NCBI GenBank assembly: GCA_035652535.1
Contig: DASRDP010000086.1
Span: 1-64,000 of the forward strand
DNA: 64,000 bases
DNA from: Chloroflexota bacterium
Lineage (GTDB): Bacteria; Chloroflexota; UBA6077; SHYK01
Direction: 5' to 3'
Each line of letters begins with the position of its first letter. Within the stretch, counting starts at the first letter, position 1. The notes beneath the pieces are model-generated. The model searched no databases. It worked only from the letters and a program-made list of their open reading frames with translations, and had not been told where the DNA came from. Made by a program: the position numbers and the translations under genes. Shown here piece after piece: positions 1 to 64,000 of the stretch.

Positions 1-846
1 CACGACGTCATCGGGCCGCAGCTCGATATCCCCGCTCCCGACGTGAACACGAACGCTGAAGTGATGGCGTGGATCATGAGCGAATATGCCAAGATCCACG
101 GATTCAATCCCGCCGTCGTCACCGGCAAACCCGTTGAGCTACACGGCTCAGCCGGCCGTGAAGAGGCGACCGGCCTGGGTGTGGTCCACGTGATCGACGA
201 AGCGCTCAAGGCGTCCGGTCGGACCATCGCGGACTGCACCTTTGCCGTTCAAGGGTTTGGGAACGTCGGATCGAACACCGCGCGCGCCCTGCACGAGCGC
301 GGAGGCAGGGTTATCGCGGCGAGCGATATCTCGGGCGGACTTTTGGACCCGGAGGGACTCGACGTGCCGAAGCTCCTGGCGCACGCGCGCCAGCGCAAGT
401 CGTTTACCGAATTTGCGGGCGCGGATCGCATCACCAACGCGGAGCTGCTCGCGTCGGAGTGCGACGTGCTCATCCCCGCGGCCCTCGGCGACGTGTTCGA
501 CGAGGCGGCGGCGCGGACTGTGCGGGCTTCGATGGTCGTTGAGGCGGCGAACGGCCCAACGATGCCAGACGCCGATCGCGTCTTCGCCGACCGTGGGATT
601 CTCGTCGTGCCGGACATCCTCGCTAACGCGGGCGGCGTTTCCGTTTCATATCTCGAATGGGTGCAGAACCTGCAGCACGTGAAGTGGACGATCGAGCAGG
701 TCTATGAGCACCTGAGCGAAACGATGCGCGGGGCATACCGCGCTGTTGCCGCCCTTGCATCGGACCGTCACCTTGATCTGCGCACGGCCAGCTATATCAT
801 CGCGATCGGCCGCGTTGGACGCGCGGCCGTTTTGCAGGGAGTATAG
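1..846 (+). CDS. gdhA: Glutamate dehydrogenase, C-terminal part (5' end outside window)
   Basis: The reading frame is open from base 1, so the gene begins upstream of the window. Glu/Leu/Phe/Val dehydrogenases interconvert glutamate and 2-oxoglutarate plus ammonia in the cytoplasm. Visible are the conserved DIPAPDVNT segment near the start, the Rossmann dinucleotide-binding motif GFGNVGSN (bases about 250-280) and the late family motif ILANAGGVSVSYLEW. About 281 residues are present of a usual 410-430. The missing N-terminal part would hold the catalytic lysine, and coenzyme preference (NAD or NADP) cannot be read from what remains. The next gene starts four bases after the stop, suggesting co-transcription. 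Confidence 0.93.
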   Translation, partial: HDVIGPQLDIPAPDVNTNAEVMAWIMSEYAKIHGFNPAVVTGKPVELHGSAGREEATGLGVVHVIDEALKASGRTIADCTFAVQGFGNVGSNTARALHERGGRVIAASDISGGLLDPEGLDVPKLLAHARQRKSFTEFAGADRITNAELLASECDVLIPAALGDVFDEAAARTVRASMVVEAANGPTMPDADRVFADRGILVVPDILANAGGVSVSYLEWVQNLQHVKWTIEQVYEHLSETMRGAYRAVAALASDRHLDLRTASYIIAIGRVGRAAVLQGV

Positions 847-850
847 GGAG

Positions 851-1384
851 ATGCGATCCGAGGTCGACGGTCGAGTCATCAGCGCGATACCCGTCTTCGC
901 AGGAATCCCGCCGCAGGAGTTGTCGCAGCTCCTGGCGATGGCTGACTCCATCGAGCTGGGGGCGGGGGAAGCGCTCTTCTCTGAAGACGAAGCCGCCGAC
1001 GCGTTTTATGTGCTGATCTCTGGAGGAATTGACCTCTTTTCCCGAGGACCTCAGAATGATGAGAGGTTCCTGGCGCACCTTGGCCAGGGCGCCATCATCG
1101 GAGAGACGAGCCTCTTAATCGATGGAAGACACTCCGCCACGGCGCGCGCCAGCGAGCAGGTTCGCCTCCTGCGATTCCCGGACAGCCGGTTTCGCGAACT
1201 GCTGGACACGGGATCGCTGCCGGCGTACCGTCTAGTTGCCAACCTGGCGCGGGTGTTGGCGTCCCGGTTGCGAGCGGCCGATGAACAGCTCGTCGCGATC
1301 GCGTCCAAGGGGTCCGGGCCCGCGATGGCCGAAGACGATCTCGATCGGCTTCGAAAGATCTTCTTCGCGGAATGGGCGCTCTGA
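851..1384 (+). CDS. Cyclic-nucleotide-binding domain protein
   Basis: A 177-residue protein that is essentially one cyclic-nucleotide-binding (cNMP/CRP-like) beta-barrel. The pattern FYVLISGGIDLF followed by LGQGAIIGETSLL and then ATARA matches the beta-roll and phosphate-binding cassette of the family. No helix-turn-helix follows, so it is unlikely to be a CRP-type transcription factor on its own. It more probably serves as a small regulatory or ligand-sensing subunit. I chose the ATG four bases after the glutamate dehydrogenase stop, where AGGGAG lies directly upstream. The short Shine-Dalgarno spacing suggests translational coupling to the dehydrogenase. The ligand is unknown. Confidence 0.75.
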   Translation: MRSEVDGRVISAIPVFAGIPPQELSQLLAMADSIELGAGEALFSEDEAADAFYVLISGGIDLFSRGPQNDERFLAHLGQGAIIGETSLLIDGRHSATARASEQVRLLRFPDSRFRELLDTGSLPAYRLVANLARVLASRLRAADEQLVAIASKGSGPAMAEDDLDRLRKIFFAEWAL

Positions 1385-1458
1385 TGTTGCTCGCCGGTGG
1401 TTGGATGGAGCTTGAGATGGTAGGGGGGCGCGCCGCGTGTCGAGCGAATTGAAGCCAT

Positions 1459-1486
1459 TTGTCGCGAATCCTGGTATCATTATGAT
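1459..1486 (+). promoter_or_regulatory. Candidate sigma-70 promoter for the sigma factor gene
   Basis: TTGTCG (1459-1464) and TATGAT (1481-1486) are separated by 16 bases, about 100 bases upstream of the sigma-factor start. The -10 element lies inside an 11-base palindrome (ATCAT-T-ATGAT, 1476-1486) that could serve as an operator. It is read by eye only. Confidence 0.45.
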
Positions 1487-1588
1487 GGTATCGGGTCGTT
1501 TTCGTACTTTTCTGCACGCCAGAGAAAGCGCAATGAGAACGCTCGCGACCACGCGGAGTTCGCAAGACGAGCAAAGCGGCGCGGATTG

Positions 1589-2695
1589 ATGACCTTGGAA
1601 GAGTCGATTAATCGCGCAAGCGGCTCGCCAATCGATTTGGATGAGGCAACCAAACTGGTACGAGAATCTGGAATAGAGCTTGTTGATGGCACTCGCGACC
1701 CCTGGGAGGACATCGAGATTCTCTCCGACGAGGGGCCGGGTGCATTCGCCGTCTCGCCAACGCCCACTCCCGCCGAAGAGCTGGCGCCGGATAGTCCGGC
1801 CGCGCTGTACCTGCGCGAGATCAGCCAGCGCCCCCTCCTCACCGCCGAGGAAGAGGTCGAGCTGGCGAAGCAGCGCGAGGCGGGGGAGGAAGCAAAGGCA
1901 CGCCTCGCCGAGGGCTCGGTCGCCCCGGACGAGCGAGAGGCGCTCGAAGAGACCATTCGCATTGGTGAGGCTGCCCGCAAGCGCCTCGTTGAGTCAAACC
2001 TCCGTCTTGTCGTTTCCGTCGCTCGGAAGTACATGGGGCGCGGGCTCCTCTTCCTGGACCTGATCCAGGAGGGCAATATCGGCCTCCAGCGAGGCGTGGA
2101 AAAGTACGACTGGCGGCGCGGTTTCCGCTTTTCGACGTACGCATACTGGTGGATTCGCCAGGCGATCAGCCGGGCGGTGGCCGACCAGGCGCGCACGATT
2201 CGCCTCCCCGTGCACATCATCGAGCAGCTCACGCGCCTCTACAACACGGCCCGCGAGCTGCATCAGGAGTACGGGCGCGAGCCGACGCCCGTCGAGATCG
2301 GCGATCGCCTGGGCCTCGAACCCGAGAAGGTGCGCGAGGCGTTCCGGGCCGCCAAGGTTCCGATCTCCCTCGAGACGCCAGTCGGCGAGGAGGAGGAATC
2401 GACCCTCGCCGATCTCATCGCCGACGCGGCCGCGCGCGCCCCGGCCGAAGTGGCCGAAGAGGAAGTGCTCTCGGACATGCTCGACGAGGCGCTCCGGCGC
2501 CACCTGACCCCCCGTGAGGCCCAGGTCCTCCGGATGCGGTTTGGTCTCGAGGATGGCCAGGTGCGCACCCTCGGCGAGGTCGGGGAAGAGCTGGACATCA
2601 GCCGTGAGCGTGCGCGCCAGATCGAATCCGAGGCGATTCGCAAGCTGCGGACGACGGTCCCCTTCATGCGACAGTTCCGGGAGTACGTGGAGTAG
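1589..2695 (+). CDS. sigA: RNA polymerase sigma-70 factor, primary type
   Basis: A 368-residue sigma factor that directs RNA polymerase to promoters. Region 1.2 is near residues 69-100 ([13 protein letters not shown]). Region 2 is near 133-208, with the core-binding/-10 segment [23 protein letters not shown] and [13 protein letters not shown]. Region 3 follows, and region 4 is near 305-350 with the -35 recognition helix [11 protein letters not shown]. Region 1.1 is absent and the N-terminus is short and acidic, as in many non-proteobacterial or group 2 factors, so it may be the housekeeping factor or a close paralogue. A TTG sits directly before the chosen ATG (1589). It is transcribed alone after a gap of about 200 bases holding a candidate promoter. 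Confidence 0.9.
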
Positions 2696-2712
2696 GCGAG
2701 CCCGCCCGTCTG

Positions 2713-3918
2713 CTATCGCACCCCGTCGGACTGCGGCTCTGCATGGATGCGGACGCCGGAGGGCCGGACCCAGCGGGAGCGCCGATCATCGTGCAGCGTC
2801 TCCGTATGGGTTCGGATAACAAAGTCCGGGTCCCGGACCACCCCCTTGGGATCCGCTCCCTCGTGGAGGCTGAGGATCTCCCGCTTGAGGATCGTGCGCA
2901 GTAGGGCGACACCACGATCGGTCGTCGCCAGGTGCTCGTTCTCGCGGGCGCTGATGGGACCCTGCGTCTCCATCACCATGAAATCCTGGAAGCGAAGCTG
3001 GTCCATCCGATAATGCGCGGATGGGTACACGGCGTCGGGCGGGCTCTTCGCGTCGTCCATCGATTCGAGAAAGTACTGGATCGGCTCGCTTGACGCCCCA
3101 TTGTCCGCGACTGAGCCACCTGCGACGTCCGCGAAGATGCGGAAGTTCCTCGTATGGGTCGTGTCGATGGGCACCTTAATGGAGATGTGATTCAGCACCC
3201 GCTGCATGTTCGGGAACATGTAGAGATCCGTTTCGACGTACCCGTTCTTCAATACCTGCTTGCGGATGATGCCGAGCGGCTCCTCCCGGTAGTCGATCAT
3301 CTCGAGCTTGTCGATGAGACCACGCGTCGTGCTCTCCACGGGCTCGGCGCGTCCCGACGTGTCCTGATGCAGGATAAAGACGTGGGCCTGGTCGATATTG
3401 TTCTCCATGATTTGCAGCCAGTTGCAGTCTTGCTGGGGCACGACGCCCACTGCCCAGACGCGATAGTCCTCGAGGATGTCGATGCGTGGCATGGCAGGCG
3501 CGGGCTCGGGGCCCATGTACGTCCAGTAGAGTCCGTAGCGCTCCCGGACCGGGTATGCGCGATGCTTCACCGTCAGATGGAACTTGCTGTCCGCCGGCTC
3601 CGCCGGCGTCTCGAGGCAGTTTCCCTGCGCGTCGTAGAGCCAGCCATGATACGCGCAGGCGATGCCTCGCTCCTCCACACGCCCGTACAGCAGCGAGGCT
3701 CCTCGATGCGAGCAGTGGTCGGCAATGAGGCCGACCCTGCCGCTCCGATCCCGGAAGAGCACGAGGTCTTCCCCGAGTATGCGCACGAACTTCGTGGGCG
3801 ATTCGGCCGACACGTCCAGCAGCAGGCCCACGGGGTGCCAGAATCGACGAAACAGGTCGCCACCGGGGGTACCGGGTGCGACGCTGGTGATCAGCTCGTT
3901 CTCTTCCTTCGACAGCAT
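2713..3918 (-). CDS. Rieske non-heme iron oxygenase, alpha subunit
   Basis: A 401-residue ring-hydroxylating or O-demethylating oxygenase of the phthalate 4,5-dioxygenase/vanillate monooxygenase type. Residues 69-91 hold the Rieske [2Fe-2S] motif (C69-x-H71 ... C88-x2-H91). Residues 173-184 hold the mononuclear iron motif (NNIDQAH ... H184), with D176 bridging the two centres. It would take electrons from a reductase that is not in the window and act in the cytoplasm on an aromatic or similar substrate. The ATG at 3918 is preceded by GGGAGGGA at good spacing; an upstream GTG would add 13 poorly conserved residues. It lies convergent to the sigma gene. The substrate cannot be deduced. Confidence 0.88.
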   Translation of the reverse strand: MLSKEENELITSVAPGTPGGDLFRRFWHPVGLLLDVSAESPTKFVRILGEDLVLFRDRSGRVGLIADHCSHRGASLLYGRVEERGIACAYHGWLYDAQGNCLETPAEPADSKFHLTVKHRAYPVRERYGLYWTYMGPEPAPAMPRIDILEDYRVWAVGVVPQQDCNWLQIMENNIDQAHVFILHQDTSGRAEPVESTTRGLIDKLEMIDYREEPLGIIRKQVLKNGYVETDLYMFPNMQRVLNHISIKVPIDTTHTRNFRIFADVAGGSVADNGASSEPIQYFLESMDDAKSPPDAVYPSAHYRMDQLRFQDFMVMETQGPISARENEHLATTDRGVALLRTILKREILSLHEGADPKGVVRDPDFVIRTHTETLHDDRRSRWVRPSGVRIHAEPQSDGVR

Positions 3919-3970
3919 GCGTCCCTCCCCACCGATCCATCCCGCCACCACACCCACTCGCGGGAGCTTC

Positions 3971-4114
3971 TCACGCGAAGGTCACCAGATCGGAGCGACT
4001 CAACGTGACCTGCATGGGCTGAAGCGCCAAATTGTCCGGGTTGGCCCGCGTTGTCTGGTTCAGGAGCTGATCATAGGCTCGACCGTTCGTCACGGTCAAC
4101 GCGCGAGCACCCAT
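3971..4114 (-). CDS. Small hypothetical protein or gene remnant upstream of the Rieske oxygenase
   Basis: A 47-residue frame read by direct translation, from the ATG at 4114 to the TGA at 3971, ending 52 bases before the Rieske gene on the same strand. Its composition (TNGRAYDQLLNQTTRANPD, then LALQPMQVTLSRSDLV) and GC-rich third positions look protein-like. I do not recognise a family and see no strong Shine-Dalgarno sequence. It could be a genuine small protein in the Rieske operon or the C-terminal tail of a lost gene. Confidence 0.35.
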   Translation of the reverse strand: MGARALTVTNGRAYDQLLNQTTRANPDNLALQPMQVTLSRSDLVTFA

Positions 4115-4219
4115 TGCGTGATTTGTTGATTGTCTTCTAACAGATGCTCAATAGGCGCTCGGTACGATTCATCGTAGCCGCGCCGCGGGCGTGGAACCGA
4201 CCCAGACACGGAGTGACCG

Positions 4220-4465
4220 ATGGCGAGACCAAAGAACGGGAGGACCCGCGCTCGGTGGATTGTGGCCACCGCCACCGCGCTCACGACGACCGGTTTCCTC
4301 ATCGCCGTCGCCCATCTGCAGCCATCGACCGGTGCGAGCGCAACGCAGCCCGTCGTCGCGCCGGCGAGGTCCAGCGCCGCGGCGCCCGTCGGTGGTCGGC
4401 TCGCGATACCGCCGGCCCAGTCCCAATCGGCCAGCCCGCCGCGCCTCAGAACGCGCGCCTCCTAG
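4220..4465 (+). CDS. Small membrane-anchored protein of a flavinylation/ferric-reductase-like operon
   Basis: An 81-residue protein starting at an ATG with GGAGTG six bases upstream. Residues about 12-33 form one transmembrane helix after a basic N-terminus (RPKNGRTRAR), so the Ala/Pro/Ser-rich tail should be outside the membrane. Just past the helix the tail contains STGASAT, which resembles the core of the [S/T]GA[T/S] site that ApbE flavinylates, although the usual upstream Asp is missing. It lies 13 bases before apbE, so the three genes look like an operon. No family is recognised; a role as anchor or flavin carrier is only a hypothesis. Confidence 0.5.
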   Translation: MARPKNGRTRARWIVATATALTTTGFLIAVAHLQPSTGASATQPVVAPARSSAAAPVGGRLAIPPAQSQSASPPRLRTRAS

Positions 4466-4478
4466 GATCGGAGCCAAG

Positions 4479-5423
4479 GTGCGAGAATTCGCACGAACCT
4501 TTTTCGCTATGAGTACCGACGTCACGGCGATCGTGGTGGCGGACCGGCGCAGAGCAGCAGCCGCCCGCCAGGCCCTCGAAGGCGTCGAGTCCCTCTTTCG
4601 AGAGGTCGAGGCGCGTTTGACTCGATTTCGGCCCGACAGTGAGCTGGCACGGTTGAACGAGTCACCGGAGACGTCCTTCAGCGCTTCGGCCGTGCTGTTC
4701 TCTGTCGTCGAAGCCGCCGTCGGGGCCGCGCGATCGACGGATGGGCTGTTCGATCCGACCATCCTGGGAGCATTGATTCGGGCCGGCTACGATCGATCCT
4801 TTGAGCTGATACCTGCCCAAACGCCCGCAACGCGCTCGCCGATGCCCGCCTTCAACCGGCGACGCGCGTGGCAGGACGTGCGGCTCGATCCGTCGCGCGG
4901 CACCATAACTCTGCCTCGTGGCTGCGGACTCGACCTGGGCGGCATCGGCAAGGGTTGGACCATCGATCGGGCCGCAGAAATCCTCTCGTCCTTCGATGGC
5001 TTCGCCGTCGACGCCGGCGGCGACATGCGCCTCGGTGGAACGCAGGCCGACGGGTCCCCGTGGACGGTTGGCGTCCAAGATCCCTTCGCGCACGACCGGG
5101 ACCTTTTGACCCTTGCCATCTCCAATCGGGCGGTCGCGACGTCCAGCACAATGCGTCGCCGCTGGCAAATGGACGGGCAGCCGCAGCACCACCTGATCGA
5201 CCCACGCACGGGCTTGCCGGCGGAGACCAGCGTGGTGGCCGCGACCGTCCTCGCTAACTCGGCGACCCTCGCAGAAGTGTGCGCCAAGGTTGCGCTCTTG
5301 CTCGGGCCGGCCGAAGGGCTTGCCTTCCTGGAACGGGAGACGGACGTGGAGGGGATGCTGGTGATCGAACACGCGGGGATTCTGCCCTCATCCGGCTTGG
5401 CCGAGGTGGTCGGTGCCGCGTAG
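4479..5423 (+). CDS. apbE: FAD:protein FMN transferase (ApbE)
   Basis: A 314-residue ApbE-family enzyme, which attaches FMN covalently to Thr/Ser of extracytoplasmic redox proteins using FAD and Mg. Family hallmarks in order are EARLTRFRPDSELARLN near the start, LFDPTILGALIRAGYD, DLGGIGKGWTIDRA (FAD/Mg region), DAGGDMRLGG and HHLIDPRTGLPA. The GTG at 4479 has GGAG five bases upstream and follows the small membrane gene's stop directly; an ATG 30 bases later is possible. No signal peptide or lipobox is visible, although many ApbE proteins are exported. The downstream membrane gene overlaps it by 11 bases, which ties the two functionally. Confidence 0.88.
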   Translation: MREFARTFFAMSTDVTAIVVADRRRAAAARQALEGVESLFREVEARLTRFRPDSELARLNESPETSFSASAVLFSVVEAAVGAARSTDGLFDPTILGALIRAGYDRSFELIPAQTPATRSPMPAFNRRRAWQDVRLDPSRGTITLPRGCGLDLGGIGKGWTIDRAAEILSSFDGFAVDAGGDMRLGGTQADGSPWTVGVQDPFAHDRDLLTLAISNRAVATSSTMRRRWQMDGQPQHHLIDPRTGLPAETSVVAATVLANSATLAEVCAKVALLLGPAEGLAFLERETDVEGMLVIEHAGILPSSGLAEVVGAA

Positions 5424-6246
5424 GCCCGCGGTTGCCATCCTGGTTATGCTGGCGGTCGTCGCGCTCGGGCCGCCTCGAGCGCGCGCCGCCGCGGTCGTGG
5501 CCGTCGATCAACGCCCGGGACCCATCCCAGAGGCGACCGACAACGGAGCCACCCCACGGATGAGGGAGCGAGACGATCGCGAGGAGCGCCGCGGCGTCCG
5601 ATTCCGGGCCCAGCCGACTCCGCTCCCTCCCAGACAGTTCGCGCCCGCCACGCCGCCTGCTGGGTCCGAGCCGACCCACGTGTTCTGGTACCTCGCCCGA
5701 GCCGCCGGCCTCAGCGCCTATCTGCTCCTCTTCGTCACGGTGGCGCTGGGGCTCGGGCTCCATTCTCGCGCGCTCGACCGCCTCATCGCGCGATGGCAGA
5801 CATTCGATCTCCACCAGTTCACCGCGGTGTTCGGGTTGGGCATGCTGGCGCTTCACGTCGGATCACTGCTCGCGGATCATTACATTGGCTTCACGGTTGA
5901 ACAGCTGCTGGTGCCGTTCGCCTCGCCGTACCGCCCCGTCTGGACGGGCCTCGGTGTGATTGCCCTGTACGTACTCGTCGTCCTCACGGCGAGCTTCCAG
6001 GTGCGACCGCTCATCGGCCAGCGAGCCTGGCGGATGATCCACTACTCGTCCTTCGGCGCCTATCTCCTCGCCCTGCTCCACGGCATTCTGTCCGGAACCG
6101 ACGGGGGCGAGTGGTGGGTTCGGGCGCTCTACGGGACCACGGGCCTCATGGTCGCCTTTCTGACCCTGCATCGCCTCTCGTGGGCCCGTCCGATGCCGAC
6201 GACCGGCGAACGATTGGCATCCACCGCGTCGCGGCTTACCGTGTAG
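5413..6246 (+). CDS. Ferric-reductase-like heme membrane protein
   Basis: A 277-residue integral membrane protein. An N-terminal signal-like helix (about 5-26) and a Pro/Arg-rich linker are followed by a ferric-reductase-like transmembrane domain of about five to six helices. Paired histidines suited to heme coordination occur in HQFTAVFGLGMLALH and in HYSSFGAYLLALLH. Proteins of this family move electrons across the membrane through b-type hemes. Association with ApbE is known for extracytosolic flavin-based electron-transfer modules, in which an FMN-carrying partner takes the electrons. The GTG start overlaps the apbE end by 11 bases. No NAD(P)H-binding domain is fused, so the electron donor is unknown. 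Confidence 0.8.
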   Translation: MPRRPAVAILVMLAVVALGPPRARAAAVVAVDQRPGPIPEATDNGATPRMRERDDREERRGVRFRAQPTPLPPRQFAPATPPAGSEPTHVFWYLARAAGLSAYLLLFVTVALGLGLHSRALDRLIARWQTFDLHQFTAVFGLGMLALHVGSLLADHYIGFTVEQLLVPFASPYRPVWTGLGVIALYVLVVLTASFQVRPLIGQRAWRMIHYSSFGAYLLALLHGILSGTDGGEWWVRALYGTTGLMVAFLTLHRLSWARPMPTTGERLASTASRLTV

Positions 6247-6258
6247 GACTCGCTCCCC

Positions 6259-6389
6259 AGGGCGGCTGCCAACACGCCACCTCCGCACCCGCCCTTCAGG
6301 GCGGCTGCCAACACGCCGTCCCGGGTCCGCCCTTCAGGGCGGCTGCCAACACGCCGTCCCGGGCCCGCCCTTCAGGGCGGACGGCTGCC
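6259..6389. repeat. Tandem palindromic repeat, period 38-39 bp, about 3.3 copies
   Basis: The string AGGGCGGCTGCCAACACGCC starts at 6259, 6298 and 6336, and a diverged copy starts at 6374, giving periods of 39, 38 and 38 bases. Each unit junction contains CCGCCCTTCAGGGCGG, a near-perfect hairpin. The array lies between the convergent membrane protein gene and a hypothetical gene, where it could act as a bidirectional terminator or a REP-like element. Confidence 0.75.
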
Positions 6390-6442
6390 CGCAACCATCG
6401 AAGGCGGTCGGCCCCGCGGCGGCCTTCGCGCGACGACGCCCC

Positions 6443-6865
6443 CTAGTTGGACCGCGTGCATGCCCGGAGCGCCAGCTCCAGCCGCTGATTCCAGACCCGC
6501 ACCTCTCCGCGCGTCAAGTGGTCTCGACAGTCGCCGTGCATGAGCCACCAGGCCTCGAGGGCGTCCGGCTCCCTGATGGCGAAGGCCGCGACATCGCGCC
6601 GAAGCTGGTCCTGCAGCGCCCGATCCGCCAACAGCGCGACGCAGATGACCGAGGGCGCTCCCGGCTCAACGACTTCGCCACATGAGGGGCAGATCGGCTG
6701 GTCTCGTTCCGTGAAGAGCAGCGATCGAATGGCAGGCGCGGCCCGGTGCAGCCAAAGCATCTGCCTCGCGACCAGAAGATTGAACCCCTCCGCTCCGGAC
6801 GCGGGAATTCCCCAGATCGCCCGAAACACGAACGGGTCTGGCGCCTCAAACGGCCTTGCGCTCAT
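6443..6865 (-). CDS. Hypothetical protein with CxxC motif
   Basis: A 140-residue protein of unrecognised family. It has a CPSCG motif in the middle and a later HGDC segment (MHGDCRDHL), so it may bind a metal through two half-sites; that is inference. The N-terminal half is hydrophobic and aromatic but has no clear membrane helix. The ATG at 6865 has GGAGAAGG about ten bases upstream. It follows the VOC gene on the same strand after 46 bases, so the two may be co-transcribed. Confidence 0.55.
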   Translation of the reverse strand: MSARPFEAPDPFVFRAIWGIPASGAEGFNLLVARQMLWLHRAAPAIRSLLFTERDQPICPSCGEVVEPGAPSVICVALLADRALQDQLRRDVAAFAIREPDALEAWWLMHGDCRDHLTRGEVRVWNQRLELALRACTRSN

Positions 6866-6911
6866 CGGGCGCGGGGCCTTCTCCGGAACGGTACCGGTGC
6901 CGCCCGTCCCC

Positions 6912-7304
6912 TCAGTGTTGCTGCTCCTGCTCGGCCGGGGTGAGGACCTGGAGCCTGTGGCCATCCGGGTCGCTGAAATAGAGGCAGTTGGGATCGGCCC
7001 GGCGGCCGGTGACCGTGAGCCCTTCGGCCTCGAGCCGAGCCTTCACCTCCCGGTACTCGCCCGAGGCGAGCCGCATCGCCATGTGGTTCATCTCGGTGTT
7101 GGCGCCTACGGTCGCCCCGTACGCTTTCGCCTCGAACAACGCGACCTGCTGCCCGCCCCCGCAATGAAGGAAACACTGGTGTTCCGTCTCATGGGCAATC
7201 TCCATTCCCAGGAGATCCATGTAGAAACGCTTCGATCGGGTAAGGTCGCTGACGTAAAGCACGACGTGGTCGATGCCGGTGACTTTGAGCGCCGTTTGGA
7301 TCAT
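6912..7304 (-). CDS. VOC-superfamily (glyoxalase/extradiol dioxygenase-type) protein
   Basis: A 130-residue single-module vicinal-oxygen-chelate protein. It opens with the typical IDHVVLYVSDLTRSKRFY and closes with YFSDPDGHRLQVL, the signatures of the two beta-alpha-beta-beta-beta units. Metal ligands would include the first His (IDH) and the Glu/His of the second unit, but the ligand set is not complete enough to assign glyoxalase, fosfomycin resistance or dioxygenase activity. The ATG at 7304 is preceded by GGAGGTG, a strong ribosome binding site. It is divergent from the MetE-like gene. Confidence 0.82.
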   Translation of the reverse strand: MIQTALKVTGIDHVVLYVSDLTRSKRFYMDLLGMEIAHETEHQCFLHCGGGQQVALFEAKAYGATVGANTEMNHMAMRLASGEYREVKARLEAEGLTVTGRRADPNCLYFSDPDGHRLQVLTPAEQEQQH

Positions 7305-7496
7305 GGCTGCACCTCCATGGTTTCCTTTACCACGATACCCATCGAGACCTCGAAGGTCAAAACGCGGCCGGCTGTCGGGACGCACGATATACTCGGGCCA
7401 AGGTCGGCGCCACGGAGCCGCGGACTACCGCTGGAGGGAGCGACCGGGGCGGGAACCCAGATTCGAATCCAGGGGAACGATGCGACGTCGCCCGCC

Positions 7497-8606
7497 ATGA
7501 TCACGAGCCATACTGACGTCGTTGGCAGCCTGCTGCGACCCGCCACGCTCCTGCAAGCCCGCGCCGATTACGCGGCCGGGCGGATCTCTGCCGCCGAGTT
7601 CAAGGCGGCCGAAGACCGCGCGGTGGACGAAGCCATCGCCCTACAAGAAGACGCTGGCCTGCCGATCGTCACCGACGGCGAGATGCGCCGTCTGTCCTTT
7701 CAGAGCCAACTCCCCGAAGCGGTTGAGGGTTTCGGCGCCTGGGACCTGGACGCCTTTCTCTGGGGGGAGTGGCACGGCGACGCCGCGGTCGGCGATCTCC
7801 GGCGCGCACGGCCCCCGGACCTCGGCGTGATCGGTACCCTTCGGCGGAAGCGTCACCTCTCGGCGGAGGAGTTCACCTACCTTCGTGCCCGCACGCGGCG
7901 CATTGCCAAAGTCACACTTCCAAGCCCGAGCCTTTGGGCCAACTTTTGGTCTGCCGAGCGCTCCCGAGAAGCATACCCGACGCTCGATTCCTTCCTGGCC
8001 GACGTCGTCGACCTTCTCCGCGAAGAGGTGAGCGAGCTCGTCCGGCTCGGCGCCACGTACATCCAGATCGATGCGCCTCACTACCCGTTACTCCTGGATC
8101 CCACGACGCGCGCCTTCTACGAACAGCAGGGCTGGAGTCTCGACCGCTGGCTCGGACAGGGCATCGAGATGGATAACGCCGTCATGGGCGGTCATCCATC
8201 AATCACGTTCGGACTGCACGTCTGTCGCGGCAATCAGGGGAGCCGATGGCTGGCTGAAGGCGGCTACGACCTGATCGCGGAGCCAATCTTTCGACACACC
8301 CACGCTCATCGACTTCTCCTCGAGTACGACGACCCGCGCTCGGGCACTTTCGATCCGCTCCGGTTCATCCCGGAAGACAAGATGGTGGTGCTGGGTCTCG
8401 TGACGACCAAGCGCCCGACCCTCGAACGCGTCGAGCACCTGGCTGAACGGATTCGCGACGCGAGCCGCTTCGTCCCGCTGGAGCGTCTCGCGTTGAGTCC
8501 GCAGTGCGGGTTTGGGACGTCCGTGATCGGGAACGCCCTCACCATCGACGACCAAAAGCGGAAATTGCGCCTGGTGACGCGGGTTGCCGAGCGCATGTGG
8601 GGCTGA
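7497..8606 (+). CDS. MetE C-terminal-domain protein (cobalamin-independent methionine synthase-like)
   Basis: A 369-residue protein with the zinc-dependent methyltransferase barrel of the MetE/UROD superfamily. Visible are the early segment SHTDVVGSLLRP, the zinc ligands His and Cys in FGLHVCRGN, and the last Cys in SPQCGFGTS. It lacks the N-terminal half of true MetE (about 750 residues), as do many archaeal-type and xenobiotic-metabolism homologues that move methyl or related groups between thiols. The substrate is therefore open. The ATG at 7497 was chosen because homology begins there; the upstream open frame is antisense to the VOC gene. The ribosome binding site is weak. Confidence 0.82.
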   Translation: MITSHTDVVGSLLRPATLLQARADYAAGRISAAEFKAAEDRAVDEAIALQEDAGLPIVTDGEMRRLSFQSQLPEAVEGFGAWDLDAFLWGEWHGDAAVGDLRRARPPDLGVIGTLRRKRHLSAEEFTYLRARTRRIAKVTLPSPSLWANFWSAERSREAYPTLDSFLADVVDLLREEVSELVRLGATYIQIDAPHYPLLLDPTTRAFYEQQGWSLDRWLGQGIEMDNAVMGGHPSITFGLHVCRGNQGSRWLAEGGYDLIAEPIFRHTHAHRLLLEYDDPRSGTFDPLRFIPEDKMVVLGLVTTKRPTLERVEHLAERIRDASRFVPLERLALSPQCGFGTSVIGNALTIDDQKRKLRLVTRVAERMWG

Positions 8607-8722
8607 GCCCGCTTCGCTTCGGTGACGAGGACTCCCCAAGCGACGATGATGGACGTCGACAGGCGCTTGTGTCAGCGATGGAATGGCTCGTGATCAACGA
8701 ACCCGTGGTTGAGGAGGCGACC

Positions 8723-9670
8723 ATGGTATTGGACGTCTTTGCGCGTCGGAATCGCGACGCCGCGGTCGCGCCGTCGCTCAGACATCCCTCGGTCGGACCC
8801 GCCTCTGCGTTCGCGAGGACAGGTCGGCCCGGGCTCATCGTGCTTCCGCTGATCGCGACGCTCTTGCTGAGCTGCGTTGCGCCGGCGACTCAGCCGATAA
8901 GCGGGCCCACCGGCGTTGGTAATGCGCCTCCTCAGGCGTCGGGGGTGAAGCGGATCGTCGTGGGAATTCGCGGCACGCCCGTGTCTCCCATCATGAAGGT
9001 GACGGTTTCGGGCGGGACGGGCCAGGCGCCAGGCGCGGAGGAGCTGGAGGAGTTGGTCAACTCGCGACTCGGAATGGTCGATCCGAGTGGCACGGTCCGG
9101 CCATATTTAGCCGAATCGGTTCCCACCGTCGAGAACTTCTTCCACGACCCCGCGGGCCAGCGGCTCAGCGTTGAAGCGCGCACGAACGACGGATTCGACT
9201 TCCACATGAAGACGCTGTACCCGGTGGCCGACTACTGGCAGCGCGCCGGTGTCGAGACTTCCACCCTCGTGCTGAACCGCGCGCAGGCCCAAACGCCGCA
9301 GATCCGAGCAACCTTTCCGGGCTTCGAGGTGATTCGCAACCCGACCGATCCCACGCGCCTCGTCATCTTTCACAGCTCACAGATGCGGCTGCCGGAGAAC
9401 AACTACGTGGGCAGCAACTACATGAACTACAAGAACGCCGAATGGGACGGGCTCCTCGACCGTTTCTTTTCAACGAGCCCGAATGACGAGCGGACCGCGG
9501 TGCTCGGACAGATCGTTCACATGATGACGGACCAGCTCCTCGTACTCGGGATCATCTATGAAGCGGACCCCTATCTCATCGCGAACAAGGTCGCCAACAT
9601 GGGGCCGCCGCATGGAAATGTTCGCTCCCCGCAAGCCTGGAACGCCTATGAGTGGGACATCCGAACGTAG
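8723..9670 (+). pseudogene. ABC solute-binding lipoprotein (SBP_bac_5) with large internal deletion
   Basis: A 315-residue frame with a signal peptide and a lipobox (LLLSC) and GAGGAGG ahead of the ATG. Compared with the intact paralogue at 13114-14820 (568 residues), the N-terminal part up to about LAESVPTVENF matches, then the sequence jumps to a segment like FRDRTGERL (here FHDPAGQRL) and continues to the normal C-terminus. About 290 central residues are missing, with the junction near bases 9133-9143, and the frame is kept. Such a protein could not form the two-lobed ligand fold, so it is probably a decayed gene or an assembly collapse. No permease or ATPase genes are nearby. Confidence 0.7.
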
Positions 9671-9728
9671 GGCTCGACAACAGGGTCTCAACCGTCGAGC
9701 ATCCTTCGGCTCATCGGAGGTGGGCTGG

Positions 9729-10286
9729 ATGCAGCCAATCATACGATCGATCGCGTCGTCCCCCTTGGCGTTCATGGTCCTCCTGTGCGCCGCCGTCGCC
9801 TGCAGCCCGCGCAGCGGATCCATGGGCGCGGCGCCGGCCCCGGAAGTATCCGCCCTGTCCCCTTCCGATTTCTACGCTGGAAAGACGCTCACGATCATCG
9901 TTGGATACGGGCCCGGCGGTGGATTCGACCAGGTTGCGAGGCTCCTGGCTCGGCACCTCCCCGACCATTTGGCCGGGAGCCCAACTGTCGTCGTCCAGAA
10001 CATGGACGGCGCCGGAAGCCTTGTCGCTGCGAACTTTCTCTACAACGCAGCCAAGCCAGATGGGCTGACCATTGGGACCTTCAACGAACAGCAGGTGCTC
10101 AATCAGATCACGGCGGCGGACGGCGTGCAGTTCGACGCCCGCAAATTCAGCTGGATCGGCAGCGCCCTGGGTAACACGCCCATCTGCTCCGTCCGCGCGG
10201 ACTCGCCATACAAAACCGCCGCCGACCTACTGCGCCATGATCTTCCCCCGGACCTCGCGGCTCGCCTTGCCGAGATCCGCCGATAA
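9729..10286 (+). pseudogene. TctC-type solute-binding lipoprotein, internally truncated
   Basis: A 185-residue frame with a signal peptide and lipobox (AAVAC) and a good ribosome binding site (GGAGGT). The first part is typical of tripartite tricarboxylate transporter receptors (GKTLTIIVGYGPGGGFDQVARL, read in pieces; NYLYNAAKPDG-like FLYNAAKPDG; FSWIGSALGN). After the segment ADLL it passes directly to DLPPDLAARLAEI, which looks like a family C-terminus. TctC proteins have about 320-340 residues, so roughly 150 residues of the second lobe are missing. The stop codon abuts the stop of the convergent DapA-family gene with no space. Probably non-functional. Confidence 0.62.
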
Positions 10287-11261
10287 CTACACGAGCGCCG
10301 CTCGTCGCGCCTCAACCTCTGGTCGATACTTCTCGCAGAGCTGGTTCCATCGCTCAGCCGTTTTCCGCGCGCGCTCCCCGGTCGGATCCTGTGGACCAAG
10401 GGAGTGGGGCGGTCGATACGGCCCCGGCTGGATGTAGCCGGTGAGCGCCTGCACGTCTTGCCCCTGAACGTCGGGCAGCATCGCCGGCACGCGATCCTCG
10501 CCGCCTTCGCCACGCAGCTCGCGCGAGATGCGCCGCGCGGTCTCCGTGTCGCCCTCGACGCACGCCTGATAGAGCCGGATGATCGGCCACGGACCGCGCC
10601 AAGCGTCGATCGACCAGCAGCCCGCCGCGCCCATCATGACGTACGGGTACATTTGCCCCTGGTTCACCATGTGCGCGATGTGGCCATCAATGACGTCGTG
10701 GAGCGCGAGAAACTCGGCTGGCGTGCGATGACTATCCTTCATGCACACGATATTCGGGTTCTTTATCAGCTCAGGGAAGGCGCGCACCGGAATGTGGGCT
10801 TTGTGGTTCGGCGGGTTGTGGTAAATCATGAAGGAGATATCGGGGAACAGCTCACACATCTGTTTGTAGAAATCAATAATCTTGGGTACGGACATCCCAT
10901 CGTAGTATGGGAGGCCCATGAGCACGCCTTCGCCACCTGCCTCGCGCACGAACTTGATCTTCTGATAGGTTTCACGCGGGTTCGCCGACGTAACGCCCAG
11001 CATGAGCGGAACGCGCTTATTCACCGCTTCGATGGCTGCCCGCACCAGTGTTTGAAATTCGTCCCAGAACAGGTTGTAGCATTGCCCGAAGCTGCCCGTC
11101 GTCGTCAGCGATCCAATGCCATCTTTGATGATGCGATCGATCCCCGCCTGCAGATTGTCGACAGCGATCGTGTTGGTCGCCGTGAGGCTGCCCGCGTCGG
11201 GAGTGGAAAAGGCGGGCGTCATCCCGCAAACACCTTTGAAGTCCCCCAAGGCGTATGACAT
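10287..11261 (-). CDS. DapA-family (dihydrodipicolinate synthase-like) aldolase/lyase
   Basis: A 324-residue class I aldolase of the DapA/N-acetylneuraminate lyase family. Tyr147 in MIYHNPPNH and Lys175 in IVCMKDSHR fit the proton-shuttle Tyr and the Schiff-base Lys. The TTTGSFGQC segment corresponds to the carboxylate-binding loop. Long insertions and an extended C-terminus resemble trans-o-hydroxybenzylidenepyruvate hydratase-aldolase relatives more than lysine-pathway DapA, so a role in aromatic or pyruvate-releasing catabolism is likely (inference). The ATG at 11261 has AAAGGAG upstream. It is surrounded by solute-binding protein genes, consistent with uptake and breakdown of small organic compounds. 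Confidence 0.8.
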   Translation of the reverse strand: MSYALGDFKGVCGMTPAFSTPDAGSLTATNTIAVDNLQAGIDRIIKDGIGSLTTTGSFGQCYNLFWDEFQTLVRAAIEAVNKRVPLMLGVTSANPRETYQKIKFVREAGGEGVLMGLPYYDGMSVPKIIDFYKQMCELFPDISFMIYHNPPNHKAHIPVRAFPELIKNPNIVCMKDSHRTPAEFLALHDVIDGHIAHMVNQGQMYPYVMMGAAGCWSIDAWRGPWPIIRLYQACVEGDTETARRISRELRGEGGEDRVPAMLPDVQGQDVQALTGYIQPGPYRPPHSLGPQDPTGERARKTAERWNQLCEKYRPEVEARRAALV

Positions 11262-11355
11262 CGCGCGCTCCTTTCCGTCTGGGATGGAACTACACCGTGC
11301 GACCAGTATAGGATGGAACCGGACCCGCTACAAATAGAAGAAGAAGAGGGCCGCC

Positions 11356-13068
11356 GTGGGCAATCGAATCTCCGGCTCCGTACCGTTGGCTCTTCTCGCC
11401 GTCATTGCGGCTTGCTCCAGCCCGCGGGAGACGCGGGACCTTGGAGCGCAGCCGACGTCGCCCAAACCCAATCGGACGGTGGTGATCATCGGTCGAGAGG
11501 TCACGAGTCTGGCGGGAAAGCCTCTCCAGGGGAGGAGCGGATCCGCAGGAAGCGTTGTCATTCCGTTTAACGCCAGCCTCGACCGCTACGATGAGCAGGG
11601 GGAGCCCGTTCCTCTGCTGGCCGAGCAGTTGCCGCAGCTCGCGACGGACAGCTGGCGCGTGTTTCCCGATGGTCGTATGGAGACGACCTATCGGCTGAAG
11701 CCAAATCTCACGTGGCAGAACGGTGATCCCCTCACCGCCAACGATTTCGTCTTCTCTTGGCGCGTGTACAGCACACCGGATTTCGGAACGAGTGGTGCCC
11801 CGATCAGCTATATGGAAGACGTACGCGCCCTCGATCCCCGAACACTGGTCATCGCGTGGAATCAACCCTATCCCGACGCGGCGATCCTTGGACCGGCCGG
11901 GTTCCCGCCCCTCCCGAGAACGATCCTGGGTCAGAGCTTCGAGGAGATGGATCCCGTCCAGTTCGCGGGCTTGCCGTTCTGGGTCAGCGAGTACGTCGGG
12001 CTGGGCCCGTACAAGGTGGACCACCTGGAGGCCGGATCGTCGATCGAGGCGTCCGCCTTTGACGGGTATGTGCTTGGCCGACCAAAGATCGAGAGGATGC
12101 GACTTTCCTTCATCCAGGACCCCAACACGGCAATCGCCTGGCTTCAGTCTGGTGAAGGCCACTTTATCACCGATTTCATTATCGGCCCCGACGACGCCCG
12201 AGCGATCGAAGAGCTGGCGGGCGGACAAGCGCGAGGACCGGCAGTCGACGACGCGCCCACGATCGCCCGGTTCACCAGCTTCCAATTTCGGTCCGGCTAC
12301 CAGGATCCGGCCCTCCTCGGAGACCCCCGAGTTCGCAAGGCTATCGCCTACAGCATCGACAACGCCTCGGCGCTGGACGCGATCACGTTCGGAAAAGGAA
12401 AGATCGTTCCCGTCCCGCTGTCGGCGGTCGAGCCGACTGCTCTGGCGTTCCAGCCCGCGTTGGAGAAGGCCATCCCGACTTACGGATATGACCCACAGCG
12501 GGCCCAGCAATTGCTGGAAACCGCGGGCCTATCGCGGGGGTCCAACGGTTTGTTCCGGGCTCCGGATGGCAGCCCGTTTCGGTTCGAGTTCGGATTCATT
12601 CAACAAGCGAGCAACGCGCGAGAGAACGCGATCTTCGTAGATAGCCTCCATCGCGCGGGCATCGACGCCTTCTCCCGCGCCTACACCCAGGCGGAGCTTC
12701 TGACGCCGGGGGCCCGAGCACTTTTTCCGGCGCTCTTCACTGGCAGCGGCACGACGCTCACCAGGTTGACCAGCGACGAGATCCCGCGGCCGGAGAAGCG
12801 CTGGACGGGACAGAATTATGGAGGATGGGAAAATCCTGATTATGACCGGCTCAAGGCGACCTTCGACGTGACCCTGGAGCCGAGCGAGCGCGCCGAGATC
12901 ATTCTCCGAATGGGCCAGACATACTTCGATCAGCTACCCGGGATCACGCACTATTTGACCCCGACCGTAATCGCCTGGTCTGGGGATCTCACCGGCGTCG
13001 TCCCCCGGGCGGGCCACCCGACGGTCACCCCCCTCGACTACATCTACCGGTGGGACTGGAAGCCGTAG
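11356..13068 (+). CDS. ABC-type peptide/oligosaccharide solute-binding lipoprotein (SBP_bac_5)
   Basis: A 570-residue extracytoplasmic binding protein of the oligopeptide/nickel family. The signal peptide ends in a lipobox (VIAACSS), and Cys would be lipid-modified. Family motifs are METTYRLKPNLTWQNGDPLTANDFVFSW, read in parts (DGRMETTYRL, WQNGDPLTANDF), and DPRVRKAIAYSID. It starts at a GTG with a purine-rich but weak ribosome binding site. It is full length, unlike its paralogue at 8723. No cognate permease or ATP-binding genes are in the window, so the transporter partner must be encoded elsewhere. The ligand is unknown. Confidence 0.87.
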   Translation: MGNRISGSVPLALLAVIAACSSPRETRDLGAQPTSPKPNRTVVIIGREVTSLAGKPLQGRSGSAGSVVIPFNASLDRYDEQGEPVPLLAEQLPQLATDSWRVFPDGRMETTYRLKPNLTWQNGDPLTANDFVFSWRVYSTPDFGTSGAPISYMEDVRALDPRTLVIAWNQPYPDAAILGPAGFPPLPRTILGQSFEEMDPVQFAGLPFWVSEYVGLGPYKVDHLEAGSSIEASAFDGYVLGRPKIERMRLSFIQDPNTAIAWLQSGEGHFITDFIIGPDDARAIEELAGGQARGPAVDDAPTIARFTSFQFRSGYQDPALLGDPRVRKAIAYSIDNASALDAITFGKGKIVPVPLSAVEPTALAFQPALEKAIPTYGYDPQRAQQLLETAGLSRGSNGLFRAPDGSPFRFEFGFIQQASNARENAIFVDSLHRAGIDAFSRAYTQAELLTPGARALFPALFTGSGTTLTRLTSDEIPRPEKRWTGQNYGGWENPDYDRLKATFDVTLEPSERAEIILRMGQTYFDQLPGITHYLTPTVIAWSGDLTGVVPRAGHPTVTPLDYIYRWDWKP

Positions 13069-13112
13069 CGGACCGGTCCGGCCCGTTACGGCTTCGACCG
13101 TGCACCGGTCCG
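13069..13112. terminator. Bidirectional terminator-like inverted repeat
   Basis: CGGACCGGT (13069-13077) pairs perfectly with ACCGGTCCG (13104-13112) across a 26-base loop. It fills the gap between two convergent binding-protein genes. There is no T-run, so it may be a transcript-end structure rather than a classical intrinsic terminator. Confidence 0.6.
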
Positions 13113-13113
13113 C

Positions 13114-14820
13114 CTAGCCTTTGACCTCCCATTTATGAACGTCCCACGCCGTGGTTTCTCTCGCGCCGATGTGATCGAGTCGATTGCCGATGAACGTGAA
13201 ATCCGCGTCGTAGAACATTCCCATGAGGTTCAAGTTCACCGAGATGTCGCGCATGATGTCGCCAAGAACCTGAATGCGCTCGGGCCGAGGGATGGTCGTG
13301 AGGAACCTGTCGATCAGCGCATCGAAAGCCGGATCCACGTATCGCGCATAGTTACTGCCAACAAATTGGTTCTCCGGCAGTGGCGTCAGCGAGCTGTGCA
13401 GTCGCGATACTTGACTCGCGGCATTCGGTTGCCGCATCAGGCGGAAGCCGGGAAACGTAGCCATATATTCTCGGTCGGAGATCCTCTGCGGTGGGACTTG
13501 GATCGGCTCAGTGGCCACGCCGAGCCGCGTCCACATGTCCGCAAGGGGAATGATGGTGTTTTCCGTGATCCGCTCGCCGTTCGATCGCAGCTCCACGGCC
13601 AGTCGCTCGCCCGTCCTGTCGCGGAAGATCCCATCCGCCCCCTTGGTGTATCCGAGATCCTGAATGAGCTGCGTCGCGCGCTGCGGGTCGTACTCGTAAC
13701 GGACGACGCGGTCGGCAACCGCCGCGTACTCCGGCTCTGAGGGCGGAAGGTAGAGATGGGCGATTTCGCTGAGGCCACCCTGCATCGTATCGACCAATTG
13801 CTGCCGGTCAGTGCCGAACATCAGCGCCTGTCGGAACTTGATGTCGTCGACGACCGCGGGGTTCGGATTCATGAACTGCGGGTGCGCGACGATCCACGCG
13901 CGGAGCACGTAGTCGAGCCGCCCATCCTTCCATTGGTCGCGCAGGCGCATTGCCTGATCGACCGTGAACCCGCGGCCGAGCGTGAGCTCGATCGCGCCGC
14001 TCAGCACATTGGTCATCAGGGTGTTCAGGTCGAGAATGAAGCGAATCTCCATCTCGTCGATCAGTGGCCGCCCCAGGACGTAGCGATCAAACGCATCGAG
14101 CACGATGGAGCTACCCGACTGGAAATCGCGCACCTTGAAGGGGCCCGTTCCAACGTACTCCTGGCTCCAATACGGGAGCGCCAGCAGACGCTCCTTGTCA
14201 TTGGTGAACGTATCCTCCAGCAGGTGCTTGGGCAGGGGAGACGCAAAACCTTCGGTGAAAAGCGTATCGGCGTCGATGTACGGCCTTTTCCAGGTGACGG
14301 TCACCGTCTGCGGATCAGGGGCGGTCACCTGCTCGATGAACGCATAGCCCGCCGGCCGCACGATGGGCAGAGTGTTGTCCTGATCCACTTTCGTGGTGAA
14401 GACGAAGTCGTCCGCGGTCAAGGGCGTCCCGTCCTGCCACACGACGTTTGGGCGAATCTTCCAGGATGTCTCCATCCGGCCATCGGGAAACTGTTTCCAG
14501 AGCCCGTTGTCGGTGGTGGGTACCGCCTCCGCGAGGACCGGTTGCAGGCCCCCCGTGCCATTGATCTCGGTCAACGACGAGTTGGCGAGCTGTTCCAGCA
14601 CGGCCGCGCCGGGCGGCGAGATCTGGGTGGTGTTCGTACGTGCGACCATGCTCGTTGGCTCACCCATGATCGAAGCGACGACCCGGTTGTGCCCAGCCCT
14701 CGGTGACGCGGCGACTGCCGCTGTTGGCTGCGCCTGCGCCGCCGGACGGCTCGGAGCGCAGCTTGTCAGGAGCGCGATGACGACAGTTCCGACGAACGCG
14801 GCGCGCTGTGGGACGCTCAT
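13114..14820 (-). CDS. ABC-type solute-binding lipoprotein (SBP_bac_5)
   Basis: A 568-residue binding lipoprotein, full-length paralogue of the deleted gene at 8723. The signal peptide ends with lipobox LLTSC. Family motifs include DGRMETSWKIRPNVVWQDG (in parts), GTPLTADDF and KFRQALMFGTDRQQL. It would capture a peptide-like or other organic ligand outside the membrane for an ABC importer that is not in the window. The ATG at 14820 is preceded by GGAGG at six bases. It is convergent with the gene at 11356 across an inverted repeat. Confidence 0.87.
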   Translation of the reverse strand: MSVPQRAAFVGTVVIALLTSCAPSRPAAQAQPTAAVAASPRAGHNRVVASIMGEPTSMVARTNTTQISPPGAAVLEQLANSSLTEINGTGGLQPVLAEAVPTTDNGLWKQFPDGRMETSWKIRPNVVWQDGTPLTADDFVFTTKVDQDNTLPIVRPAGYAFIEQVTAPDPQTVTVTWKRPYIDADTLFTEGFASPLPKHLLEDTFTNDKERLLALPYWSQEYVGTGPFKVRDFQSGSSIVLDAFDRYVLGRPLIDEMEIRFILDLNTLMTNVLSGAIELTLGRGFTVDQAMRLRDQWKDGRLDYVLRAWIVAHPQFMNPNPAVVDDIKFRQALMFGTDRQQLVDTMQGGLSEIAHLYLPPSEPEYAAVADRVVRYEYDPQRATQLIQDLGYTKGADGIFRDRTGERLAVELRSNGERITENTIIPLADMWTRLGVATEPIQVPPQRISDREYMATFPGFRLMRQPNAASQVSRLHSSLTPLPENQFVGSNYARYVDPAFDALIDRFLTTIPRPERIQVLGDIMRDISVNLNLMGMFYDADFTFIGNRLDHIGARETTAWDVHKWEVKG

Positions 14821-15133
14821 TCCGAACCTCCGCGGACGCTGAACACCGCCGTGAAACGACCGACGGCGAGCACGACCGGTCTGACGTAGCTTAGCGCAGA
14901 ATCCCCCGGAAACGAGCAAACGGCGCAAATCAGAGCCCACGCGCCGTCCGGGAGCATCGAACGTCAGGGCCGCCCCGGGCCACCACAGTCGCGTTTTGGT
15001 GTCGCTTTTATCGCGAGTCGAACGGTTGTGGCGGACGCTCGCGAATAGGCGCTACCCTGTAGCCCGTTTCCGATAAACTCGGTGCTCATCGTGACGAGGA
15101 ACAGCATCTTGGCGGGCAGAGCGAGGCGCATTT
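14821..15133. other. Divergent intergenic region without recognised gene
   Basis: This 313-base gap separates two divergently transcribed genes and must hold both promoters. I see no RNA gene, strong hairpin or convincing -35/-10 pair. TTGTGG (15026) and TACCCT (15053) are too far apart. Confidence 0.4.
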
Positions 15134-16339
15134 ATGCCTGAGAATCCAGAACACGATCTGCATCCGGAAGAACAAGTGGATGACGATCAAACGTTGGTCG
15201 ATTTCGGCGGACAGTCTGATCCTGACGACACGGACGAATTTTTGCTGATTTCGGATCCGCGCGCGTCTGGCTCGCCGATCGCAGTCGGTGAACCCGTGGG
15301 GTCGCCAGCCGCGGCGCCGTCTGACCCCGAACCGAGGCCGGCGGAAAGCCGCGTCGCGCCAGAATTCGCGGCCGTCCCTGGCTCGCAGGTGGGCGCCGAG
15401 ACCCACGACCGTCGTCCGACAGCGGGCGTGGAATCGGATGCGACGCGCACAGGTTCGATCGAACCGCGGTCGCACGAAGGCGCCGAACGCGCAGAGCTGC
15501 CTCGCCGGATTGACACGGATCTCGTCGGTCACGGGAATGCATCGCGTCTCGGGCCGATGCTGCTGAAGGCTGGCGGTGCGCTGCTCGGTGTCGCGATCAT
15601 CGCCGGGATCCTCTGGAATCTCGGCGTGGGCCGCGCTCCGGCCTCGATGCCAGCGTCGAGCCCCAGAGGTGCCTCGTCGATAACCGACAACCGCCCGCCG
15701 AGCGCCGGGGTCCGAGTGAACCCTGATGAACCCTCGAGTGCGACGGTGCCTGACCTCGTCGACGAGGGAAACGCGGCGATCATTTACCAGGCCGATTGGA
15801 CGGCGGGGCTGAATGGTTGGCCAGCCACTGCGGGCTGGTCGTCCACCGGTGCGCTTCTCCAAAACGACGGGTCCGACTTCGGCGACGCCAACTGGCTGGG
15901 TGGGTTGTGGAATCTCCACTGGGTCGCCGCTCCCTACGCGCCGCCGCCTAGCCTCGCCAACTACGCCATCGAAGCGGAGGTCCAGGTCATGCGTCGTCCT
16001 CAGTGCGGAAGCTTCGGCGTGGTGGCCGGCGGCGCGTACCAAATTGGTCTGCACATGTGTAGCGCCGATAGCCCGCCAACGCTCTCTGTCCGAGCGCACA
16101 ACCCGCAGCTATCGGCCCGGTCGAATAGCCCCCAGCTCCTCGCGAACCTGCCTCTCGACCCCGGTGACGGCTGGCACCTCTACCGGATCGAACTCGACGG
16201 ACCTGACCTTCACGTCCTGGTCGACGGCGTCGTGGTTGCGGATATTCACGATGCGGGCGCTGGCCCAGCGGGGCCAGTCGGGCTATGGGACGATCACACC
16301 GAGCTGGCGGTCCGAGCCTTCCGCGTCCTCGGCCTGTAG
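15134..16339 (+). CDS. Single-pass membrane protein with extracellular LamG/concanavalin-like domain
   Basis: A 401-residue protein. Residues 1-135 are acidic, Pro/Glu/Asp-rich and probably disordered in the cytoplasm. One transmembrane helix follows (about 142-163). After a Ser/Pro-rich linker, the outer part (about 215-401) has the beta-rich look of LamG or DUF1080-like domains: WTAGLNGWPATAGW, FGVVAGGAYQIGLHMC, WHLYRIELDGPDLHVLVDG and GLWDDHTELAVRAFRVL. Such domains bind or process sugars. Similar domains occur at the end of bacterial Ser/Thr kinases, but no kinase domain is present. Its function is unknown. Confidence 0.7.
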   Translation: MPENPEHDLHPEEQVDDDQTLVDFGGQSDPDDTDEFLLISDPRASGSPIAVGEPVGSPAAAPSDPEPRPAESRVAPEFAAVPGSQVGAETHDRRPTAGVESDATRTGSIEPRSHEGAERAELPRRIDTDLVGHGNASRLGPMLLKAGGALLGVAIIAGILWNLGVGRAPASMPASSPRGASSITDNRPPSAGVRVNPDEPSSATVPDLVDEGNAAIIYQADWTAGLNGWPATAGWSSTGALLQNDGSDFGDANWLGGLWNLHWVAAPYAPPPSLANYAIEAEVQVMRRPQCGSFGVVAGGAYQIGLHMCSADSPPTLSVRAHNPQLSARSNSPQLLANLPLDPGDGWHLYRIELDGPDLHVLVDGVVVADIHDAGAGPAGPVGLWDDHTELAVRAFRVLGL

Positions 16340-16404
16340 ACGCAGGTCGTCAAGATCCAACATCGCCGCCGAGGGCCGCTGGACTGTCCGCCGGATCGGG
16401 CTCG

Positions 16405-17997
16405 TCACCCACCGGGCAGGAACACGGAGTATGTTCCCGCGCCCATGCGAAGCGAGCGAGCAATGTAGTATGAGCGACCGATTGCCTCAAGGACGGAAGC
16501 GGGATAGCGCTGGGCACTCAGCACGATGATCCCGAACCGCCGGTCGCGGATATCCGTGACGAGCGCCTGGGCGTCCCAAAGCCCCACCTCATCCAGGTCG
16601 CGAAGATGGCTCGCGTTCGCGACCACCTCTTTGCCGGCGGCAATGGCAAAGCTCGGCTCTTCCAATAGGACGGGTCCTTGGCTGGACCGAACGAGCTGAA
16701 CGATCTCTTCGCCCGCGTCTTGGTCATCCGCCGTCGGCTCACGGCCGAGGATCCATCCCTGCAATCCGCGATCCGGCAAGAAGTCGACGTGGCGACTGAC
16801 CGGGCCGTGGGCCATCAAGAGCGCCTGGACGAGCACCAGCGCGCCCAAGAGCACGATCGGACTGCCGCCGGCCGCGAGCAGCTCGCCTGCCCTCCGGCGC
16901 AGTGGGGCAGAGCCGCGAACGCCGATGCCGCCACACGAGCTATCCGTCGAGGCGGTAATGCGGGCGATGGCGGCGCCGGACAGGACGCACGCCACGGCGA
17001 TGAAGTCGAGGAAATAGGACTCGCCTGCGCCGACGTGTCCGACCAGGAGCGCCTGGCCGAGGCTCGCTCCGAGAGCCGCAAGCCACGGGGACCAGGCGCG
17101 GCCCCGGAGCGCACGCCACGCCTCGGTGCAGCCAAAGGCCAGGACAACCGGATGAACAATGGCGAAGTTGACGAGGTAGCGCCCCAGGAGCGTGAGATCG
17201 TACTGGCCAGCGTTCGCGGTTACGACATTGAGCCAGTACGCGCCTCCGGTGAGCAGATTCAGGGACGCGACGAGGGCGAGGGTGGTGACCCCAAATGCGC
17301 ACGAGGCGATGACGCCGAGCCGAGGCCGGGCTCCGACGAGCCAGACGAGACACGCCGCCGCGGCGAACAGGCCTGTGGGCTTTGTGAAGATGCCCGCCAG
17401 GAGAAACACGGTGCACAGGACGGTTCGCCGAGGCGTCGGTCGCTCGGCGCACGTGAGCGCGAGGAGCGTGAAGAGCGTCAGCGTGCTGTTCAAACGGGCG
17501 AGCGGCGTTGTGTGAAACACATACGGCGATGCGAGAAAAAACCCGCCCGCCAAGCACGCCGCGATGAGCGGCGACGCGTACGGCGTGCCCGAGCGGGTCC
17601 GCCGCCACGCCGCAGCCCCGATGAGGGCCACGTCCACGAGCGCGATCAGAGTCGAGAAGATCCGGGCAGGGGCGAGCGAGGGGCCCGCGATCGCCTCGGG
17701 GAGCGCGACCAGAAGCGACCAGACTGGGGGATAGTTGATCGAGAAGAACGGAAACGCCCCGTTCTGGCTGTAAGGAAGCTGACCGTGGGCCGTCAGCCAG
17801 GCACCCCAGGCGTCGTAGCCCTCGCCCTGGTCCCAACCGAATGGAAATGCCATCAGGCGAATCGCAAAGCGAACGTAGACGAAGGCGTAAAGGACCAGGA
17901 GCGCGAATGCCGGCGCGAGAGGAAAGAGCCCCAGACGAAGCCCAAAGGCCGCCAGGGCACTCCGCCGAACACGAAGTACCGAACCCGAAACTGCCAC
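16405..17997 (-). CDS. Polytopic GT-C-type glycosyltransferase-like membrane protein
   Basis: A 530-residue protein with about ten to twelve hydrophobic helices. The first outer loop carries acidic residues (GWDQGEGYDAW), as in GT-C/PMT-ArnT-like enzymes that use polyprenyl-phosphate sugars outside the membrane. The later INYPPVWSL segment also fits that family. A C-terminal soluble part (about 430-530) follows the last helix. The start is a GTG at 17997. Donor and acceptor are unknown; a role in cell-surface glycosylation is inferred from the fold only. It is convergent with the LamG-domain gene. Confidence 0.65.
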   Translation of the reverse strand: MAVSGSVLRVRRSALAAFGLRLGLFPLAPAFALLVLYAFVYVRFAIRLMAFPFGWDQGEGYDAWGAWLTAHGQLPYSQNGAFPFFSINYPPVWSLLVALPEAIAGPSLAPARIFSTLIALVDVALIGAAAWRRTRSGTPYASPLIAACLAGGFFLASPYVFHTTPLARLNSTLTLFTLLALTCAERPTPRRTVLCTVFLLAGIFTKPTGLFAAAACLVWLVGARPRLGVIASCAFGVTTLALVASLNLLTGGAYWLNVVTANAGQYDLTLLGRYLVNFAIVHPVVLAFGCTEAWRALRGRAWSPWLAALGASLGQALLVGHVGAGESYFLDFIAVACVLSGAAIARITASTDSSCGGIGVRGSAPLRRRAGELLAAGGSPIVLLGALVLVQALLMAHGPVSRHVDFLPDRGLQGWILGREPTADDQDAGEEIVQLVRSSQGPVLLEEPSFAIAAGKEVVANASHLRDLDEVGLWDAQALVTDIRDRRFGIIVLSAQRYPASVLEAIGRSYYIARSLRMGAGTYSVFLPGG

Positions 17998-18128
17998 TAA
18001 TCGCCAGTATAGGTGCTAGGAGAACCAGCTTTGGCGCTGCGCGGTCCTTTGAGACCCGATCGTGCGGGTAGCGTGTCACATTACGGACACACCCGTTCGA
18101 GCCTGAATCGAATCAATTCGCGGGGGAA

Positions 18129-18419
18129 ATGGCGCAGCCGAACCATCGCGAGATGCTTCAGAGGATCGTGGAGAACACGCCCATAGCGACAACCGACGGG
18201 TCACCAATTCTTCACCACCACATCGACGGGTATCCGTCGATAGGAACCGTGCCCCATGACGCAAGGCTCTTTCTCGAGTTTCTCGCGCAGCAAATGAGGG
18301 CCAACGAGGATGCGCTGGTTCTGGCGGTTGTTCATCCTCCTCCAAGCCGTCACGAAGGGAACGAAGGCGACCGCCCAATATCTCGCACGTGGGCAAGCGC
18401 GAAGTCGGAATTATCTTGA
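18129..18419 (+). CDS. Doubtful small hypothetical protein
   Basis: A 96-residue frame starting with an ATG behind a weak purine run (GGGGGAA). The middle (LFLEFLAQQMRANEDALVLAVV) looks helical, but the end is low in hydrophobic content, and the opposite strand is also open over most of the interval. No family is recognised. It may be a chance open frame or a worn gene at the edge of the recombinase/tRNA region. Confidence 0.25.
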   Translation: MAQPNHREMLQRIVENTPIATTDGSPILHHHIDGYPSIGTVPHDARLFLEFLAQQMRANEDALVLAVVHPPPSRHEGNEGDRPISRTWASAKSELS

Positions 18420-18526
18420 GATTTCATCTTGACTCCCGTAATCTGTTTGGGACATTCATCAACCTACCCTGAGATGGGTTAGCTTGGACGGCCTGCCCGT
18501 CGTATGATCGAAGGGAAGGGGGATCA

Positions 18527-18859
18527 GTGCACATGGTTTCGACCGCCAGCCCGCCCACCTCCTTTCCGGTCAGCGTGCCAGTCTCATCGGTCGCCGTGGC
18601 AGTGCAATTCGCGCTGGCCGTTTCGTCGCGGGAAGCTGTCGCGCGGCTTGCCTATTCGGGGGCCGATGACCGGGAGATCGGCTTCTGGATCTTTCTCAAT
18701 AGGGATGATCCTAAAGAGACCGAAGAACTCTTCGCGATCGCACACAGGGTTCAGAAGAAGCACGCGGGATCACTGCTCATACGCCTGCACGTCGTTCCGC
18801 CAAGGCGAATTGACGAGAGCGCGCTCCCGCAGCTCGAGACTCTCTTCACCCGCCCCTAA
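18527..18859 (+). CDS. Hypothetical protein
   Basis: A 110-residue protein, unrecognised. It has a valine-rich strand region followed by alternating strand/helix segments (IGFWIFLNRDDPKETEELF, then HRVQKKHAGSLLIRLHVVPP), suggesting a small alpha/beta domain. A GTG at 18527 with GGGGG about five bases upstream is preferred over the ATG two codons later. It stands alone between intergenic sequence and the recombinase remnant, so its context is uninformative. Confidence 0.5.
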   Translation: MHMVSTASPPTSFPVSVPVSSVAVAVQFALAVSSREAVARLAYSGADDREIGFWIFLNRDDPKETEELFAIAHRVQKKHAGSLLIRLHVVPPRRIDESALPQLETLFTRP

Positions 18860-19129
18860 AGCCGCTTGCCAGAACGCGGCGTACACCTCGCCCAGGCAGC
18901 CGTCAACGAGACCTTCGCCCATTCGCTCATAGTGATTGCACGCGCGACGCCCCCAAACCAGGATACCAGCACCACCATGTGGGCCGCCGGACAAGGCGAT
19001 CATTGTCATTCCCATGTCACTTCCTCCCATCTGGCCTTCGCGGACGCGGCGCGCCCTGGCGCTGGAGCTCGACCGGTCGCGGCGGGCGCTGCAGCGAGGG
19101 GTGCGTACGATCCCCCGCGCGGTGGGTCG

Positions 19130-19426
19130 ATGGCGGGACGATCCCCCAGACGGAGCTCGACGCCCCTCTCCGCGCGGAATGTCCACCGCGCCTTCAAGCG
19201 CGCCCTGGCCTGCGCGGGCCTTCCGTCGTCGGTCCGGTTCCACGACCTCCGCCATTTCGCCGGGACCGCGATGCTGGCGGCGGGCGTCCATCCGAAGGTG
19301 GCGTCCGAGCGCCTGGGCCACAGCCAAGTGGGGATCACCCTGAACCTCTACAGCCACGTGGTGCAGGGCCTGGACGCGGACGCGGCCGAGCGAATCCAGC
19401 GCCAAATTCGCGGCTCGCTGGGCTAG
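19130..19426 (+). pseudogene. Tyrosine recombinase (phage-type integrase) C-terminal remnant
   Basis: The last about 85 residues match the C-terminal catalytic part of tyrosine recombinases: NVHRAFKRALACAGL, the HDLRH box, LGHSQVGITLNLYSH with the nucleophile Tyr, and a short tail. The core-binding domain and the first catalytic Arg are missing, and the upstream sequence is out of frame or unrelated, so the gene is broken. It ends 90 bases before a tRNA-Lys gene on the opposite strand, a usual integration site, so it is likely the scar of an integrated element. Confidence 0.72.
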
Positions 19427-19516
19427 TTACTACAGCGGTTACTACAGAGCGCCGGACCGGCCCCCGAGCGATGATTCGTTGTGACAGGATCTCGCGGGAA
19501 CCGGACGAACTACGAA

Positions 19517-19592
<76 letters not shown>

Positions 19593-19603
19593 AGCTCCTC
19601 CGA

Positions 19604-19609
19604 ATTATA
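19604..19609 (-). promoter_or_regulatory. -10 element of tRNA-Lys
   Basis: A perfect TATAAT on the minus strand ends 11 bases before the tRNA 5' end. No good -35 is visible at 16-18 bases. Confidence 0.55.
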
Positions 19610-19700
19610 CCGGCGCCCTCCCTCGCCACGTGGTTCGCATGGCTCGCGCCCCGGCCCCCTCTTGGCGCCCTCCCAAACGGGGGCACACCGGCCCCTGTGA

Positions 19701-19706
19701 TATACT
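19701..19706 (+). promoter_or_regulatory. Extended -10 element of tRNA-Arg
   Basis: TATACT preceded by TGA (extended -10, TGnTATACT), 11 bases before the tRNA 5' end. No matching -35 is seen, consistent with an extended -10 promoter. Confidence 0.5.
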
Positions 19707-19717
19707 TCAGCCGTCCC

Positions 19718-19794
19718 GCGCCGGTAGCTCAGCGGATTAGAGCGCAGCCCTGCGGAGGCTGAGGCCGAGGGTTCGAATCCCTCCCGGCGTACCA
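19718..19794 (+). tRNA. tRNA-Arg (anticodon GCG)
   Basis: A 77-base cloverleaf including encoded CCA. The acceptor stem GCGCCGG pairs with CCGGCGT, the D-stem is GCTC/GAGC, and the anticodon stem CAGCC/GGCTG encloses the loop CTGCGGA. The anticodon is GCG, reading CGC and by wobble CGT. Most bacteria use ACG (modified to inosine) for these codons, so the G34 form is unusual. Confidence 0.92.
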
Positions 19795-19895
19795 CGGCCG
19801 CAAGGATCCTGCTCCCCTCTCCCAGCGATCGGCTTGGCACGGGCATCGCACCTTCACCCAGCGAGCGCAACCGCGCTCGTGTTCGAGGGTCGCTC

Positions 19896-20561
19896 GTGGA
19901 TCGAAAACGGCTCCTCTCGGACCGTCTGCAGCGCATCTGGGCCATCGTCGAGCGCATCGACCAGGAGCCAGGCCTGAGTCGGAGCCAGCTCGCCGCGGAG
20001 TTCTCCCTCAGCGAGCGCCAGCTCCAGGCCGATCTCGTCGTGATCCGTGAACAGCTTGGTTTTCCCCTTCACAGGCAGCGAGGCTACCGCTTCGCCACCG
20101 GAGCGGGGAACCATCCACAGCTAGACCTCCGCGACGCGGTCGTCATTGCAGAAGTGGCGCGCGGCGCCTGCGCAAATCCCGACCTCTCGACCGTTGCCCT
20201 TCGGGAGACCCTCGCGCGGCTCATCCCCGCGTTTCATGCCCCCACTCAGCCCCTGGTCCGCGCGCTACTGGTCGAGCCAGGACCGGACGACGCGTTCGTT
20301 TCTGCGCTGCGCACCATAGCGTCCGCGATCGTCGAGAAGGAGCCGCTGGCCATCCCGCTCGCCACCGCCTCCCGTCCACCCGGCTCGGGGGAGATCCTCG
20401 TGGCGCCCCGCGCGCTCGTTCCCATCGGCGGCGACTGGGTCGTCCTCGGATACGCCGTCGAGCTGCAGCGCGTCGTGACGGTTGGCCTTCACGACATCGA
20501 CGTCGAACTCCTTGGGCGCATGGCTGGTGATCCCGCAGAGCATCAGGACCCCGAGCCTTAA
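19896..20561 (+). CDS. HTH/WYL-type transcriptional regulator
   Basis: A 221-residue regulator. The N-terminal about 65 residues are a winged helix-turn-helix of the DeoR/HTH_11 kind (ERIDQEPGLSRSQLAAEFSLSERQLQADL). The remainder looks like a diverged WYL-type sensor domain: a short beta-rich segment (LVPIGGDWVVLGYAVELQRVVTVGLHDID) but without a clear Trp-Tyr-Leu triplet. Family members bind DNA or nucleic-acid ligands and often control DNA repair or defence genes. It starts at a GTG. Its stop overlaps the stop of the convergent PAP2 gene by four bases (TTAA). Confidence 0.68.
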   Translation: MDRKRLLSDRLQRIWAIVERIDQEPGLSRSQLAAEFSLSERQLQADLVVIREQLGFPLHRQRGYRFATGAGNHPQLDLRDAVVIAEVARGACANPDLSTVALRETLARLIPAFHAPTQPLVRALLVEPGPDDAFVSALRTIASAIVEKEPLAIPLATASRPPGSGEILVAPRALVPIGGDWVVLGYAVELQRVVTVGLHDIDVELLGRMAGDPAEHQDPEP

Positions 20562-20986
20562 AGCGTGACGGCCATCCCGACGATGAAGCCAAGCCCGAAA
20601 CCCGCCGAGACTTCGAGCGGTGTGTGCCCGATCAGCTCGCGAAGGCGGCGCTCGCTGAAAGCGTGCTGCGTGAAGATCTCGTCCAGCATCCGGTTGAGGA
20701 TTCGCGCCTGGATGCTCACCGCCTGACGTAGACCAGCGGCGTCGTACATCACGATCGCGGCAAAGACCGCGGAGACCGCGAAGAGCGGCGAGTTGAGTCC
20801 CACGCTCCGTGCGATGGCGGTCGCGAGGCTCGTGACGAGAGCGGAATGGGCGCTCGGCATTCCGCCCGTGCTCACCATGTATCGCAGGTCAATACGCCCG
20901 GTGCGGATCAGGTCGGCGAGGAGCTTGACGAGCTGTGCCAGGAACCAGGCTGCGACCGCCGCGACCAGCGGTCGATTCTCAAGCAC
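20558..20986 (-). CDS. Divergent PAP2-family membrane protein (YuiD-like)
   Basis: A 142-residue membrane protein of the divergent PAP2 (DUF212) family. Hallmarks are MVSTGGMPSAHSALVTSLATAI and the end segment IGHTPLEVSAGFGLGFIVG, in which the His of the PSAHS and GHT motifs correspond to the phosphatase-type active site. Three to four helices are predicted. It probably acts on a lipid phosphate, possibly recycling undecaprenyl pyrophosphate, but activity of this subfamily is poorly established. The start is a GTG 12 bases after xseB, so it is the last gene of the dprA-to-PAP2 operon. Confidence 0.85.
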   Translation of the reverse strand: MLENRPLVAAVAAWFLAQLVKLLADLIRTGRIDLRYMVSTGGMPSAHSALVTSLATAIARSVGLNSPLFAVSAVFAAIVMYDAAGLRQAVSIQARILNRMLDEIFTQHAFSERRLRELIGHTPLEVSAGFGLGFIVGMAVTL

Positions 20987-20998
20987 CCGCGGCCACGA

Positions 20999-21223
20999 CT
21001 ACCGCTCTTCTCGATCGGTCTCGCGCAGCACCTCGGCGATCCGAAGCTCCGCCCGATCGAGGAACTCGTTGCACAGATTGGCCAGGCGGACCCCCTCTTC
21101 GTATCGTGCAATCGCCTGGTCCAACGAGAGGGGCCCGCTCTCCAGCTCTTCGATGGACTTTCGAAGCCGCCCGAACGCCTCTTCAAAGTTGGCGGGTGGC
21201 TCGTTACTCTCGCTGCTCAGCAT
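20999..21223 (-). CDS. xseB: Exodeoxyribonuclease VII small subunit
   Basis: A 74-residue helical protein of normal family length. It shows the XseB signature NFEEAFGRLRKSIEELESGPLSLDQAIARYEEG (in parts). It forms a complex with XseA that degrades single-stranded DNA from both ends, in mismatch repair and recombination. The ATG at 21223 has AAAGGAG upstream and lies 20 bases inside the xseA end, a typical coupled arrangement. Confidence 0.92.
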   Translation of the reverse strand: MLSSESNEPPANFEEAFGRLRKSIEELESGPLSLDQAIARYEEGVRLANLCNEFLDRAELRIAEVLRETDREER

Positions 21224-22487
21224 AGGACCGCTCCTTTACGTCGCCCGATACACCGTCGGATCGGTCGAGCACGTCACCCACGAGCTGGCCCCGCGCCAGG
21301 CGCACGGCGATGCGCTCGCCCAGGGAGACCTGATCCGCGCCGGTCACGATACTCCCATCGATCGTACGGCTGCAGACCGCGTACCCGCGCGCCAGCGTCG
21401 TTTCCGGACTCAAGGCCGCGAGCTGCGACCGGCTCATCTCCACCCGCGAGCGCGCAAGCCCGGCGACCGCGCGGATCGCGCGCTTGCCGCGCGATCCCAG
21501 GTCATCCAGCGCCCGCCGGTAGTCGCCGATCGTGCGAGCGGGCGAATGCCGATCGAGCTGCTGCTCCGCCGCCTGCACCTGCATTCGCGCCACCCCGAGC
21601 ATTCGGTGCAGGGCGGCGGACCCTCGCTCGATCGTGCGCCGCGTCTCCTCGCAGAGCTGAGCGGCATCGGGCACCACCATCTCAGCCGCGGCGGATGGCG
21701 TGGGGGCGCGCAGGTCGGCGACGAGGTCGGCGATGGTCACGTCCACTTCGTGGCCGATGGCCGACACGATCGGAACGGCCGAGGCGAAGATCGCTCGCGC
21801 GACTCGCTCGTCGTTGAACACGGCAAGCTCCTCGGCCGCGCCACCGCCCCGGGCCAGAATGATGAGATCGAGCGGCCGTCGATCCGCGTGGAAGGCGTTC
21901 AATCGATCGAGCGCCGCCACGATCTGGCGGGGCGCATCCTCTCCCTGGACGCCGGCCGGCGCAAAGATCAGCTCCACGCAGCGGTAGCGCCGATTCAGAA
22001 CGTTCAGAATGTCATGGAGCACGGCCCCCGATTCCGAGGTGACAATCCCGATGCGCCGCGGCATTCGGGGGATGGGCCGCTTCCGCTGGCTCGCAAACAG
22101 GCCCTCCTGTTCGAGCCGGCGCCGCAGCAGCTCGAACTCGGCGTGCAGGCGCCCCGCGTCTCCCGGCAACACGACGTCGGCCACGAGCTGAAACGTGGAA
22201 CGCTGATCATAGATGCTCACCGAACCGTGGATGAGGGCCTCGAAGCCCGCGACGAGCGGAAGCGTCTGCCTCCGGAGGGCAGATCGAAACATCACCGCGG
22301 AGATGCGCGACCGCTCGTCCCGCACGGTGAAATAGGCGTGGCCGACCGTCGAACGCGTCACGTCCGCGATCTCACCGGTCACCCAGACGTCGCTGAGAAC
22401 GGGATCGTTGGCGAACAGATCCCGAATGTAGGCGACCAGCTCTTCGATCCGGAAGAAGTGGGCGCCAATGGGCGCCGGACTAGCCAT
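21204..22487 (-). CDS. xseA: Exodeoxyribonuclease VII large subunit
   Basis: A 427-residue catalytic subunit. The N-terminal OB-fold for single-stranded DNA (WVTGEIADVTRSTVGHAYFT, in parts) is followed by the nuclease domain with RIGIVTSESGAVLHDILNVLNRR (in parts), LIILARGGGAAEELAVFND and SAIGHEVDVTIADLVADLRA. A helical C-terminal region contacts XseB. Length and motif order are normal. It starts 21 bases after the BCCP-like gene and overlaps xseB by 20 bases. Confidence 0.95.
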   Translation of the reverse strand: MASPAPIGAHFFRIEELVAYIRDLFANDPVLSDVWVTGEIADVTRSTVGHAYFTVRDERSRISAVMFRSALRRQTLPLVAGFEALIHGSVSIYDQRSTFQLVADVVLPGDAGRLHAEFELLRRRLEQEGLFASQRKRPIPRMPRRIGIVTSESGAVLHDILNVLNRRYRCVELIFAPAGVQGEDAPRQIVAALDRLNAFHADRRPLDLIILARGGGAAEELAVFNDERVARAIFASAVPIVSAIGHEVDVTIADLVADLRAPTPSAAAEMVVPDAAQLCEETRRTIERGSAALHRMLGVARMQVQAAEQQLDRHSPARTIGDYRRALDDLGSRGKRAIRAVAGLARSRVEMSRSQLAALSPETTLARGYAVCSRTIDGSIVTGADQVSLGERIAVRLARGQLVGDVLDRSDGVSGDVKERSYAEQRE

Positions 22488-22508
22488 CGACGTCCACCAA
22501 CTGCGCCG

Positions 22509-22964
22509 TCATCCCCCGGTCGCCTCGCCCGCGCTCCGCCGCATCACGGCGAGCGGTTGTCCGTACTCGACCGGTGTCCCGTCCTTCACCAATATCTCGG
22601 CGACGAGGCCGTCGCACGGCGCGACGACGCTGTTCTGAATCCCGAGCGTCTCGACGTGGGCGATGGCCTGGCCGGCGCTGACCGGCTCGCCCACATTCGG
22701 GAACGACGGGGGAGGTTGGCGATGAAAGACACCGACGAAGGGCGAGGTCACGACGACCGGCCCGTCCGACGACGCATGGACCACGGCCGGACGCGCCTGG
22801 TCCGCCTCGACGGCCGGCTCTCGGCTCACCCGAACCGACCCACCATCCCACTCGACCTCGATGTCCGTGATTCGGGTTCCACGCACCAGCTCCAGCAGGC
22901 GGCGGACGGCCACGTCGGCGGTCGCTGCCGATGCGCGGTCGGGTTTGGCGCCGGTCCGCTCCAC
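22509..22964 (-). CDS. BCCP-like biotinyl/lipoyl domain protein lacking the biotin-accepting lysine
   Basis: A 151-residue protein with the layout of acetyl-CoA carboxylase biotin carrier (AccB): a variable N-terminus, a Pro-rich linker, the thumb-like segment VTSPFVGVFHRQP, and a C-terminal biotinyl domain (VGEPVSAGQAIAHVETLGIQ, then APCDGLVAEILVKDGTPVEYGQPL). At the biotinylation site, the usual E-A-M-K-M is E-T-L-G-I, so Gly108 replaces the Lys. The protein therefore cannot be biotinylated there. No accC is adjacent, although efp-accB-accC order is common in bacteria. The GTG start has GGAGG five bases upstream. It resembles plant BADC proteins in lacking the lysine; a regulatory role is only a hypothesis. 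Confidence 0.8.
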   Translation of the reverse strand: MERTGAKPDRASAATADVAVRRLLELVRGTRITDIEVEWDGGSVRVSREPAVEADQARPAVVHASSDGPVVVTSPFVGVFHRQPPPSFPNVGEPVSAGQAIAHVETLGIQNSVVAPCDGLVAEILVKDGTPVEYGQPLAVMRRSAGEATGG

Positions 22965-22979
22965 TGAATCCTCCGGACG

Positions 22980-23543
22980 TTAGGAGGTTACCCGTTCGAT
23001 GTAGGTCCCGCTCCTCGTATCGACGCGGATCATCTCGCCAGTATTGACGAACAGCGGAACGTTGACCACGAGCCCCGTCTCCAGGGTGGCCGGCTTGGTG
23101 CCGCCGGACGCCGTGTCTCCTCGGAAGCCCGGCTCGGTCTCGGTGACCTGCAGGTCGACGGTGATAGGAAGCTCGACCCCAATTGGTTCGTCGTCGTACA
23201 TGAGGATCTCCAGCTCGAGCCCGTCTTTCAAGTAGTTCACGGCATCCCCGAGGATCGCGCTCCCGAGGGTGAGCTGGTCGAACGTCTCCTGATCCATGAA
23301 CACGTAGTTGGGCGGATCTTCATAGAGAAACTGCACCGTTCGATGATCGAGGCGCACGCGCGGCCATTTTTCCCCCGCCTGCACGGTTCGATCGATGAGG
23401 GCTCCGGTGCGGACGTTGCGCAGCTTCATGCGAACCTGGGCGCTTCCGCGCCCGATCTTCAGGTGCTGATAGTCGAGAACCTGGAACAGCTGCTTATCCA
23501 TCTCGATGACAACGCCCTTGCGGAGATCACCTGTCGAGATCAA
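22980..23543 (-). CDS. efp: Translation elongation factor P
   Basis: A 187-residue EF-P of normal length with the KOW-like N-terminal domain and two OB domains ending in FVNTGEMIRVDTRSGTYIERV (in parts). It relieves ribosome stalling at polyproline stretches. The tip loop that is post-translationally modified reads KIGRGSAQ, so the modified position is Arg32 rather than the Lys of the E. coli and B. subtilis proteins, and the usual Pro of the loop is Ile. The start is a TTG with GGAGG well placed. It overlaps the M24 peptidase gene by 17 bases. Confidence 0.95.
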   Translation of the reverse strand: MISTGDLRKGVVIEMDKQLFQVLDYQHLKIGRGSAQVRMKLRNVRTGALIDRTVQAGEKWPRVRLDHRTVQFLYEDPPNYVFMDQETFDQLTLGSAILGDAVNYLKDGLELEILMYDDEPIGVELPITVDLQVTETEPGFRGDTASGGTKPATLETGLVVNVPLFVNTGEMIRVDTRSGTYIERVTS

Positions 23544-24684
23544 GCAGTACCTCCGAGAGTTGAAGCTTCTTCGGCGACCGGGTCAGAACCTCCGCGCCGC
23601 GATCGGTCAGGACGACGAGGTCTTCGATGCGAACGCCCCCGAGCCCCGGGAGATACACGCCTGGCTCGATGCTGAATACCATCCCAGGCTGGAGGGGCAT
23701 ATCGCCGCGGGTACGCGAGATCCATGGCGGCTCGTGGATCTCCAGTCCGATCCCGTGTCCGAGCCCATGGACGAATTCGTCCCCGTAACCGGCGTCGCTG
23801 ATCACACCGCGTGCGACGGCGTCGACCTCGGCGCCGGTCATGCCCGGCTTCACGCGCTCCTCCGCCTCAAGCTGCGCGTCGAGAACGATGCTCCAAACCT
23901 CGCGCAGCTTGTCGGGCGCCGTCTCGATGCAGAAGGTCCGCGTCATGTCGGAACAGTATCCCCCAAGCCTCGCGCCAATGTCGAAGAGCACCAGCTCGTC
24001 CGGGCGAATCGTTCGATCGGATGGGACCGCGTGCGGGATCGCCGTGTTCGGGCCGGAGACCGTGATCGGGTCGAACGATACGTCTTCCGCCCCATGCGTG
24101 CGGTAATAGCTCTCGATCTCCCACGCCAGGTCGCGCTCGCGCCTACCCGCCGCGACGTTGCGGATGACGTGCGCAAAGGCCGCGTCGTTCAGCGCGATCG
24201 ACGCGCGCAGCGCCGCCAGCTCGTCGTCGTCCTTCAGCACGCGCAGCGAATCGACCAGGTCCGGGGCTGGCACGAGATCGGCGATACCGTCGAGCGCCGA
24301 GACGAACGCCTGCCACACCGCGTACGTGAGGTGACCGGACTCGAACCCGACGCGCGGCCCGGTGGGCCTGGCGGACGGCAGCGCCTCTCGGGCGACCTGC
24401 CGGAGCGCGTCCCGCGCAGTTGCGCCGGCCCCAAACACGACGGTCGTGAACGCGGGCGCCTCGGCCTCGGCGAGGGCGGATGTGCGCGGATCGGTGAGGA
24501 GATACTGCCGGGTGTCCGTGATGAACAGATAGCCGGCCGATTCGCGCGGCGGGAGGTCCGTTGCCGAATACCCACTCAGGTACCGCCGCGACTCCGGCTG
24601 CGATACCACGATGCCGTCCAGCTCGGCGCTGGCCAGCGCATCCCGAAGCCGCGTCAAACGCCCAGGATTGCCCGCCACCGTCAC
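23527..24684 (-). CDS. M24-family aminopeptidase (Xaa-Pro peptidase type)
   Basis: A 385-residue metallopeptidase. The N-terminal creatinase-like domain (SQPESRRYLSGYSA, VGFESGHLTYAVW) precedes the pita-bread catalytic domain. The two-metal ligands are visible: DIGARLGGYCSDMTRTF (both Asp), GLGHGIGLEIHEPP (His), FSIEPGVYLPG (Glu) and GVRIEDLVVL (Glu). Such enzymes remove N-terminal residues before proline. The location between topA and efp is common in several phyla. The GTG start overlaps the topA TGA by four bases. Confidence 0.92.
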   Translation of the reverse strand: MTVAGNPGRLTRLRDALASAELDGIVVSQPESRRYLSGYSATDLPPRESAGYLFITDTRQYLLTDPRTSALAEAEAPAFTTVVFGAGATARDALRQVAREALPSARPTGPRVGFESGHLTYAVWQAFVSALDGIADLVPAPDLVDSLRVLKDDDELAALRASIALNDAAFAHVIRNVAAGRRERDLAWEIESYYRTHGAEDVSFDPITVSGPNTAIPHAVPSDRTIRPDELVLFDIGARLGGYCSDMTRTFCIETAPDKLREVWSIVLDAQLEAEERVKPGMTGAEVDAVARGVISDAGYGDEFVHGLGHGIGLEIHEPPWISRTRGDMPLQPGMVFSIEPGVYLPGLGGVRIEDLVVLTDRGAEVLTRSPKKLQLSEVLLDLDR

Positions 24685-26843
24685 TGTCCGACAGCCGCCG
24701 TCAGCCCGGACTCATCCCCATCGCGCCCTGCTTCCGGCGATGGCATCACCGTGCCACAGACGGTGCATTTGGCGCGATTGCGTCCCGCTTCGACGAGCAA
24801 ACCACCGCAGGTCGGGCACGGTGCGCGCAATGGCCGGGACCACGAGGTCCATTCGCACTCCGGGTACCGCGAGCAGCCGTAGAAGACGCGGCGCTTGCGG
24901 GTGCGGCGCTCCACGATCTCGGACTCGCACTCCGGGCAGGGGACGCCGATCTTCACCAGGAACGGCTTGGCGTTTCGACAGGCCGGAAAGCCCGGGCAGG
25001 CGATGAACTTCCCGAACCGACCGAGCTTCACCACCATTTGTCGGCCGCATTTTTCGCAGACCTCGTCGGCCAGCTCCACCGGCGGCGTTACCCGCTCCAT
25101 CTCCTGCTCGGCGGCGGCGAGGGTGGCCGAGAAGGGCCCATAAAACTCGCGCAGCACGGGCACCCGGTTGCGCCGGCCCTGCGCGATGTCGTCCAGCCGC
25201 TCCTCCATATTGGCGGTGAAGTCAACGTCCACAACCTCAGGGAAGTGCTCCACCAGCAGGTCGTTCACCAGCATGCCCAGCTCGGTCGGCTCGAGCCGCC
25301 GATCGACCCGCATGACGTACCCGCGATCCTGAAGGGTGGAGAGGATCGGCGCGTACGTGCTCGGACGCCCAATGCCGCGCTCCTCAAGCGCCTTCACGAG
25401 GCTCGCCTCCGTGTAGCGCGGGGGCGGCTGGGTGAAGTGCTGCTCCGGCTTCAGGTCGACCAGGTCGAGCGCTTCGCCCTGATCAAGGGGGGGAAGCGGT
25501 TTTCGGTCTTCGTCGAGCGCCACTGCGTCCTCATCGCGTGTCTCGGTGTAGAGCGACAGGAACCCAGCGAACAGGACGACGGATCCCGACGCTCGGAAGC
25601 GGTAGCGATTCGATGACCCTTCGCGACTCGCGAGGACTTCGACGGTCGTGATCTCAATGCGCGCCGAGGCCATCTGCGTGGCGATGAAGCGCTTCCAGAT
25701 CAGCTCGTACAGGCGCGCCTGGTCGCGGCTCAGAAACTGACGGACGTCGTCCGGCGTGCGATAGGCGGACGTCGGACGGATCGCTTCGTGCGCTTCCTGA
25801 GCGAGGCGGCTGCGGGTTTGATAGGTCCGAGGGGTCTCGCTCACCATCTCGCGCCCGTGGCGCTCCTCGATGTATTGTCGAGCCTCCACGATGGCGCTTT
25901 GCGCGACGTTCGTCGAGTCGGTGCGCATGTAGGTGATCAGCCCGACGCCCTCACCATCGGCGAGGTCGATCCCCTCATAGAGCTGCTGCGCGACCATCAT
26001 GGTCCGCTTCGCCGTGAATCCCAGCTTCCGGCTGGCTTCCTGCTGGAGGGTGCTGGTGGTGAAGGGCGCGGGCGGATTGCGCTGCTGCTCCCGTCGCCGG
26101 ATCGCGTCGACGACGTAGCCGGCGCCTTCGAGATCGCGGACGATGGCCGACGCGGACTGTTCGTCGGGCATCTCGGCCTTCTGCCCGTTCACTTCGATGA
26201 GGCCCGCGACGAACGAGCGCGGCTGGCCGCGGCGCGTTGCGGCGCGTTTGGCCAGCTCGGCGTCGATGGACCAGTACTCGACCGGCTCGAAGGCGGCGAT
26301 CTCTCGCTCGCGCTCGACGGTCATCCGCAGCGCGGCCGACTGCACGCGCCCGGCCGAGAGCCCTCGTCTCACCTTCTTCCACAGCAGGGGGCTGATCTGG
26401 TAGCCGACCAGACGGTCCAGGATGCGGCGGGCCTGCTGGGCGTCCACGCGCTTCGCGTCGATGGCGCGTGGATTGGCCATCGCCGCCAGCACGGCGTTCT
26501 TGGTGATCTCGTGGAACTCGACCCGACGCACGGGGCGATCACCGGGATCGATCGTCTCGACCAGGTGCCACGCGATCGCCTCGCCCTCCCGGTCGGGGTC
26601 CGTCGCCACAAAGATCTCGTCGGCGCGCTGAGCCTCGCTCCGCAGCTCCTTCACCGTTTTCGACTTCTCGCGTGGAATCAGGTACTGGGGCTGAAAGTCC
26701 CTGTCCAAGTCCACGCCCAGCTTGCTCTTGGGCAGATCTCTAACGTGCCCGAGCGAAGCGAGCACGTGATAATCGCGCCCAAGGTACTTTCCGATGGTTT
26801 TCGCTTTCGTGGGAGATTCCACGATAACGAGCTTATTACTCAC
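24681..26843 (-). CDS. topA: DNA topoisomerase I
   Basis: A 720-residue type IA topoisomerase that relaxes negative supercoils. The TOPRIM domain is at the start (VIVESPTKAKTIGKYLG; DPDREGEAIAWHL). The catalytic Tyr lies in GLITYMRTDST. Three C-terminal zinc fingers are visible (CEKCG...CPGFPAC; CPECE...CSRYPEC; CPTCG...CTVC). The length is normal. The GTG start overlaps the dprA stop by four bases, so the two are translationally coupled. Confidence 0.97.
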   Translation of the reverse strand: MSNKLVIVESPTKAKTIGKYLGRDYHVLASLGHVRDLPKSKLGVDLDRDFQPQYLIPREKSKTVKELRSEAQRADEIFVATDPDREGEAIAWHLVETIDPGDRPVRRVEFHEITKNAVLAAMANPRAIDAKRVDAQQARRILDRLVGYQISPLLWKKVRRGLSAGRVQSAALRMTVEREREIAAFEPVEYWSIDAELAKRAATRRGQPRSFVAGLIEVNGQKAEMPDEQSASAIVRDLEGAGYVVDAIRRREQQRNPPAPFTTSTLQQEASRKLGFTAKRTMMVAQQLYEGIDLADGEGVGLITYMRTDSTNVAQSAIVEARQYIEERHGREMVSETPRTYQTRSRLAQEAHEAIRPTSAYRTPDDVRQFLSRDQARLYELIWKRFIATQMASARIEITTVEVLASREGSSNRYRFRASGSVVLFAGFLSLYTETRDEDAVALDEDRKPLPPLDQGEALDLVDLKPEQHFTQPPPRYTEASLVKALEERGIGRPSTYAPILSTLQDRGYVMRVDRRLEPTELGMLVNDLLVEHFPEVVDVDFTANMEERLDDIAQGRRNRVPVLREFYGPFSATLAAAEQEMERVTPPVELADEVCEKCGRQMVVKLGRFGKFIACPGFPACRNAKPFLVKIGVPCPECESEIVERRTRKRRVFYGCSRYPECEWTSWSRPLRAPCPTCGGLLVEAGRNRAKCTVCGTVMPSPEAGRDGDESGLTAAVGQ

Positions 26844-27952
26844 GAACGAATGCCTCTCACGTAATTCATTCCGCCACTCTGCTGGACGACGCCCTTCAGC
26901 TCCATCATCGCAAGCGCGGCGCTTACGGTCGACATGGGAAGAGCGACCATCTGCGCGATTTCATCGATGTGGAGGGGCTCGGTGCTCAGGACGCCGAGCA
27001 GCCGCTGCTCGGTATCGTCCAGCGGAAGGATGTCCTGCGCCGATAACTGCCGCGGCGCGCGGCTGGGATGAAGCTCTGCGAGCACGTCGCCGACGCGCGT
27101 CACCGGCGCGGCGCCGTCCCGGATCAATCCATTAGTTCCCTCACTGGCCGGGCTGAATATACTGCCCGGCACAGCATAAACGTCGCGTCCCTGTTCCGCC
27201 GCGAAGGCCGCCGTGATCAGCGCGCCACTGCGCGCCCCCGCCTCGACTACAAGCGTACCAGACGTCAATCCTGAGATCAGCCGGTTGCGCCGCGGGAAGT
27301 TGACGGCGTCGGGCTTCGTGCCCAGCGGGAACTCGGTCACCAGAGCCCCGTGCTGGGCGATCTGTTTCGCGAGCGGCGAGTGCTGAGACGGATAGGTCCG
27401 GTCGAGTCCATGACCGAGGACCGCGACCGTTCGCCCGCCCGCGGCGAGGGCGCCGCGATGCGCCGCGGCGTCGATCCCGAGGGCGAGGCCACTCACGATG
27501 GTCACGCCCGCCGCGGCAAGGTCCCCGCTGAGGCGCTCGGCAGCCATCTTCCCGTAAGACGTCGCGGTCCGCGTGCCCACGACGGCGATGGCGGGGTGCT
27601 CCGGCGGATCCAGCTCGCCCTGGACGTAGAGGACCGGCGGTGGATCATAGATCCTCCCCAGGAGCGCGGGGTACTCCGGGTCGATGCTGCGGATCGCACG
27701 GGCGCCCGCGCGCGCGAGGTTCTCGACCTCGCGGGTCGGATCGACGCGTTGACGCGCCGCCGCGAGCGACTTCACGGTCCGACGATCGAGGCCAGCCTCT
27801 CCCAGGATCGCCTCGCTGGCGTCCCAAACGCGGCTCGCCGACCCGAAGGCCCGCAGCAGCAGGTCGAAGCGGCGAGGACCGATCCGTCCGACCCGCGTCA
27901 GGGCGATCCAGTACCCGATCTCGGGATCGAGGGCGCTGAAAAACTGGCTCAT
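26840..27952 (-). CDS. dprA: DNA processing protein DprA
   Basis: A 370-residue DprA, which loads RecA on incoming single-stranded DNA in natural transformation. An N-terminal helical SAM-like region is followed by the Rossmann core: VVGTRTATSYGK, VSGLALGIDAAAHRGAL, TEFPLGTKPDAVNFPRRNRLISGL (in parts) and EAGARSGALITAAFAAEQGRDV (in parts). A C-terminal winged helix (LHIDEIAQMVALPMSTVSAAL, in parts) completes the fold. It is the first gene of the minus-strand operon that runs to the PAP2 gene. Confidence 0.96.
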   Translation of the reverse strand: MSQFFSALDPEIGYWIALTRVGRIGPRRFDLLLRAFGSASRVWDASEAILGEAGLDRRTVKSLAAARQRVDPTREVENLARAGARAIRSIDPEYPALLGRIYDPPPVLYVQGELDPPEHPAIAVVGTRTATSYGKMAAERLSGDLAAAGVTIVSGLALGIDAAAHRGALAAGGRTVAVLGHGLDRTYPSQHSPLAKQIAQHGALVTEFPLGTKPDAVNFPRRNRLISGLTSGTLVVEAGARSGALITAAFAAEQGRDVYAVPGSIFSPASEGTNGLIRDGAAPVTRVGDVLAELHPSRAPRQLSAQDILPLDDTEQRLLGVLSTEPLHIDEIAQMVALPMSTVSAALAMMELKGVVQQSGGMNYVRGIRS

Positions 27953-28007
27953 GGGGCAGCGATTGTAGCAGGAGGGCGTCGATCGCCCCAGTTCGGCGCG
28001 CCGACGT

Positions 28008-28349
28008 TCAGTGTCCGAGCCCCGCGGCCGTGAACGGCCCGATCCCCAATACTTGGTGCACTTCCCATTCGATTAGCTCGAAGCTCGTCTCGCCCGCCAC
28101 GGTATACGGGTCCGACGCGGCCACGCGCTCCGCCTCCTCGCGAGAATCTGCGCGGATGAGGTAGATACCCAGCGAGCGGTCCGGACTCGGCCCGCTCATG
28201 ACGATCTTTCCCTCCTTGTGTTGCCGCTCCATCCACCGCAGGTGCGTGTCGAGACTCGTCTTTCGCTGCTCGCGGGCAACCACTGGTCGCCTCAGTGTTA
28301 TGTAAAACACTGCTGCCTCCCCATTTATTTCGTGTGCCCTCATCAGCAT
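28008..28349 (-). CDS. YCII-domain protein
   Basis: A 113-residue protein of the YciI family, small ferredoxin-like-fold proteins with an active-site His-Asp pair. Matching features are LDTHLRWMERQHKEGKIVMSGP (in parts), GIYLIRADSREEAERVAASDPY (in parts) and a closing hydrophobic strand FELIEWEVHQVL. Members include dehalogenase-like and hydrolase-like proteins, but most lack a known function. Two ATGs are close together (28349, 28343); neither has a clear ribosome binding site. It lies 55 bases upstream of dprA. Confidence 0.78.
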   Translation of the reverse strand: MLMRAHEINGEAAVFYITLRRPVVAREQRKTSLDTHLRWMERQHKEGKIVMSGPSPDRSLGIYLIRADSREEAERVAASDPYTVAGETSFELIEWEVHQVLGIGPFTAAGLGH

Positions 28350-28574
28350 TCTAGGCCAGTCGGTCGGGAAGGGGCAGATCTTGTCACAGCGTGCTCATGT
28401 GCAGACCCGGTGGCTTCGGGAACTCGCTCATCGAGCGGGAATGGGCGGCCAGCAGCCGGGAGCGAGCCTCGTTGGATGGCGACCGCCGCCGTGCCCACTG
28501 ACTCAGATGGACAAACGGGCACCGGAGTACGACGGTACGGGATCTGTGTTGGGTGGCCGCGCGCGGGGGGAGCG

Positions 28575-28802
28575 CTACCCAGCCTCGCCCCGGCAGACGT
28601 CGCAGTCGCACCCGCAAGGCGGGGTGCCGGCCGGCTGAAGGCTCGCGCGCGCCCATTCCACGACGATGGTCCCGGCGAGATCGACGGGCAGCCCGCCCTC
28701 GACCATTGCGGCGTAGAACTTCGCGATTACGCCCGCACGGCGAATCATCTCCGCAGCGATCTGGTCATTCTCGGAGATGGAGCTGAGGTCAAAGGTGTCC
28801 AC
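28575..28802 (-). CDS. Small Cys-rich-tail hypothetical protein
   Basis: A 75-residue protein starting at a GTG with GGAGG six bases upstream, which supports it as a real gene. The first 50 residues are helical (SENDQIAAEMIRRAGVIAKFYAAMVEGGLP). The C-terminus carries a CGCDCDVC cluster, a likely metal or zinc-binding tail. I know no family. It may be an adaptor or phage-like small protein; it is isolated between gaps of over 200 bases. Confidence 0.55.
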   Translation of the reverse strand: MDTFDLSSISENDQIAAEMIRRAGVIAKFYAAMVEGGLPVDLAGTIVVEWARASLQPAGTPPCGCDCDVCRGEAG

Positions 28803-29077
28803 GTCATCCTCCCGCGTTCCCTCGCCGCACGAAACCGAAGGCGAGAGTCGGAGCCGACCGTTTGCCCTGCATTCGACATGTGGTGCAGACAACCGGTGCT
28901 AGCTGTCGCTTCCTGGAACAATCCAGGCGCTCGTCAGCACGATTGTACATGATCCGCCAAACGTGATCGCCGGTCGGCGACTGACCGGCGAGCCATCCGG
29001 TATGCTTCGCTGTATACGATCCCAGTCCTCGTCCCGATCGTCCCACTCTGGGCCGAAATTCCTTGGAGGCGCTCCAG

Positions 29078-29560
29078 GTGCGTGAACCGGCCAACCCGGT
29101 TTCCTACCGATCGCACGACGGCCAGCAAGCCCGTGATGTTGAGCCGGACCGGCGGCGGCGCATTGTGCTGTGCGACGCAGACGAGGTATCAACTCGACTC
29201 CTCTCGTCAATTCTGGCTCCCCGCGCGTTCGACATCGTTCTGTGTCGAACGGCCATGGAGGCCGAGGCGGCGGTTGACGACCATGAGCCAGAGCTGGTCA
29301 TCACGGCGATCTTGCTTCCCGACGAGGACGGGCTCGCCCTGACGCGACGGCTGCGTGCCTCTCACCCGGCGCTGCCGATCCTCGTGGTGAGCGCACTGCA
29401 CGCGAGAAACCACGCCCTGCAGGCGGGAGCCAATGCGTTTCTGAGCAAGCCCGCGGCCGTCTCCGACCTGGTGGCGCTCGCTCTGAAGCTCACAACGCGC
29501 CGAGACACGGCGAGTGTCGAATCCACAAGCGCGAGACACGCCAAACCAGGTGCGGAATAA
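29078..29560 (+). CDS. Stand-alone degenerate receiver-domain protein
   Basis: A 160-residue protein consisting of one response-regulator receiver fold with short tails. The acidic pair (CDADE, residues 32-36) and the switch Lys (LSKPA, about 124) are kept. The phospho-acceptor Asp is replaced by Ala (LVITAILLPDEDG, about 77), so normal phosphorylation is not expected. The GTG at 29078 has GGAGG eight bases upstream; a TTG 15 bases earlier is possible but has none. It lies upstream of an MFS transporter gene with a 49-base gap. A phosphorylation-independent or protein-binding role is an inference. Confidence 0.72.
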   Translation: MREPANPVSYRSHDGQQARDVEPDRRRRIVLCDADEVSTRLLSSILAPRAFDIVLCRTAMEAEAAVDDHEPELVITAILLPDEDGLALTRRLRASHPALPILVVSALHARNHALQAGANAFLSKPAAVSDLVALALKLTTRRDTASVESTSARHAKPGAE

Positions 29561-29609
29561 CCGTTCACCGCATCACCCCACACATGATGGCAAGCGGAAG
29601 GAATAGAGC

Positions 29610-30848
29610 ATGACTGCACGGTCCGACGCACTGCGCGCGGGAGTCGAACGCCTCTCGCAACCGGCGGGAATCCTCATTCTCGTCAGCACGGCCCACGCCA
29701 TCACCCACGTGTATGCGGCCCTGTTTCCCCTGGTCTATCCGAGCATTCAGCAGGAATGGGGGCTGTCGTACACCGCCATCGGAACGATGGTGGGTCTGAC
29801 GAGCTTCATCGGCGGCTCCCTGCAGCTGCTCTTCGGGTTCATCGGCAGGTCATTCCCCCGCAACGTCGTGCTTGGCTTGGGGAACCTCCTTTTCGGAATC
29901 ACGACCGCGCTGACTGGCGTGTCCGCGAACTTCACCCAGTTTGCCGCCCTGCGGTTTGGCGGGGCAGTGGCCAATGCCGCGCAGCACCCAGTCGGGAATT
30001 CGCTCATCGCCGACCGATTTCCCCGCGAGCGGCGCGGGTCAGCGCTCGCGGTGAATTTCGCCGGCGGAAACCTCGGAACCCTGGCCGTCCCACTCATCGC
30101 CGTGGCCCTCATCGGCACGCTGGGGTGGCGGCAGGCCCTTTGGGCGTTCGCCGTGCCGGGCATCGTGATGGGCGGCATCCTGATGTTTGCGATGGACGAT
30201 CGCGATCGAGCCCGCGACCGCATTCAGGGCCACGGCTCCGGCATCGCTCAGTTGGGCAGGATCCTCCGGAACCGGAATGTTCTGGCGCTCGTCGGCGCGT
30301 CCTCCGTCGCGGCTGCGGGTCGGGGGCTGGGCGTGCTGCTCACCATCATTCCTCTGTACCTTTCCAACGTGCTCGGATTGGCTCCGTGGATCGTCGGGAT
30401 GCTGTACACGATCATGCTCGTGGGCAGTGTCGTGGGACCGATGGCCGCGGGGCGCCTGTCAGACCGGGTCGGCAGAAAGCTCGTCCTCGTCGGCGCGCTC
30501 GTGCTTGCGACGATCGTAACGCTGGCGCTTCCAGCGTTCCACGAAGGGGGCGTCGCCGTCCTCGCGGTGGTCCTCTTTCTCATGGGTGCCTTCGCGTTCG
30601 CCGAGAGCCCGCTCGTCCAGACGTTCGCGGCGGACTCGGTCGCGGCCGGCGAGCGCGACATCTTGTTTGGCTTCTATTACGCATGGGTCTTCGCGGTGGG
30701 CGCCGGATGGATCGCCCTCATCGCGGCCCTCATCGATCGAGTCGGTTTCGAGCCGGTGTGGGGGCTCATCGCGGCATCATATCTGGCCTCTGCGCTCCTG
30801 ATCCTCCTCGCCCGCGAGACGAGGCGCGGGGCAGCTCAAACGGCGTGA
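29610..30848 (+). CDS. MFS transporter
   Basis: A 412-residue major facilitator superfamily protein with about twelve hydrophobic helices. After the first helices (GGSLQLLFGFIGRSFPRNVVLG, in parts) there is the loop GNSLIADRFPRERRGSALAVNFAGGNLG (in parts), and the second half repeats the GRLSDRVGRKLVL signature of loop 2-3. It would export or import a small molecule with proton coupling; the substrate is not evident. The ATG is preceded by GGAAGG. The overall pattern resembles FosR/fosmidomycin-resistance-like transporters but is not decisive. Confidence 0.85.
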   Translation: MTARSDALRAGVERLSQPAGILILVSTAHAITHVYAALFPLVYPSIQQEWGLSYTAIGTMVGLTSFIGGSLQLLFGFIGRSFPRNVVLGLGNLLFGITTALTGVSANFTQFAALRFGGAVANAAQHPVGNSLIADRFPRERRGSALAVNFAGGNLGTLAVPLIAVALIGTLGWRQALWAFAVPGIVMGGILMFAMDDRDRARDRIQGHGSGIAQLGRILRNRNVLALVGASSVAAAGRGLGVLLTIIPLYLSNVLGLAPWIVGMLYTIMLVGSVVGPMAAGRLSDRVGRKLVLVGALVLATIVTLALPAFHEGGVAVLAVVLFLMGAFAFAESPLVQTFAADSVAAGERDILFGFYYAWVFAVGAGWIALIAALIDRVGFEPVWGLIAASYLASALLILLARETRRGAAQTA

Positions 30849-31028
30849 CGGTTCGGGTCTGCCCTTCCGCCTCGGACTACCCATGTGGAGAGGAAGGAAC
30901 CACCCGGAAGACACTGCATTGAAGAATCGGCGTCCCATACCCTACTTCCCAGCAGTGCATCGGCAGAGCGGGCTCAATCGCAGCACCACGACACGCCGTT
31001 CTGGCCACACGGGAAAGGGGGAATACGT

Positions 31029-32102
31029 TTGCGAATTGCGATGGTGGCTCCGCTGATCGAATCCGTACCGCCGGCGCTTTACGGCGGGACAGAACGCGTG
31101 GTGTCCGTGTTGACTGAGGAGCTGGTGCGGCGGGGCCATGACGTGACCCTGTTCGCCAGCGGCGATTCGCGAACTCGCGCTGACCTCGTGCCCTGTTGTC
31201 CCCGCGGGCTGCGGTTGGACGTAGACGCCCAGGATACGGTGGCGTATACGATGGTCCAGCTCGGAATGGTCTACGAGCGCGCTGGTGAGTTCGACGTTAT
31301 CCACAATCACGCGGACTACTTCGCCTTTCCATTTGCGCGCTTGTCCGATACCCCAACCATCACCACGACCCATGGTCGGCTCGACCTGCGGGAAGTGCAG
31401 CGCGTGTACGACCATTTCCGCGAGCAGAATCTCGTGTCGATTAGCCAGTCGCAGCGCGCTCCCCTCCCCGGCGTCAACTGGGTCCGCACCGCCTACAACG
31501 GCATCGACATGTCGCACTTCCATTACAACGCGGAGGGAGGGGACTACCTGGTCTTCCTCGGCAGAATCAGCCCGGAGAAGAGACCAGATCGCGCTATTGA
31601 GATCGCTCGCGATCTCGACATGCAGCTCGTCATCGCGGCAAAGGTCGACCCCGCCGATCAGGCCTATTACGACCACGCGATCGCACCCATGATTCGGGAT
31701 TCGACGCGCGTCGAGTTCATTGGCGAAGTGGACGAGCAGCAGAAGGACGAGCTTCTGGGGAACGCTTACGCCTATCTTTTCCCCATCGACTGGCCCGAGC
31801 CGTTCGGGCTCACGATGGTTGAAGCCATGGCAACGGGCACGCCGGTTGTGGCGTACCGCGCCGGGTCGGTCCCCGAGGTCATCATCGACGGGGTGACGGG
31901 CTTCATCTGTGACACCTTCACCGCGATGGTAGACGCCGTGCCGCGGGTTGCGTCGCTCGATCGCGCCGCCTGTCGCGCGCACGTCGAGCGGCGCTTCTCG
32001 GCCGCGGCGATGGCCGAGTCATACGAAGACGTCTATACGCTGCTGGCGGACTCGAGCTGGCTCAACGGGCTCCAGGTCGTTTGCGGTCAGGCGCGGGACT
32101 GA
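31029..32102 (+). CDS. GT4-family glycosyltransferase
   Basis: A 357-residue GT-B glycosyltransferase. The N-terminal glycine-rich acceptor region is YGGTERVVSVLTEELVRRGHDVTLFASGDS (in parts). The C-terminal nucleotide-sugar site has EPFGLTMVEAMATGTPVVAY (in parts), then GSVPEVIIDGVTGF; the Glu of EPFGLTMVE is the usual donor-binding residue. YLVFLGRISPEKRPDRAIEIA marks the linker. The TTG at 31029 is chosen because homology (LRIAMVAPL) begins there and GGGGG lies upstream. It probably builds a cell-surface or secondary-metabolite glycan; its neighbours do not tell. Confidence 0.88.
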   Translation: MRIAMVAPLIESVPPALYGGTERVVSVLTEELVRRGHDVTLFASGDSRTRADLVPCCPRGLRLDVDAQDTVAYTMVQLGMVYERAGEFDVIHNHADYFAFPFARLSDTPTITTTHGRLDLREVQRVYDHFREQNLVSISQSQRAPLPGVNWVRTAYNGIDMSHFHYNAEGGDYLVFLGRISPEKRPDRAIEIARDLDMQLVIAAKVDPADQAYYDHAIAPMIRDSTRVEFIGEVDEQQKDELLGNAYAYLFPIDWPEPFGLTMVEAMATGTPVVAYRAGSVPEVIIDGVTGFICDTFTAMVDAVPRVASLDRAACRAHVERRFSAAAMAESYEDVYTLLADSSWLNGLQVVCGQARD

Positions 32103-32243
32103 GGACGCCCGGCGGCGTTCGCTTCCGCCCGGTTGGTAGATCCTGCTCCACGAAGCGAGCCACGATCTTCGTCAGTCCAACATCGACCAGCGGCTAAAGC
32201 CGCGCAGCGATCTCGGCCGGTGAGCCAAAAAAAATCGCTGGTG

Positions 32244-32534
32244 CTATTGCGATGCGACCCAACATCGGACCTCATGAACCCAAAGTCGGCGCATGGTCTG
32301 GAGCATCTCGGTCAGTCGTGGTCCGCGCTCGGTGTACGGCACATTGCAGTTCGCGAACTCGCGCTCCCCTTCCGGCCCGCCCTTGCCGATCCCAATGCTC
32401 ATGATCAGCCGGCCTAGCGCGAGGACGTCGATCGTCGCCAGCTCATGGACGAGGATCACGGGGTTGCGGAGGTGCCCCCGTGCGCAATAGACAACGGGAG
32501 GTGCGAGCGCTATATACCGTAGCGTGGCTGGCGT
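32244..32534 (-). pseudogene. LLM flavin-dependent oxidoreductase remnant
   Basis: About 96 codons on the minus strand resemble the middle of luciferase-like monooxygenases: RNPVILVHELATIDVLALGRL, then GIGKGGPEGEREF, then VPYTERGPRLTEMLQTMRRLW. The N-terminal half is missing, the frame runs into the antisense of the next gene, and a stop follows shortly after. It is a fragment of a gene similar in family to the intact one at 61172-62239. It fills most of the 471-base gap between the glycosyltransferase and the cupin gene; I see nothing else there. Confidence 0.65.
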
Positions 32535-32573
32535 GGCGTGATCTGGCGCAACCGGCCTCGAAAGGAGGAACCA

Positions 32574-33689
32574 ATGGTCCGTGAGTTCATGACGCATTGG
32601 GACGAGAAAACGCCCATCTGGTTCGAGCGCGAAGAGGACGAGCTGATCGGAACCCAGCGTGCGGGAGGCCGTCCGATGCCCCGCATTCGCATGATGGACC
32701 TCTTCCGCGGCCCCACGAACCGCGACGGCAACAAGCCAATCGTTGTCTGGGCCGGGGAGGATGGAGTGATCGAAGCCTGCTGGACGGCCGGACCCGAGCC
32801 ACATTTTCACCGACCGGCCGACTACGACGTGCTCGTCTTCCAGTACTGCGGGCGGGCGGCCGCCGAGACCGAGATGGGCGAGTTCGAGCTGGGGCCCGGC
32901 TATTGTCTCCACGTGCCCGCTGGCGTGGCCTACCGCCTGGTCGGCAACCCCCAGTGCCGCCAGATGGTCGTGAAGCTGAACAAGCCTGTGACGCTCGGCG
33001 TCGAGCCCGACCACCCACTCACCGAGACCGCGTTCGACGTGCGAGCGGACGGCGGCCAGACCGACGGGCAACCCGTTCAGCTGCCTCCCAGAACCGGCAA
33101 GATCCTGGAGGTTACGGAGTTCTGGCAAGACGCGTTGGACCCCATCGTGATCGAGCGGGATCACGCCAAGCTCGTCGGTTGCCTATCCGGTCCCCCCGGA
33201 CGCGATGCGCCGCTGCCCGGTACGCGTCGCGCGTCGGTCATCCGGGTGTTCGACTATTTCGTGGGCATGACGGGCAAGGGCAGCGCGCGCGCCCCGCAGC
33301 ACTATGAGAGCGAGAACTTCCGGACCGACTCCTACAACACCGAAGGACAGCAGTTCGGGTTCCACCGCGGGATGGATGACGACGAGATCTGGTTCCAGTT
33401 CCGCGGCCATGCCACCAACGAGACCGAGTGGGGCATCCACGAGCTGGATCCGCTGGAGATGGGTTACGTGCCGCGCGGCATAGCCCATCGAATCGTGGGT
33501 GGCGAGGGATTCCTGCGCTTCGTGCTCTACTTCCGGCACCCAATGTACCCGGTGGTGGACGAGAGCGCGCACACCGGTCGATCGTCGGCTCGCGTGGATA
33601 CCGTCGCATTCAAGGAGCTACCGGCCCTCGCGGAAGCGAAGGCAAAGCTGCAGGAAGCGGCCCATTCGCGCGGCGGCCCCAGCCGCTAA
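32574..33689 (+). CDS. Two-cupin protein, homogentisate 1,2-dioxygenase-like
   Basis: A 371-residue protein with two cupin modules. The first module contains HFHRPADYDVLVFQYCG and GYCLHVPAGVAYRL; the second contains FHRGMDDDEIWFQFRGHA and MGYVPRGIAHRI. The arrangement resembles homogentisate dioxygenase relatives, iron(II) ring-cleaving oxygenases, though the family is diverse and the complete ligand set of HmgA is not established here. The ATG at 32574 follows AAAGGAGGAA, a strong ribosome binding site. With the Rieske, VOC and dienelactone hydrolase genes in the window it suggests aromatic catabolism. Confidence 0.72.
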   Translation: MVREFMTHWDEKTPIWFEREEDELIGTQRAGGRPMPRIRMMDLFRGPTNRDGNKPIVVWAGEDGVIEACWTAGPEPHFHRPADYDVLVFQYCGRAAAETEMGEFELGPGYCLHVPAGVAYRLVGNPQCRQMVVKLNKPVTLGVEPDHPLTETAFDVRADGGQTDGQPVQLPPRTGKILEVTEFWQDALDPIVIERDHAKLVGCLSGPPGRDAPLPGTRRASVIRVFDYFVGMTGKGSARAPQHYESENFRTDSYNTEGQQFGFHRGMDDDEIWFQFRGHATNETEWGIHELDPLEMGYVPRGIAHRIVGGEGFLRFVLYFRHPMYPVVDESAHTGRSSARVDTVAFKELPALAEAKAKLQEAAHSRGGPSR

Positions 33690-33856
33690 CAATGTGGGCC
33701 GGGGGCCAGCCGGAGGTGGGCCCGCCGAATAGCTCGGTAAACCCCTCGACCGCCTGGTCCATCGCCCAGGCGATCCGCTTCGGCGTTGCGCGAGGTCGCA
33801 GCACTGCGCGCCGCGCCGTACAGCAAGGCGGAACGGTGTGACGTGCAAGGTTTCTC

Positions 33857-33933
33857 TGGCGGGCTCGAGGGGATTCGAACCCCCGGTCTCGGCCTTGACA
33901 GGGCCGCATGTTAGGCCACTACACCACGAGCCC
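33857..33933 (-). tRNA. tRNA-Asp (anticodon GTC)
   Basis: A 77-base cloverleaf with encoded CCA. The acceptor stem GGGCTCG/CGAGCCC is perfect. The anticodon stem CGGCC/GGCCG encloses the loop CTGTCAA, giving GTC. The discriminator is G, as expected for tRNA-Asp. The T-loop is GTTCGAATC. Confidence 0.96.
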
Positions 33934-33944
33934 AGACGCAAAAA

Positions 33945-33950
33945 ATTGTA
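33945..33950 (-). promoter_or_regulatory. Extended -10 element of tRNA-Asp
   Basis: TACAAT on the minus strand, preceded by TGT (extended -10 form), ends 11 bases before the tRNA 5' end, the same spacing as at the other two tRNA genes in the window. Confidence 0.45.
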
Positions 33951-33989
33951 ACATAGCCGCCGTATCGACTCCATCCAGGAGGCTGCCCG

Positions 33990-35117
33990 TTGTCGTCGCT
34001 CGAGCCGCCGCAGCCGCGTGACGGCGTCGACGTGGCGGGGGCGCTTCCGCCAGGACGCGCAGCGCCGGTCGCCGATCAACAGCCGGCGGATCTGTTCGAC
34101 AACATCGAGCAGGAAGAGGCGATGCTGTCCGCCGTGCTGGCGAGCATCAGCGATGGGCTCATCGTCATCGACGGCGATCAGTTCATTCGCTACTGCAACA
34201 TGCCGGCGGCCCAGTTCCTCGGGCTCGATCGGGCTGCCATCGTTGGTCGGACCGTCCACGAGGCCTTCAGCCACGTCAGTCGGTCGGTCCTCAATCGGAC
34301 AGAGGCGCGGGAGGCGTGGGACCGCGCCCTCAGCAACCTCGACGAGCACCCCAGCTTCGAGGTCGTGATCCGGCAGCCCGTCCGCCGGGACCTCGTTGTC
34401 CAGTTTTTCCCTCTGAAATCGGGGGCGGGCTCGCGAAGCGCCGGAATCCTCATGCACGACGTGAGCGTCCTGAAGCTGGTCGCCCTGCTCGAGGAGCGCG
34501 AGCGCATCGCCATGGACCTCCACGATGGCGTCATCCAGTCGCTATATGCCGTCGGCCTCGGCCTCGCCGCGCGGGAGCGCGCGCTCCGCGATGGGGCAGC
34601 GGACGATGCGCGAGACGCCCTGCAAAACGCCATTTCTCAGATCAATCAAGTGATCCAGGAGATCCGCAACTACATCGTCGAGCTGCGACCGGAGGAGCTC
34701 GGGGACCGCGGCTTGATGGCCGGCCTGGCCGAGCTCGCGGGACAGCTTCGCGCCAACGGCCTGCTCTGCCCAGCGCTCAATCTCGACCCGAGCGCTGGTG
34801 ACTTGGTCAGCCCCGATGCGGCGGGAAACTTGCTCTACATCGCCCACGAGGCCATCTCGAACGTCATCCGCCACGCGGATGCCAGCGAGGCATCCATCAG
34901 CGTGACGGCCGACGAAGGGCGCCTGAAGCTTACGATTCGCGACGACGGCCACGGATTTGACCCAGAGCGCACCGGCCGGCGCACCGGCGATGGTCTGCGG
35001 AACATGGCCGAGCGGGCCAGAGCCCTCGGCGCCCGCTTCACCATCTCCAGCGCGCCGGGCCAGGGAACAGAGCTGTCCCTCGAAATGCCGCTCCCCACGG
35101 CGGAGCGCGAGCAATGA
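33990..35117 (+). CDS. Sensor histidine kinase, NarX/DegS-type (HisKA_3) with PAS domain
   Basis: A 375-residue soluble kinase. A PAS domain covers about residues 40-165 (MLSAVLASISDGLIVIDGDQ, in parts). The dimerisation helix has ERERIAMDLHDGVIQSLY, with His178 as phosphorylation site. The ATPase domain includes LLYIAHEAISNVIRHADA (N box), RDDGHGFD (D box) and GDGLRNMAERARALG (G region). It has no membrane segments, so it senses a cytoplasmic signal. The TTG start has GGAGG upstream. It overlaps the next regulator gene by four bases and is surely its partner. Confidence 0.92.
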   Translation: MSSLEPPQPRDGVDVAGALPPGRAAPVADQQPADLFDNIEQEEAMLSAVLASISDGLIVIDGDQFIRYCNMPAAQFLGLDRAAIVGRTVHEAFSHVSRSVLNRTEAREAWDRALSNLDEHPSFEVVIRQPVRRDLVVQFFPLKSGAGSRSAGILMHDVSVLKLVALLEERERIAMDLHDGVIQSLYAVGLGLAARERALRDGAADDARDALQNAISQINQVIQEIRNYIVELRPEELGDRGLMAGLAELAGQLRANGLLCPALNLDPSAGDLVSPDAAGNLLYIAHEAISNVIRHADASEASISVTADEGRLKLTIRDDGHGFDPERTGRRTGDGLRNMAERARALGARFTISSAPGQGTELSLEMPLPTAEREQ

Positions 35118-35773
35118 GCCAGGAGCCGATTCGCCTGCTCCTCGTCGACGACCACCACGTCGTACGCCTCGGGCTGGCAAGCCTCTTCGCCACGGTGCCG
35201 CATTTCTCCGTCGTCGGAGAGGCGGGAACGATCGCGGAGGCCGTCGCGCGCGTGCGCGAGTGCGAGCCCAACGTCGTGATCATGGACGTCCGGCTTCCGG
35301 ACGGGAGCGGGGTCGAAGCCTGCCGCGAGATTCGATCCGAGCGGCCGGACGTGCGCGTCATCATGCTGACGTCGTACGCGGATCGGGACGCGGTCGTTGC
35401 ATCTATCATGGCGGGCGCGGCAGGGTACCTCCTGAAACAAACCGAGCCCAACCGCTTGATCGACGCGGTCAACTCCGTTGCGCTCGGCGGGTCGCTCCTG
35501 GATCCCGGCATCACCGAAACGGTGCTGGACTGGATGCGCCATCTGGGTCCGCAGGACGTCGACGACCCGCTCGCCGGTCTCTCGGAACAAGAACGCAAGA
35601 TCCTTCCCCTGATCGCCGAGGGGAAGACGAATCGCGAGATCGCCGGGGATCTGTACTTGAGCGAGCACACCGTGAAAACGTACGTGAGCAACATTCTCCA
35701 GAAGCTCCAGCTCACCCGCCGGGCCGAGGCGGCCGCCTACATCGCGCAGCGCCGACTCCCACCCGGATCGTAA
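35114..35773 (+). CDS. NarL/LuxR-family response regulator
   Basis: A 219-residue regulator with an N-terminal receiver (acidic VDDHH, phospho-acceptor Asp58 in VVIMDVRLPDGSG, switch Lys108) and a C-terminal LuxR-type helix-turn-helix (about 155-215: LSEQERKILPLIAEGKTNREIA, in parts, and LSEHTVKTYVSNILQKL). It would be phosphorylated by the kinase encoded just upstream (ATGA overlap) and control transcription. Targets are unknown; the following kinase genes may belong to the same circuit. Confidence 0.95.
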   Translation: MSQEPIRLLLVDDHHVVRLGLASLFATVPHFSVVGEAGTIAEAVARVRECEPNVVIMDVRLPDGSGVEACREIRSERPDVRVIMLTSYADRDAVVASIMAGAAGYLLKQTEPNRLIDAVNSVALGGSLLDPGITETVLDWMRHLGPQDVDDPLAGLSEQERKILPLIAEGKTNREIAGDLYLSEHTVKTYVSNILQKLQLTRRAEAAAYIAQRRLPPGS

Positions 35774-35932
35774 GACCCCCGCCCATCCCCCCAAACGGGT
35801 GATCCGACCTCCCCCAAATAGCGATCCCCAAATACCCCCTCACGGGTGAGCGAAATAGGCTCGCTTGCCTACTGCTGGCGGCTGACCCTTTCGCTGACAC
35901 TTCGCCGTAACACTTTTGTGATGGAGATCACA

Positions 35933-38704
35933 GTGCGACGAACTTCACTTCGACGTGCGCCACTGTGGTATCGCCTGGTTCACTCCGCGCGATCCTCGCT
36001 CGCCCTCAAGCTGGCGGTGTTTGTCGGCGGCATCGTTCTTCTCACCGCGGGGTCGATCGGCTTCGCTGGCCTCGCATTCACGGACGCCGTGATCTCCGCG
36101 CAGGTTGACCAGCGGCTCTCCATCATCGCTGCCGACCGCCGGGACATGCTGTCGGCGTACATCCGGGGCCAGAAAGACGAGATCAACGTCGTCGCCAAAC
36201 GGCCCCTCGTTCGACAGCTCCTCGACTCCGCGCCGACACGTAGCGCGGCCGGCACGCCCTTCTCGGCTGCCGCGGCCCGCGCGCTCGCCGACGCGGAAGA
36301 GAGCATCAACGGCATGCACGCCCTGTGGATCGCCAACCCCAGCGGCGACGTCGTGGCGTCGAGCGACGAGCAATACCTCGGCCGGAGCTTCGCAGCGGAT
36401 CCGGTGTTCACCGGCGGCCTCGTCCGGCCACAGCTCGGATTTCCATCCCTGTCGGACGACCGTTACCAAGCACGCGTCAGCGCGCCGGTCCGCGGGCCCA
36501 GTGGCGAGACGATCGGCGTCATCATGGGGCTCGTAGACGTGACGCCCCTCGCCAGCATCAGCTCGGACCCCGCCGGGCTCGGGAAGACGGGCGACTTGCT
36601 CGTCGGCGCCATGGTGGATGGGGAGATCGACATCCTGCTGCCGAATCGGTTCTCCGATCCCGTGCCCAACCTCGCCCCGGCGGACGTTCCCGCCATGGCG
36701 CGCTCCCTCGAGGGTAAGCGCGGCTTTTTGCGCATGCGCGACTATCGCGGGAACGACGTTCTCGCGGCGTACGAGCCTGCCACTCCGGACGGTTGGGGCA
36801 TTGTCGCGACGATCGACGCGAGCGAGGCATACGGCTCCGCGGAGGCCCTGCGGTTCATTCTCGCCGGCATCGGGGTGCTGATTCTGTCGGCCGGTCTCTA
36901 CGCGTCCTGGCTCTTGGCCCGGCGCTTTACCGAGCCGATCCGTCGAATGGCGGAGGCCTCGACCAACGTGGCCCACGGCCAGCTCACCGAACGGGTCCCC
37001 GTCACATCGATCGATGAGATCGGCACCCTGCAGCAGTCGTTCAACTTGATGACCAAGCGGCTGGCCGAGTCCTACGACTCTCTGGAGAACCGGGTCCGCC
37101 AGCGCACGCGTCAGCTCCGGGCCGCCAACGAGCAGCTCGAGGAGCAGAGCCGTCGGGCCCAGGCAGCCAACCGCGCGAAGAGCGAGTTCCTCGCGAGCAT
37201 GTCCCACGAGCTGCGGACGCCGCTCAACGCCATCATTGGCTTCTCGGAGCTGCTGATCGACGAGCAGCCGAGCGGCTACGACCACGCCACCCGTGCGTCC
37301 TACCTCTCCAGCATCTACGAAAGCGGCAAGCATCTGCTGACCCTCATTAACGACATCCTCGACCTCTCCAAGGTCGAGGCAGGGCGGATGGAGCTGCGCC
37401 CCGAGCGATTCTCGCTTGCGGAGACCGTTCAGCACGTGCTGTCGACCGTGGAGCCGCTGGCGGCGGCCAAACACATTCGGTTCAGCGCCGATACCGCGTA
37501 CGCAGGCGATGTCGTAGCGGACGAGGGGAAGGTCAAGCAGATCCTCTACAACCTCGTCTCCAACGCCATCAAGTTCACGCCAGATGACGGCCGGATCCAC
37601 GTCTCCATCGGCCAGGATGCCAGCGGCACGGTCGTGAGCGTTGAGGACTCCGGAATCGGCATTGCTCCGGAGGACCGGGAACGGATCTTCCTCGAATTCC
37701 AGCAGCTCGATGCCGGCCCTGGACGCCAGCACGAAGGAACTGGCCTGGGCCTCGCCCTTACCAAGCGCTTCGTCGAGCTGCATGGCGGTCGGATCTGGGT
37801 CGATGGGGAGCCCGGGCAGGGCAGCATCTTCCGATTCACGCTGCCGACACCCACGCCGGCCGACGACGAAGATCCCATCACCGAGGTTGTCTTCCCCATC
37901 GCCGAAGTGCAGATGCCCGAGGATCCCCGTGGGCTCGTTCTCGTGGTGGAGGACGACCCACGATCCGCGAATCTCGTCGCCCTCTACCTCGCGCGCGGCG
38001 GATATCGCGTGGAGATGGCGACGAACGGGCGTGAAGCGATCGAGAAAGCGCAAGCACTCCGCCCCATCGCCATCACGCTGGACGTGATCCTGCCGGACCT
38101 GGACGGCTGGGAAGTTCTGAAAGAGCTGAAGCAGAACGAGGTGACCCGCGAGATCCCAGTCGTCATTATCTCGGTGGTGGACAACCAGCGCCTGGGCTTC
38201 GCCCTTGGCGCTGACGACTATCTCGTCAAGCCTATCGATCGCAACGCATTGCTTTCGCGGCTCGAGCAATATGGGAACAAGACGCCCACGCAAAGGCAGA
38301 CGGCGCGCGTCCTGCTCATCGACGACACCCCGTCGGCCCTGGAGCTGTACCAAGGAATGCTGTCGCCTGCTGGCTACACGGCGCTCACCGCGTCGGGCGG
38401 CGCGGAGGGGATTCGGCTGGCCAGGTCCGAACACCCGGACGTCATTCTGCTCGATCTGATGATGCCGGAGGTCAGCGGGTTCGATGTCGTCACCACGCTC
38501 AAGTCTGATCCGGAGACACAGGACATCCCCATCCTGATCGTCACCGCGAAAGAGCTCACCGAAGCCGACAAAGCTGCGCTCAACGGCCGCGTGTCGACGA
38601 TTCTGCAAAAAGGGTCGATGGCGACCATCGACCTCCTCTCCTGGCTGAACGACACGGTCAGTCGGCTGGGCAGGGCGCGGGAGGTCGCCGGTGCCATTGG
38701 CTGA
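35933..38704 (+). CDS. Membrane hybrid histidine kinase with two C-terminal receivers
   Basis: A protein of about 923 residues. Two transmembrane helices flank a Cache-type outer sensor domain, followed by HAMP (RRFTEPIRRMAEAS), a coiled coil, HisKA with His425 in FLASMSHELRTPL, HATPase (QILYNLVSNAIKFTPDDG, DSGIGIAPEDRERIF, GTGLGLALTKRFVELHGG), then two receivers (LVVEDDP...LDVILPDLDG...VKPID, and LLIDDTP...LDLMMPEVSG). Both receivers keep the Asp; the last has an atypical Lys region (ILQKGS). The GTG at 35933 is chosen for GGAG five bases upstream; an ATG 12 bases earlier lacks one. The next gene overlaps it by 14 bases. Confidence 0.9.
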   Translation: MRRTSLRRAPLWYRLVHSARSSLALKLAVFVGGIVLLTAGSIGFAGLAFTDAVISAQVDQRLSIIAADRRDMLSAYIRGQKDEINVVAKRPLVRQLLDSAPTRSAAGTPFSAAAARALADAEESINGMHALWIANPSGDVVASSDEQYLGRSFAADPVFTGGLVRPQLGFPSLSDDRYQARVSAPVRGPSGETIGVIMGLVDVTPLASISSDPAGLGKTGDLLVGAMVDGEIDILLPNRFSDPVPNLAPADVPAMARSLEGKRGFLRMRDYRGNDVLAAYEPATPDGWGIVATIDASEAYGSAEALRFILAGIGVLILSAGLYASWLLARRFTEPIRRMAEASTNVAHGQLTERVPVTSIDEIGTLQQSFNLMTKRLAESYDSLENRVRQRTRQLRAANEQLEEQSRRAQAANRAKSEFLASMSHELRTPLNAIIGFSELLIDEQPSGYDHATRASYLSSIYESGKHLLTLINDILDLSKVEAGRMELRPERFSLAETVQHVLSTVEPLAAAKHIRFSADTAYAGDVVADEGKVKQILYNLVSNAIKFTPDDGRIHVSIGQDASGTVVSVEDSGIGIAPEDRERIFLEFQQLDAGPGRQHEGTGLGLALTKRFVELHGGRIWVDGEPGQGSIFRFTLPTPTPADDEDPITEVVFPIAEVQMPEDPRGLVLVVEDDPRSANLVALYLARGGYRVEMATNGREAIEKAQALRPIAITLDVILPDLDGWEVLKELKQNEVTREIPVVIISVVDNQRLGFALGADDYLVKPIDRNALLSRLEQYGNKTPTQRQTARVLLIDDTPSALELYQGMLSPAGYTALTASGGAEGIRLARSEHPDVILLDLMMPEVSGFDVVTTLKSDPETQDIPILIVTAKELTEADKAALNGRVSTILQKGSMATIDLLSWLNDTVSRLGRAREVAGAIG

Positions 38705-39107
38705 GAACCTCGCACAAATGCTCGTCCTGATCGTGGAGGACAACCCGGCGAGCATGCTGCTCACCGACGCGGTGCTCAAACGGGCAGGCTTCCTCACGCT
38801 CGGGGCCACGTGCGCTGACGAAGTCCGCGAACGGCTCCGCGACTATCGGCCGGACCTCATCCTCATGGACCTCCAACTTCCAGGAGTCGACGGATTGACG
38901 TTGACCCGCGAATTGAAGTCGGACCCGTCCCTCGCGGACATCCCCGTCGTGGCGCTCAGCGCCCACGCCATGAAGGAGGACCGGTGGCGCGTACTGACCG
39001 CCGGTTGCGACGGATACATCGCGAAACCGTTCGACACCCGTTCCATCGGTCGCGAGGTGGAACACTACATCGCCGAGGCGAGAGCGCGCGGAATGAAGAG
39101 GAGATAA
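38691..39107 (+). CDS. Single-domain response regulator (CheY/DivK-like)
   Basis: A 138-residue receiver without output domain: acidic VEDNP, phospho-acceptor Asp in LILMDLQLPGVDGL, switch Lys in IAKPFDTRSIGREV. Such proteins relay phosphate or bind partners. It lies between two hybrid kinases, overlapping the first by 14 bases and ending three bases before the second, so it probably shuttles phosphate between them or to a phosphotransfer protein (inference). GTG start; an ATG at 38718 is an alternative. Confidence 0.9.
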   Translation: MPLAENLAQMLVLIVEDNPASMLLTDAVLKRAGFLTLGATCADEVRERLRDYRPDLILMDLQLPGVDGLTLTRELKSDPSLADIPVVALSAHAMKEDRWRVLTAGCDGYIAKPFDTRSIGREVEHYIAEARARGMKRR

Positions 39108-39110
39108 CGG

Positions 39111-41459
39111 ATGGCTGCTGAGCGCGAAGCCCAGATTCTTGTCATCGACGACAATCCCCAGAACGTCGCGCTCGTCCAGGCCCAACTCGAGCGAGCGGGA
39201 TACCGCGTGACCTGCGCCGAGAGCGGGACCGCTGGCCTGGATGCCGCCGAGCGGATGCACCCGGACCTGATCCTGCTCGACGTGATGATGCCCGGCATGG
39301 ACGGGTACCAGGTTTGCGAGATTCTGCGGCGAAACCCGAGCTTGAGCGCGATCCCGATCGTGATGCTCACATCCTTGCACGAGCGCACGGACAAGCTGCG
39401 CGCGCTCGATTCTGGCGCGGACGATTTCCTGTCGAAGCCAGTCGACCGCGCCGAGCTCATGGCGCGGGTCCGGTCCCTTCTGCGCATGAAGCGCACGTAC
39501 GACGATCTGGCGCAGAGCAAGGTCGAGGTCGAACAGCAGGCGCATCAGCTCGCGGCAGCCAAGAGCCGCGCGGAGGCGATCCTCTCCAGCATGAGCGACG
39601 GCGTGTTCGTAACGGACGAGCGGGCCCACATTACCTACGTCAATCGCGCCGTCGAGAAGATTACCGGCATGGCGGCCGACGACTGCCTTGGTCGGCCGTG
39701 GTACGAAGCCCTATCCGTTCGCGACCGCAATGGTCAGCCCATCGACCCGCGAAGCTGCCCCATCGTCCAGGTCATGAAGTCCGGAGCGCCGGTGCCTCCT
39801 CGAGAGCTCGGCGTTTGGCGCAACGACGGCACCGAGATCGCGATAAGCCTCGCCGCTGCGCCGGTGACCGGCGTCCACGACAAGCCGATCGGCGGCGTTG
39901 CCGTCTTTCGAGACGTCACGAGCGAGCGCGAGGTTCATCGGATGAAGGAGGACTTCGTGGGCCTCGTCTCCCACGAACTGCGGACGCCGCTCGCCGCCAT
40001 CTATGGGTTCGCGGAGCTGCTTCTGCAGCGCGAGCGGCTGAGCGACACGGCCCGCACCTTTGTCGAGACCATGTATAAGGAAGCAGACCGCATGTCCGGT
40101 CTCGTGAATGACTTTCTCGACATCGAGAGGCTCGCCTCGGGCAGAATGTCTTTCCACTTCCGGTCAGTGCAGCTCGACGAGGTCCTGGCCGAGGCGCGCG
40201 AGAGCCTCGCCAGTCAGCTCTCCCAGCACACGATCGTGGTCGACATCCCGAAGGATCGCGTCTACGTGCGCGCCGACAGAGATCGGCTCGTGCAAGTCCT
40301 TCTGAACCTCTTGTCCAATGCCATCAAGTACAGCCCAGATGGCGGCGAAATCCGCATCTCGGCGCGTCCCGAGGGTCGGGAGGTCCGGATCTCCGTCAGC
40401 GATGAGGGGCTCGGTTTGCCTCCAGGCGCCATACCCAAGCTTTTTCAGAAGTTCTATCGCGTCGAGGAGCCGGCGCACCGAAAGGTCGCGGGCACCGGCC
40501 TCGGGCTCGCGATCTGCAAGCAGATCGCGGAGGGGAACGGTGGGCGCATATGGGCCGAGAGCCCGGGGATCGGACTGGGCAGCACGTTCACCTTCACCGT
40601 CCCACTCTCTGGAATTCCCGCCCACCGGCCAGCGAGTAGCTCCATTGGGACAGCGCACGGTCGGATCCTTCTGGCGAAGGACGATCCGAGCATCGCCGCG
40701 CTCATCCTCGAGCAGCTCGGCTCGATCGGATATGCCGTGGAAGCGGTCTCGAGTGGCGAGGACGCGATCAATCACGTCCGCGCAGAGCGGCCCGCGGCCG
40801 TCGTGCTCGACGTAGGGTTGACGGGGCGTCTGGACGGGTGGGGCGTGATGGCCGCGCTTCGCGATGATCCGGCCACGGCCGACATTCCCATCATTATGGT
40901 CTCAGGCCGCGACGACCAGGACCGCGGCATGGCGCTCGGGGTCGAGGAATTTCTCGTCAAACCGGTCCCGGCCCAGCGATTGATCGCGTGCATCCGTCGG
41001 CACGCGGGCGAACCCGGTGAGCGTCCGGTCGTGGTCGCCGACGACGATCCCAACGTCCGCAGCGTCGTGCAGGGCATGCTGGAGGACGCCGGATTTGCCG
41101 TCGTCCCTGCCTCGGATGGTAGGGAGGCCCTCGACAGGCTCCACTCGTGCACGCCCCTTGCGCTGGTGCTCGACCTGGTAATGCCGGAGGTCGACGGCTT
41201 CGGCGTTCTCGAAGAAATCCGCGCCGACCCGTCTCTCCGCGACCTCCCCGTCGTCGTTCTCACAGCGAAGAATCTTGCTCCGGAGGAACGCGATCAGCTC
41301 AACCTCCGAACCGCGGAAACCCTCTACAAGCCAGGCGGCACAGGGACGGAGATCACGGCCGCCATCCTCCGCGCGATCCAGGTTGGCGGATCGCAGAGCA
41401 CGCCGTGCTCCGCCACGCGCCGATCCTCCCCCGAAGGAACGGCCGTCCCGAAGAAATGA
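39111..41459 (+). CDS. Soluble hybrid histidine kinase REC-PAS-HisKA-HATPase-REC-REC
   Basis: A 782-residue protein without membrane helices. The order is receiver (about 8-125; LVIDDNP, LILLDVMMPGMDG, LSKPVD), PAS (about 155-275; ILSSMSDGVFVTDE), HisKA with His288 in GLVSHELRTPLAAIYGF, HATPase (VLLNLLSNAIKYSPDGG, GTGLGLAICKQIAEGNGG), then two receivers (LLAKDDP...LDVGLTGRLDG...VKPVP; VVADDDP...LDLVMPEVDG...YKPGG). The leading receiver suggests it is itself a target of the upstream phosphorelay. It is the last gene of the five-gene signalling cluster and converges with the WecG-type gene. Confidence 0.93.
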   Translation: MAAEREAQILVIDDNPQNVALVQAQLERAGYRVTCAESGTAGLDAAERMHPDLILLDVMMPGMDGYQVCEILRRNPSLSAIPIVMLTSLHERTDKLRALDSGADDFLSKPVDRAELMARVRSLLRMKRTYDDLAQSKVEVEQQAHQLAAAKSRAEAILSSMSDGVFVTDERAHITYVNRAVEKITGMAADDCLGRPWYEALSVRDRNGQPIDPRSCPIVQVMKSGAPVPPRELGVWRNDGTEIAISLAAAPVTGVHDKPIGGVAVFRDVTSEREVHRMKEDFVGLVSHELRTPLAAIYGFAELLLQRERLSDTARTFVETMYKEADRMSGLVNDFLDIERLASGRMSFHFRSVQLDEVLAEARESLASQLSQHTIVVDIPKDRVYVRADRDRLVQVLLNLLSNAIKYSPDGGEIRISARPEGREVRISVSDEGLGLPPGAIPKLFQKFYRVEEPAHRKVAGTGLGLAICKQIAEGNGGRIWAESPGIGLGSTFTFTVPLSGIPAHRPASSSIGTAHGRILLAKDDPSIAALILEQLGSIGYAVEAVSSGEDAINHVRAERPAAVVLDVGLTGRLDGWGVMAALRDDPATADIPIIMVSGRDDQDRGMALGVEEFLVKPVPAQRLIACIRRHAGEPGERPVVVADDDPNVRSVVQGMLEDAGFAVVPASDGREALDRLHSCTPLALVLDLVMPEVDGFGVLEEIRADPSLRDLPVVVLTAKNLAPEERDQLNLRTAETLYKPGGTGTEITAAILRAIQVGGSQSTPCSATRRSSPEGTAVPKK

Positions 41460-41482
41460 AGCGCCCGGCGACGGCGGCCGCC

Positions 41483-42256
41483 TCAACGTCGGATTCGGGC
41501 CCCAAGCGCGGCGCGCATTGCCAGCACCGCGAAGGCGGGCAGGGCGAGCTGGCGCCGCCAGCGCCACGGCTCCCTGGCGAGCCGATAGGCCCATTCGAGC
41601 TCCAGCCGGCGGACCCAGCCCGGCGCCCGCGAGCTTCGGCCCGCGAAGAAATTCAGGACGCCCCCGACGCCAATCTGTACGGGCACTCCCGTGGCGCCTT
41701 GATTCCTCGCGATCCACAGCTCCTGTCGCGGCGCTCCATAGGCGACGAGGAGCACGTGAACCGGTGACGCCCGGCAAATGGCGCGCTGGATGGCGGCATC
41801 CTCCCGCGGGTCCGGCGAACCGGATGCCGCGCCCGCCACGACGAGACCGGAGAACTCGCGCTCCAGCCAGGTTCCGGCCGCCTCAGCTACGCCGGGCTGC
41901 GCGCCAAGGAGGAACCATCGCCATCCTTCGACGGCCGATCGCGCCGCGAGCCTGAGCACGAGATCTGTCCCGCGCACGTGGCTCCGGAGCGGCCGTCCAG
42001 CCATCCGCGCGGCGAACAGCAGCCCGATACCGTCCGGAATGGCGAGGTCCGATGTGTTGAGCACTTCGCGGTAGTGGGGATCTTGCCGCGCGTGCATCAC
42101 GATCTCCGGGTTCGGCGTGATGACGCGATGAGGTCGCCCGGACTCAATGAAGCCGATCAGGGCCCCCAACGCCGAGGCGAACGTCACGTCGTGCACGCGC
42201 ACGCCGAGCACCGAGACTACGCGCTCCGGATCAAAGGGTTCCGTCGGTTCACCCAT
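41483..42256 (-). CDS. WecG/TagA/CpsF-family glycosyltransferase
   Basis: A 257-residue GT26-type enzyme, which adds N-acetylmannosamine(uronic acid) or a related sugar to a lipid-linked GlcNAc. Motifs are VITPNPEIVMHARQDPHYREVL (in parts), AIPDGIGLLFAAR, FLLGAQPGVAE, VLLVAYGAPRQELWI and GVGGVLNFFAG. The ATG at 42256 is preferred; a TTG eight codons earlier is also possible. It is divergent from the sugar-nucleotide gene cluster, whose last gene makes the undecaprenyl-PP-HexNAc that is this family's usual acceptor. Confidence 0.9.
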   Translation of the reverse strand: MGEPTEPFDPERVVSVLGVRVHDVTFASALGALIGFIESGRPHRVITPNPEIVMHARQDPHYREVLNTSDLAIPDGIGLLFAARMAGRPLRSHVRGTDLVLRLAARSAVEGWRWFLLGAQPGVAEAAGTWLEREFSGLVVAGAASGSPDPREDAAIQRAICRASPVHVLLVAYGAPRQELWIARNQGATGVPVQIGVGGVLNFFAGRSSRAPGWVRRLELEWAYRLAREPWRWRRQLALPAFAVLAMRAALGARIRR

Positions 42257-42352
42257 GACGATTGATCCCGCCTTTGGCAATGCGTGACCGCACTATGGGT
42301 ACACTGTGACGCTGGCCGCGCCAGCGCCCCGATCCAACTTCGGAGACTTCGG

Positions 42353-43327
42353 TTGGCGATTCTTATCACCGGACTCGGATATGTTGGCTCGGCGCTCGCT
42401 CAGCGCCTCCTCGATCGTGGCGAGCGCGTGATCGGGGTCGAGAACTTCTTCTCAACGCCGAAGCCCGCGCTCGCCCCCCTCCAGCGTGCTGATCGTTTCA
42501 CGTTGATCGATGGGTCCATCGCCGATCGGTCGACCCTCGATCGAGCCTTTTCAATCGACGCGGTCGACAGGGTCGTTCACCTCGCGGCGCAGTCCAGCAC
42601 GAATCCACGAGCAGCCCCGGTGGAGGTCACCCAGGAGACGAATTTTACGGGTCCGCGAATCGTCCTCGAGGCCTGTCGTCAGCATGGGGTCTCCCAGGTC
42701 GTGTTTGTGAGCTCAATGCGCCTGTACCGAACGCCATTGCCGCGGCGTCTCACAGAATCGTCGCCCGTTGAGCCGACAGATTTGGTTCACCTCTCGCAGC
42801 TCTACGGAGAGATGCTGCTCACGGCGTATGCGGAAGATTGTGGCCGTGAACACGTGGGGGGACGGGCCCGGTGCTTCTCCGGCGTCGCTCTGCGGCTCGG
42901 CATCGTCCACGGACTCAGCCCCGTTATGAAGGCCGATCCGCGATTCCTCGCCGCTCCGCAACTCTTCTGCCACCAGGCGGCGCGCGGTGAGCCACTCCGG
43001 GTCGCGACCGGGCCCCGCACGTCCCTGGCGTTCGTCCACATCGACGACGCGGTCGAAGCGCTGGTTCGAAGCTGCACCGGGACGTCACTGCCGCCCATCC
43101 TCAACGTGGCGAGCGAAGTGCGCAGCGTGGCCTCCATCGCGCGCGCAGTGCGTGACGCGGGCCGTCGCCGTGGCCTCCGCGTCGACATTCGGTATGAGGG
43201 CCGGCCATCGCGCGCCTCATCCCGCACGGTCCCTGCCCACGAGGCCCTCGGATTTCGACCGGCGCTGCGATTCGAGCGATCCGTGGGTCCGGTTCTGGAT
43301 CACTATCTGTCCACGAGTCGCGTGTAG
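42353..43327 (+). CDS. NAD-dependent epimerase/dehydratase-like protein without YxxxK
   Basis: A 324-residue extended short-chain dehydrogenase fold. The Rossmann motif TGLGYVG is at residues 6-12, HLAAQSST follows, and the Ser of the triad is present (FVSSM, 119-123). In place of the catalytic Tyr-x3-Lys, the aligned segment reads D-L-V-H-L-S-Q-L-Y-G-E, so Tyr becomes Val145 and Lys becomes Gln149. Normal epimerase chemistry is therefore doubtful. The start is a TTG with CGGAG eight bases upstream. The stop codon overlaps the start of an intact paralogue, so the pair may form a heterodimer or a regulatory/catalytic couple (inference). Confidence 0.8.
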   Translation: MAILITGLGYVGSALAQRLLDRGERVIGVENFFSTPKPALAPLQRADRFTLIDGSIADRSTLDRAFSIDAVDRVVHLAAQSSTNPRAAPVEVTQETNFTGPRIVLEACRQHGVSQVVFVSSMRLYRTPLPRRLTESSPVEPTDLVHLSQLYGEMLLTAYAEDCGREHVGGRARCFSGVALRLGIVHGLSPVMKADPRFLAAPQLFCHQAARGEPLRVATGPRTSLAFVHIDDAVEALVRSCTGTSLPPILNVASEVRSVASIARAVRDAGRRRGLRVDIRYEGRPSRASSRTVPAHEALGFRPALRFERSVGPVLDHYLSTSRV

Positions 43328-44247
43328 TGCGGATCCTGGTCACGGGCGCCACGGGGTTCATCGGGCGCCACCTGGCGGCCGCCCTGGCCGGTGGAGGGCA
43401 CACCGTGATCTCCGCTTCCCGCGCGCGGGTTGGACCGCCGGAGGCGTCCACGCACGTTTCTTTCGACGTTGCCTCCCTTGCGCCCTTTCCGGACGTCGGA
43501 CACGTGGATTCCGTCGTTCACCTCGCGGGCAATGGGAACACCCTGGACGCCTGGAAGCGCCCGGCCGAGGTAGCCCAGGTGAACGCGCAGGGAACGCTTC
43601 GTGCCATCGAAGTCGCGATGCGAAGCGACGCGGGGTTTATCCTCGCGTCGAGCCAGCGCGTTTATCAGCCCGGTCCCGAGCCACTTTCCGAAGACGACTT
43701 TACCCGTCCGACCGATCCGTATGGCTACACGAAGTTGTGCGCTGAGCGTTATGTCGAGATGGCTGGCCGCCTGTTCGGTCTGCGTGGCTCTGTCCTCCGG
43801 TTCTTTTCCGTCTACGGACCCGGGCAGCGGATCGCATCCGGCCAGAGCGGCGTCGTCGCCCTTTTTGGACAGCGCGCCCTCCACGGCGAGCCGCTCGTCG
43901 TCAAGAGCCACGAGATGAAAGACTTCATGGACGTTTCCGACGCGGTCGAAGGGATCTGCGCCGCCCTCAGCCGGCCGACAACCCCGCCGCGGACGTACAA
44001 TATCGCGACCGGAACGCCGACCAGCGTGCTCCAGCTCGCGCGCGTCGTGAAGGCTGCAACCCGTAGCGCGTCCGAAATCGTCGAGGACTATTCGGAGGGC
44101 GACCCGGGAGGGCTCGTCGCCAGGATTGATCGGGCCCGGACGGAGCTCGGGTTCTATCCCCGAATCACGCTGACTGATGGAGTTCGTCGCTATGCGGACT
44201 GGCTCGCCGCCGCTGGCCCGGATCCTGCTGAAAGCGCGGCCGACTGA
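43327..44247 (+). CDS. NAD-dependent sugar-nucleotide epimerase/dehydratase
   Basis: A 306-residue extended short-chain dehydrogenase. Visible are the Rossmann motif GATGFIG (7-13), HLAGNGNT, the Ser of ASSQRVY and a normal catalytic pair Tyr132-x3-Lys136 (PYGYTK). VLRFFSVYGPGQR marks the sugar-nucleotide region. It should act on a UDP- or dTDP-sugar; the exact substrate is unknown. The GTG start overlaps the stop of the degenerate paralogue by one base. The next gene begins inside its 3' end. Confidence 0.88.
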   Translation: MRILVTGATGFIGRHLAAALAGGGHTVISASRARVGPPEASTHVSFDVASLAPFPDVGHVDSVVHLAGNGNTLDAWKRPAEVAQVNAQGTLRAIEVAMRSDAGFILASSQRVYQPGPEPLSEDDFTRPTDPYGYTKLCAERYVEMAGRLFGLRGSVLRFFSVYGPGQRIASGQSGVVALFGQRALHGEPLVVKSHEMKDFMDVSDAVEGICAALSRPTTPPRTYNIATGTPTSVLQLARVVKAATRSASEIVEDYSEGDPGGLVARIDRARTELGFYPRITLTDGVRRYADWLAAAGPDPAESAAD

Positions 44248-45148
44248 ATCCCAGCTTGCCGATCGGCTCGCGCCACCAATGCCGGATGGTCTCGAGCTGT
44301 ACCTCGATCGGGCCGACATCGCGGATGCGCCGACGTGCGACGCGGTGGTCGACCGCATTCGCGAACGTCAGCTCCCCGCGGATTTCGCAATCGTGGTGGA
44401 GGGACCGATTCGCTCCCTCGACAATTCGTACGTGGATGTGAGCGCGTGCACCGACGCGACGCGGGAGCTCATCCGTCGACTGGGTGAGATGGCGGCGAGA
44501 CTCGCGGCGCCGGGGGTGGTCATGCACTGCATCATGCCCCGGTTCTCCCTCACCGACGAAGATTGGGACCAACGCGACGCGGCGCTGGAAGCCGCCCTGG
44601 AGTTCGCTCGGTTTTACGCGGAAACGCTTCTGCCCATGGGCGTCACGCCGGTGATCGAGAACGTGCCGCCGGTGCTGCGCATGCGTGAGGGCCGGTATCT
44701 CTTCACACCCCTCGGCATGTCGCCCCAGGACATTCAGTGGCTCATCGAGCGTGTGCCGGGACTCATGGCGACCCTCGACATCTCCCACGCCCAGCTCTAC
44801 GTCAACGCACGCGGCATGGCCGATCGCGATGAGAGCGACTCCGGTGTGCAGCCGTTGATGCGCTACCTGCGGAAATTCCCGACCATCGACTCGGTGGAAG
44901 ACTTCATCGACGTGCTCGGGCCTTCGATCTTCGAGGCGCACGTGTCCAACGCCAGTGGCCTTCTGGGTGAAGGAGCGCCGTACGATGAGGGCGACATCGA
45001 CATGAGCCGTGTGATCGGCCGGCTTGCGCGGTGCGCCCGATTTCTCGTCACGGAGACGCTCGAGGCGGACAACGACCGCGCCATATACATGCGGGCCGCT
45101 CAGCGCGGCATGGCCTCAGTGCTCTCCCAACTGATGAACCATCCGTGA
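44192..45148 (+). CDS. Sugar phosphate isomerase/epimerase-like TIM-barrel protein
   Basis: A 318-residue protein of the xylose isomerase-like (AP endonuclease 2) barrel family. Likely metal ligands are Glu in TPVIENVPP, Asp and His in ATLDISHAQL, His in FEAHVSNASG and Glu in LVTETLEAD. The ATG at 44192 has GGAG nine bases upstream; an ATG 15 bases earlier is possible. Its start lies 56 bases inside the preceding epimerase gene in another frame, and its end overlaps the next gene by four bases (GTGA). It probably isomerises a sugar within the glycan pathway, but the substrate is not evident. Confidence 0.75.
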   Translation: MRTGSPPLARILLKARPTESQLADRLAPPMPDGLELYLDRADIADAPTCDAVVDRIRERQLPADFAIVVEGPIRSLDNSYVDVSACTDATRELIRRLGEMAARLAAPGVVMHCIMPRFSLTDEDWDQRDAALEAALEFARFYAETLLPMGVTPVIENVPPVLRMREGRYLFTPLGMSPQDIQWLIERVPGLMATLDISHAQLYVNARGMADRDESDSGVQPLMRYLRKFPTIDSVEDFIDVLGPSIFEAHVSNASGLLGEGAPYDEGDIDMSRVIGRLARCARFLVTETLEADNDRAIYMRAAQRGMASVLSQLMNHP

Positions 45149-46224
45149 CTCCCGATGATCTTCGAAGCGTTCACGAGGGCGAGATCCTGCTTGGACGCCG
45201 CCGCCGCTTCATCGAGATTACTGCGGGTCTTCGGGTCCTCCAGGGAGCCAGTGCTCTCATCACCGGCGCCGGAGGCTCAGTCGGGTCTGCGCTGGCGCGA
45301 CGTCTCGGCACGCTGGGTGTCGCGCAGATCACGGCCGTAGATCATCACGAGGCGTCGCTGTTTCGCCTGGGGCGCGATACGGCAGGGAGTGCGCCCATCG
45401 CACTACGGCTGGCCGACGTCCGCAACGTCGATAAGATGGCCCGGATTCTGCGCGAGTACCGGCCCACCGCCGTATTTCACCTCGCAGCCTACAAGCACGT
45501 GCCCATTGGCGAGCAGGAGCCGGACGAAGTGATGACGGTGAACGTCCAAGCGACCGCCGAGCTTTTACGCGCCGCGTCAAGTGCCGGCGTCGATCATTTC
45601 GTCTACCCATCCAGCGACAAGGCAGTGAACCCGCCCAGCCTATACGGCGCATCGAAACGCCTCGCCGAGTCCGCCGTTCTTGCACGAGCGATGGATAGCT
45701 CGGCCATGGCAGTCCACGTCGTTCGGTACGTCAACATCCTGGGAACGAACGGGAGTGTTATCGAGACCTTTGCGCGCCAGATTCGCGAGGGGTTGCCCCT
45801 GACACTGACCGACGCGCACATGACCCGCTACTGGATGACGATGGACGAGGCGATCGACATGGTTATCCACGCGTTGGCGCTCTCCAGCGGCTCGTGCACC
45901 ATGCTTGACGTGGGGGAGCCGATCCCCGTCCGCGAGATGGCCGTCCGCGTCGCGCGCCTCGTCGCCCCGGAGTTGGACACGCCTCCAACGATGGTTGAGA
46001 CGGGTCCACGACCCGGCGAGCGGTTGGCCGAGGAATTATTCAGCCGGAGCGAGCGGCCTCTGGGCAGGGAGCTGGATGACGTGTGGGAGATCGCTCACGC
46101 CCGTCGCGCTGAATGCTCGGGGCGGATCCGGGCGATGCTCGACGAGCTCGAGCGACTGATCGCCGAGGCTCCGCCGGATTGCCTGCGCACGAGAGCTATG
46201 GAGCTCGCCGCCGAGCTGCAGTGA
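45145..46224 (+). CDS. CapD/FlaA1-type UDP-sugar 4,6-dehydratase
   Basis: A 359-residue soluble dehydratase of the polysaccharide biosynthesis family. Visible are TGAGGSVG (residues 40-47), HLAAYKHVPIGEQEP, SSDKAVNP (156-163) and the catalytic Tyr167-x3-Lys171 (SLYGASK). RYVNILGTNGSVIETFARQI (in parts) and TRYWMTMDEAIDMV are typical of UDP-GlcNAc 4,6-dehydratases such as FlaA1/PseB. The membrane domain of long CapD proteins is absent, but about 35 residues precede the Rossmann fold. The GTG start overlaps the previous stop by four bases. Product: probably a UDP-4-keto-6-deoxy sugar. Confidence 0.88.
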   Translation: MTPDDLRSVHEGEILLGRRRRFIEITAGLRVLQGASALITGAGGSVGSALARRLGTLGVAQITAVDHHEASLFRLGRDTAGSAPIALRLADVRNVDKMARILREYRPTAVFHLAAYKHVPIGEQEPDEVMTVNVQATAELLRAASSAGVDHFVYPSSDKAVNPPSLYGASKRLAESAVLARAMDSSAMAVHVVRYVNILGTNGSVIETFARQIREGLPLTLTDAHMTRYWMTMDEAIDMVIHALALSSGSCTMLDVGEPIPVREMAVRVARLVAPELDTPPTMVETGPRPGERLAEELFSRSERPLGRELDDVWEIAHARRAECSGRIRAMLDELERLIAEAPPDCLRTRAMELAAELQ

Positions 46225-46231
46225 CGTCCCA

Positions 46232-47323
46232 ATGACCATTCACGTCTGGTATCTCATGATCTTTTCCACGGCGGCGGTCTTAACCCAGCCGCTCATGCGC
46301 CTCGCGGAACGGATCGGCACTTCCGCCGGGGTAGTGGACCGACCGCGGCTTGGCGAAGTCCAGACCCACGTCGTCCCGCGGACGGGCGGTTACGCGGTAT
46401 TCGTCGCGGTGTGGGCGGCGGTGCTCGTGAGCTTCGCGGCGAGCGCGCCGGGCGTCGAGCACCTATCCGCTGACAATGAGCGGCTCGTTGGCGTGTTTCT
46501 GGGCTCGGTCGCCCTGCTCCCGCTTGCGATGGTCGACGACGTGCGACGGCTTGGACCCGGCGCCCAGATCTCGTGGCAGATCGTCGCCGCGGCCATCCCA
46601 ACGCTGTTCGGGCTCCGGATGGACGAGATCGCGACCCCATTTGGCATCGTCAGCCTGCCCGAGGCGGCGGCGATTACCCTCGCGGTCGTGTGGGTCGTGG
46701 CGATGATCAATGCGATCAACTTGCTGGACACCATGGACGGGATGGCGACGGGCGTCGCCGGCATCGCATGTCTTGTCCTCTTCGTCCGCACGGTGTGGTT
46801 CAGCCAGGCGTCGATCGCGGTGCTGCCGCTGGCCCTGGGTGGCGCATGCCTGAGCTTCCTCCAGAGAAACTGGCATCCGTCAAAGGTCATCCTCGGGTCG
46901 TCGGGCTCCCTCTTCCTCGGGTATCTCCTGGGGGTCATCACTGTCATCGGCGGCGCCAAGATCGGCACCGCGTTTCTTGTGCTGGCGGTACCCATCCTCG
47001 ACGTTGCATGGGTCATGTACCGACGCGTGGCCAGCGGGCGCTCCCCATTTCGGGGCGGCGATGGCCAGCACCTGCCGCACCGCCTCCGCGTTCTCGGACT
47101 GTCGGACCGGCGCATTGTCCTTCTCGTCTACGCTGTCTGCGCCCTGATCGGCGCCGCGGTCTTGGCGATGCACTCGATCCTGCCGACCATACAGAAGGCG
47201 TACCTTGCCGCCGTCGTCGTGGCGGGCGTATCAGCAATGCTCGTCCTGGTCGGGCGAGCCACCGCGCGCCTGGGAAGCTCGCCTGATCCGACCGCACCGA
47301 TCACCCATCGGCGCGAGCCGTGA
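46232..47323 (+). CDS. Undecaprenyl-phosphate N-acetylhexosamine-1-phosphate transferase (WecA/MraY family)
   Basis: A 363-residue integral membrane enzyme with about ten helices. It transfers HexNAc-1-phosphate from UDP-sugar to undecaprenyl phosphate, starting a surface glycan. Signatures are the acidic MVDDVRRLGP, NAINLLDTMDGMATGVAG (in parts), the late PILDVAW and the cytoplasmic SPFRGGDGQHLPHRL loop with its His residues. It ends the cluster of sugar-nucleotide genes and fits as the initiating transferase for the WecG-like enzyme encoded at 41483. Seven bases separate it from the dehydratase gene. Confidence 0.93.
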   Translation: MTIHVWYLMIFSTAAVLTQPLMRLAERIGTSAGVVDRPRLGEVQTHVVPRTGGYAVFVAVWAAVLVSFAASAPGVEHLSADNERLVGVFLGSVALLPLAMVDDVRRLGPGAQISWQIVAAAIPTLFGLRMDEIATPFGIVSLPEAAAITLAVVWVVAMINAINLLDTMDGMATGVAGIACLVLFVRTVWFSQASIAVLPLALGGACLSFLQRNWHPSKVILGSSGSLFLGYLLGVITVIGGAKIGTAFLVLAVPILDVAWVMYRRVASGRSPFRGGDGQHLPHRLRVLGLSDRRIVLLVYAVCALIGAAVLAMHSILPTIQKAYLAAVVVAGVSAMLVLVGRATARLGSSPDPTAPITHRREP

Positions 47324-47341
47324 GCGATGGTTGGTGTTTCG

Positions 47342-48895
47342 CTAGTGCCGGAAGTGCCGTTGATGCGTGAAGATCATGGCCATGTGGGCCCGGTTGGCTG
47401 CCTCGATCACCTGCTGGTCGCGGATCGAGCCGCCCGGCTGGATAACTGCCGTCACGCCGGCCTCTGCTGCGCGTTCCACCCCATCTGGGAAGGGAAAGAA
47501 GGCATCCGAAGCCATGACGGACCCTGCCGCGCGCTCGCCAGCCTTCCTACACGCGATGTCCACGCTGTCCACCCGGCTCATCTGCCCCGCGCCAACGCCC
47601 ACGAGGGCGAGCTTCTTGGCCAGAACGATGGCATTCGAGCGCACGTGCTTGACGGCCCGCCAAGCGAAGAGCAGGCCCGTCAACTCTTCCAACGTCGGGT
47701 TGCGGGTCGTCACCACGTCGCGGTTGATGGCGCCTTCGGGGATCGTGTCGCGCGTCTGGATGAGAAAGCCGCCGGATACCCGCTTGAAGTCGAGGTCGAC
47801 CGGTTCCCCCGGCCCTGGGCGATAGTTCGGCGGCTGGGCGCCGGTTCGCATGACCCGAAGGTCCCGCTTCTTCTTTAAGATCGCCAGCGCATCTTCCGTG
47901 TAGCCCGGCGCGATGATGTCCTCGAAGAACACCGGCGCGATCTCGCTGGCGGTATCCTTGTCCACTTCGCGGTTGAGGCCTACGGCGCCACCGAAGGCCG
48001 ACTGTGGATCGCATTCCAGCGCGCGCTTGAACGCTTCGACGAGGTCTGTATCGCACGCCAGGCCGCACGGATTGCCGTGCTTGATGATCACGACCGTGGG
48101 GGCCGCGAAGTCGGTCACCACGCCCCAGGCGGCGTCCACGTCGAGGGTGTTGTTGTACGACAGAGGGATCCCATGGAGCTGCTCGGCCGAGCCGACCCCG
48201 AGCTCGAGGCTGCGCGTCGAAAGGTCTCGATAGAATGCCGCGAGCTGATGCGGATTCTCTCCGTACCGGAGGCCGGCGACCTTCTGCAGCGCGATGGAGA
48301 ACTCGTCCGGGAATAGCTCGTCATATGGGCGCAGATACGTCGCGATGCACGTGTCGTACACGGCGCAGTGCTGAAACGCCTTCGCGGCGAGCCGCTGACG
48401 CGTGTCCACGGATACGCCCGCCGGTCGACGCAGCCCGTCCATCACCGACGGATAGTCCTCAGGATTGCAGACGGGAAGCACGTCTCGGAAATTCTTGGCG
48501 GCGGCGCGCAACAGCGCCACACCCCCGATATCGATGGATTCGAGCGCCGCTTCCCGTGTCGTGCCCGGCGCCTGGATCGTCTGGATGAATGGATACAAGT
48601 TACACACGACGATGTCGATGGGAGCGAACCCCCGGTCGGCCAGCTCCTGGAGATCCGCGGGCTCATCACGGCGGGCCAAGATCGGAGCATGCACGGCAGG
48701 GTGCAGCGTCTTTACCCGTCCACCCAAGAGCTCGGGGAAATCCGTGAGATCCTGGACCGATCGGACGGCGAGCCCGGCCCCGCGGAGCAGCTCCTCCGTA
48801 CCTCCGGTGGAAAACAGCTCGACGCCGAGCTCGAGTAGGCCGCGCGCGAAGTCGACAAGTCCATTCTTGTTGTAGACACTGATGAGCGCCCGCAT
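47342..48895 (-). CDS. purH: Bifunctional AICAR transformylase/IMP cyclohydrolase
   Basis: A 517-residue enzyme of the last two steps of IMP synthesis. The N-terminal MGS-like cyclohydrolase domain (RALISVYNKNGL, LFSTGGTEELL, GGRVKTLHPAVHA) is followed by the transformylase domain (LRYGENPHQLAAFY, IKHGNPCGLA, NAIVLAKK, SDAFFPFPDG, IQPGGSIRDQ). The length is normal. The ATG at 48895 is chosen by homology, with GGGGGAC upstream. It follows purN on the same strand after 49 bases and is the last of the pur genes. Confidence 0.97.
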   Translation of the reverse strand: MRALISVYNKNGLVDFARGLLELGVELFSTGGTEELLRGAGLAVRSVQDLTDFPELLGGRVKTLHPAVHAPILARRDEPADLQELADRGFAPIDIVVCNLYPFIQTIQAPGTTREAALESIDIGGVALLRAAAKNFRDVLPVCNPEDYPSVMDGLRRPAGVSVDTRQRLAAKAFQHCAVYDTCIATYLRPYDELFPDEFSIALQKVAGLRYGENPHQLAAFYRDLSTRSLELGVGSAEQLHGIPLSYNNTLDVDAAWGVVTDFAAPTVVIIKHGNPCGLACDTDLVEAFKRALECDPQSAFGGAVGLNREVDKDTASEIAPVFFEDIIAPGYTEDALAILKKKRDLRVMRTGAQPPNYRPGPGEPVDLDFKRVSGGFLIQTRDTIPEGAINRDVVTTRNPTLEELTGLLFAWRAVKHVRSNAIVLAKKLALVGVGAGQMSRVDSVDIACRKAGERAAGSVMASDAFFPFPDGVERAAEAGVTAVIQPGGSIRDQQVIEAANRAHMAMIFTHQRHFRH

Positions 48896-48944
48896 ATAGC
48901 TCACGTCCCCCTTCGTTCCGTACCCGATGCCGCGCGATGATGAT

Positions 48945-49580
48945 TTACGTTGGTGATGGCTCGAGTATGTGGGCCTTCCGTCCCACGAACCGGATGCGGC
49001 CCTCCGCAAAGAGCTGGATCGCCTCCGGCAGGATTTGATGCTCGACCTCATGGATTCGTGCCAGGAGGCTGGCCTCGTCGTCGCCTTCAAGCACCGGCAC
49101 CGCCGCTTGCAGGATGATCGGACCGGAGTCTGCATCTGGAAAGTCCGAGTCGACGAGGTGCACCGTCGCGCCGGTGACTTTCACGCCATAGTCCAGCGCG
49201 TCGCGCACCGCGTGCATGCCGCCTCCGAACGCGGGAAGCAATGACGGGTGCAGATTGATGAGTCGATGTCGGAACGTTTCCACGAACTCCGCGCTCAGGA
49301 TCTGATCAAAACCGGCGAGAACCACCAGCTCGACACCGTGCTCGATGAGCCGACGAGCCATTTCCCGTTGCTGCGCCTCGCGCGAGTCAAACTCGCTTCG
49401 CACGATGGCGGTCGTTGGAATATGGCGGCGCCGTCCATATTCCAGACCTGGTGCGTTGGCACGGTTGGACACGACAAGGCGCACCTCAGCGTCGAGCGTG
49501 CACGATTCACAGCGACGCAGGATCGCGTCGAGATTCGTCCCCTGCCCGGAGATTAGGACGCCGATGGGTAAGGGCTTCAT
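48945..49580 (-). CDS. purN: Phosphoribosylglycinamide formyltransferase
   Basis: A 211-residue enzyme forming FGAR from GAR with 10-formyl-THF. Visible are ISGQGTNLDAIL for phosphate binding, the catalytic Asn/His region (INLHPSLLPAFGG) and the Asp-containing loop VTGATVHLVDSDFPDADSGPII (in parts). The ATG is at 49580. It lies between purF and purH on the same strand. Confidence 0.96.
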   Translation of the reverse strand: MKPLPIGVLISGQGTNLDAILRRCESCTLDAEVRLVVSNRANAPGLEYGRRRHIPTTAIVRSEFDSREAQQREMARRLIEHGVELVVLAGFDQILSAEFVETFRHRLINLHPSLLPAFGGGMHAVRDALDYGVKVTGATVHLVDSDFPDADSGPIILQAAVPVLEGDDEASLLARIHEVEHQILPEAIQLFAEGRIRFVGRKAHILEPSPT

Positions 49581-49636
49581 ATGCTACGCTCGATATCGCT
49601 GCGCGCGGCCCTGCGCCAAGTTTGCCGAACCCGCCC

Positions 49637-51073
49637 TCAACGAGCGCGCCGAGCGCCTTCGAGAACGAGCTTGTCAAGATCGAGCTGGACCGGCATCGGG
49701 TAGTCCCCGTTGAAACACGCCTGGCAGAAACGGTCGCCGGGCAGCCCGATGGATTCGATGAGACCATGCAGACTGAGGTAACCCAGCGAGTCGGCGCCGA
49801 TGTGTCGGCAAATGGATGGTATGTCCATGTTCGCCGCGATCAGCTCCTCCCGCCGCGCCGTGTCAATGCCCAGGTAGCAGGAATTCACCATCGGCGGTGA
49901 GGTCACCCGCATGTGCACCTCGCGGGCCCCTGCCCGTCGGAGGAGCGCGACAGTGCTCGGCGTCGTCGTTCCCCGAACAATACTATCGTCGACGACAACC
50001 ACGCGCTTCCCGTTCAGCACGTCGGGAAGGGGATTGAACTTCAGCTTGACCCCGGACTCCCGCAGCCGCTGGTCAGGCTGAATGAACGTTCGCCCAATGT
50101 ACCGGTTCTTGATGAGCCCCTCTCGATAGGGAAGGCCCGAAGCTCGCGCGTAACCCACCGCAGCCGGCGTAGCCGAATCGGGCACCGGCATGACGAGGTC
50201 GGCCTCCACGGGATGCTCCTGTGCGAGGGTTGCCCCCATACGCTCCCGCGCGAGGTACACGAGCGTGTCGTCGATCACGCTGTCCGGGCGCGCGAAATAG
50301 ATGTATTCGAAGATGCAGAGAGCGGCGCGCGCGTCAGGGTCGTCAATGTGACACGAACGTGGCCCGCCCTCGTCGATGATCAAGATCTCGCCCCGCTGAA
50401 TTTCACGCAACAACTCGGCGCCGATCGTGTCCAGTGCGCACGATTCCGAAGCCACGATCCACGATTTCCCCAGGCGGCCGAGGCACAGGGGGCGAATCCC
50501 GTACGGGTCTCGAATCGCGATCAGCTGGCGTGGACTCATCATCACCATGCTGTAGGCGCCCTTGACGAAAGGCATCGTGTGGCGAATGCGCTCGACCCAA
50601 TCGCGGCCCGGAGCGGTGGCGCACAGCCGCCCGATGATCTCCGAGTCTGTCGTCGTTAGCGGCGTGTCGCCGCGCTCTTCGAGTCGCTCGGCGAGATAGG
50701 AGGTGTTCACCAGGTTGCCGTTGTGGGCGATGGCGATTGGCCCGAGATCGCTCTCGATACAGATGGGCTGCGCGTTCTCGACGCAGCTCGACCCGGTTGT
50801 GGAATAGCGGGTGTGCCCAATGGCCATGTGGCCGGTCAGCCCTGCCAGATCGTCTTCCGAAAAGACCTGGCTCACGAGCCCCATATCGGAGTAAAGGCCA
50901 ATTCGGTGTCCGTCCGCGGTGGCAATCCCCGCACTCTCCTGGCCACGATGCTGCAGCGCGTACAGGCCGAAGAAGGCGAGCCGCGCCACTTCTTCACCCG
51001 GGCCGAAGATGCCGATGACCCCGCACGCTTCGTGCATACGATCGCCGGCCGGGTCGCCGTCAGGACGTGGCAT
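49637..51073 (-). CDS. purF: Amidophosphoribosyltransferase
   Basis: A 478-residue enzyme making phosphoribosylamine from PRPP and glutamine. The N-terminal nucleophile is Cys17 (HEACGVIGI), which requires removal of a 16-residue propeptide, as in the B. subtilis class. The glutaminase domain shows GHTRYSTTG and NGNLVNT; the PRPP loop is VVVVDDSIVRGTT. Cys residues near the C-terminus (PSICRH, FCQACFNGDYP) fit the iron-sulfur cluster of this class. The ATG at 51073 has GGGAGG upstream and lies within the purL end (14-base overlap). Confidence 0.97.
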   Translation of the reverse strand: MPRPDGDPAGDRMHEACGVIGIFGPGEEVARLAFFGLYALQHRGQESAGIATADGHRIGLYSDMGLVSQVFSEDDLAGLTGHMAIGHTRYSTTGSSCVENAQPICIESDLGPIAIAHNGNLVNTSYLAERLEERGDTPLTTTDSEIIGRLCATAPGRDWVERIRHTMPFVKGAYSMVMMSPRQLIAIRDPYGIRPLCLGRLGKSWIVASESCALDTIGAELLREIQRGEILIIDEGGPRSCHIDDPDARAALCIFEYIYFARPDSVIDDTLVYLARERMGATLAQEHPVEADLVMPVPDSATPAAVGYARASGLPYREGLIKNRYIGRTFIQPDQRLRESGVKLKFNPLPDVLNGKRVVVVDDSIVRGTTTPSTVALLRRAGAREVHMRVTSPPMVNSCYLGIDTARREELIAANMDIPSICRHIGADSLGYLSLHGLIESIGLPGDRFCQACFNGDYPMPVQLDLDKLVLEGARRAR

Positions 51074-53318
51074 CCATACCTCCCGCCGTCTCTCCGATGT
51101 GGGCAAGCGCCTGTTCCCAGCGAGCCCGCGCGTCGCTCAGCGGAACCCGCAGGGCCCCGATCTGGATGACTTCGCCGCCCGTTCGACCGAGCAGCGTGAC
51201 GGGCACCCCGTGCGACGCGGCCCGTGAGCGTATCGCGTCGGCCGCTCCGCGCGCCGCGGACACGATTATCCGCGACGGGGCCTCGCCGAACAAAAGCTCG
51301 TCGATGTCTGCAAGGCCATTGCTTGCCGGATCGGACCATGCGCCGAAGTCACACATCACCCCCACCCCGGACGCGAGCGCGATCTCGGCCAGGGCAACGG
51401 CGAGACCGCCATCGGCGACGTCGGTGGCGCAGGACACGCGTCCCGCCGCGATGATTTCGCGTACACAGGCTTGGACTCGGCGCTCGAGTTCCAAGTCGAT
51501 GCCTGGCGGCTCACCCCCAACCGACTCCAAAATGATGGCGGCGTACTGGCTCGAACCCAGCGACCCCTTCGTGGGCCCCAGCAACCACAGCTCATCGCCC
51601 GCTCGCGCCACGGCGCGAGCGTGACACGCCACGTTGTCGAGGATTCCGAGGGCGCCAACGATCGGGGTCGGTCGAATGGCGGCGCCGCGGGATTCGTTGT
51701 AGAGCGACACATTTCCACTGATAACCGGAACGTCGAGGGCGATGCACGCCTCCGACATGCCTGCCACAACCTCGTCGAGAGCGTGCCAAACGGCCGCCCG
51801 CTCCGGGTCGCCAAAATTGAGGCAATCGGTCACCGCGATCGGCTGAGCGCCCGCGCAAGAGACGTTGCGGCACGCCTCCGCCACAGCCATCGCGCCGCCG
51901 GTCCGTGGGGCCACCGCGCACACATTTCCACCGTCGCCCAGTCCGAGGGCGAGCCCCAGCGGAGTCCCTTTGATGCGGAGCACGGCCGCGCCCTCGCCCG
52001 GCGCGACCACCGTGTTCGTCTGAACCATATGGTCGTATTGCTCGAACACCGATCGGCGACTACCGAGCTGGGGGGAGCCAAGGAGGCGAAGCAGCGCCTC
52101 GCTCGCTTCGACCGGTCTCCCGCCCCATTCTCCGTCGGCGAACCGAGGTTCGCCCCGGACCCGGCGCAGCGGGCCCGAGCGCGGCTCGACCACGGGCGCG
52201 GGTGGTTCGGGCGCGCCCCCGGACAGGAATGCCGCGGGCAGCTCGGCCAGCAGCGTATCCCCCTCGCGCACCCGAACGAGTCCGGTGTCGGTAATCGTGC
52301 CGATGATGTCCGAATTGAGTCCCCAGCGGCGAAAGAGGGCCCGGATGCGCTCCTCGGCTCCCTCGCGAGCGACAATGAGCATCCGCTCCTGCGACTCCGA
52401 AAGCATGACTTCGGCGGGGCTCATGCCCCGCTCGCGGCGGCTCACGCGCGCAACGTCGATGTCGATTCCCAGCGAGCTCCGGGACACCATCTCCGTCGCC
52501 GCCCCGGTCAAGCCGGCTGCACCGAGATCCTGCATCGCCACGATGCCTTCATCGCCTACCAGCTCGAGACACGCCTCGATCAGGAGCTTTTCCATGAACG
52601 GGTTGCCGACCTGGACGGCCGGGCGTTGCTCCTCGCCGTCGCTTCCCAGCTCGGCCGACGCGAAGCTCGCACCAGCGATGCCGTCGCGGCCGGTGTCGGA
52701 TCCAACGAGGAGAACCGGATTTCCCACGCCCTGGGCACACGAGGTCAGGAGGTCCGCTTTACGCACCAGCCCGAGGCACAGCACGTTCACGAGGGGATTG
52801 TCGTTGTAGGTCGAGTGAAAGGCGATGCTACCGCCGACCGTGGGCACGCCCACGCAATTGCCGTAGAACGCGATGCCCTCCACGACGCCGTTCAGGAGGT
52901 GCGCGGTGCGCGGATGACCTGGGCTTCCGAAACACAAGGCGTCCATGAGCGCGATGGGGCGAGCGCCCATGGTAAAGATGTCTCGCAGAATCCCCCCAAC
53001 GCCGGTGGCAGCCCCCTGGAAGGGCTCCACAGCGCTCGGGTGGTTGTGAGACTCGATTTTCATCACCGCTGCGAGCCCGTGGCCAATGTCCACCGCGCCC
53101 GCATTCTCGCCGGGCCCCTGAATCACGCGCGCGCCGCGCGTCGGGAACCGGCGCAGGAGCTGCTTGGAATGCTTATAGGAGCAGTGCTCGCTCCAGAGGA
53201 CGCCAAACATTCCCAGCTCGAGTGGGTTCGGCTCGCGGTCGAGCGTCTTGCAGATGTGCTCGTACTCATGGGGGGTCAACCCCACGTTGGCTGGGCTCAG
53301 CGCCCTAGCGGGATGCAA
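51060..53318 (-). CDS. purL: Phosphoribosylformylglycinamidine synthase, subunit PurL
   Basis: A 752-residue small-type PurL, the ATP-dependent synthetase subunit that works with PurQ and PurS. Family motifs are MFGVLWSEHCSYKHSK, GPGENAGAVDIG, KIESHNHPSAVEPFQGAATGVGG (in parts), MQDLGAAGLTGA and NVSLYNES. The TTG at 53318 overlaps the purQ end by 14 bases; a downstream TTG at 53279 is an alternative start. No purS gene is visible beside it. Confidence 0.96.
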   Translation of the reverse strand: MHPARALSPANVGLTPHEYEHICKTLDREPNPLELGMFGVLWSEHCSYKHSKQLLRRFPTRGARVIQGPGENAGAVDIGHGLAAVMKIESHNHPSAVEPFQGAATGVGGILRDIFTMGARPIALMDALCFGSPGHPRTAHLLNGVVEGIAFYGNCVGVPTVGGSIAFHSTYNDNPLVNVLCLGLVRKADLLTSCAQGVGNPVLLVGSDTGRDGIAGASFASAELGSDGEEQRPAVQVGNPFMEKLLIEACLELVGDEGIVAMQDLGAAGLTGAATEMVSRSSLGIDIDVARVSRRERGMSPAEVMLSESQERMLIVAREGAEERIRALFRRWGLNSDIIGTITDTGLVRVREGDTLLAELPAAFLSGGAPEPPAPVVEPRSGPLRRVRGEPRFADGEWGGRPVEASEALLRLLGSPQLGSRRSVFEQYDHMVQTNTVVAPGEGAAVLRIKGTPLGLALGLGDGGNVCAVAPRTGGAMAVAEACRNVSCAGAQPIAVTDCLNFGDPERAAVWHALDEVVAGMSEACIALDVPVISGNVSLYNESRGAAIRPTPIVGALGILDNVACHARAVARAGDELWLLGPTKGSLGSSQYAAIILESVGGEPPGIDLELERRVQACVREIIAAGRVSCATDVADGGLAVALAEIALASGVGVMCDFGAWSDPASNGLADIDELLFGEAPSRIIVSAARGAADAIRSRAASHGVPVTLLGRTGGEVIQIGALRVPLSDARARWEQALAHIGETAGGMDATS

Positions 53319-54015
53319 CGACCTCGCTCACGAAGGAGCGCGCCACCGACTCGAAGAGGCGAAGTCCGTCGACGCCACCGAGGATCGGCTCAGAGCACCG
53401 CTCCGGGTGAGGCATGAGACCGAATACATTGCCGGCCTCGTTGCAGACTCCAGCGATGCCCGACACCGAGCCGTTCGGGTTCGACGCGGGCGAGACGGTT
53501 CCCCCCGCGTCGCAGTACCGCAGGACCACCTGGCCACGCCGCTCCATTTCGGCAAGGGTCGCCTGATCAGCGTAGTACGACCCCTCGTGGTGGGCGATGG
53601 GCATGCGCAGAACGTCGTGAACCGGGATCGCGCGCGTGAACGGCGTGGCATTGCTCTCGACGCGGAGCGATACCCAGCGACAGACGAAGCGCAGGCCGGC
53701 GTTCTGGAGCATCGCGCCCGGGAGCAAACCCGCCTCGACGAGGACCTGAAACCCGTTGCAGATTCCCCAAACCAAGCCGCCTTCGTGGGCGTATCTCTTG
53801 ATAGCGGCCATGACCGGTGAAAAGCGAGCAATGGCGCCGGCGCGGAGATAGTCGCCGTGGGCGAAGCCGCCGGGCAGGATGACGCAATCGTAGGAGGATA
53901 CGTCGGTGCGCTCATGCCAGATGATGTTCGCGTCTTCGTGGAGGACCTGGGACAGCACATGGAGCGTGTCGAGCTCGCAATTACTGCCCGGAAAGAGGAC
54001 GATGCCGAAGCGCAC
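53305..54015 (-). CDS. purQ: Phosphoribosylformylglycinamidine synthase, glutaminase subunit PurQ
   Basis: A 236-residue class I glutamine amidotransferase that feeds ammonia to PurL. Visible are FPGSNCELDTLH, LPGGFAHGDYLRAGA, the nucleophile region GLVWGICNGFQVLVEAGLLPG (in parts; Cys in ICNGFQ) and the late catalytic His/Glu in GLMPHPERCSEP. GTG start. It is the first visible pur gene of the minus-strand operon. The 106 bases upstream to the divergent lepB are too short for purS. Confidence 0.96.
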   Translation of the reverse strand: MRFGIVLFPGSNCELDTLHVLSQVLHEDANIIWHERTDVSSYDCVILPGGFAHGDYLRAGAIARFSPVMAAIKRYAHEGGLVWGICNGFQVLVEAGLLPGAMLQNAGLRFVCRWVSLRVESNATPFTRAIPVHDVLRMPIAHHEGSYYADQATLAEMERRGQVVLRYCDAGGTVSPASNPNGSVSGIAGVCNEAGNVFGLMPHPERCSEPILGGVDGLRLFESVARSFVSEVVASR

Positions 54016-54121
54016 GCGTGCTCCCAGCGTTGTTGAGACCGGATTGTACCATGCCGCGTAGCCTTGGGGCGTCGGCGGGTCTCATGCCCGGTACCGAAGA
54101 ACGCTGAGTTACGAAAGGAGT

Positions 54122-54823
54122 GTGCGTATAATTTCTGCGGAGCCTAGAGACGCCACGGGGCGCGCAGAAGGGAGTGGAAGTCTGGTAAGCGACTCGACCG
54201 AGGTCGGAAGCGATCGCGGATGGACGGCCCGCGCGGGAAAGTTCGTGTGGGAGCTGCTTCAGACTGTCGCCCTCACGCTGCTGCTGTTTCTCGCCATTCG
54301 TGCCGTCATCCAGAACTTCAAAGTCGAAGGCACGTCGATGGAGCCGACGCTCCGGTCCAACGAGTTCCTGATCGTCAACAAGGCAACCTATGCGCGAATT
54401 GACGGCACGCCGGCGCAGTTCTTGTTGGGCAGCACTCACGACCCGGGCGCGCCGATGTTTCTGTTCGGAAGTCCGTCCCGCGGTGACATCATCGTCTTCC
54501 GCTACCCGGCTCAGCCGGACAAGGACTTCATCAAGCGCATAATCGGCGTCCCGGGGGATACCGTCGAGATACGGAACGGACGCGTGTACCTGAACGGCGT
54601 CCCGCAGGACGAGCCGTACATCAGCCATCTGCCGAGCTACAGTTATCCGTCGACGACGATCCCTCCCGGTCACTATTTCGTCTTAGGGGACAACCGCCCC
54701 AACAGCAGCGACTCGCACGTGTGGGGGTTGGTGCCAGTCGACAACCTGATCGGCAAGGCGTGGTTCGCGTACTGGCCGCCGAGCGACTGGGGTCCCCTGG
54801 CATCGGGAGCGTACGCACGCTAG
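54122..54823 (+). CDS. lepB: Signal peptidase I
   Basis: A 233-residue membrane-anchored serine protease that removes signal peptides. One transmembrane helix (about 44-64) precedes the nucleophile Ser72 (EGTSMEPTL) and the general base Lys138 (KDFIKRIIGVPGD). The end motif GDNRPNSSDSH is also present. The GTG at 54122 has AAAGGAG almost adjacent, so the exact start is uncertain. It is divergent from purQ. Confidence 0.93.
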   Translation: MRIISAEPRDATGRAEGSGSLVSDSTEVGSDRGWTARAGKFVWELLQTVALTLLLFLAIRAVIQNFKVEGTSMEPTLRSNEFLIVNKATYARIDGTPAQFLLGSTHDPGAPMFLFGSPSRGDIIVFRYPAQPDKDFIKRIIGVPGDTVEIRNGRVYLNGVPQDEPYISHLPSYSYPSTTIPPGHYFVLGDNRPNSSDSHVWGLVPVDNLIGKAWFAYWPPSDWGPLASGAYAR

Positions 54824-54913
54824 GACGAGCTGCAGACTTCGCATTGCACCAGAGCGCAGGGTCCACGGGACGCCTGTCTGCTGGTGCAGGCCTGGCACTG
54901 TCACAAGGAGGTG

Positions 54914-55846
54914 ATGAACGCTATGGCCCTCAACATCGCAACCATTGGAGTCCCCTCATCGCTCGGCGGAGTCCCGCTCGGCGCTGAGCATGGGCCCGCC
55001 GAGCTCTGGAAGCGGGGCATCGTCGCCCGCCTCCGCGCAACCGGCGTCGACGTCACGGATTTCGGAGATGTTCCTATCCCGGCTCACCGTCGCGGCGCGC
55101 GCGGTTCCGCCGGATTGGCGTCAATCGAGACCGTCGCGCGCTGGGTCGCGAAGCACTCGTGGCGCGCCCTCGGGGAAGGGATGGTCCCCCTCGTTGTCGG
55201 CGGCGACCATTCCGCCGCGCTCGGGAACATCGCCGCGGCGGCGCAGGTCGTGCACGGCCTGGGTGTTATCTGGATCGACGCCCACCCCGATTTCAACACG
55301 CCCGAAACCTCGCCGACGGGAAACGTCCACGGAATGGTGCTCGCCATCGCCGCAGGCTGGGGGCCAACGCCGCTCGTGCGTCTCCTCGGCTATGCGCCGA
55401 TGGTGCACTCCGAGCGCATCGTCGTCATCGGCGCCCGCTCCATCGACGCGGGTGAGATGAGCAATCTCCGTCGGGCCGGCGTGCGCGTGTTCGACAGCGA
55501 GCACGTCGAGCGCTTCGGAATCCTCGCCACCATGGGCGAGGCGATGGCGTACCTGGCAAGCAAGCAGACGCACGCCGTGCACCTCAGCGTAGACCTGGAC
55601 ATCCTCGACCCGGCGCGCTGGCCAGGCGTGTCGACAGCGGCGACAGGGGGCATCTCGGTCTCAGACCTGTGCCTGATGACGCGCACCGTGGCGGACATGG
55701 CGCCCATCGCCGCGATGGACTTGGTCGAGCTGACACCTCCGGAAGACGTGGATGGCGTGACAGCCGAAGCCGCGATGCAGGTGCTGGAGCACACGTTCGC
55801 TCCGCGGGCGGGGATCCGCCTGAGCGACGCAGCCGCTCTTCGCTAG
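54914..55846 (+). CDS. rocF: Arginase
   Basis: A 310-residue ureohydrolase, converting arginine to ornithine and urea with two Mn ions. Ligands are His99 (GGDHS), Asp122/His124/Asp126 (DAHPDFNTP) and Asp227/Asp229 (SVDLDILDP). The GNVHGM segment after DAHPDFNTP is arginase-like rather than agmatinase-like. The ATG follows AAGGAGGTG, a strong ribosome binding site. A related ureohydrolase activity cannot be fully excluded. A hairpin follows the gene. Confidence 0.88.
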   Translation: MNAMALNIATIGVPSSLGGVPLGAEHGPAELWKRGIVARLRATGVDVTDFGDVPIPAHRRGARGSAGLASIETVARWVAKHSWRALGEGMVPLVVGGDHSAALGNIAAAAQVVHGLGVIWIDAHPDFNTPETSPTGNVHGMVLAIAAGWGPTPLVRLLGYAPMVHSERIVVIGARSIDAGEMSNLRRAGVRVFDSEHVERFGILATMGEAMAYLASKQTHAVHLSVDLDILDPARWPGVSTAATGGISVSDLCLMTRTVADMAPIAAMDLVELTPPEDVDGVTAEAAMQVLEHTFAPRAGIRLSDAAALR

Positions 55847-55876
55847 ACAACCGCCGAATCGTCGATAGGCATGCGA

Positions 55877-55915
55877 TGGGCCCGCCGAAGCGCGTTGCGC
55901 GGCTCGGCGGGCCCA
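55877..55915. terminator. Strong inverted repeat between convergent genes
   Basis: TGGGCCCGCCGA (55877-55888) and TCGGCGGGCCCA (55904-55915) form a perfect 12-bp stem with a 15-base loop. It sits between arginase and the convergent VOC gene and can end both transcripts. There is no T-run. Confidence 0.7.
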
Positions 55916-55949
55916 CGAAGCCGCTCGTTCGCCAGCCCGGTCCCGAGTG

Positions 55950-56957
55950 TTAGGATCCGGCGCCCGACTGCTTCGCCTTCATGAAGGCTTCGACGTAGTC
56001 CTCCATGTAATGGCCCTCATAGGTCGCGAGGTTGGGACCAGCCGACGAGCCCCCCACGAAATGGAAGCTGTTCGTGTCGGGATCGTAGATCTGGTCGCCG
56101 CGCCCGTACATCGCCTTCCACTTGCGCCCGGCCTCGCTGCCGTGCATCCCCGTTCGGGCCGGGAGCGCAGCGGGATCCGCAATGGGGTCGTCTTTCCGCT
56201 GGTCGAAGTCCCATTCCGACAGCTCTGACCACACGCGCTGATAGGCGGACATGAACTCGTCCGCCCGCACGATGTACGCGTTGTGGACACCGCGCCACTT
56301 GGTCGACCCGCCCGTCCGCACGTCGAGCGAATCCACTTTCTTGAAGATGAGGCGGGAGCCCGCGACCATGGGGAAGACCAGCGTGTCATCCGGAATGTCC
56401 GCGCCCGCCATGGGATCGATCCCGCAATAACGCGTGTAGAACTCCGCCGTTCGGGCCAGATCGCGGGATTCGTGCACGCCGTGGCTGATGCGCCCGACTT
56501 TCAGGGCGCTCATCTTGTCCATCGCGCCGTCGGGCAGGCGGTTCGGCGCCCACAGCTCATACTGGTTCGCGTCGGGGTCTTCGAAATAGATCGCGGTTCC
56601 AGGCTCACCTCCGTCGGACACGCGGACCGGGTCGGTATGGGGCACGTTCAACTGGTCCAGGCGCCGTCGGTGCTCGTCGATGTCCGCGGCGTTGACGTAG
56701 AAGCCGTACCGCGGATGCGCCTTTCCGAGGCCCGCGTTCGGCGGAATCGGGGTGCTCTGCACGAACCCGATGATGTGCGACCCACCGAGGTTCCGAAACT
56801 CGGCAAAGCGAGGGCCGTGCGATTCACCTGTGGCGCCCCACGACTCCTTTGCGCCCAGAACGTTCTCCGCCCAGTCGACCCATCGATCGAGATCGCTCGT
56901 GGGAACCGCGAAGTGATCGATCCAATGAATCGCACCAGGCCTCTGGTCTTCCGACAT
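55950..56957 (-). CDS. Two-module VOC protein, extradiol dioxygenase-like
   Basis: A 335-residue protein with two vicinal-oxygen-chelate modules: the first opens with IDHFAVPTSDLDRWVDWAE and ends in YFEDPDANQYELWAP; the second opens with ISHGVHESRDLARTAEFY. The domain number and length resemble ring-cleaving extradiol dioxygenases. A long C-terminal extension (about 250-335) is unusual. The ATG at 56957 has AGGAGG upstream. The same-strand dienelactone hydrolase gene, 47 bases away, suggests a shared catabolic operon for ring cleavage and lactone hydrolysis (inference). Confidence 0.8.
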   Translation of the reverse strand: MSEDQRPGAIHWIDHFAVPTSDLDRWVDWAENVLGAKESWGATGESHGPRFAEFRNLGGSHIIGFVQSTPIPPNAGLGKAHPRYGFYVNAADIDEHRRRLDQLNVPHTDPVRVSDGGEPGTAIYFEDPDANQYELWAPNRLPDGAMDKMSALKVGRISHGVHESRDLARTAEFYTRYCGIDPMAGADIPDDTLVFPMVAGSRLIFKKVDSLDVRTGGSTKWRGVHNAYIVRADEFMSAYQRVWSELSEWDFDQRKDDPIADPAALPARTGMHGSEAGRKWKAMYGRGDQIYDPDTNSFHFVGGSSAGPNLATYEGHYMEDYVEAFMKAKQSGAGS

Positions 56958-57004
56958 CGCCACCTCCTCTATCTCATGAATTGCTCCCAGTGTACTCCGG
57001 GGGA

Positions 57005-57739
57005 TCAGGACGCGCTGGCCCTGGCCATCTCACGCGCCGCAATCCGTTTGGTCAGAAACTGCACCGACTTGCGCCAGCAATCTTCGGCGGCCGATTCCAC
57101 GTAGGCGGTCCCCTTTGGATTGGTCCAGCCGTGGTCGGCCCCCGGATACGTGATGATCTCAAAGTCCTTCCCGTGCTTCGCGAGCTCCGCGCGATAGCGC
57201 TCGACTTCAGAGATCGGAACGAGCCGATCCACCTCGCCGAAGCTCGCGATGACCGGAACCTGGAGGAGCTGGACACGCCCTGCCGGCTCGTTCGGCGTAT
57301 TCGGGTTGCTCGTGTCGTTGGTAGGGAATCCGTGAAAGGCCGCCGCCCCGGCCAGCTCCGAGCGAAATGTGGGCCAGAGCAGCGCGAAGCGCCCGCCGAT
57401 GCAGTACCCCCACGCACAGATCGGATGTGAGCCGACGCGGGGATGGCCGCGAAGCATCTCGTACGCGGCGTCCAGGTCCCCCAGGATCTCATCATCGGGC
57501 TGAGCGCCCGGCCGCTTCAAGGGTTCCTCCGGCACCCCCGGGTGGTCGAAGATTCCGACGCCGAGCGCGACGAACCCTTCACCGGCCAGCCGCTCCACAA
57601 CGTAGGTCACGAAGTCGTCGAGCCCACGGACCGTCGGGACCACAACGATCGCCGGAAACGTGCCGTCGACCTCCGGCACCGCGAGAACGCCGCTGATATC
57701 CGCAAGGCCGCGCGGAATCCGCACCTGCGCGACTGCCAT
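57005..57739 (-). CDS. Dienelactone hydrolase family protein
   Basis: A 244-residue alpha/beta hydrolase with the dienelactone hydrolase triad: Cys113 in GYCIGG, Asp171 in GEVDRL and His203 in ADHGW. This family opens the lactone of the (chloro)catechol ortho pathway, but many members act on other esters. The ATG at 57739 has GAGGAGGTGG upstream. It lies directly upstream of the two-module VOC gene. Confidence 0.88.
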   Translation of the reverse strand: MAVAQVRIPRGLADISGVLAVPEVDGTFPAIVVVPTVRGLDDFVTYVVERLAGEGFVALGVGIFDHPGVPEEPLKRPGAQPDDEILGDLDAAYEMLRGHPRVGSHPICAWGYCIGGRFALLWPTFRSELAGAAAFHGFPTNDTSNPNTPNEPAGRVQLLQVPVIASFGEVDRLVPISEVERYRAELAKHGKDFEIITYPGADHGWTNPKGTAYVESAAEDCWRKSVQFLTKRIAAREMARASAS

Positions 57740-58011
57740 CGCTCCACCTCCTCGTGAATTCGCGTACCCAGCATGGCTCGTCCCCCGGCCGGCTGTCAAC
57801 CGCCACAATTCCCCCCCGCCCACAGCGGCATTGACATGGACCGGGGCTGCACCCATAATCGGCCTGCAATCGGAAGGCCCGGCCATGGTTCGCGGCGCAT
57901 CCGGTGAGGTCCCAGCGCCGGGCCATCCGCCGGCGGGTGGACGATGCACTCGGCTCACCGGTCAAGGGAGATAGGACACCAGCCGAATGGTGAGGAGGAC
58001 ATCGGGGAAAC

Positions 58012-58410
58012 ATGTCGATTCCTGGAGATAAAGCCATTCAACTTGTCCAGGCCGCGCACGCTCAGGCGGCGAAACTCAACATCGCCGTGACGGCGGTGGT
58101 GGTCGACGAAGGCGGGCGCATGGTAGCGCTAGGTCGAATGGACCGCGCGCGGCCAGTCACCGTGGACGTGGCCATGAACAAGGCGTATACGGCCGCGAGC
58201 TTTCAGCAGCCCACCGGAGAGTTGAGCGGCATTGCAGGGCAGACGTGGTTCCAGAGCCTCGTGGTCTCCAGCAACGGGCGAATCATGGCGGGCAGCGGAG
58301 CCGTGCCCATTGTGGAGGGGGGCAACATCGTGGGAGCCGTCGCGGTGGCTGGGGGCACGGAGGATCAGGATCAGAGCTGCGCCGAGGCCGCTCTCGCAGC
58401 ATACGCGTGA
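58012..58410 (+). CDS. GlcG/HbpS (DUF336)-family protein
   Basis: A 132-residue protein of the GlcG/HbpS family, the same fold as the C-terminal domain of PduO, members of which bind heme or corrinoid. Typical are VVDEGGRMVALGRMDRARP, KAYTAASFQQPT, GSGAVPIVEGGNIVGAVAVAGG (in parts) and the closing DQSCAEAAL. No signal peptide. It stands 134 bases before the RdhA-like gene on the same strand and shares the domain with the fourth gene of that operon. A role in holding or delivering the corrinoid or heme is inferred. Confidence 0.88.
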   Translation: MSIPGDKAIQLVQAAHAQAAKLNIAVTAVVVDEGGRMVALGRMDRARPVTVDVAMNKAYTAASFQQPTGELSGIAGQTWFQSLVVSSNGRIMAGSGAVPIVEGGNIVGAVAVAGGTEDQDQSCAEAALAAYA

Positions 58411-58470
58411 TTTTCTGGGTGTGTTGGGGGCCGCGCTCCATTGACCAAAACAGATGCGAATCAACGCGAT

Positions 58471-58494
58471 TTGTCGTATAAGAAGCCGCATAAT
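58471..58494 (+). promoter_or_regulatory. Weak promoter-like site before the RdhA-like gene
   Basis: CATAAT (58489-58494) with TTGTCG (58471) too close for a standard -35. The 134-base gap shows no evident cobalamin riboswitch box. Candidate only. Confidence 0.2.
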
Positions 58495-58544
58495 AGAGTT
58501 CGAGCGATGAAGAACGAGCACGTCCGGCCGAAAGGGGTGTGACC

Positions 58545-59927
58545 ATGGCAGTTGCGGTGGAGAAGGCGACGACACCGGCGGCACAGCCGGACGAAGCGCG
58601 GCGCCCGGACGCGCGCCCCGACATTCCGCCTCCGCCAAGCCTTGGACGATCCGTCCGCTACGTCGGGCCCGTCCAGAACGTGGACATGAACCAGTCCCCC
58701 CACCCGATGAACCAGCGCGGGGAGCTGGGCAAAGCCCTCTTTAATTACCAGCACAACACGGTCTCCAAAGATCCCCTCACCCGCGTCTCCGCGCCCAACC
58801 ACTTCAACGACAAGCGGAACTTCATCGCGACGGTCGTGAACCAGGCCTCGAAGGGAACCGTCAATCCCAAGCGCGTACCGGTCGACGATCCCGAAGCGAT
58901 GACCCGCCACATCAAAGCGGTCGCGCACTACATGGGCGCGGACTTCGTGACCATCGCCAAGGCACACCCGAACATGATGTACGCGGGCAACCGCTACGTT
59001 CAGGACGGCACGGCCGCCGACCAATATGAGCAGGACACACCCGCTGATCTCGTGCGCAAGTTCCCGTATCTCATCGTCGCGACGACGGCGTGGGATTACG
59101 ACAAGCTTCAGGCCCACCGCCACCACATCGGGGACGCCGCGTACCACGTTTCGCAGATCAAGGGAAACATGCTATTGAAGTCCCTGGAGGGGTACATCCG
59201 CGAGCTGGGCTACACGGCCCTGCGCGGCGTCGCGAATCCCCAGGCGGCCGGCATCGCCGGCGGAATGGGGGAGCTGGGACGCAACGGCCTCGTCATCAAC
59301 GAGAAGTTCGGCGCACGCATCCACATGCCGGACCCGATCATGACGGACTTGCCGCTGGTTCCCGGGAAGCCCGCGGACATCGGCGTACCCGATTTCTGCA
59401 CCATTTGTCACAAGTGCGCCGTGACCTGCCCCACCAACAGCATCACCTTCTTCGACCGAGTGCCCGGCGAGGCTCCGAAAGTCGAGCGCGACGCGTCCGG
59501 GTTTGGCGTCTACAACGGTGTCGAGAAGTTCAAGATCAACTGGCTCACGTGCTACAAGCTCCGGCCCTACGTCCATGAGCACTGGAGCAGCTGCCTCACC
59601 TGCGCGGTCATCTGCCCCTTCACCAAGCCGAACACGTGGTGGCGGACGATGACCGTTCAGGCGCTGCACTATTGCCCGATCCCCGCCAGGCCGTTGCTGG
59701 TGCGCACGTTGAAGGCGATCGACGACCGGTTCTGGGGCGTCGTCAGGCAGAAGCGCGTGCGGTGGATGGGATACGACTCCGGTATCAAGCCGGGCGAGCA
59801 GGCGTGCACCGTGGCCGGCTGCACGGCCGACCACGAGGCGGGCCACTCCACTTCCGTCGACAGCGAAATCGGATACTACGCGCCGTTGAAGGAAAACACG
59901 AATCGCTTCGTCAAGCGAGGCTCGTGA
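58545..59927 (+). CDS. Reductive dehalogenase-like (RdhA-like) corrinoid iron-sulfur protein, no Tat signal
   Basis: A 460-residue protein of the RdhA/QueG superfamily. The corrinoid-binding core ends in ELGYTALRGV, GGMGELGRNGLVINEKFGARI (in parts) and IMTDLPLVPG. It is followed by two [4Fe-4S] sites: C285-x2-C288-x2-C291-x3-C295-P, and C336 with C350-x2-C353-x3-C357-P. These match respiratory RdhA in order and spacing. The Tat leader (RRxFxK) is absent, the N-terminus is Pro/Ala-rich, and no RdhB membrane anchor is near. A soluble, non-respiratory enzyme is likely. The ATG at 58545 follows AAAGGGG. Substrate and dehalogenation activity are unproven. Confidence 0.85.
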   Translation: MAVAVEKATTPAAQPDEARRPDARPDIPPPPSLGRSVRYVGPVQNVDMNQSPHPMNQRGELGKALFNYQHNTVSKDPLTRVSAPNHFNDKRNFIATVVNQASKGTVNPKRVPVDDPEAMTRHIKAVAHYMGADFVTIAKAHPNMMYAGNRYVQDGTAADQYEQDTPADLVRKFPYLIVATTAWDYDKLQAHRHHIGDAAYHVSQIKGNMLLKSLEGYIRELGYTALRGVANPQAAGIAGGMGELGRNGLVINEKFGARIHMPDPIMTDLPLVPGKPADIGVPDFCTICHKCAVTCPTNSITFFDRVPGEAPKVERDASGFGVYNGVEKFKINWLTCYKLRPYVHEHWSSCLTCAVICPFTKPNTWWRTMTVQALHYCPIPARPLLVRTLKAIDDRFWGVVRQKRVRWMGYDSGIKPGEQACTVAGCTADHEAGHSTSVDSEIGYYAPLKENTNRFVKRGS

Positions 59928-59931
59928 CGGG

Positions 59932-60507
59932 ATGCGGCTCGGCCCCCTGACGCTTCCCTGGCGCCGCAATCCGCACGCGAACGATCCATACTGGGAGCAC
60001 TTCGTCAATACTCCCTTTCACGACCTCGCGAACTCGGTGCCCGAGCTGTTGAGAAACGCGCCGGAAGGTGTTGTCTTCCCGGCCAAAGCCGAGCTGCACA
60101 CCCCCGCGATCACGTCCGACCATCTGAAACAGCTCGCCACGTACCTTGGAGCCTGCATGACGGGCATCGCGCGGCTCGAACCTCAGCCGGTCGATGAAGG
60201 TGGCCCGTACCCGTACGCGGTCCTTTGCGCGGTCACGGCCGATTACGATCCGCGAACGGCGCCAGGCCTCGGCGGGCAGGTGCCCGTGCAGAACGCGCTC
60301 TTCGTCACCTTCGTGCTCAGCGCCTGGATGCGCGAGCTGGGGTATCGCGCCACTGCCGTCGAGGACCCCGACGCGGTCAACCTCGCCGTCAAGGCCGGGA
60401 TGGGAAGGCGCACCGCGGACGGAAGGCTCGAGACAGCCAAATACGGCACCGGCGTTCACATCGAGAAGATCATTCGAACTGACCTGCCGCTCGCGGCGGA
60501 CGGCTAG
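59932..60507 (+). CDS. Second RdhA-like corrinoid domain lacking the iron-sulfur part
   Basis: A 191-residue protein starting four bases after the RdhA-like gene. The end resembles the RdhA corrinoid core: AWMRELGYRATAV, NLAVKAGMGRR, KYGTGVHIEKIIRTDLPL. In RdhA the ferredoxin-like cluster domain follows TDLPL directly; here the protein stops and the next gene, 11 bases on, supplies a ferredoxin. The N-terminus (PWRRNPHANDPYWEHFVNTPFHD, in parts) is not familiar. It could be the corrinoid half of a split RdhA, a partner subunit of the gene before it, or a truncated copy; the tight operon spacing favours a functional gene. Confidence 0.7.
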   Translation: MRLGPLTLPWRRNPHANDPYWEHFVNTPFHDLANSVPELLRNAPEGVVFPAKAELHTPAITSDHLKQLATYLGACMTGIARLEPQPVDEGGPYPYAVLCAVTADYDPRTAPGLGGQVPVQNALFVTFVLSAWMRELGYRATAVEDPDAVNLAVKAGMGRRTADGRLETAKYGTGVHIEKIIRTDLPLAADG

Positions 60508-60518
60508 AGAGGAACGCC

Positions 60519-61175
60519 TTGTCCTACGTCATCACGGATCTCTGCACCCTTGACGGCTCATGCGTCGAGGTATGCCCCGTCGCCTGCATCCACACGAAGC
60601 CGGGCGCGCCCCAGTACTACATCGATCCGGACGTCTGCATCGAGTGCGAGCAGTGCGAGATCGTCTGTCCGGTCGACGCCATCTTCCTGGACTGGAAGCT
60701 GCCGGACGAGCGCGAGGCGTCCATCGAAGTGAATGCCAGCTTCTTTCGCAAGAACAAGGCCGTCGTGGGGCCGCCGCCCGCGGAGGCCGCCTGGGAGATG
60801 GTCCGCGGCGCCCAGGCGTACGCGTCGCATCTCGGCATTGCCGTCGCCGTCGCCGTCGTCGACGGCGCTGGCGTGCCCATCGCCGCGGGACGGATGGACG
60901 GCGCGCACCCGCTCATGTCGGAGCTGGCGCTCAACAAGGCTTTCACGGCGACCAGCTTCCACGTCGGCACCCACGAGCTGTCTCCGCAGGTCCGACGGTT
61001 GCGAAGTCTCATCGTGTCGAGCCGGGGCCGTTACGTGGCGTCGGGAGGGGGCATCCCCATCGTCGACGGCATTGCGGTGTTGGGCGCCATCGGCGTGGCC
61101 GGCGGGCGGAGCGAGGAGCAGGACGTCCAGTGCTGCCGGGCCGGGCTCGCGGTCGTCGAGGACGGCGAGCGCTAG
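60519..61175 (+). CDS. 7Fe-type ferredoxin fused to GlcG/HbpS (DUF336) domain
   Basis: A 218-residue fusion. Residues 1-80 are FdxA-like: C9, C15, C19, C23 and C40-x2-C43-x2-C46-x3-C50, fitting a [3Fe-4S]/[4Fe-4S] ferredoxin with its C-terminal extension (KLPDE ... FFRKNK). Residues about 85-215 are a GlcG/HbpS domain (VVDGAGVPIAAGRMDGAHPL, in parts; NKAFTATSFHV; GGGIPIVDGIAVLGAIGVAGG). It starts at a TTG with AGAGGA upstream, 11 bases after the RdhA-like domain gene. The fusion suggests electron transfer to, or sensing of, a bound tetrapyrrole. The stop shares bases with the convergent LLM gene. Confidence 0.88.
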   Translation: MSYVITDLCTLDGSCVEVCPVACIHTKPGAPQYYIDPDVCIECEQCEIVCPVDAIFLDWKLPDEREASIEVNASFFRKNKAVVGPPPAEAAWEMVRGAQAYASHLGIAVAVAVVDGAGVPIAAGRMDGAHPLMSELALNKAFTATSFHVGTHELSPQVRRLRSLIVSSRGRYVASGGGIPIVDGIAVLGAIGVAGGRSEEQDVQCCRAGLAVVEDGER

Positions 61176-62239
61176 CCGACCGCGGCCGTCGCCGGCGTTG
61201 CCGACCGCATGCGCGGAATGACCCCTTCGGCGAAGAGCCGAAGAGAGCGCTCCGCGACCTCGAAGCTGACGCCGCCAAAGAAGAAGGTCCCGTCGATCCC
61301 GGTGATCCCCAACTCCGCTTGCGCCCGTCGCAGCGTCGCCACGACGTCGTCCGGCGTGCCCGCCAGGATGCGTCCCTCGTCGATCCACCGTTCGATCGAG
61401 AATCCTTCCAGCGGGTCGAACCCGCGATTGGCGGATGCCGGATGGAGGGCGAGCGCCTTCGCGTGAAGCCCGAAGTAATTCCTGATGGCGTCCGAGGCGA
61501 TTCGTCGGGCACGGTCGCGGTCGTCGTCGACGACGACCTGGAAGTGCGTCGCGTATCGGTAGCCGCCGGGGTCCCGTCCTGACGCGTTCCACGCATCGCG
61601 GTATAGCCGCGCCAGCTCCCCCAGCTTCTCCATCGGGCGCAGCGAGCTGACCGTCAGCAGGTTGTATCCCTTCGCGCCCGTCGACGTGAAGCTCGAGGGC
61701 GTGCCGGTGCACGCGATCCAGACAGGAGGGTGCGGACGCTGCTGCGGACGGGGCCACAGCTCGATGTTGTCGAAGCGATAGTGCTTGCCCGTGTAGCTGA
61801 ACGTCGGCTGAGACCAGGCCGCGAGGATGATCTCGAGACTCTCCTGCGTGCGCTCCTGGCCTTCCTCGAAGGAGACGCCGAGGTTTTGATAGTCGTACGG
61901 AACGAACCCGCGGCCCACGCCCAGCTCGAGCCGCCCGTCCGACATCAGGTCCACCATGGCGAGCTGCTCCGCCACTTCGATGGGATGGTGGAGGGGCAGC
62001 ACGACGACCGAAGTCCCGAGCCGCACGCGCTTCGTACGCTGGATAAGCGCGGCCAACAAGACCGCTGGCGACGGAATCATGCCGCCATACGGATGAAAAT
62101 GGTGCTCGTTCGCCCAGATGCCGTCGTACCCCAGCTCCTCAACGGAGGCGAGCAGGTCGATGAGTCGACGAAGGTAGTCTCCCTGCGGCGGGTCCTGCTC
62201 TTGAAAATACGTAGGCAGCGCGAAGATCGAAAATTCCAT
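61172..62239 (-). CDS. LLM-class flavin-dependent oxidoreductase
   Basis: A 355-residue luciferase-like monooxygenase. Landmarks are ELGYDGIWANEHHFHPYGG, VRLGTSVVVLPLHHPIEVAEQLAMVDLMSDGRLELGVGRG (in parts), LEIILAAWSQPTFSYTGKHYRF (in parts) and PVWIACTGTP. Such enzymes use FMNH2 or F420 with or without oxygen; the cofactor is not decided by sequence. The ATG is at 62239. Its stop overlaps the stop of the ferredoxin fusion (shared CTAG). Confidence 0.9.
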   Translation of the reverse strand: MEFSIFALPTYFQEQDPPQGDYLRRLIDLLASVEELGYDGIWANEHHFHPYGGMIPSPAVLLAALIQRTKRVRLGTSVVVLPLHHPIEVAEQLAMVDLMSDGRLELGVGRGFVPYDYQNLGVSFEEGQERTQESLEIILAAWSQPTFSYTGKHYRFDNIELWPRPQQRPHPPVWIACTGTPSSFTSTGAKGYNLLTVSSLRPMEKLGELARLYRDAWNASGRDPGGYRYATHFQVVVDDDRDRARRIASDAIRNYFGLHAKALALHPASANRGFDPLEGFSIERWIDEGRILAGTPDDVVATLRRAQAELGITGIDGTFFFGGVSFEVAERSLRLFAEGVIPRMRSATPATAAVG

Positions 62240-62331
62240 GGCTCACCCTCCCGACCGCCGCCTCCGGGCGACGGACGGAAGCGTAGACGCTGAGGAGGAA
62301 TGCGGTCAAGCTGTGGGCGGCTTTCCAACGC

Positions 62332-62490
62332 TCAGGCGTTGCGTTCGATGCCGACGCGCAGCCCGAGGAGCCGCGCCGCGAGCACGGTTCCCGTCGTCAA
62401 TCACACGACGATGACGCCGACCACCGCCGCAGATTCGGATCGACCGCCAACCATGAAGTCGAGCTGCAGAAGGGACAGCGGCCGCGTCCC
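62332..62490 (-). pseudogene. Possible ABC permease C-terminal remnant
   Basis: Read on the minus strand, SLLQLDFMVGGRSESAAVVGVIVV (in parts), an in-frame TGA (62401-62403), then TGTVLAARLLGLRVGIERNA and a stop resemble the last helix and tail of iron- or thiamine-type ABC permeases. The match is short and by eye. The rest of the 419-base gap (62240-62658) shows no other recognisable gene. Confidence 0.35.
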
Positions 62491-62658
62491 GCTCGTCGCC
62501 AACAACGGACGAAGGGTCGCAAACGGCAATGCCGGGCCCGGCTCCCGGCAGCTCAGCGCGCGTGGATCCATATTCGTCGCATCCACCGTTGAAAATTCGG
62601 CATCCGTCAAGTACGCTCACCGGGATCGATACGCGATGAGGAAGGAGGAATTCCGACC

Positions 62659-63747
62659 ATGGCCGTCAGCGTTTCCCCAAACGGAAGGAACCACTACGAA
62701 TCCGGGAGCCCAGCGAACGAGGTGCTCGTCGCAACCGCGAACGGCGTCGTCGCGCTCACGCGCACCGGACCCGGGGCCTCATGGAGTGAATCGCGGCGCA
62801 TGCTCGAGGGCAAACACGCGGCCTCCATCGCCATCGAGCCCACCAGGGGTGTCATTTTCGTCGGCACCCATGGCGACGGCCTCTGGGCAAGCGAGAACGG
62901 CGGCTCGACGTGGGAGCGCCGAGACAGCGGTATCGCCTCCAGCAACATCTACGGGCTGAACTGCGTTCAGGACGGCAGCGAAGTCCGGCTCTACGCCGGC
63001 ACCGAGCCGGCCCACCTCTACGTCAGCGCCGACCTCGGCAGGAGCTGGACGGAGCTTCCGAACATCCGAAAGGTGCCCAGCGTCGACAAGTGGACCTTCC
63101 CCGGCCCGCCCCACGAGGCCCACGTGAAGAACATCGTCTTCGACCCGAAGGATCCGAACACCATCTACGCGGGCGTCGAAGTCGGCGGCGCCTTCAAAAG
63201 CACGGACGGCGGCCAGACCTGGCGCGAGCTGAGCGGCTTCTACGAAGACGTGCATCGCCTCTTCACCGTGCCCACCCGTCCAGACGACGTGTACATGGCG
63301 ACGGGCCGCGGGCTCTACCACAGCGCGAACGCGGGCGATACGTGGGAGGAGCTGCCCCTGCCAGACAAGCGGATTGCCTACCCGGACGCCCTCGTGATCC
63401 TGCCCCAGGACCCGAACCTCATGTTCACGGCCGGCGCCAGCTCGAGCCCCAACGCGTGGCGCACCACCAAGGACGCGGACGCCGCCTTCGCCCGCAGCCG
63501 CGACGCAGGACGAACGTGGACCTACGTCAACAGCGGACTGCCGGACCACATCCGCGGCAACATCGAAGCGCTCACGATGCACTCGTATCCGGGCGGACTC
63601 CAGCTCTTCGCCGGCACGACCGACGGCGACGTCTTCTACAGCGAGGACGAGGGCGAGCACTGGGCCACCATCGCGCGCAGCTTGCCGCCCGTCTCCAAGG
63701 GGGGCCATTACCGCAACCTGCGGGAGGACCTGGTCGGCGCGCGCTGA
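62659..63747 (+). CDS. BNR/Asp-box repeat protein (sialidase/YCF48-like beta-propeller)
   Basis: A 362-residue beta-propeller protein. Asp-box repeats (S-x-D/N-x-G-x-T/S-W) occur several times: SENGGSTWE, SADLGRSWTE, STDGGQTWRE, SANAGDTWEE, SRDAGRTWTY and SEDEGEHWAT. No signal peptide is visible, so it is probably cytoplasmic or anchored through another partner. Members without the sialidase triad have diverse roles and no activity can be claimed. The ATG follows AAGGAGGAA, at a somewhat long spacing. A perfect hairpin follows. Confidence 0.82.
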   Translation: MAVSVSPNGRNHYESGSPANEVLVATANGVVALTRTGPGASWSESRRMLEGKHAASIAIEPTRGVIFVGTHGDGLWASENGGSTWERRDSGIASSNIYGLNCVQDGSEVRLYAGTEPAHLYVSADLGRSWTELPNIRKVPSVDKWTFPGPPHEAHVKNIVFDPKDPNTIYAGVEVGGAFKSTDGGQTWRELSGFYEDVHRLFTVPTRPDDVYMATGRGLYHSANAGDTWEELPLPDKRIAYPDALVILPQDPNLMFTAGASSSPNAWRTTKDADAAFARSRDAGRTWTYVNSGLPDHIRGNIEALTMHSYPGGLQLFAGTTDGDVFYSEDEGEHWATIARSLPPVSKGGHYRNLREDLVGAR

Positions 63748-63776
63748 GCGCCACGGCAAGACAACGCACACGCATG

Positions 63777-63806
63777 GGGGGCGGTCCGACTCGTCGGACC
63801 GCCCCC
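63777..63806 (+). terminator. Rho-independent terminator
   Basis: GGGGGCGGTCCGA (63777-63789) pairs with TCGGACCGCCCCC (63794-63806) across the loop CTCG, followed by the T-rich TTCCTT. It ends the BNR-repeat gene. Confidence 0.85.
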
Positions 63807-63845
63807 TTCCTTGGCAGCGAGGTGGAACGCCTTTAGCGATGCCTC

Positions 63846-63927
63846 TGTCATCCTGAGCGAAGCGAACGCTGACATCACGGCCGGTCAGTCGCTGCGAGAT
63901 TCTTCGGCCTCCGGCCTCAGAATGACA
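63846..63927. repeat. Dispersed inverted-repeat element (MITE/REP-like)
   Basis: TGTCATCCTGAG (63846-63857) and CTCAGAATGACA (63916-63927) are terminal inverted repeats (11 of 12 match) around an 82-base unit that also holds GAGATTCTTCGGCC. The form GTCATTCTGAGC...GAAGAATCTC is a recurrent short dispersed element in several GC-rich bacteria; that it is dispersed here is inference from recall. Confidence 0.55.
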
Positions 63928-63945
63928 TTGACTCGCAGGCATTGA

Positions 63946-63983
63946 GCCCTTCGGCTTCGCTCGGGATTGGTCTGTCGAAGGGC
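63946..63983. repeat. Short inverted repeat next to the dispersed element
   Basis: GCCCTTCG (63946-63953) and CGAAGGGC (63976-63983) form an 8-bp stem around a GC-rich loop, a second hairpin in the non-coding end of the window. It may belong to the same repeat family as the preceding element. Confidence 0.4.
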
Positions 63984-64000
63984 GTCCGTGGCCCGATCGC

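Follow-up and report, generated by a model that had tools for sequence, protein, structure and literature searches.

What can an AccB-like protein still do once the lysine that accepts biotin is gone? The question is raised by a gene in the efp locus of a Chloroflexota bacterium, which lies within the 64,000-nucleotide stretch of DNA that we analyzed (the window). The gene is an ORF running from 22964 to 22509 on the minus strand, and its parts and neighbors are the following.

22509..22964, minus strand: lysine-less AccB/BCCP paralogue, 151 aa, GTG start (sequence, Pfam and NCBIfam matches, AccB alignment, fold model)
22969..22974, minus strand: ribosome binding site GGAGGA, four bases ahead of the GTG (direct sequence reading)
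22824..22937, minus strand: AccB-type N-terminal helix and beta-hairpin, residues 10-47 (fold model, with the published Chloroflexus BC1 hairpin for comparison)
22638..22652, minus strand: E-T-L-G-I codons, residues 105-109; the lysine position is residue 108, codon GGG at 22643-22641
22554..22574, minus strand: P-V-E-Y-G-Q-P codons, residues 131-137, a motif retained by lysine-less copies
22980..23543, minus strand: efp, elongation factor P, upstream neighbor (EFP_N, EFP and Elong-fact-P_C domains)
23527..24684, minus strand: M24 peptidase (pepP/pepQ-like), upstream of efp (domain search)
21204..22487, minus strand: xseA, exonuclease VII large subunit, downstream neighbor (domain search)
20999..21223, minus strand: xseB, exonuclease VII small subunit (domain search)

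An initial annotation of this DNA had claimed that the biotinylation motif EAMKM is replaced by E-T-L-G-I, and alignment with E. coli AccB (4hr7) bears this out. The hairpin reads V-E-T-L-G-I, with Gly108 at the position of the biotin lysine and Leu preceding it where AccB has Met. It would take two changes to turn the GGG codon into one for lysine, and the protein has no lysines other than K7 and K127, both of which lie outside the hairpin. The annotation was also right about a strong ribosome binding site, about a tight operon, in which 15 bases separate the gene from the efp stop and 21 from the xseA start, and about an otherwise well-preserved biotinyl domain, which matches Pfam Biotin_lipoyl (PF00364) over residues 72-141 with an E value of 8e-13. 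The best NCBIfam match is the BCCP family TIGR00531, at 66.3 bits and below its cut-off of 115.2, which is also missed by the lysine-bearing AccBs of two other genomes, G278 (94.4) and G264 (102.8). Judged as a member of the AccB/BCCP family, the protein therefore has the biotinyl-domain fold but neither the biotin-accepting lysine of E-x-M-K-M nor a score above the cut-off. Elsewhere in the window, an ORF at 18866-19426 (plus strand), whose C-terminal part resembles a tyrosine recombinase by eye, adjoins tRNA-Lys (19592-19517, minus strand) and tRNA-Arg (19718-19794, plus strand) and is likely a trace of an integrated element.

An AlphaFold2 model of the protein, computed from a small alignment of seven rows (mean pLDDT 74), consists of a helix (residues 10-29), a hairpin (34-47), a low-confidence linker (51-65), and a barrel (70-143) with a pLDDT of about 90. 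Gly108 occupies the turn that joins strands 100-106 and 109-114, the place that the biotin lysine would take. When the model was submitted to Foldseek, E. coli AccB came first (1bdo, E 3e-6) and Arabidopsis BCCP1 fourth (9a87).

The lysine is also absent from the closest relatives. In four genomes of the same family (G001-G004), the site reads VETLGIRN, VEVLGIRN (twice), and IETLGMRN, and G or R occupies it in other families of the order. Overall, 13 of the 16 genomes of the order have a lysine-less copy. None was found in the other three (G005, G006, and G011, 91-97% complete), which indicates that it can be dispensable; G006 has two lysine-bearing AccB-like genes.

We then looked at the whole phylum. 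A profile built from 12 lysine-less rows matched 199 of 400 genomes at an E value of 1e-18. We first took regions from the best-ranked matches and then added 42 genomes, mostly one per genus, and the site residue was read from the DNA in every counted case, score thresholds alone having been rejected as a means of separating lysine-bearing from lysine-less copies. A lysine-less copy is present in 113 of the 163 genomes read, across 24 family codes and 79 genus codes, which is not a prevalence rate because of this sampling and because the 201 nonmatching genomes were mostly not read further. Over 115 lysine-less genes, the site residue is G in 51, N in 43, R in 9, Q in 8, D in 3, and H in 1. 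The lysine is thus absent from relatives as well, contrary to the first refuting outcome named in the initial annotation, while the glycine itself is not conserved and gives way to N, R, Q, D, or H in other families. One genome, G040, has IEAMDIMNEVE at its efp locus (L386, contig C22, near 104296-104697), a canonical motif in which only the lysine has changed, to D, and it has a lysine-bearing AccB elsewhere; this suggests either a lysine loss still at an early stage or one that took place independently.

Lysine-less copies rarely occur on their own. A lysine-bearing AccB is also present in 109 of the 113 genomes, and the four exceptions (G004, G084, G243, and G388) are incomplete, at 76-88%; a search of 65 lysine-less genomes with a lysine-type profile brought up no lysine-bearing copy from G084 or G243. 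A second, lysine-bearing AccB occurs in 81 of the 84 genomes with a lysine-less copy at the efp locus and was seen in 4 of the 45 with a lysine-bearing copy there, a comparison between related genomes in which a dedicated second-copy search covered 31 of the latter. Those four, all from family f52 (L274-L277), have a second full-length AccB that also bears the lysine, with the motif IEVMKLMHS. A search of named genomes, which reaches close relatives only, returned six relatives, all lysine-bearing. The highest identity among the named-genome matches (42% over residues 66-147 of the window protein) is with a lysine-bearing AccB (L037) on CAMEYM010000013.1, a MAG contig titled Rhizobium sp. Q54, a title that may be wrong.

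The window's own genome (4.45 Mb, 98% complete) follows this pattern. It contains six biotin/lipoyl domains that we could find, among them the second AccB for which the initial annotation had proposed a search and whose absence would have refuted its proposal: it lies on contig C119, has the motif IETMKIFNE with the lysine present, and adjoins a KAS III (fabH) gene. There is one biotin carboxylase (BC) gene, flanked by fabG-like and nusB-like genes (ORFs read by eye), accA matches in two strong places, and one ligase gene of the BPL/LplA/LipB family. The window protein is hence a BCCP paralogue without a biotinylation motif that coexists with a biotinylatable BCCP, BC, and CT, as plant BADC proteins do. 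No ACC (acetyl-CoA carboxylase) gene lies beside the lysine-less gene in this genome.

Elsewhere in the phylum, the gene is often found among ACC genes. Of the 115 lysine-less genes, 84 are in the efp/xseA locus, 26 are beside ACC genes, and 5 are in neither setting within the DNA region examined. The 26 ACC-linked genes come from families f22, f30, f32, f40, f41, and f51, and their neighbors are accA and accC (16 genes), accA (8), or accC (2). In f22, f32, f40, and f41, the genes are arranged as accD-accA-[lysine-less accB]-accC; in regions that contain both copies, the lysine-bearing accB is on the same strand at a distance of about 3-14 kb. Two genomes, G278 (L262) and G264 (L263), have additional ACC gene sets in which lysine-less and lysine-bearing accB stand in tandem, ordered accD-accA-accC-[lysine-less]-accB and accC-[lysine-less]-accB, respectively (NCBIfam names), and each has two copies of either kind. 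A phosphoketolase gene follows the extra set of G278, raising the possibility that the supply of malonyl-CoA is tied to the phosphoketolase pathway. A fabH-like frame lies within 2.5 kb of 35 of 114 lysine-bearing copies in genomes with a lysine-less copy versus 0 of 115 lysine-less copies. The efp locus is nevertheless a usual site of accB, as had been suggested: in the 50 genomes in which no lysine-less copy was read, a count that includes some with only one gene fetched, 45 of 56 lysine-bearing genes are located there.

Lysine-less copies are under purifying selection. Across seven genera, the median dN/dS (NG86) ranges from 0.073 to 0.254 for lysine-less copies, one genus resting on one usable pair, which resembles the 0.040 to 0.211 of lysine-bearing copies. 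The proposal that the gene is maintained rather than decaying was therefore sound. What has been maintained became apparent when we compared motifs in 189 representatives, numbering residues as in the window protein. The 23 lysine-bearing copies standing alone at the efp locus combine the lysine (23/23) with E133 (23/23), Y134 (21/23), and V77 (21/23). In the 81 lysine-less copies, the lysine is gone (0/81) and Leu107 precedes its position (74/81), while E133 (78/81), Y134 (78/81), and V77 (81/81) are kept. The 79 other lysine-bearing copies, which may include a few fused biotin domains, have M107-K108 in every case (79/79), E133 in only 11, and T77 in 63. In other words, V-E-Y-G-Q is near-invariant in lysine-less copies and mostly lost from their lysine-bearing partners, so that what was conserved in the ancestor is now divided between the two.

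Quick trees of 126 and 189 rows, from which eight motif columns were left out, require one change between the lysine-bearing and lysine-less states (SH-aLRT 83 and 73, respectively), and in the 126-row tree the outgroup rows from other phyla fall on the lysine-bearing side. A more careful tree has 69 rows, one per family and context, after removal by hand of L305 (a BC-BCCP fusion by motif) and of L339 and L386 (long branches). It requires two changes, with the copies of f23, f30, f43, and f45 standing apart, and none of 200 bootstrap trees shows a single change; one lysine-less clade is not rejected by an AU test (p 0.397). We therefore dropped a single loss as a firm claim. Taken together, these trees indicate that the lysine was lost once or very few times, long ago.

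Since the lysine-less protein travels with the real carrier and is often encoded inside the operon of the same enzyme, it is probably a noncatalytic part of ACC. The reading we prefer, with a probability of about 0.65, is that it serves ACC as a nonbiotinylated subunit, assembling together with AccB and AccC in the manner of plant BADC. The starting point, in much of Chloroflexota, would have been the duplication of an ancestral AccB that probably stood at the efp locus. One copy (that at efp here, that in the accD-accA-accC operon in other families) would have lost the biotin lysine while keeping the BCCP fold, the N-terminal helix and hairpin, and V-E-Y-G-Q; the other would have kept the lysine and would carry biotin. 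Most likely, the lysine-less protein would then join the sub-complex of biotin carboxylase and AccB and hold it together or tune it, so that the working carrier would consist of two different AccB proteins, along the lines proposed for BADC, BCCP, and BC in plants. What the genomes show is the sequence itself, its conservation, pairing, operon membership, selection, and the partition of motifs; from these we infer co-assembly, a structural role, and any effect on activity. Against it counts the fact that lineages with a single lysine-bearing AccB at efp, the Chloroflexus family included, manage without a lysine-less copy, as do three genomes of the window's own order, and that no ACC gene adjoins the lysine-less gene in the window's genome; moreover, V-E-Y-G-Q could be conserved for a purpose unrelated to ACC.

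Several other explanations have to be set against a BADC-like subunit. For recent pseudogenisation or a sequencing error, nothing speaks beyond the missing lysine, and we consider either refuted: a GGG codon is not one slip away from lysine, same-family relatives lack it too, lysine-less copies recur in 113 genomes with dN/dS of 0.07-0.25, and V-E-Y-G-Q is near-invariant in them. Scarcely more credible is a carrier modified at another residue or holding another group. The hairpin fold is intact in the model, as such a carrier would need, yet the residues found at the site (G, N, R, Q, D, and H) share no modifiable side chain, and K7 and K127 are the only lysines that the window protein could offer. 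The position of the gene might instead reflect a role unconnected with ACC, perhaps alongside EF-P, exonuclease VII, or a different biotin enzyme, since the efp/xseA locus houses 84 of the 115 lysine-less genes. We find this improbable because the locus is equally home to ordinary lysine-bearing AccB in other lineages, so that the position looks inherited, and because 26 copies are among ACC genes.

The remaining alternative is a dominant-negative regulator, competing with AccB for biotin carboxylase and lowering ACC activity under some conditions. This would fit a protein that keeps the AccB fold and N-terminal domain while being incapable of biotin attachment, it would fit an efp locus away from the ACC genes, here and in most genomes, where separate expression is possible, and an inhibitory model has been described for plants (PMC11926652, PMC7712654). 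However, the 26 copies beside ACC genes would be made in step with them, the copy number tracks that of lysine-bearing AccB in G278 and G264, and one would expect a carrier acting on its own to have retained V77 and V-E-Y-G-Q, both of which are gone from the lysine-bearing copies. We therefore regard an inhibitor as unlikely. The copy-number pairing and the loss of V-E-Y-G-Q favor, without proving, a required partner over an occasional inhibitor, and the way in which the two copies have shed complementary motifs points toward a role in structure or assembly, not inhibition alone. Pressed further, the same pattern would describe a divided carrier in a large part of Chloroflexota, in which one AccB has the lysine, the other has the assembly surface (V-E-Y-G-Q and V-G), and neither works alone, i.e., an obligate and ancient counterpart of BADC-BCCP produced by complementary loss after duplication; the chances for and against this stronger version seem to us evenly balanced.

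If the BADC-like reading is true, the first committed enzyme of fatty-acid synthesis has an extra subunit in much of a phylum, according to a design known so far from plants. Whole operons with accD, accA, lysine-less accB, accC, and accB could be expressed in E. coli, and reconstitution could settle the BADC question. There is also a warning in these findings, namely that a protein may have been called AccB from its homology and yet lack the ability to carry biotin. A literature search brought up plant BADC and ordinary bacterial BCCP only, and no title or opening of an abstract dealt with an AccB of bacteria that lacks the lysine; this is weak as a negative because the search covers titles and the openings of abstracts and most subscription papers fall outside its coverage. 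In a review of carboxylase evolution, the passages on Chloroflexi leave BCCP phylogeny out (PMC3199775).

How does this family compare with known systems? With E. coli AccB/BCCP (4hr7, 1bdo), it shares the biotinyl-domain fold, the N-terminal helix and hairpin, and the linker, and it differs in having no lysine, Leu for the preceding Met, and a score under the TIGR00531 cut-off. The AccE-type subunits of actinobacterial acyl-CoA carboxylases are not known to be BCCP homologues. They are likewise small noncatalytic proteins that aid the assembly of a bacterial carboxylase (PMC11926652, PMC7835884). Within the same phylum, the BCCP part of a carboxylase can be structural: in Chloroflexus aurantiacus BC1 (PDB 8HZ4), according to PMC11077971, the BCCP beta-hairpin, and not the biotin core, bridges BC dimers. 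Unlike our protein, BC1 is a BC-BCCP fusion with the lysine present; the BC1 of G133, from the same phylum, reads the same as 8hz4 over 459 aligned residues.

The closest likeness is to plant BADC. BADC is reported to enter the BC-BCCP sub-complex (PMC11926652), and there and in PMC7712654 it is described as a glue, a cap, or a competitor of BCCP on BC, its standing as ACC inhibitor or assembly factor being disputed. Like Arabidopsis BADC1-3, the window family consists of BCCP paralogues that lack the biotinylation motif and exist alongside a biotinylated BCCP. The bacterial counterpart suggested by the initial annotation thus has strong genomic support in ACC-operon membership, near-universal pairing with lysine-bearing AccB, and purifying selection, while the regulation of ACC that was suggested with it stays conjecture. 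The likeness is one of design, seen through genomics, and we do not file the family as BADC by descent. Unlike plant BADC, these proteins are bacterial rather than plastid, they are encoded at efp or in an ACC operon, and their lysine-bearing partner has, reciprocally, mostly lost V-E-Y-G-Q.

Follow-up and report, generated by a model that had tools for sequence, protein, structure and literature searches.

What does a reductive dehalogenase (RdhA)-like protein do when its gene lies among genes for HbpS/GlcG-like proteins? Four genes at positions 58012-61175 of a 64,000-nt stretch of Chloroflexota DNA (the whole of which we call the window; contig DASRDP010000086.1) raise this question. Here, we describe the cassette and its relatives and weigh what its product might catalyze.

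A four-gene cassette is conserved across deep lineages

A preliminary description of this DNA listed four genes on one strand, and all four open reading frames are present on the + strand. The first encodes P0004 (58012..58410; 132 aa), a stand-alone HbpS/GlcG-like protein that matches PF03928 at 9e-30 (103.8 bits). The second encodes P0001, the putative RdhA-like catalytic subunit (58545..59927, or from 58539; 460-462 aa), whose start is either a GTG at 58539 or an in-frame ATG at 58545, the ATG being the better match to ortholog starts. P0002 (59932..60507; 191 aa) is a free-standing RdhA corrinoid domain without an Fe-S motif, and P0003 (60519..61175; 218 aa; TTG start) joins an FdxA-type 7Fe ferredoxin to an HbpS domain. 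The intergenic gaps of 128, 4, and 11 nt are compatible with a single operon. No Tat-like motif or N-terminal membrane segment was found in P0001 or in 15 orthologs, and no RdhB-like small multi-transmembrane ORF lies near the window copy of the cassette, in agreement with the leaderless and anchorless protein that had been proposed.

The preliminary description had also asked whether these genes are kept together elsewhere. We found ten complete cassettes of identical gene order, each beginning with a P0004 ortholog, in Chloroflexota, Rokubacteria, Binatia, and deltaproteobacterial MAGs. Among 643 surveyed genomes, the cassette RdhA occurs in 24 and the ferredoxin-HbpS fusion in 22, with 21 genomes holding both. 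The association is thus not due to chance, since gene order is kept across deep lineages and the fusion is almost exclusive to genomes with a cassette RdhA. The one fusion without a detected RdhA (genome G667) lies at the end of its contig, with a transposase-like ORF upstream of it, and may be a remnant or reflect an assembly gap. No relatives were found on viral contigs; the only plasmid relatives were distant RdhAs, which served as references. In the literature searched, no publication came up in which reductive dehalogenases are described alongside HbpS or DUF336 proteins.

P0001 is a divergent RdhA-like protein with an intact cluster layout

By profile and fold comparison, P0001 is placed in the RdhA superfamily of class III B12 enzymes. 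It scores 143.4 bits against the reductive dehalogenase model TIGR02486, below the curated cut-off of 160.35, and matches the PceA structure 4uqu at 4e-22; its profile matches PceA at 1.8e-37 and NpRdhA at 9.6e-35. Homology of the corrinoid domain to RdhA/QueG is returned with an hhalign probability of 99.7%, and by Foldseek too. Two 4Fe-4S motifs (C287/C290/C293/C297 and C338/C352/C355/C359, numbered from 58539) are present, and their eight cysteines are invariant in 12 orthologs. The earlier view of P0001 as a full and soluble RdhA-like protein with a corrinoid/Fe-S fold therefore holds. The AF2 model of P0001 has a mean pLDDT of 49; hence, active-site geometry was taken from alignments only, and the model was used for the fold-level match alone. 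A PF13486 (Dehalogenase) search matched neither the host genome nor the control genomes and was not used.

In the phylogenetic tree, the cassette RdhAs form a single clade (100/100) that joins a sister group at 100/96, both being separate from NpRdhA/BhbA, from respiratory RdhAs, and from QueG. The preliminary description had named two grounds for its own rejection, a lack of linkage in other genomes and a grouping with an unrelated enzyme such as QueG, and neither was seen. Six of nine RdhA-like genes in the sister group are directly followed by a separate 82-aa FdxA (L118 twice, L121, L122, L124, and L125), suggesting that a ferredoxin partner goes with the lineage. We know of no description of this sister clade, in which RdhA-like proteins are paired with a separate FdxA.

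The catalytic dyad is replaced throughout the clade

The most informative feature of the cassette is its replaced catalytic dyad. In the active-site helix of P0001, identified by alignment (codons 202-206, Y-H-V-S-Q; 59142..59156, + strand), Gln206 occupies the column of the catalytic tyrosine (PceA Y246/NpRdhA Y426), with a leucine in two orthologs. This tyrosine is changed to Gln, Asn, or Leu in all 26 aligned proteins of the cassette and sister clades but is retained in 25 of the 28 other proteins of the same alignment. The catalytic Lys/Arg partner (NpRdhA K488/PceA R305) aligns with His262 (59322..59324, + strand) and is a histidine in 25 of the 26, the exception being an asparagine in genome G001. 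One helical turn before the lost tyrosine, every one of the 26 proteins has another tyrosine, which in P0001 is Tyr202, in the column of NpRdhA Ser422. Arg342 (59562..59564, + strand), aligned with NpRdhA Arg552, is invariant in the cassette.

Together with the stripped-down duplicate and the ferredoxin-HbpS fusion, these replacements make the cassette resemble a B12 redox branch that has not been described before, not an ordinary dehalogenase. This matters for annotation: such proteins are likely to be labeled "reductive dehalogenase" and could be counted as organohalide metabolism in all four groups that carry the cassette. With the Tyr-Lys/Arg dyad lost across the clade, that conclusion is not a safe one, and a B12 reaction of another kind is indicated for these uncultured lineages.

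P0002 is a likely pseudo-subunit

P0002 had been described as an RdhA-like corrinoid domain. The domain was confirmed, and no Fe-S motif was found in it; the tree refines the assignment to a probable pseudo-subunit. Its profile matches the catalytic half of NpRdhA at 38.1 bits and the vestigial half at 32.7 bits, and its predicted model (pLDDT 80) has RdhAs as best Foldseek matches. Besides the Fe-S domain, most of the GELGRNG motif is lost. In the tree, P0002 is the sister of the cassette RdhA (support 95/87) and does not group with the vestigial halves of catabolic RdhAs. From its sequence, P0002 is most likely a duplicate of the RdhA encoded in the same cassette that has become a cofactor-poor pseudo-subunit. 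We rejected the idea that it is an RdhA shortened by a frameshift or truncation, as P0002 is conserved as a gene of its own with the same domain border at its end in intact cassettes. The vestigial half of a catabolic RdhA imitates the RdhA dimer interface (PMC10463259) and is fused within one chain. We regard P0002 as a putative analog of that cofactor-free half, separately encoded and independently evolved, and so a second RdhA-domain duplicate stripped of its cofactor site, here as a gene of its own.

The stand-alone HbpS protein belongs to a distinct subfamily

Matches to PF03928 bore out both the HbpS protein and the ferredoxin-HbpS fusion of the preliminary description. In P0003, residues 1-81 form the FdxA-type ferredoxin and residues 88-211 the HbpS domain (7e-29, 100.9 bits; cut-off 25). 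The ferredoxin, being a fused domain, scores 74 bits against NF045480 and falls short of the curated NCBIfam cut-off; it has eight invariant cysteines (9, 15, 19, 23, 40, 43, 46, and 50) in a 3Fe-4S plus 4Fe-4S pattern. The best PDB matches of P0003 are the 7Fe ferredoxin 1BC6 and the HbpS-fold protein 2A2L, while those nearest to P0004 are 2A2L, NahX (9JTH), EfgA (6BWS), and PduOC (5CX7); HbpS matches to solved family members range from 44 to 74 bits. P0004 belongs to a cassette-specific subfamily in which His16 of helix 1 is conserved. The column of the heme-ligating His18 of PduOC (PMC4923194) is Ile9 in cassette HbpS, and His16 aligns with PduOC Val25, a different pocket position. Delivery, storage, or sensing of the corrinoid by HbpS domains, as put forward in the preliminary description, is a hypothetical role. 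The upstream HbpS gene is missing at four loci (L021, L022, L040, and L041); hence, the system can do without P0004. With HbpS proteins genetically linked to B12 redox enzymes, a role for the HbpS/GlcG family becomes testable.

No metabolic neighbor is constant

Rieske, VOC, and LLM oxygenases had been placed around the cassette. VOC and LLM proteins do adjoin it; Rieske proteins were found farther along the contig, beyond the end of the window (locus L028). Aromatic-catabolism genes on this contig encode LigXa-like Rieske proteins and LigB, and the host genome has CobS genes. LLM, Rieske, amidohydrolase, and NMT1-type and other solute-binding proteins recur at cassette loci, a recurrence that may reflect no more than how frequent these families are in genomes of this kind. 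No metabolic neighbor is constant across the loci, which makes a "catabolic" label weak.

A candidate ferredoxin-driven corrinoid reductase

We lean, with moderate confidence, toward a soluble, ferredoxin-driven corrinoid/Fe-S reductase with non-canonical chemistry. The cassette product would be a cytoplasmic reductase of the RdhA superfamily in which P0001, the catalytic subunit, is predicted to bind a base-off corrinoid and two 4Fe-4S clusters. P0002 would stand where PceA has its second protomer or where catabolic RdhAs have their vestigial N-terminal half, giving a catalytic/pseudo-subunit heterodimer. The ferredoxin half of P0003 is a likely electron donor to the P0001 clusters, by analogy with the sister clade, which keeps RdhA beside a separate FdxA. 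Its HbpS half and P0004 probably co-assemble into a ring; this half would tether the ferredoxin close to the enzyme and may have a tetrapyrrole or the substrate as its ligand. We suggest that the reaction differs from canonical Tyr-Lys/Arg reductive dehalogenation, with Tyr202 and/or His262 as candidate proton donor and Arg342 perhaps retained to hold a substrate that carries oxygen and is probably aromatic.

The strongest competitor, which we consider rather unlikely, is a genuine reductive dehalogenase, cytoplasmic and acting on halogenated aromatics, in which Tyr202 and His262 replace the Tyr-Lys dyad. It would share its cofactor layout and closest solved relatives with catabolic NpRdhA/BhbA, the kept Arg342 fits it, and the contig's genes for ring cleavage and Rieske proteins recall BhbA, which also lies near a class III extradiol dioxygenase gene. 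However, both dyad residues are replaced clade-wide, the K488Q variant of NpRdhA is inactive (PMC7565698), the tree parts the clade from catabolic RdhAs, and neighbors differ between genomes. A more ambitious proposal, which we hold doubtful, is a new B12 redox machine: an RdhA-derived catalytic/pseudo-subunit heterodimer with a Tyr/His site and a non-dehalogenation reaction, supplied with electrons by a ferredoxin whose fused HbpS ring relays or stores heme or corrinoid.

An alternative that strikes us as improbable is a system that, like CblC/CblD or PduO/OrfY, handles corrinoids by reducing, dealkylating, repairing, or delivering them; HbpS would hold aquo-cobalamin, and the RdhA-like protein and FdxA would reduce it. 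Streptomyces HbpS binds aquo-cobalamin weakly (Kd 34 µM, cited in PMC4923194), and the HbpS relatives 2A2L (OrfY) and PduOC are B12-system proteins (PMC4923194). The P0002 model weakly matches the B12 trafficking protein 5a4r, CblD, and MMACHC, and each of the eight genomes checked has one copy of the small-subunit gene. Yet the sister clade, with as many as six copies in a genome and solute-binding proteins around them, suits catabolism, not housekeeping; no cobalamin genes were recognized beside sampled cassettes, and the PduO C-terminal domain is dispensable for adenosyltransferase activity (PMC4923194).

Highly improbable, in our view, is that HbpS senses or scavenges a toxic oxygenase-pathway product that the RdhA-like part detoxifies. 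EfgA, a formaldehyde sensor (PMC8153426), is among the closest solved HbpS relatives, and the downstream LigXa-type Rieske genes are O-demethylase-like and possibly formaldehyde-releasing, but Rieske-type neighbors are not kept at other cassettes and the ferredoxin fusion points to a redox function. Finally, a QueG-type tRNA-modifying enzyme, despite its common fold and cluster layout, or a decayed RdhA relic can be dismissed: P0001 scores 42 bits against QueG (TIGR00276) versus 143 for the RdhA model, the QueG DYH Tyr column is Gln, and RdhA-like proteins of the cassette keep 46%-77% full-length identity across deep lineages.

Comparison with known systems

The ferredoxin-driven reductase that we favor has several known counterparts. 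Catabolic NpRdhA (4RAS/6ZXU), BhbA, and JtRdhA are, like the cassette, cytoplasmic and anchorless, with a corrinoid domain, two 4Fe-4S clusters, a duplicated cofactor-free corrinoid domain, and an aromatic-catabolism context. Their duplicate, however, is fused N-terminally and of separate origin, Tyr426/Lys488 are kept, and a fused reductase or separate redox partners supply the electrons, with no HbpS. Respiratory RdhAs (PceA 4UQU and 8Q4H) share the corrinoid/2x4Fe-4S core and give the best sequence match but are Tat-exported, RdhB-anchored homodimers that keep Tyr246/Arg305. The sister clade has the same Tyr202/His262 pattern and a ferredoxin gene directly downstream but differs in its multiple copies and in showing no HbpS or free-standing duplicate. 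QueG, the epoxyqueuosine reductase, has the class III B12 fold and cluster layout, whereas score and tree make it a separate lineage with different active-site columns and a C-terminal HEAT-repeat domain not recognized in the cassette. Lastly, HbpS, GlcG, OrfY, the PduO C-terminal domain, EfgA, and NahX belong to the same HbpS family as the cassette proteins, from which Ile9 in place of His18 and the fusion to a 7Fe ferredoxin set the cassette HbpS apart.

A widespread, conserved four-gene cassette

The four same-strand open reading frames singled out in the preliminary description are real, and the cassette they form is widespread and conserved. Read along the + strand (58012-61175), it encodes an HbpS-like protein (P0004; 58012-58410; PF03928, 9e-30), an RdhA-like protein (P0001; 58539-59927; TIGR02486, 143.4 bits, just missing the curated cut-off of 160.35), a small corrinoid domain that ends just short of the Fe-S part (P0002; 59932-60507), and a fusion of an FdxA-type 7Fe ferredoxin with HbpS (P0003; 60519-61175), with gaps of 128, 4, and 11 nt. 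For P0001, an in-frame ATG at 58545 fits the ortholog N termini better than 58539. The proposal that this is a soluble system also holds: the P0001 N terminus has no Tat-like motif or membrane segment, and we found no RdhB-like gene near the cassette in the window.

The window's MAG is assigned to Chloroflexota on the basis of genomes from that phylum with 22-26 RdhA matches apiece, a Dehalococcoides-like pattern. Orthologs of P0001 (46-77% identity) occur in Chloroflexota, Rokubacteria, Binatia, "Deltaproteobacteria", Syntrophobacter-labelled MAGs, and further genomes of those groups. Using one profile per part, we found the genes conserved together, with all four in the same order at 10 loci (the window, L031, L033, L034, L037, L108, L109, L110, L111, and L112). 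Four loci (L021, L022, L040, and L041) have only the last three genes; the cassette is broken by contig ends or spread over contigs at L023, L032, L113, L114, and in genome G002, and G404 (L035) has the RdhA and the fusion on separate contigs. The survey covered 643 genomes: 400 from Chloroflexota, 95 from the phylum to which the Rokubacteria record belongs, and 148 from the class that includes L034's genome. Of these, 24 carry the cassette RdhA, 22 the complete fusion, and 21 both, against ~0.8 expected if independent (hypergeometric value 3e-35, which is no true probability because the genomes are interrelated). RdhA and fusion are 674-793 nt apart in nine surveyed genomes, leaving room for a small P0002-type gene. 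The sole fusion-bearing genome without a detected cassette RdhA is G667, whose orphan fusion (L151 4603-6817) sits at the end of a contig and has a transposase-like ORF upstream.

Phylogeny of the cassette RdhA

In a 54-row tree, the cassette RdhAs (n = 17) form a single clade (support 100/100), joined at 100/96 to a sister clade (100/98). Catabolic RdhAs (NpRdhA-like, BhbA and kin) form a clade of their own, and respiratory RdhAs and QueG likewise lie outside. The nearest solved structures to P0001 are PceA and NpRdhA. Grouping with QueG, one outcome that would have undone the original proposal, is ruled out by this topology and by the profile scores (42 bits for QueG versus 143.4). Window P0001 is ~78% identical to a Rokubacteria copy versus 61-64% to that of G001, a member of its own family, which suggests probable acquisition by horizontal transfer; GC content of 58539-59927 shows no deviation.

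Sister-clade genes have no HbpS, and a separate 82-aa FdxA lies directly downstream in six of nine cases; for this reason, the ferredoxin part of P0003 is the likely electron donor. Loci L118, L121, L122, L124, and L125 (genomes G605, G403, G401, and G404) combine the RdhA-like gene and separate FdxA with a shared Tyr/His active-site swap. Sister-clade genes reach six copies in one genome (G605) and sit among solute-binding proteins, one near a EutA homolog.

Active site and small subunit

In NpRdhA, a Tyr426/Lys488 dyad donates the proton, the substrate hydroxyl is held by Ser422, Lys488, and Arg552, and K488Q abolishes activity (PMC7565698). We located these columns with three concordant alignments (HMM against PDB chains, MAFFT of 54 proteins, and hhalign against four catabolic RdhAs); hhalign placed the catalytic Tyr in a gap beside Gln206, again without a Tyr partner. 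The P0001 equivalents are Tyr202 (Ser422), Gln206 (Tyr426), His262 (Lys488), and Arg342 (Arg552). Across the 26 cassette and sister proteins, the Ser422 column is always Tyr, the catalytic Tyr column never is, and the Lys488 column is His in 25 (Asn in G001). The remaining 28 proteins keep the catalytic Tyr in 25 cases and have Lys or Arg at the Lys488 column in all except QueG. Three Dehalococcoides-type RdhAs (L005, L006, and L007) have Cys at the Tyr column, which may reflect misalignment or a genuine variant. The alignments thus point to replacement of the dyad in both clades; the predicted P0001 model (pLDDT 49) is too poor for active-site geometry.

The P0002 profile matches NpRdhA twice, in the vestigial N-terminal half and the catalytic half. 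Its model (pLDDT 80) best matches RdhA chains and, more weakly, B12 trafficking proteins and CblD/MMACHC. P0002 has lost the GELGRNG Glu and Arg, which never vary in P0001. The vestigial half of catabolic RdhAs is unable to bind cobalamin and mimics the RdhA dimer interface (PMC10463259); by analogy, we infer that P0002 is a pseudo-protomer for P0001. In a corrinoid-domain-only tree, P0002-type proteins are sister to the cassette RdhAs (95/87), not to catabolic vestigial halves, which places the origin of the duplicate within the cassette lineage.

HbpS domains and genomic context

The HbpS relative PduOC, an octamer, binds haem through His18 (PMC4923194), HbpS weakly binds aquo-cobalamin (a Kd of 34 uM is cited in PMC4923194), and the relative EfgA senses formaldehyde (PMC8153426). 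In the HbpS of the window, the His18 column is Ile9; His16, which all 13 aligned stand-alone cassette proteins and most of the fusions share, falls at the column of Val25, a pocket residue. Tetrapyrrole binding is therefore possible, though by sequence not via the ligand described for PduOC, and we offer cofactor delivery or sensing by these domains as a hypothesis only. L023 also encodes (1703-2662) a 319-aa HbpS-HbpS tandem protein, oriented divergently to the G001 cassette RdhA; after it come one Rieske and one solute-binding protein from clusters also represented downstream of the window.

The genome of the window has a pair of adjacent CobS-type matches (L139/L140; G000:C135:18011-19440), making corrinoid assembly or salvage in the host likely. 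Neighbors inside the window are a VOC protein, a dienelactone-hydrolase-like protein, and LLM. Past its end, the same contig holds an island (L028 2728-14780, contig ~64.2-76.3 kb) of three Rieske proteins with LigXa-type C termini, a LigB-type ring-cleavage dioxygenase, two TPP enzymes, and a CoxG-like protein, which suggests aromatic breakdown in this genome. Neighbors elsewhere differ (DUF1800/DUF1501 with Fur, xanthine-dehydrogenase-type, NMT1 solute-binding, and MetE-like proteins), and no single common substrate can be inferred from the cassettes compared. At L021 (7019-8883) and L022 (3802-5996), LLM and MetE-like (cobalamin-independent methionine synthase) genes lie directly upstream of the three-gene cassette.

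The cassette RdhAs are apparently a hitherto undescribed clade of the RdhA superfamily, characterized by the replaced dyad, a separately encoded putative pseudo-subunit, and a ferredoxin-HbpS partner. They are better not labelled "reductive dehalogenases"; in architecture, the cassette is like the soluble RdhAs.
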